Under the pieces are notes generated by a model, which saw only the letters and a program-made list of their open reading frames with translations, made no database searches and was not told the DNA's origin. A stretch of 11,142 nucleotides of DNA from Granulicella sp. (GTDB lineage Bacteria > Acidobacteriota > Terriglobia > Terriglobales > Acidobacteriaceae), in the NCBI GenBank assembly GCA_003133205.1, contig PKWK01000090.1:1-11142 (forward strand), read 5' to 3'. Of the stretch, positions 1 to 11,142 are shown piece by piece; within the stretch, counting starts at the first letter, position 1, and each line of letters starts with the position of its first letter. A program made the position numbers and the translations under genes.

Positions 1-1
1 G

Positions 2-202
2 CGGCGGGCCAAGCTCGAAGGCAGGCATATTGGGCGGAAGGCCCTGGTCCTCGATCGGGCCGCCATCCATCGTGACCGCCAGCAAGGTCACAGCCTAGGA
101 CAGCTGGCGAAGAGCTACCTGGTCTCCCGAACGACTATCCATCGGGTGCTCGGCGAGCAAATCCCTGCCGTTACAAAAGGCCTCGAAAAACCCGCCGCCT
201 AA
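2..202 (+). CDS. Serine recombinase (resolvase/invertase), C-terminal part, copy A
   Basis: This is the 3' end of a resolvase/invertase-family serine recombinase, running off the left edge. The visible 66 residues begin with RRAKLEGRHIGRKAL and equal the C-terminus of the complete copy at 10275-10886. They cover the end of the long E-helix/hinge (the arginine-rich RRAKLEGR stretch) and the C-terminal helix-turn-helix (GHSLGQLAKSYLVSRTTIHRVL), which in this family binds half-sites of the crossover sequence. The catalytic domain lies outside the window. The gene points rightwards into the cargo, and its stop codon is 16 bases before the first palindrome. The copy is intact as far as it can be seen. 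Its nucleotide identity with the other copy implies recent duplication or ongoing homogenisation. Confidence 0.93.
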   Translation, partial: RRAKLEGRHIGRKALVLDRAAIHRDRQQGHSLGQLAKSYLVSRTTIHRVLGEQIPAVTKGLEKPAA

Positions 203-218
203 ACCCCACAGAATCAGG

Positions 219-239
219 GCCGGATCTCACCGATCCGGC
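219..239. other. Palindrome 1 after recombinase copy A
   Basis: Perfect inverted repeat with arms GCCGGATC and GATCCGGC around a 5-base centre (TCACC), starting 16 bases after the recombinase stop codon. No T-run follows, so it is not a standard intrinsic terminator for the + strand. It could be a recombinase accessory site, a structural RNA end, or part of a bidirectional transcription block. The same element occurs inverted at 10238-10258. Confidence 0.8.
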
Positions 240-240
240 T

Positions 241-266
241 GTTCCACAACCTGTGGGTTGTGAAAC
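241..266. other. Palindrome 2: candidate recombinase crossover site, left
   Basis: A 26-bp imperfect palindrome: left arm GTTCCACAACC, centre TGTG, right arm GGTTGTGAAAC; 10 of 11 arm positions pair. Sites of the serine DNA invertases (hix, gix) are likewise about 26 bp with two roughly 12-bp half-sites around a 2-bp core. The inverted-repeat identity ends one base further on (267), which makes this palindrome the element's inner end. Its role as a crossover site is inferred from size, symmetry and place, not from recognisable hix/res sequence. Confidence 0.5.
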
Positions 267-267
267 A

Positions 268-689
268 TATAGGGCTGGGTGCAGATGAAACCAGCCGGTG
301 TTAGCACGTTTCACGCAAACAATCTCGTCGACTCTGACAAAGCACAGAAAAGCTGGGTGGGCCCCAGCCCTCGGAACTCACCCATCTCTTATTCCTCGGC
401 CCAGCGGAACTGTCAGCGAAGGCTTTTCCGCCGACTGCGTAAGGTCCGGCGTGACGGGAGCAACAATGTACGGTGGTTCGAGCCGCGTAATCGTGATCCT
501 TGGCGGCGTAGCGTTGCCGCGCATTACAAGTTGATGATTTTCGCGTCGACGGAGCAACCCTTACTACAGTCAACAATCGCTACCTAACTTTAACCCGCCA
601 GTAACTACAGTCCCGCTGCACCAAGCCTACCCTCACTCTGCTCGCGAGATCGCGCGGGCATTCACAACTTCAACACAGAGGCGCATTCG
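268..689. other. 422-base non-coding stretch, no gene recognised
   Basis: Several overlapping short open frames exist on both strands here, but none has a ribosome-binding site, a recognisable domain or a consistent codon pattern, so no gene is called. A small hairpin lies at 352-368 (arms GCTGGG and CCCAGC). The 9-mer ACTACAGTC occurs twice, at 563-571 and 604-612, upstream of the phosphoesterase; a regulator-site role is possible but unsupported. No -35/-10 pair with good spacing was found by eye, although the promoter for the gene at 690 must lie here unless it is read from the recombinase side. The stretch may include degraded remnants of older genes. Confidence 0.5.
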
Positions 690-2711
690 ATGCCGAACCA
701 AAGCCGCACCCCCCGCAGCATCGCTTTCCGCTGCAGCGCAGCCCTCATGGCTGCACTGCAAGTGTTCGCAGGTGGTCTCCCTGCGCTCGCGCAATCCAAC
801 GACAAGAACGACAGTAGCGCCGGCACGTACACGCCCATCAAGCACGTTATCGTCATCATCGGAGAGAACCGCACCTTCGACCACATCTTCGCTACCTACA
901 AGCCTATCAAAGGCGAGACCGTGGACAATCTCTTGCACAAGGGCATCATCTACGACGATGGGACTCCCGGGCCCAACGTCTCGCTCGCGCGCCAGTACTC
1001 CGCCAAGGACACCCACGCCGACCATTACCTGGTCAGCCCCATGGATAAGTCGCTCTATCCGCACCTGCCCACGCCGCTCGCCGGTGGCCCCACGGTTCCC
1101 TTCCTCTCCAGCGTGCCCCTCGCTGAGTTTGTCGAGAACGGCCTCCCCAACCTGCAGTACTACACCTACGCCACGACCGGAGGCACCGGCCTCGCGACAG
1201 GCGTGCCCGACACCCGCATCCCAAACCTCAACAGCCTGCCCGACGGACCGTTTCAGCTCACTCCCGGCATCCCCTACGACGCCTACGCCGGCAGCCCCGT
1301 CCACCGCTTCTACCAGATGTGGCAGCAGCTCGACTGCAACATCAACTTCTCCGACGAGTGGAACCCTAGCGGCTGCAAGGCTGATCTCTTCCCCTGGGTC
1401 GGCATCACTGCCGGCTCCGACACCAATGGCGCGCCGCAGCCGGTCCCCTTCACCGAACAGACGCAGGGTGAGGGCGGCAACTCCATGGGCTTCTACAACG
1501 TCCAGCAGGGCGATGCGCCCTACCTCAAATCGCTCGCCGACAACTACGCCATGAGCGACAACTACCACCAGGCCGTCATGGGCGGCACCGGAGCTAACCA
1601 CGTCATGATGGGCACGGGCGACGCCATCTTCTTCACCAACGCAAAGGGCGACCCTGTCACTCCGCCCGAGAACGTGCTCGTTGCCGCCGGCACGGCAAAC
1701 GCCGGAGTCGTCAGCGAGATCGAGAATCCGAACGCCATGCCCGGCACCAATAACTACTACACCGAGGACGGTTACGGAGCAGGTTCGGCCGGCAAGCCGT
1801 CCTCAGGCGGCGGCAGCTACAGTAACTGTTCCGACTCCGATGCCCCAGGCGTCCGCTCGGTCCTCAGCTACCTCAATTCGCTGCCCTACGAAGTGGACCC
1901 GAAGTGCGAGGCTGGGCACTACTACCTCCTCAACAACTACAACCCCGGCTACTTCGCCAACGGGGCCAACGCCTACACCGACCCCAACCCCAAGAACACC
2001 GTCTTCACTGTCCCGCCCTCCAGCCTCCGCACCATCGGCGACGCGCTGCTGGAGAAGAACATCTCCTTCAAGTACTACGGCGACGACTGGGACCGCGCTA
2101 AGGCCGATCCCTATTACCAGAATCCCATCAACGTCTACTGCAACATCTGCAACTTCTTCCAGTACTCGAGCAACATCATGACCAACCCCGCCCTTGTTGC
2201 GGCCCACCTACAGGACACCACCGACCTCTACACGGACATCACCAACAACACCCTTCCGGCCGTCTCCTTTGTCAAGCCCAGCGGCCTCGTCGACGGTCAC
2301 CCCGGCACCTCCAAGGTCGATCTCTTCGAAGGCTTCACCAAGAAGATCGTCGACATGGTGCAGGCCAACCCCAAAGTCTGGGCCGATACCGCCATCCTGG
2401 TCACCTTCGACGAAGGCGGCGGCTACTACGACTCAGGATACGTGCAGCCCGTCGACTTCTTCGGCGACGGGACCCGCATCCCCATGCTGGCCATCTCACC
2501 CTTCACCAAGCCCGGCCACATCTCACACCAGTACAACGACCACGTCTCGATCCTCAAGTTCATCGAGTACAACTGGAAGCTGAAACCGCTCACCGATCGC
2601 AGCCGCGACAACCTCCCCAACCCCAAACAGAAGGGGGCCAACCCCTACGTCCCCACCAACTCGCCCGCCATCGGCGACCTCACCGATCTCTTTGACTTTG
2701 ACAAGAAGTAG
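690..2711 (+). CDS. Secreted phosphoesterase (PF04185 type; acid phosphatase/phospholipase C-like)
   Basis: A 673-residue exported hydrolase of the PF04185 phosphoesterase family, which belongs to the alkaline-phosphatase-like superfamily and includes Francisella AcpA and bacterial phospholipases C. Residues 1-34 form a signal peptide ending PALA before QSND. The catalytic domain opens with KHVIVIIGENRTFDHIF (51-67); E59-N60 match the Glu-Asn metal ligands known in AcpA. The segment around GGTGANH (298-304) probably carries the nucleophile, with T300 a candidate by analogy with phospholipases C. D574-E575 in FDEGGGYYD match the second Asp-Glu metal pair, and NDHVSILKFIEYNW (616 on) is the typical end of the domain. 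It acts in the periplasm or outside the cell; the substrate (phosphomonoester, phospholipid or other) cannot be told. ATG 690 follows AGAGG at 677-681. A terminator lies 24 bases after the stop, so the gene is probably its own transcription unit. Codons mostly end in C, unlike the YncE fusion at 7146. Confidence 0.9.
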   Translation: MPNQSRTPRSIAFRCSAALMAALQVFAGGLPALAQSNDKNDSSAGTYTPIKHVIVIIGENRTFDHIFATYKPIKGETVDNLLHKGIIYDDGTPGPNVSLARQYSAKDTHADHYLVSPMDKSLYPHLPTPLAGGPTVPFLSSVPLAEFVENGLPNLQYYTYATTGGTGLATGVPDTRIPNLNSLPDGPFQLTPGIPYDAYAGSPVHRFYQMWQQLDCNINFSDEWNPSGCKADLFPWVGITAGSDTNGAPQPVPFTEQTQGEGGNSMGFYNVQQGDAPYLKSLADNYAMSDNYHQAVMGGTGANHVMMGTGDAIFFTNAKGDPVTPPENVLVAAGTANAGVVSEIENPNAMPGTNNYYTEDGYGAGSAGKPSSGGGSYSNCSDSDAPGVRSVLSYLNSLPYEVDPKCEAGHYYLLNNYNPGYFANGANAYTDPNPKNTVFTVPPSSLRTIGDALLEKNISFKYYGDDWDRAKADPYYQNPINVYCNICNFFQYSSNIMTNPALVAAHLQDTTDLYTDITNNTLPAVSFVKPSGLVDGHPGTSKVDLFEGFTKKIVDMVQANPKVWADTAILVTFDEGGGYYDSGYVQPVDFFGDGTRIPMLAISPFTKPGHISHQYNDHVSILKFIEYNWKLKPLTDRSRDNLPNPKQKGANPYVPTNSPAIGDLTDLFDFDKK

Positions 2712-2735
2712 TCCGCGCCTACAGTTTCTCCATTT

Positions 2736-2785
2736 GGACCATCACTCAGACAAAAATACCGTCTCAGTGGTGGTCCGCTTTTTTT
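2736..2785 (+). terminator. Strong intrinsic terminator of the phosphoesterase gene
   Basis: A 16-bp stem, with one mismatch and one G-U pair, is formed by 2736-2751 (GGACCATCACTCAGAC) and 2761-2776. It has a 9-base A-rich loop, then GC and seven T residues at 2779-2785. It begins 24 bases after the phosphoesterase stop codon and separates that gene from the receptor gene. Confidence 0.88.
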
Positions 2786-2900
2786 CTCCGCGCGCCGAAG
2801 CCATAAGAGGATCTCACTGAGCGGCATCAAGGCCGTCGACTCGGGATGACCTGGGATGGCGATGGTTTCTCCGTTCGAGATCCTATCCTTCGCCGAATAA

Positions 2901-2929
2901 GTGACAGCGATTACACGTATTCGATTAAT
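2901..2929 (+). promoter_or_regulatory. Candidate sigma-70-type promoter for the TonB-dependent receptor
   Basis: GTGACA at 2901-2906 matches the -35 consensus at five of six positions. ATTAAT at 2924-2929 matches the -10 at four of six, with the optimal 17-base spacer. It lies in the only notably AT-rich part of the 331-base spacer, after the upstream terminator. Transcription from it would give a leader of roughly 105 bases before ATG 3043. Found by eye only, so moderate to low support. Confidence 0.33.
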
Positions 2930-3042
2930 TTGCCTGTTATTCACCTGACGTACAAGTTGGGTGGATAGAACCGTTGTGGTGAGACGTTCGGCTGAAGCTG
3001 AGCAGCTCAAATTTCCCAGCCACAAGTGGTTTGCGAGGCTCC

Positions 3043-6000
3043 ATGAGAATTCCGTGCCGCGGCGCGCTGCGCCTGATCCTGTTTGTCATATTGCTTATTT
3101 CGAGTACCTGCGCGTTCTCGCAGCAGACTCTCGGTGGCCTGACCGGAACCATAGTCGATGGCTCAGGCGCGGTCCTGGTTGGCGCCAAGGTGCAACTCAC
3201 CGGCAACAGCAATGGCATATCGCTTACGACTACTACCCAGCGTAACGGTGTTTACCAGTTTCAGAACCTTCCTGTAGGCACTTATACCCTGGTCTTCACA
3301 GAGCCGGGCTTCGATGCCGTGCGGGTTCCGTCGGTGCCGGTGCAGGAGAACCGCACCGCAACGATCAACGGTAAACTGAAGGTCGGAAGCGCCACCACGA
3401 CGATCGTGGTCAACGAGACGCCGCTGCTGAACGAGACGGATGCCACGAACGGCTATGTTCTCGACTCCGCGGAGATCCAGGAGACGCCGCTGGCGACCGG
3501 CAGCTTTACTCGTCTCGCGCTGCTTACGCCGGGCGTCAGCGCCGAGTTACTGGGCGGCATCGGCACCAACGCCGGCCTCGGCAATGCGCCGATCTGGGCT
3601 AACGGCCAGCGCGACACCAGCAACGGCTTCAACGTGGACGGCGTGGACGTTACCAACCTGTTCAACGGCAAGTCCTCGTCCCAGAGTCAGTCGCAGCGTT
3701 ACAGCTTCAACATCGGCCAGTCGAACACCGGCACAGTCGGCGGGCAGAACGTGACCAGCACGTCGGTTTACGGATCGAACGGCAATGGCTTGGCCACGCC
3801 GCCGCCCGAGTTTATTCAGGAGCTCCGCGTCAACACGTCGCAGTACGATTCTCAGCAGGGCAACCACAGCGGCGCACAAATCGACGTCAACACCGCGACC
3901 GGCAGCAACCGGTTTCATGGCCAGGCGTTCGGCAACCGGGCAACAAACTTCATTAATGCCGCGCCCTACTTCAACAAGCAGGCCTACTCCTACCAGCAGA
4001 ATCCTATGTTGCCGAACCCCTCTTTCCCCCTTAGCATGGTCGTGCCGCAGTTACACCGTGACATCCTCGGAGGTACGTACGGCGGTCCGATCCTGAAGGA
4101 CAAGTTGTTCTTCTTTGCCGGTTATGAAAACCAGCATGTCACCGACGCCTTAAAGGGTTACTCGTCCGTTACGGTCCCTCAGGGGCTTACGGACGACCGC
4201 TCTCAGGCTGGCATTCTCAACGCCATCAACAGTTGGAATGCTACTACGACATCCGCAGCGGTCAAAGGCACGGCGGTCCCCTTCAACGGGACCTTCGACC
4301 CGGTTGCCATGGCTCTGCTAACCGCCAAGCTCAACAACGGACAATACCTTATTCCTTCCGTGCAGAATGCGATTTCTGCGCCGAACCTTGGGCCCAACGT
4401 ATTTCTTCAGCAACCATCGCTGTTCCAGGTGAATGAGGCGACTACGGCGTTGGACTACAACGTGAACTCGAAAGATCGGCTCTCGGCGAAGTACTACTAC
4501 CAACACTCCCCGGACTTGAATCCGTTCAGCAACGCGAACACGGGCGGATTTCCCGCCACTGAAGATTCGGGCGCGCAGGTTGGCGCGCTGACCAACTCCA
4601 TCACTGTCGGCCCTCGCCTCAACTGGGAGCAGCGTTTCGGCTTCTCCCGCCAGAAGGTCTACACCACGTTCAAAGCGCAACTCCCCGACAGCACATTTGG
4701 CATCGGTTTCCCTGGTGCGTCCTCGCTGCCTGGAATTTCGCTGGGTAAGTTCGCTTACTCGAGCGGCGGCGCGGTGACCACCGGGCCAAACAGCACCTTC
4801 GCCAACGAGGGCTACTTCCAGAACCGCTGGAACCCCTCAACCAACCTCATCTTCTCCATCGGCAAGCACAACTTGTCTGCCGGCAGCAGCTACAGCTACA
4901 CCCAGTTGGATATTCGCAACCGGCGAGCCAATCTCGGCAGCGTATCTACCGCTAACTTCGTCACCTTCGTCGAAGGTCAGGCGAGTAGTTCCAACGAACT
5001 CATCGGCAATGCGAATCGCTACTATCGGGCCAACGAGATTGGCACCTATTTGCAAGATCAATGGCGCCTGCTATCCAACCTCAGCATTACGGCTGGCATT
5101 CGGTACGACTACGACGGCGGATTCACCGAGAAGTACGGAAACATGTTCAACTTCGATCCTTCCGTCTATAACGTCACGCAGAGCGCGGTCGTCAACAGCG
5201 GATTCGTAGTGGCAGGCAACAACGCCTACTCCCCTACGGCCGGCGTCAGCAACTCGACGCTTACCGGGCGGCAGTGGGGCATCGCGCCACGCCTTGGGTT
5301 CGCCTACACACCCAGTCAGACCGGTGGCAAACTCGTGATTCGCGGGGGCGCAGGCATTTACTACGACCGCGGCGAACTCTTCAGCTATCTGTCGCAGCCC
5401 GCCGGCGGCAGTACGGGTGGCCCCTTCGGAGTCACCCAAGCCGCGCCTCTGGTGAACTACGTGACCGGCAGCGGCGTTACCAGTACCGGCGCAATAGCCC
5501 CAATGACCCTTGAAAACCCGCTTGGTGGAGCAGTCATTCCCGCGTCCTCCTCCGATCCCTCCACCTTTAGCGCGAAGCTCCCAACCGCCAGCCAGATTCG
5601 CGCGACCTGCACCGGTTTGGCCGTGGAAACCACCAAATCCAACAGCGACTGCAGCGTGACACCGTATAACTTCGGTGCTTATGCTCGCGATAACAAACTG
5701 CCGTACACCATCAGCTACAGCTTCAACGTTCAGTACCAACTGACAAAGGACATGGCTGCCACGGTCGGCTATAGCGGTAATCGTTCGCGCCACCTGGTCG
5801 TGCCGGTCCCGTTCAACGAGCCCGGCATCGCGACTCCGACCAACCCAATCAATGGGGAGACCAGCAGCTACGGGTACGAGGTGCTCAATACAAATCCAGC
5901 GGTGTCGTCGGGTAAGTACTACACGCCCATCTCCACCGAGCCATACGACACCTACAGTGGCGGCAACATCGATCTTCGTGTCCCGTATGTTGGCTATAGC

Positions 6001-6981
6001 CCGAACGCAGCACTTTACAAAGCGGCCGCCAACGCGGCTTACGATTCCCTGCAGGCGCACTTGGAAAAGCGAATGTCCAACTACGTCCAGGTGGGCGCAT
6101 CCTATACCTACAGCCACGCGCTGGATGAGCAGAGCGATCTTGGCCTGTTCTTTACTGGCGACAACCCGAACAATCTGCGCGACTCATGGGCTTCGGCCGA
6201 CTTCGACCGCACCCATACCATCGTGTTCAACTATGTGATCCAGATTCCGAAGCTGGCGCGCGACGCAAGCCTGCTCGGCAAGTTCACCAACGGATGGCAG
6301 TTAGTTGGCATCACCACACTGCAGAGCGGCCAGCCGTACAGCTTGTACGAATACGACGGAGCAGTCGGCAGCATTTATTTTGGTAACTACCCGACGCTGG
6401 CCAACCCAGTGCTCGGCATCAAGGACGGCGCTCACCCTAAGTCCGCTATGACGGGTCACTCCGGCTCTCAACTCAACGTCTCGTCACCCGGAACTTATAC
6501 GTACGTTCCCGCGATCGATCCGAGCCAACTCCAGGTCAACTACCTACAGCCAGGGCAGAAGGGCATTCCGGCCTGCAACACTAACGAACCCTGCGACGTA
6601 TTCGAAACCGACTTCACACCGGGACAACGCAACATCTTCCGGCAGTCCTTCCAAAAAGATGCGGACGTGTCGTTCCAGAAGATCACGAAACTCTCGGAGC
6701 GTTACTCGGCCCGCTACACATTCGACGTCTATAACCTAACCAACTCGGTCAGCCTCGACGCACCCAATAACAGCGCCAGCGTCAGCCAGAGCAAACTGAC
6801 GCCGCCCACCGGCGGCACTGCCGTGGCCTACGGTCAGGTTGCAACAAGCACAGCGACACAAAGCGCAGATGTCAGCCGGCTGTATGTCACTCCCACACTT
6901 GGGGCGACTAGCTTCGGATCGGTGCGCAACGCGATCGGTCAGCCAAGGACGATTGAAATGTCACTTCACCTGGTGTTCTAA
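3043..6981 (+). CDS. Oar-like TonB-dependent outer-membrane receptor with carboxypeptidase-regulatory domain
   Basis: A 1312-residue outer-membrane protein of the large Oar-like TonB-dependent receptor family, abundant in Acidobacteriota. Residues 1-26 are a signal peptide (hydrophobic LRLILFVILLISS, then CAFS before QQ). Residues about 31-115 form a carboxypeptidase-regulatory-like beta-sandwich (LTGTIVDGSGAVLVGAKV, then NGVYQFQNLPVGTYTL). Next come a plug domain (NETPLLNETDATN, TPLATGSFTRLALLTPGV, NGFNVDGVDVTNLF) and a long beta-barrel. It ends in SLHLVF, the terminal aromatic expected for barrel insertion. Length is normal for this group (about 1000-1300). I chose ATG 3043, preceded by GAGG at 3035-3038 although the spacing is short. 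The in-frame TTG at 3031 would add four residues and has no better site. Its ligand is unknown. Lying between two phosphoesterases, it may import or bind a phosphorylated or organic product; that is inference from position. Confidence 0.93.
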   Translation: MRIPCRGALRLILFVILLISSTCAFSQQTLGGLTGTIVDGSGAVLVGAKVQLTGNSNGISLTTTTQRNGVYQFQNLPVGTYTLVFTEPGFDAVRVPSVPVQENRTATINGKLKVGSATTTIVVNETPLLNETDATNGYVLDSAEIQETPLATGSFTRLALLTPGVSAELLGGIGTNAGLGNAPIWANGQRDTSNGFNVDGVDVTNLFNGKSSSQSQSQRYSFNIGQSNTGTVGGQNVTSTSVYGSNGNGLATPPPEFIQELRVNTSQYDSQQGNHSGAQIDVNTATGSNRFHGQAFGNRATNFINAAPYFNKQAYSYQQNPMLPNPSFPLSMVVPQLHRDILGGTYGGPILKDKLFFFAGYENQHVTDALKGYSSVTVPQGLTDDRSQAGILNAINSWNATTTSAAVKGTAVPFNGTFDPVAMALLTAKLNNGQYLIPSVQNAISAPNLGPNVFLQQPSLFQVNEATTALDYNVNSKDRLSAKYYYQHSPDLNPFSNANTGGFPATEDSGAQVGALTNSITVGPRLNWEQRFGFSRQKVYTTFKAQLPDSTFGIGFPGASSLPGISLGKFAYSSGGAVTTGPNSTFANEGYFQNRWNPSTNLIFSIGKHNLSAGSSYSYTQLDIRNRRANLGSVSTANFVTFVEGQASSSNELIGNANRYYRANEIGTYLQDQWRLLSNLSITAGIRYDYDGGFTEKYGNMFNFDPSVYNVTQSAVVNSGFVVAGNNAYSPTAGVSNSTLTGRQWGIAPRLGFAYTPSQTGGKLVIRGGAGIYYDRGELFSYLSQPAGGSTGGPFGVTQAAPLVNYVTGSGVTSTGAIAPMTLENPLGGAVIPASSSDPSTFSAKLPTASQIRATCTGLAVETTKSNSDCSVTPYNFGAYARDNKLPYTISYSFNVQYQLTKDMAATVGYSGNRSRHLVVPVPFNEPGIATPTNPINGETSSYGYEVLNTNPAVSSGKYYTPISTEPYDTYSGGNIDLRVPYVGYSPNAALYKAAANAAYDSLQAHLEKRMSNYVQVGASYTYSHALDEQSDLGLFFTGDNPNNLRDSWASADFDRTHTIVFNYVIQIPKLARDASLLGKFTNGWQLVGITTLQSGQPYSLYEYDGAVGSIYFGNYPTLANPVLGIKDGAHPKSAMTGHSGSQLNVSSPGTYTYVPAIDPSQLQVNYLQPGQKGIPACNTNEPCDVFETDFTPGQRNIFRQSFQKDADVSFQKITKLSERYSARYTFDVYNLTNSVSLDAPNNSASVSQSKLTPPTGGTAVAYGQVATSTATQSADVSRLYVTPTLGATSFGSVRNAIGQPRTIEMSLHLVF

Positions 6982-6992
6982 GTCGGTCCGTC

Positions 6993-7024
6993 AGAGAAGC
7001 TCGGACTTCGGTTCGGGCTTCTCT
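6993..7024 (+). terminator. UUCG-tetraloop hairpin after the receptor gene, likely terminator
   Basis: A 14-bp stem (two G-U pairs) of 6993-7006 (AGAGAAGCTCGGAC) with 7011-7024 closes on the very stable TTCG tetraloop (7007-7010) with the preferred C-G closing pair. It starts 12 bases after the receptor stop codon. The following bases (TGGTCTCGATTCTT) are only partly T-rich, so termination may be incomplete. It sits inside a further 7-bp pairing, CGGTCCG (6984-6990) with CGGACCG (7047-7053). Confidence 0.6.
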
Positions 7025-7057
7025 TGGTCTCGATTCTTCGGTCGCTCGGACCGGTTG

Positions 7058-7095
7058 ACTCTCATGGAGAGTTTCTGACGCCCTGAAGCCAGGGC
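7058..7095 (+). other. Two small hairpins in the leader of the YncE/phosphoesterase gene
   Basis: ACTCTC-ATG-GAGAGT (7058-7072) and GCCCTG-AAGC-CAGGGC (7080-7095) are both perfect short inverted repeats between the receptor terminator and the next start codon. The spacer of 164 bases therefore carries three successive hairpins. No known riboswitch or attenuator is recognised; they may be RNA structure in the leader or operator-like sites. Confidence 0.45.
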
Positions 7096-7145
7096 CTGAC
7101 GGAATGAATTATTCAACAGATAGAAACTCAGGCGGATTCGTAACT

Positions 7146-10034
7146 ATGCGGAAACTTGCGTTTTATTTTGTAACTTTTAGCGTGGCGCTTCCGGGGGCTT
7201 GGGCACAACAGAAGGCACCAGCAGCCGATTCGGTTTTTGGGCAGATCAATTTGCCTTCGAGCAAACAATTGGGTGCGGTACCTGGAGATCCACAGCGACT
7301 GAACTCGCTGCCGATGTCGTTGGCGGTATCTCCGGACGGACGCTACGTGGTGACGGTGAACGCGGGGTACGGGACGTTCGAGTCGAAGTACGAGCAATCG
7401 TTGGCGGTGATGGACACGCGGACGGGGAAGGTGACGGACTTTCCCGACGACCGCACGACGACCAGGGATAGGCAGACGCTGTACTCGGGGCTGGCGTTCA
7501 GCGGTGATGGAAAGCATGTGTACGCGAGCATGGCTTCGCTGACAGCGCCGGTGGCGGGAGAGGTGCCGGCGAACCGGTGGCAGGGGGCACGCGATGCTCA
7601 GCCAGCTCCGAGACCGAACACAGGTAACGGAGTGGCGGTGTACAGCTTCGACGAAGGCAGGATTGCGCCTGAGCGGATCATCCCCATTCCGCTGCAGAAG
7701 CTGGCGGGGTCCCGGAGGACGAAGCTGATCAGGGACGCAGATGGAACAAAGGGCGTGCCATATCCGGCAGCGATCGCGGTCGTCGGAGAGGCAGGCGCGG
7801 AGAAACTGCTGGTCGCGGACAATCTTTCCGACGACGCACTTCTGATCGATGCAACGACAGGGAAGGTGGAGATACGGTTCGATCTTTCGGAGAGCGACGC
7901 TGTGCCGGGGACGTATCCCGTGGCCGTGGCGGTGTCCAAGGACCGGATGCGGGCGTTTGTGGCGCTGTGGAACGCGAGTGAGGTAGTGGAACTCGATTTG
8001 AGGCAGGGCACCCTGGGGCGGAAACTGGCGCTGCTGAAGCCGACCGATCCGATAGCGCCGGGAACGCATCCGTGCGCGATGGAGATCTCGCCGGATGGGC
8101 GCACGCTGTATGTGGCGCTGTCGAACCGGGATGCGGTAGCGGCAGTGGATGTTTCGGGAACTGGAGCGGCGGCGAGATTTGCAGTGAAGGGGTACTTTGA
8201 TACGCGGTTGCCAGGCCAGAGCTACTTTGGCGCGGAGCCGGACGCGCTGGCTGTGAGCGGCGATGGCGCTCGGCTGTATGCCGCGAACATGGGTTCGGAC
8301 GCGGTGGCGGTGATTGACACGAAGAAGCTGACGGCCGCGGCGGCGAGGCAGGGGATGGTGGAGCCGGTGGGATTCATTCCGACGGAGTGGATGCCAACGG
8401 CGCTGGCGACGGCGGGAGAGAAGCTGTACGTCGCGACGGCGAAGGGACGTGGCACGGGTCCGAACAACTTCGCGCAGAGGCAGGTGCCTGGTGTGACAGC
8501 GAGGCGGGGAGACTTTACGTACATCGCAACCCTGCTGTACGGGTCACTGGCTGCGCTGGATCCAGCGGCGGTGGACCTGAGGGCGTCGACGGAAGAGGTG
8601 CTGCAGTCGAACCGGATGAAGGCGGCGGAGGAAAAGATTGCATTTGCGGGTGGCACCAACCCCATCAAGCATGTGATCTACATCATCAAGGAGAACCGGA
8701 CCTACGACCAGATCTTCGGCGACCTGAAGCAGAATGGGAAACAGGTGGGGAATGGGCTTCCGAGCCTGGCGATGTATGGCGAGGCTGTTACACCCAACGA
8801 GCACGAGTTGGCGCTACGGTTCGGAGTGTTGGACAACTTTTACGATTCGGCGGAGATCTCGGGCGACGGGCACGTGTGGTCGAACGCGGCGATCGGGACT
8901 GACTACCTGGAGAAGACCTGGGAACAGGACTACCGCAACTCGCAGCGGACCTACGACTACGAGGGGATGGTAGCGAATGGCTACCCGCTTCAGCAGAGGA
9001 TTCCGGATGTCAATGAGCCCGCGAGCGGCTACATGTGGGGCAATGCAGCTGCGCACGCCAAGACGCATTACAACTTCGGCGAGTACATTGCGTCGACGTT
9101 CTGCGGCGCAAAAGCGAGCGCAAGTTCGCAGGATGGTCCGCTGTTGGAGGGGACGACGTGCCAGCGCGATGCGATCCAGCCGGGAGGGCCGATTCCAGCG
9201 GAGTGGGGCGGCGGCGTGAGCAAGTGGCCTTGGGCAATTCCACTGCTGGCTAAGAATGTCCCCACGAAGCCGGAACTGGTGGGGCACTTTGCGCCGGAGT
9301 CGCCGGACTTCAATCTTCAGGTGCCGGACCAGATACGGATGAATGTGTTCCTAAAGCATTTCGAGGGATGGGTTGCGGACCGCGCGGCGGGCAGAGACAC
9401 GATGCCGAACTACATTACGATGCGGCTGGGGAACGACCATACGTCGGGGACGAGGCCAGGCGGGCCGACACCGAAGTCGTCTGTGGCGGACAATGACCTG
9501 GCCGTGGGACGAATTGTGGAGGCGATCTCGCACTCGGCGTACTGGGACGATACGGCAATCTTCATTCTCGAAGACGATGCGCAGAACGGCGCGGACCACG
9601 TAGATGCGCATCGCAGCCTGGCGCTGGTCGTGAGCAAGTACGCGCCGCGGACGGCGGATGGCGCCGCATTTGTAGACAGCCGATTTTATTCGACGGTGAG
9701 CGTGGTGCGGACGATGGAAACGCTGCTGGCATTGCCGCCGATGAATAATAACGATGCACTGGCGTCGTTGATGGGGTCGATGTTTACTGGGCCGGGCGAT
9801 CAGAAGCCGTTTGTTGCGGATACTGTGAATCGAGATAATGGCCTGATCTACGCGGCCAACGGTGCCAAGGCGGTGGGAGCGGCGGCGTCCATGAAGATGG
9901 ATTTCGCCCACGAGGACCGTGCGGACGCACAGAAGCTGAATGTGATCCTGTGGAAAGATGCAATGGGCGACAAGGCAGTTCCTGCGCAGTTGTTACACAA
10001 GCAGAAAACGCCAAAGAAAGACAGCGATGACTGA
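7146..10034 (+). CDS. Bifunctional YncE-like beta-propeller/alkaline-phosphatase-family protein
   Basis: A 962-residue exported protein joining an N-terminal YncE/YVTN-type beta-propeller to a C-terminal PF04185-type phosphoesterase domain, a known fusion architecture. Signal peptide: MRKLAFYFVTFSVALPGAWA, then QQ. Propeller blades repeat the pattern seen in LAVSPDGRYVVTVNAG (59-74), LAFSGDGKHVYASMAS, MEISPDGRTLYVALSN and LAVSGDGARLYAANMG, up to about residue 450. The enzyme part starts at NPIKHVIYIIKENRTYDQIF (505-524) with metal ligands E516-N517. SGDGHVWSN (572-580) probably holds the nucleophile region. It continues with RLGNDHTSG (from 760) and ILEDDAQNGADHVDAHRS (807 on), which carries the distal metal-binding acids and histidines. 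I chose ATG 7146 because it begins the signal peptide, with AGGCGG about 10 bases upstream; ATG 7104 would put 14 polar residues in front. The enzyme acts in the periplasm or outside; substrate unknown. Codons mainly end in G, in contrast to the gene at 690. Confidence 0.92.
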   Translation: MRKLAFYFVTFSVALPGAWAQQKAPAADSVFGQINLPSSKQLGAVPGDPQRLNSLPMSLAVSPDGRYVVTVNAGYGTFESKYEQSLAVMDTRTGKVTDFPDDRTTTRDRQTLYSGLAFSGDGKHVYASMASLTAPVAGEVPANRWQGARDAQPAPRPNTGNGVAVYSFDEGRIAPERIIPIPLQKLAGSRRTKLIRDADGTKGVPYPAAIAVVGEAGAEKLLVADNLSDDALLIDATTGKVEIRFDLSESDAVPGTYPVAVAVSKDRMRAFVALWNASEVVELDLRQGTLGRKLALLKPTDPIAPGTHPCAMEISPDGRTLYVALSNRDAVAAVDVSGTGAAARFAVKGYFDTRLPGQSYFGAEPDALAVSGDGARLYAANMGSDAVAVIDTKKLTAAAARQGMVEPVGFIPTEWMPTALATAGEKLYVATAKGRGTGPNNFAQRQVPGVTARRGDFTYIATLLYGSLAALDPAAVDLRASTEEVLQSNRMKAAEEKIAFAGGTNPIKHVIYIIKENRTYDQIFGDLKQNGKQVGNGLPSLAMYGEAVTPNEHELALRFGVLDNFYDSAEISGDGHVWSNAAIGTDYLEKTWEQDYRNSQRTYDYEGMVANGYPLQQRIPDVNEPASGYMWGNAAAHAKTHYNFGEYIASTFCGAKASASSQDGPLLEGTTCQRDAIQPGGPIPAEWGGGVSKWPWAIPLLAKNVPTKPELVGHFAPESPDFNLQVPDQIRMNVFLKHFEGWVADRAAGRDTMPNYITMRLGNDHTSGTRPGGPTPKSSVADNDLAVGRIVEAISHSAYWDDTAIFILEDDAQNGADHVDAHRSLALVVSKYAPRTADGAAFVDSRFYSTVSVVRTMETLLALPPMNNNDALASLMGSMFTGPGDQKPFVADTVNRDNGLIYAANGAKAVGAAASMKMDFAHEDRADAQKLNVILWKDAMGDKAVPAQLLHKQKTPKKDSDD

Positions 10035-10036
10035 GT

Positions 10037-10051
10037 CTGGAATGATTCCAG
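10037..10051. other. Perfect short palindrome just after the YncE/phosphoesterase stop
   Basis: CTGGAAT-G-ATTCCAG is symmetric around 10044 and begins two bases after the stop codon. No T-run follows, so it is at best a weak transcript end or a protein-binding site. From here to 10209 I see no gene: a 31-codon frame from ATG 10091 to 10186 lacks a ribosome-binding site at a usable distance. Confidence 0.4.
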
Positions 10052-10210
10052 CAAGCGTTGTGGTTCAAGCGCAGGAAAATTGAGTTGCATATGACGATGA
10101 AGGACTGCGCGACGAAGTCTGCAACCGTTATGAGTAGAATGATCACCGATTCACTCATCGGGGGAGCAGAACATCGTAGAGTTTGATGTGTCCGTTTGGG
10201 CGGGTGGAGT

Positions 10211-10236
10211 GTTTCACAACCCACAGGTTGTGGAAC
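10211..10236. other. Palindrome 2: candidate recombinase crossover site, right
   Basis: Inverted copy of the 26-bp palindrome at 241-266: arms GTTTCACAACC and GGTTGTGGAAC around CACA. It is the innermost part of the right arm, one base from where identity with the left arm is lost. Recombination between the two copies, which are in opposite orientation, would invert the DNA between them. The crossover role is inferred. Confidence 0.5.
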
Positions 10237-10237
10237 A

Positions 10238-10258
10238 GCCGGATCGGTGAGATCCGGC
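10238..10258. other. Palindrome 1 after recombinase copy B
   Basis: Inverted copy of 219-239: GCCGGATC, GGTGA, GATCCGGC, ending 16 bases before the recombinase stop codon on the minus strand. One base separates it from the 26-bp palindrome, so both travel as a unit with the gene. It may also block transcripts arriving from either side, since the YncE/phosphoesterase gene and this recombinase converge here. Confidence 0.8.
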
Positions 10259-10274
10259 CCTGATTCTGTGGGGT

Positions 10275-10886
10275 TTAGGCGGCGGGTTTTTCGAGGCCTT
10301 TTGTAACGGCAGGGATTTGCTCGCCGAGCACCCGATGGATAGTCGTTCGGGAGACCAGGTAGCTCTTCGCCAGCTGTCCTAGGCTGTGACCTTGCTGGCG
10401 GTCACGATGGATGGCGGCCCGATCGAGGACCAGGGCCTTCCGCCCAATATGCCTGCCTTCGAGCTTGGCCCGCCGCATCCCGGCGCGCACTCGCTCGACG
10501 ATCAGGCTGCGCTCCAGTTCAGCGATCGCCCCGATGATGACCACAACCGCCCGGCCCAGGGGCCCGCCGGTATCGATCTGTTCGCGGAAGCTGATGAACT
10601 CGGTGTTCAACCGGTTCAGCTCGTCCAGCAACTCGAGGAAGTGCCTCACTGACCTGGCGATGCGGTCGCAAGCCCAGACTAGGACGACATCGAATTGACC
10701 GCGGCGGGCATCGCGCATCATGGCATCGAGTCCCGGCCGGCGGGCCTTCGTGCTACTGATCATGTCGGTGTACTCCTCGACGATCTCGTAGCCGCGCTGC
10801 TTCGCCATCTCGTGGAGGTCGTAGAGTTGAGTTTCAGGGTGCTGATCGAGGGTGGAGACCCTCATATATAAGGCGGCGCGTTTCAT
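10275..10886 (-). CDS. Serine recombinase (resolvase/invertase family), copy B, complete
   Basis: A 203-residue small serine recombinase, the usual length for Tn3-type resolvases and Hin/Gin-type invertases (about 180-205). The N-terminal catalytic domain begins MKRAALYMRVSTLDQ with active-site R9 and S11. VLVWACDRIARSVRHF carries the conserved D-R-x-x-R catalytic arginines. EQIDTGGPLGRAVVVIIGAIAELERSLIVERVRAGMRRAKLEG is the usual run into the long E-helix, so no key residue appears lost. Residues about 158-192 form the DNA-binding helix-turn-helix. It cuts and rejoins DNA at short palindromic sites through a serine-DNA bond; whether it resolves or inverts cannot be read from the sequence alone. 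AAGGG lies 8-9 bases before the ATG. The gene faces inward, converging with the cargo, and is identical over the visible part to copy A. Confidence 0.94.
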   Translation of the reverse strand: MKRAALYMRVSTLDQHPETQLYDLHEMAKQRGYEIVEEYTDMISSTKARRPGLDAMMRDARRGQFDVVLVWACDRIARSVRHFLELLDELNRLNTEFISFREQIDTGGPLGRAVVVIIGAIAELERSLIVERVRAGMRRAKLEGRHIGRKALVLDRAAIHRDRQQGHSLGQLAKSYLVSRTTIHRVLGEQIPAVTKGLEKPAA

Positions 10887-10908
10887 TAGGAGGCCCTTTC
10901 AGGCATCC

Positions 10909-10914
10909 ATTATA
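10909..10914 (-). promoter_or_regulatory. Candidate -10 box for recombinase copy B
   Basis: The minus strand reads a perfect TATAAT here, 22 bases before the recombinase ATG, inside an AT-rich patch unlike the surrounding GC-rich DNA. No convincing -35 stands at 16-18 bases. Transcription would start near 10902 and give a very short leader that still contains the AAGGG ribosome-binding site. Confidence 0.4.
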
Positions 10915-10930
10915 TATCTGAGATAGGTAA

Positions 10931-11142
10931 AGAAACGGAGAGAAAAGGGCCCACTTTGGACACTCCACTGTCGGCAACACGACCTACGCAGCCCTTCATC
11001 CTGAAGTAGAAGGCCTCAACCCAGAAGACTACCCGGACATCAACAAGCTGGGCATCCTGGCCGACATCGCTCCCTACTCTCGTGAGTACAACCGAGTCCG
11101 CGCCGTCGTCGACAAGCAGTCCCACGGCGACCTCGAGCTGCG
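10931..11142 (+). pseudogene. Start-less open frame, probable 5'-disrupted gene remnant (runs off the right edge)
   Basis: The frame is open for 70 codons from just after an in-frame TAA (10928-10930) to the window edge. It reads like real protein: GHSTVGNTTYAALHPEVEGL, then NPEDYPDINKLGILADIAPY and SREYNRVRAVVDKQSHGDLEL. It contains no ATG, GTG or TTG in frame, so its start is missing. The frame begins about 45 bases from the recombinase start codon, as expected if the recombinase element landed inside the gene. I do not recognise the family. The frame is rich in D, E, R and Y and has no signal peptide or membrane segment in view. A frameshift or an unusual start further in are alternatives. 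Confidence 0.45.

What the first reader, a model, noticed from the sequence alone, without database searches (positions are those of the whole stretch)
1..10886. Receptor/phosphoesterase cargo bracketed by identical inward-facing serine recombinases
A 267-bp perfect inverted repeat, each arm holding a recombinase 3' end plus the same palindromes, encloses three exported-protein genes. Inverted sites with a resident invertase-type enzyme would predict inversion of the whole 9.9-kb module. That would flip whether readthrough from each recombinase promoter is sense or antisense to the cargo, a possible large-scale phase switch for a surface nutrient module. I know of no described system with this content.
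Basis: partly seen in the sequence, partly recalled or inferred. Interest (0 to 1): 0.8.

Follow-up and report, generated by a model that had tools for sequence, protein, structure and literature searches.

The report
Invertase-bracketed islands carrying virion-gene fragments
Soil bacteria related to Granulicella carry stretches of ordinary genes locked between two mirror-image copies of a DNA-flipping enzyme, and next to most copies sits a piece of a phage's particle-building gene, which looks like an unknown kind of island shaped by phage infection.

Summary
In detail: window 1-267 and 10210-10476 are a perfect inverted repeat; each arm ends inside in a 26-bp palindrome next to a serine recombinase whose closest solved relative is Gin. 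It is not a one-off artefact. Including the window I found 17 inward-facing loci; one chromosome-sized contig, G252, has five, with 2.1-2.5-kb arms. The window's left copy is cut because the window starts inside the arm. Cargo differs between pairs (restriction, toxin-antitoxin-like, metabolism, TonB receptors), so a dedicated nutrient phase switch is not supported. Inversion or exchange of cargo at the sites is likely but unproven. In five units that share a fragment, it has co-diverged with the recombinase with low dN/dS. Eighteen more distant recombinase loci show neither fragment nor inverted partner. The six paper searches that ran listed nothing like it.

The parts
1..267 (+). Left arm (copy A), truncated by the window start: recombinase 3' end (2-202), hairpin, 26-bp site
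   Evidence: Perfect inverted repeat of 10210-10476
2..202 (+). Last 66 codons and stop of recombinase copy A
   Evidence: ORF open at the window's first bases; translation identical to the end of copy B
219..239 (.). Hairpin GCCGGATC-N5-GATCCGGC, left copy
   Evidence: Read from the sequence; a hairpin at this place recurs in many other units
241..266 (+). 26-bp imperfect palindrome (12+2+12), putative invertase crossover site, left
   Evidence: arm identity stops 1 bp past it
690..2711 (+). Cargo: phosphoesterase family protein (PF04185)
3031..6981 (+). Cargo: outer-membrane barrel, TonB-receptor-like, with CarboxypepD_reg domain
   Evidence: syntenic homologue in G406
7104..10034 (+). Cargo: beta-propeller + phosphoesterase protein
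   Evidence: relatives in 275 of 398 family genomes
10210..10476 (-). Right arm (copy B part of the inverted repeat)
10211..10236 (-). 26-bp palindrome, right copy, inverted relative to the left one
10238..10258 (.). Hairpin, right copy
   Evidence: mirror of the left copy
10275..10886 (-). Small serine recombinase (Resolvase domain + HTH), 203 aa; closest solved structures are Gin DNA invertase
10958..11140 (+). Fragment of a phage late gene (gene X; residues 745-805 of a 1336-aa phage protein), reading away from the recombinase; no in-frame ATG/GTG/TTG start seen; cut by the window end
   Evidence: tblastn 70% identity over 61 aa; translation, ORF search

Best explanation
The window holds one member of a recurrent family of Acidobacteriaceae islands. 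Variable host genes (about 3-25 kb) lie between two inverted arms that are near-identical within most pairs. Each full arm carries, from outside in: an outer phage-like motif (not visible in the window), a fragment of a late gene of one large phage family, optional Xre-like and RHH genes, a Gin-like serine recombinase, an optional small protein (g2), a hairpin, and a 26-bp palindromic site. SHOWN: the architecture, its recurrence, the inward facing of every pair found, the common orientation of the phage fragments, and low dN/dS in one shared fragment. INFERRED: the recombinase cuts at the centre of the 26-bp sites, so inverted sites flip the cargo and, with other sites, cargo can be exchanged; the long arms can also recombine homologously. 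INFERRED, weaker: the captured fragment is a functional gene that interferes with, or parasitises, that phage family, and the recombinase module is what gains, keeps or spreads such units. The receptor/phosphoesterase genes are passengers, not the purpose.
For: Inward-facing inverted pairs at 17 loci, including chromosome-sized contigs G252 (5 pairs, 10 recombinase copies, arms 2097-2493 bp, 95.8-100% identical), G052 (2525 bp, 100%) and G137 (626 bp, 99.4%). No second copy in the same direction in any of the 46 inner stretches examined, many of them short. The recombinase's best PDB matches are Gin. The units end at a 26-bp site after which homology is lost in most rows. In the G252 5543-kb pair the arm identity ends at the core of the site plus 1 bp. 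L003/L004, 99.7% identical over 5601 bp, diverge at the site. Phage late-gene fragment in 41 of 46 copies, 40 reading away from the recombinase. The fragment shared by L008, L011, L015, L118 and L013 co-diverges with the recombinase (dS 0.54-1.17 vs 0.44-1.03) with dN/dS about 0.11-0.28 over the ten pairs. In 25 host genomes, all chosen because they carry the recombinase, genes X and V occur only as fragments of 41-213 aa, 16 of 23 and 5 of 5 of them beside a known unit.
Against: No direct proof of inversion: no genome pair shows both orientations of one cargo, and L003/L004 could also be cargo replacement or two arms sampled from low-coverage MAGs (each inner sequence absent from the other MAG but for short repeats; 8 mismatches lie in the 82 bp before divergence). 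Several copies have no visible partner: L007, L011, L013, L117 in 7.9-8.7 kb, L106 and L110 in about 20 kb. In the window the fragment has no standard start in frame, so it may be dead there. No in-frame stop was seen in the local matches of 12 loci, but longer matches contain stops in L012's, L103's and L109's loci and in G006. Low dN/dS could also arise if the fragment is kept similar to living phages for a nucleic-acid reason. In five of 46 copies no fragment was found. Outer arm ends are not conserved and no target duplication was seen.
Confidence: 0.55

Rival explanations
1. Assembly or amplification chimera: the inverted arm is a fold-back artefact at a contig end.
For: The window starts inside copy A, and in six other loci a contig ends inside one arm (L015, L063, L066, L107, L108, L109).
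Against: The same architecture lies inside single contigs of 5.65-6.27 Mb (G252, G052, G137) and in the middle of a 214-kb contig with 87%-identical arms (L002), which a fold-back would not give. The window's arm ends at a site conserved in many loci.
Confidence: 0.04
2. Composite-transposon-like or long-TIR mobile island: two copies of one mobile unit in inverted orientation move the cargo between genomes; flipping is incidental.
For: Multi-copy, varied cargo, near-identical arms, fixed relative orientation; L002 lies between a tRNA-Phe with an adjacent phage-type integrase ORF (named by eye) and a 50-bp direct repeat about 32 kb away.
Against: No target-site duplication and no conserved outer terminus at seven pairs inspected; no transposase recognised in the unit. 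The searches for empty sites found the outer flank in 1 of 31 and 3 of 31 genomes, i.e. the carrier itself and two weak partial hits, so they neither support nor exclude mobility.
Confidence: 0.2
3. Phage satellite or defective-phage derivative: the units are parasites of the large phage family, carrying a late-gene fragment and a phage-native motif for packaging or interference.
For: Fragments from one phage family, common strand orientation, and an outer motif also found once each in phage records G016, G018 and G020; low dN/dS in a shared fragment.
Against: No primase, terminase or capsid-remodelling family recognised in the proteins scanned (only part of the cargo); the fragment differs between units, unlike a fixed packaging site; the window's fragment has no normal start.
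Confidence: 0.25
4. One reading: a large-scale phase switch controlling a surface nutrient module by inversion.
For: Inverted sites with a resident Gin-like enzyme; another pair (L105) also carries a TonB receptor.
Against: Cargo is unrelated in the other pairs I could name. The window's cargo genes are co-directional and two of them are common chromosomal stock.
Confidence: 0.07

Closest known systems
Phage DNA-inversion systems (Gin/Cin/Hin type; details recalled)
   Same: Gin-like small serine recombinase; about 26-bp palindromic sites with a 2-bp core, in inverted orientation around a segment
   Different: Two recombinase copies, one in each arm; long near-identical arms; kilobases of unrelated cargo instead of alternative gene ends; phage late-gene fragments outside; enhancer/Fis not examined
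Composite transposons / long-TIR elements (recalled)
   Same: Two near-identical inverted units around variable cargo
   Different: No target duplication, no conserved outer end seen; no transposase recognised
Integrons (recalled)
   Same: Recombinase with divergently oriented captured pieces, followed by a hairpin-bearing motif, sometimes two motifs in a row (L014, L016, L063, L094)
   Different: Serine, not tyrosine, recombinase; pieces are phage gene fragments, not whole cassettes; attC not tested
Phage satellites such as PLE, PICI or P4 (recalled; a PLE paper seen only as listing and abstract start, PMC7567579)
   Same: Phage-linked, with phage structural-gene material
   Different: No satellite core genes recognised in what was scanned; paired inverted arms; cargo looks like ordinary host genes

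Membership tests
Hin/Gin-type DNA-inversion system | Small serine recombinase of the invertase group | tested here: met
   By closest match only: PDB 4m6f/3uj3 DNA-invertase, E 5e-24 and 2e-23, with gamma-delta resolvase at 8e-21; PHROG DNA invertase E 6e-50
Hin/Gin-type DNA-inversion system | Two crossover-like sites in inverted orientation flanking a segment | tested here: met
   241-266 and 10211-10236, identical and inverted; that they are crossover sites is inferred
Hin/Gin-type DNA-inversion system | Crossover at the central dinucleotide | tested here: inconclusive
   G252 5543-kb pair: arm identity ends at core +1 bp; in other pairs it ends later in the site or past it
Hin/Gin-type DNA-inversion system | Segment found in both orientations | tested here: inconclusive
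   L003 vs L004 diverge at the site but no shared inner sequence was found beyond short repeats
Hin/Gin-type DNA-inversion system | Recombinational enhancer / Fis dependence | not tested
   No enhancer search was made
Composite transposon | Target-site duplication and defined outer ends | tested here: not met
   Seven pairs inspected by eye, no shared outer terminus or duplication
Integron | Tyrosine integrase IntI | tested here: not met
   The enzyme is a serine recombinase
Phage satellite | Transfer or packaging by a helper phage | not testable with these tools
   Needs infection experiments
Phage satellite | Satellite core genes (primase, terminase small subunit, capsid remodelling) | tested here: inconclusive
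   None recognised in 29 distinct proteins scanned (27 from ten paired loci, 2 from L111), only part of the cargo; 19 of the 29 were scanned against PADLOC only

The most novel reading that the evidence does not exclude
A bacterial system that keeps pieces of virion genes of its phages, each locked beside an invertase operon in fixed orientation and preserved as coding sequence, as an inherited anti-phage (or phage-parasitic) repertoire, with inverted pairs of such units acting as platforms that flip and exchange host cargo when the phage's genes or products are present.
Probability: 0.3. Interest if true: 0.93.

Novelty: new variant of a known kind. Interest (0 to 1): 0.76.

Why it matters
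If the fragments are functional, this is a way for bacteria to keep pieces of phage particle genes under selection, tied to a DNA-rearranging enzyme. Relatives of this recombinase occur in 96 of 398 family genomes at E<=1e-30, though the more distant ones checked do not show the architecture. Even without that, it explains a class of long inverted repeats at which Acidobacteriota contigs break, and gives a testable route by which phage contact and chromosome inversion could be linked.

Tried and rejected
Artefact: rejected by chromosome-sized contigs with the same architecture. L111: first counted as a pair, dropped on re-checking: its 99-bp inverted repeat lies on the cargo side beyond the site and reads like a transposase fragment (by eye). 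Short inverted repeats in L116 (31 bp), L118 (49 bp) and L110 (126 bp) are not counted as pairs. Rfam scan of window, L001, L014 and L002: no match. Structured-RNA reading of the outer motif: an alignment of 21 copies gave 3 weak pairs and no pair changed on both sides, so I describe only a conserved sequence motif; hairpins were seen by eye and by single-sequence folding. CRISPR link: I-C-like arrays (type recalled) lie outside the units in L111 and L003/L004 only, so probably incidental. Conserved outer end AACTG: in 3 of 7 pairs, rejected. Defence cargo as the rule: PADLOC hits in 3 of 20 proteins plus McrBC in L100, not the rule. Antisense-sensor idea: read toward the recombinase the fragment is antisense to phage late genes; not excluded, but the coding-frame constraint fits a protein at least as well. 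Recombinase in IMG/VR by pattern scan: none, though one IMG/VR contig carries it beyond the phage integrase ORF. Empty sites: not found. Plasmid and phage collections: only distant recombinases. Papers: searches listed nothing like it; only listings and abstract starts were seen, except two passages of PMC11924767. Structure prediction, fold search and the search for homologous proteins were not used.

Full report
OBSERVATION. The window carries a perfect 267-bp inverted repeat, 1-267 and 10210-10476. Copy B encodes an intact 203-aa serine recombinase on the minus strand (10275-10886). Copy A shows only the last 66 codons because the window starts there. Each arm ends on its inner side with a hairpin (219-239 / 10238-10258) and a 26-bp imperfect palindrome (241-266 / 10211-10236); identity stops one base later. 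The enclosed genes are a phosphoesterase, a TonB-receptor-like barrel and a beta-propeller phosphoesterase. The recombinase has a Resolvase domain, matches the DNA-invertase family in PHROGs, and its closest solved structures are Gin invertase, with gamma-delta resolvase somewhat weaker.

RECURRENCE. No genome is held for the window. A scan of species genomes gave 23 relatives of the recombinase, all in Acidobacteriota MAGs by their titles. Inward-facing inverted pairs were found in L001, L002, L063, L065, L066 and L015/L064; in L099, L100, L101+L102, L104, L105, L107, L108 and L109 (partly re-checked); and in two more G252 pairs. With the window that is 17 loci, all inward-facing. In six of them (L015, L063, L066, L107, L108, L109) a contig ends inside one arm, so only 120-254 bp of that arm are seen, as in the window. 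Nine have both arms inside one contig away from its ends (L002, L065, L099, L100, L101+L102, L104, L105 and the two); in L065 one copy is only a partial recombinase. G252 is a single 5.99-Mb contig with five pairs (10 copies found; one search scored only 7 of 19 candidates, so there may be more). Its arms are 2303 bp (100%), about 2385 bp (95.8%), 2343 bp (99.6%), 2097 bp (100%) and 2493 bp (100%); the recombinases of a pair lie about 10-27 kb apart. Across 46 copies no second same-strand copy lies in the inner stretch examined. Not every copy has a visible partner: L007, L011, L013 and L117 show none in 7.9-8.7 kb, L106 and L110 none in about 20 kb, and many others are limited by contig ends. 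Recombinase relatives at E<=1e-30 occur in 96 of 398 genomes of the family sampled.

THE SITE. The unit ends at the same kind of palindrome in many loci, after which sequences are mostly unrelated (25 rows, one of them a reverse hit of the hairpin). Between the two arms of one pair the identity can stop inside the site: after GTATCAAAAGGTGTGGGTT in L100 and one base past the central dinucleotide in the G252 5543-kb pair. That fits strand exchange at the core, with the inner half-site travelling with the cargo. In other pairs identity or homology runs through the site (window, L099, L104, L105) or some 30-130 bp past it (L001, L002). L003 and L004, from two MAGs, are 99.7% identical over 5601 bp and part at the site, with 8 mismatches in the last 82 bp. 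Neither inner sequence is in the other MAG beyond short repeats. This shows a change at the site, but not whether it is inversion or cargo exchange, and the contig names give coverages of about 1.3, so absence is weak evidence.

CARGO. Cargo differs between the pairs that I could name: McrBC in L100; candidate defence proteins PDC-M65A/B in L104; a mad3-like protein in L109; Fic-like and toxin-antitoxin-like genes in L002 (named by eye); a glycyl-radical enzyme in L065; a TonB receptor in L105; an NmrA-like protein in L063. Only part of the cargo was scanned, and most proteins had no PADLOC hit. The window's third cargo gene has relatives at E<=1e-100 in 275 of 398 genomes, and window 2963-10072 aligns at 73.6% with a G406 stretch without recombinase hit. 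So at least two of the three cargo genes are ordinary chromosomal stock.

THE PHAGE FRAGMENTS. Directly outside the recombinase lies a fragment of a late gene from one phage family, seen in IMG/VR records G016-G020. Genes hit include V and Z (PHROG major head families; two of these in one phage is odd, so one label may be wrong), Y (tail sheath), and X and W (no PHROG match). V resembles capsid proteins of large myoviruses. Of 46 copies whose flanks I had, 41 have a phage hit and 40 read away from the recombinase; the exception, L114, is a 31%-identity hit to another gene. The five without a hit are L009 (52 bp of outer sequence only), L065, the right copy of L105, L106 and L110; L110 does carry the outer motif. 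Some close hits (for example in G400, G213, G243, G350) and fragmentary copies among L018-L023 were not put into this count. Copies are not independent; by their joints I count roughly 20 distinct captures. Of 18 more distant recombinases (52-67% identical), none has such a fragment or an inverted recombinase partner; the border is not sharp by identity, since L106 (64%), L110 (66%) and L114 (67%) in the first set also lack a clear fragment. In 25 host genomes, all chosen because they carry the recombinase, X occurs at 23 places and V at 5, only as fragments of 41-213 aa; 16 of 23 and 5 of 5 lie beside a known unit, the other seven (five in G006, one each in G041 and G115) were not tied to one.

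SELECTION. L008, L011, L015, L118 and L013 carry overlapping X fragments (about residues 649-790). Over their ten pairs, fragment dS (0.54-1.17) tracks recombinase dS (0.44-1.03), and fragment dN/dS is about 0.11-0.28. I read this as one old capture followed by co-descent under coding constraint. Against that, other fragments diverge more freely (for example Z in L113/L115, dN 0.87, over 49 codons), start codons are not conserved, the window's fragment has none in frame, and longer matches in L012's, L103's and L109's loci contain stops. Constraint to stay similar to living phages would look alike.

OTHER PARTS. Long units have an Xre-like and an RHH gene before the recombinase, and some have g2, a small protein with one hydrophobic stretch (by eye), after it; the window's unit lacks these, and its recombinase ends in the tail that elsewhere ends g2. 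At the outer end of many fragments is a conserved motif. It also occurs once each in phage records G020 (in the training set), G018 (97% related to it) and G016, on the strand opposite the late genes. L014, L016, L063 and L094 have two motifs in a row. The window ends before it would appear.

READING. I hold that this is an island type built around a Gin-like enzyme acting at the 26-bp sites (confidence 0.55 for the whole statement), with phage fragments as a functional, phage-directed part as the weaker inference. It works like an inversion system in its enzyme and sites, but membership is unproven because inversion was not shown. I call it a new variant of a known kind rather than categorically new, because the enzyme and sites are of a known kind and the function of the fragments is untested.

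Noticed in passing
L111:10528-11520; L003:4216-4519: CRISPR arrays with an I-C-like repeat (type recalled) about 1.1 kb outside the phage fragment; seen in these loci and the near-identical L004 only.
   Followed up: partly
G002:C63 about 81527-113548 (L059, L060): Likely tRNA-Phe genomic island with a phage-type integrase ORF and a 50-bp direct repeat that contains the L002 inverted pair.
   Followed up: partly
G020:C1 about 123278-123348; G016:C1:64481-64537; G018:C1:78289-78359: The outer motif of the host units also occurs once in each of these phage records, between genes and on the strand opposite the late genes; its role is unknown.
   Followed up: partly
L014, L016, L063, L094 outer regions: Two outer motifs in tandem, as if captured pieces could pile up in an array; what lies between them was not identified.
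   Followed up: partly
G006 contigs C54, C251, C150, C249, C285: Further X fragments, some with stop codons, not checked for a nearby recombinase.
   Followed up: no
L155:3-814 and 5458-6260: A 68%-identical inverted repeat of about 810 bp on either side of a more distant recombinase; different from the described arms.
   Followed up: no
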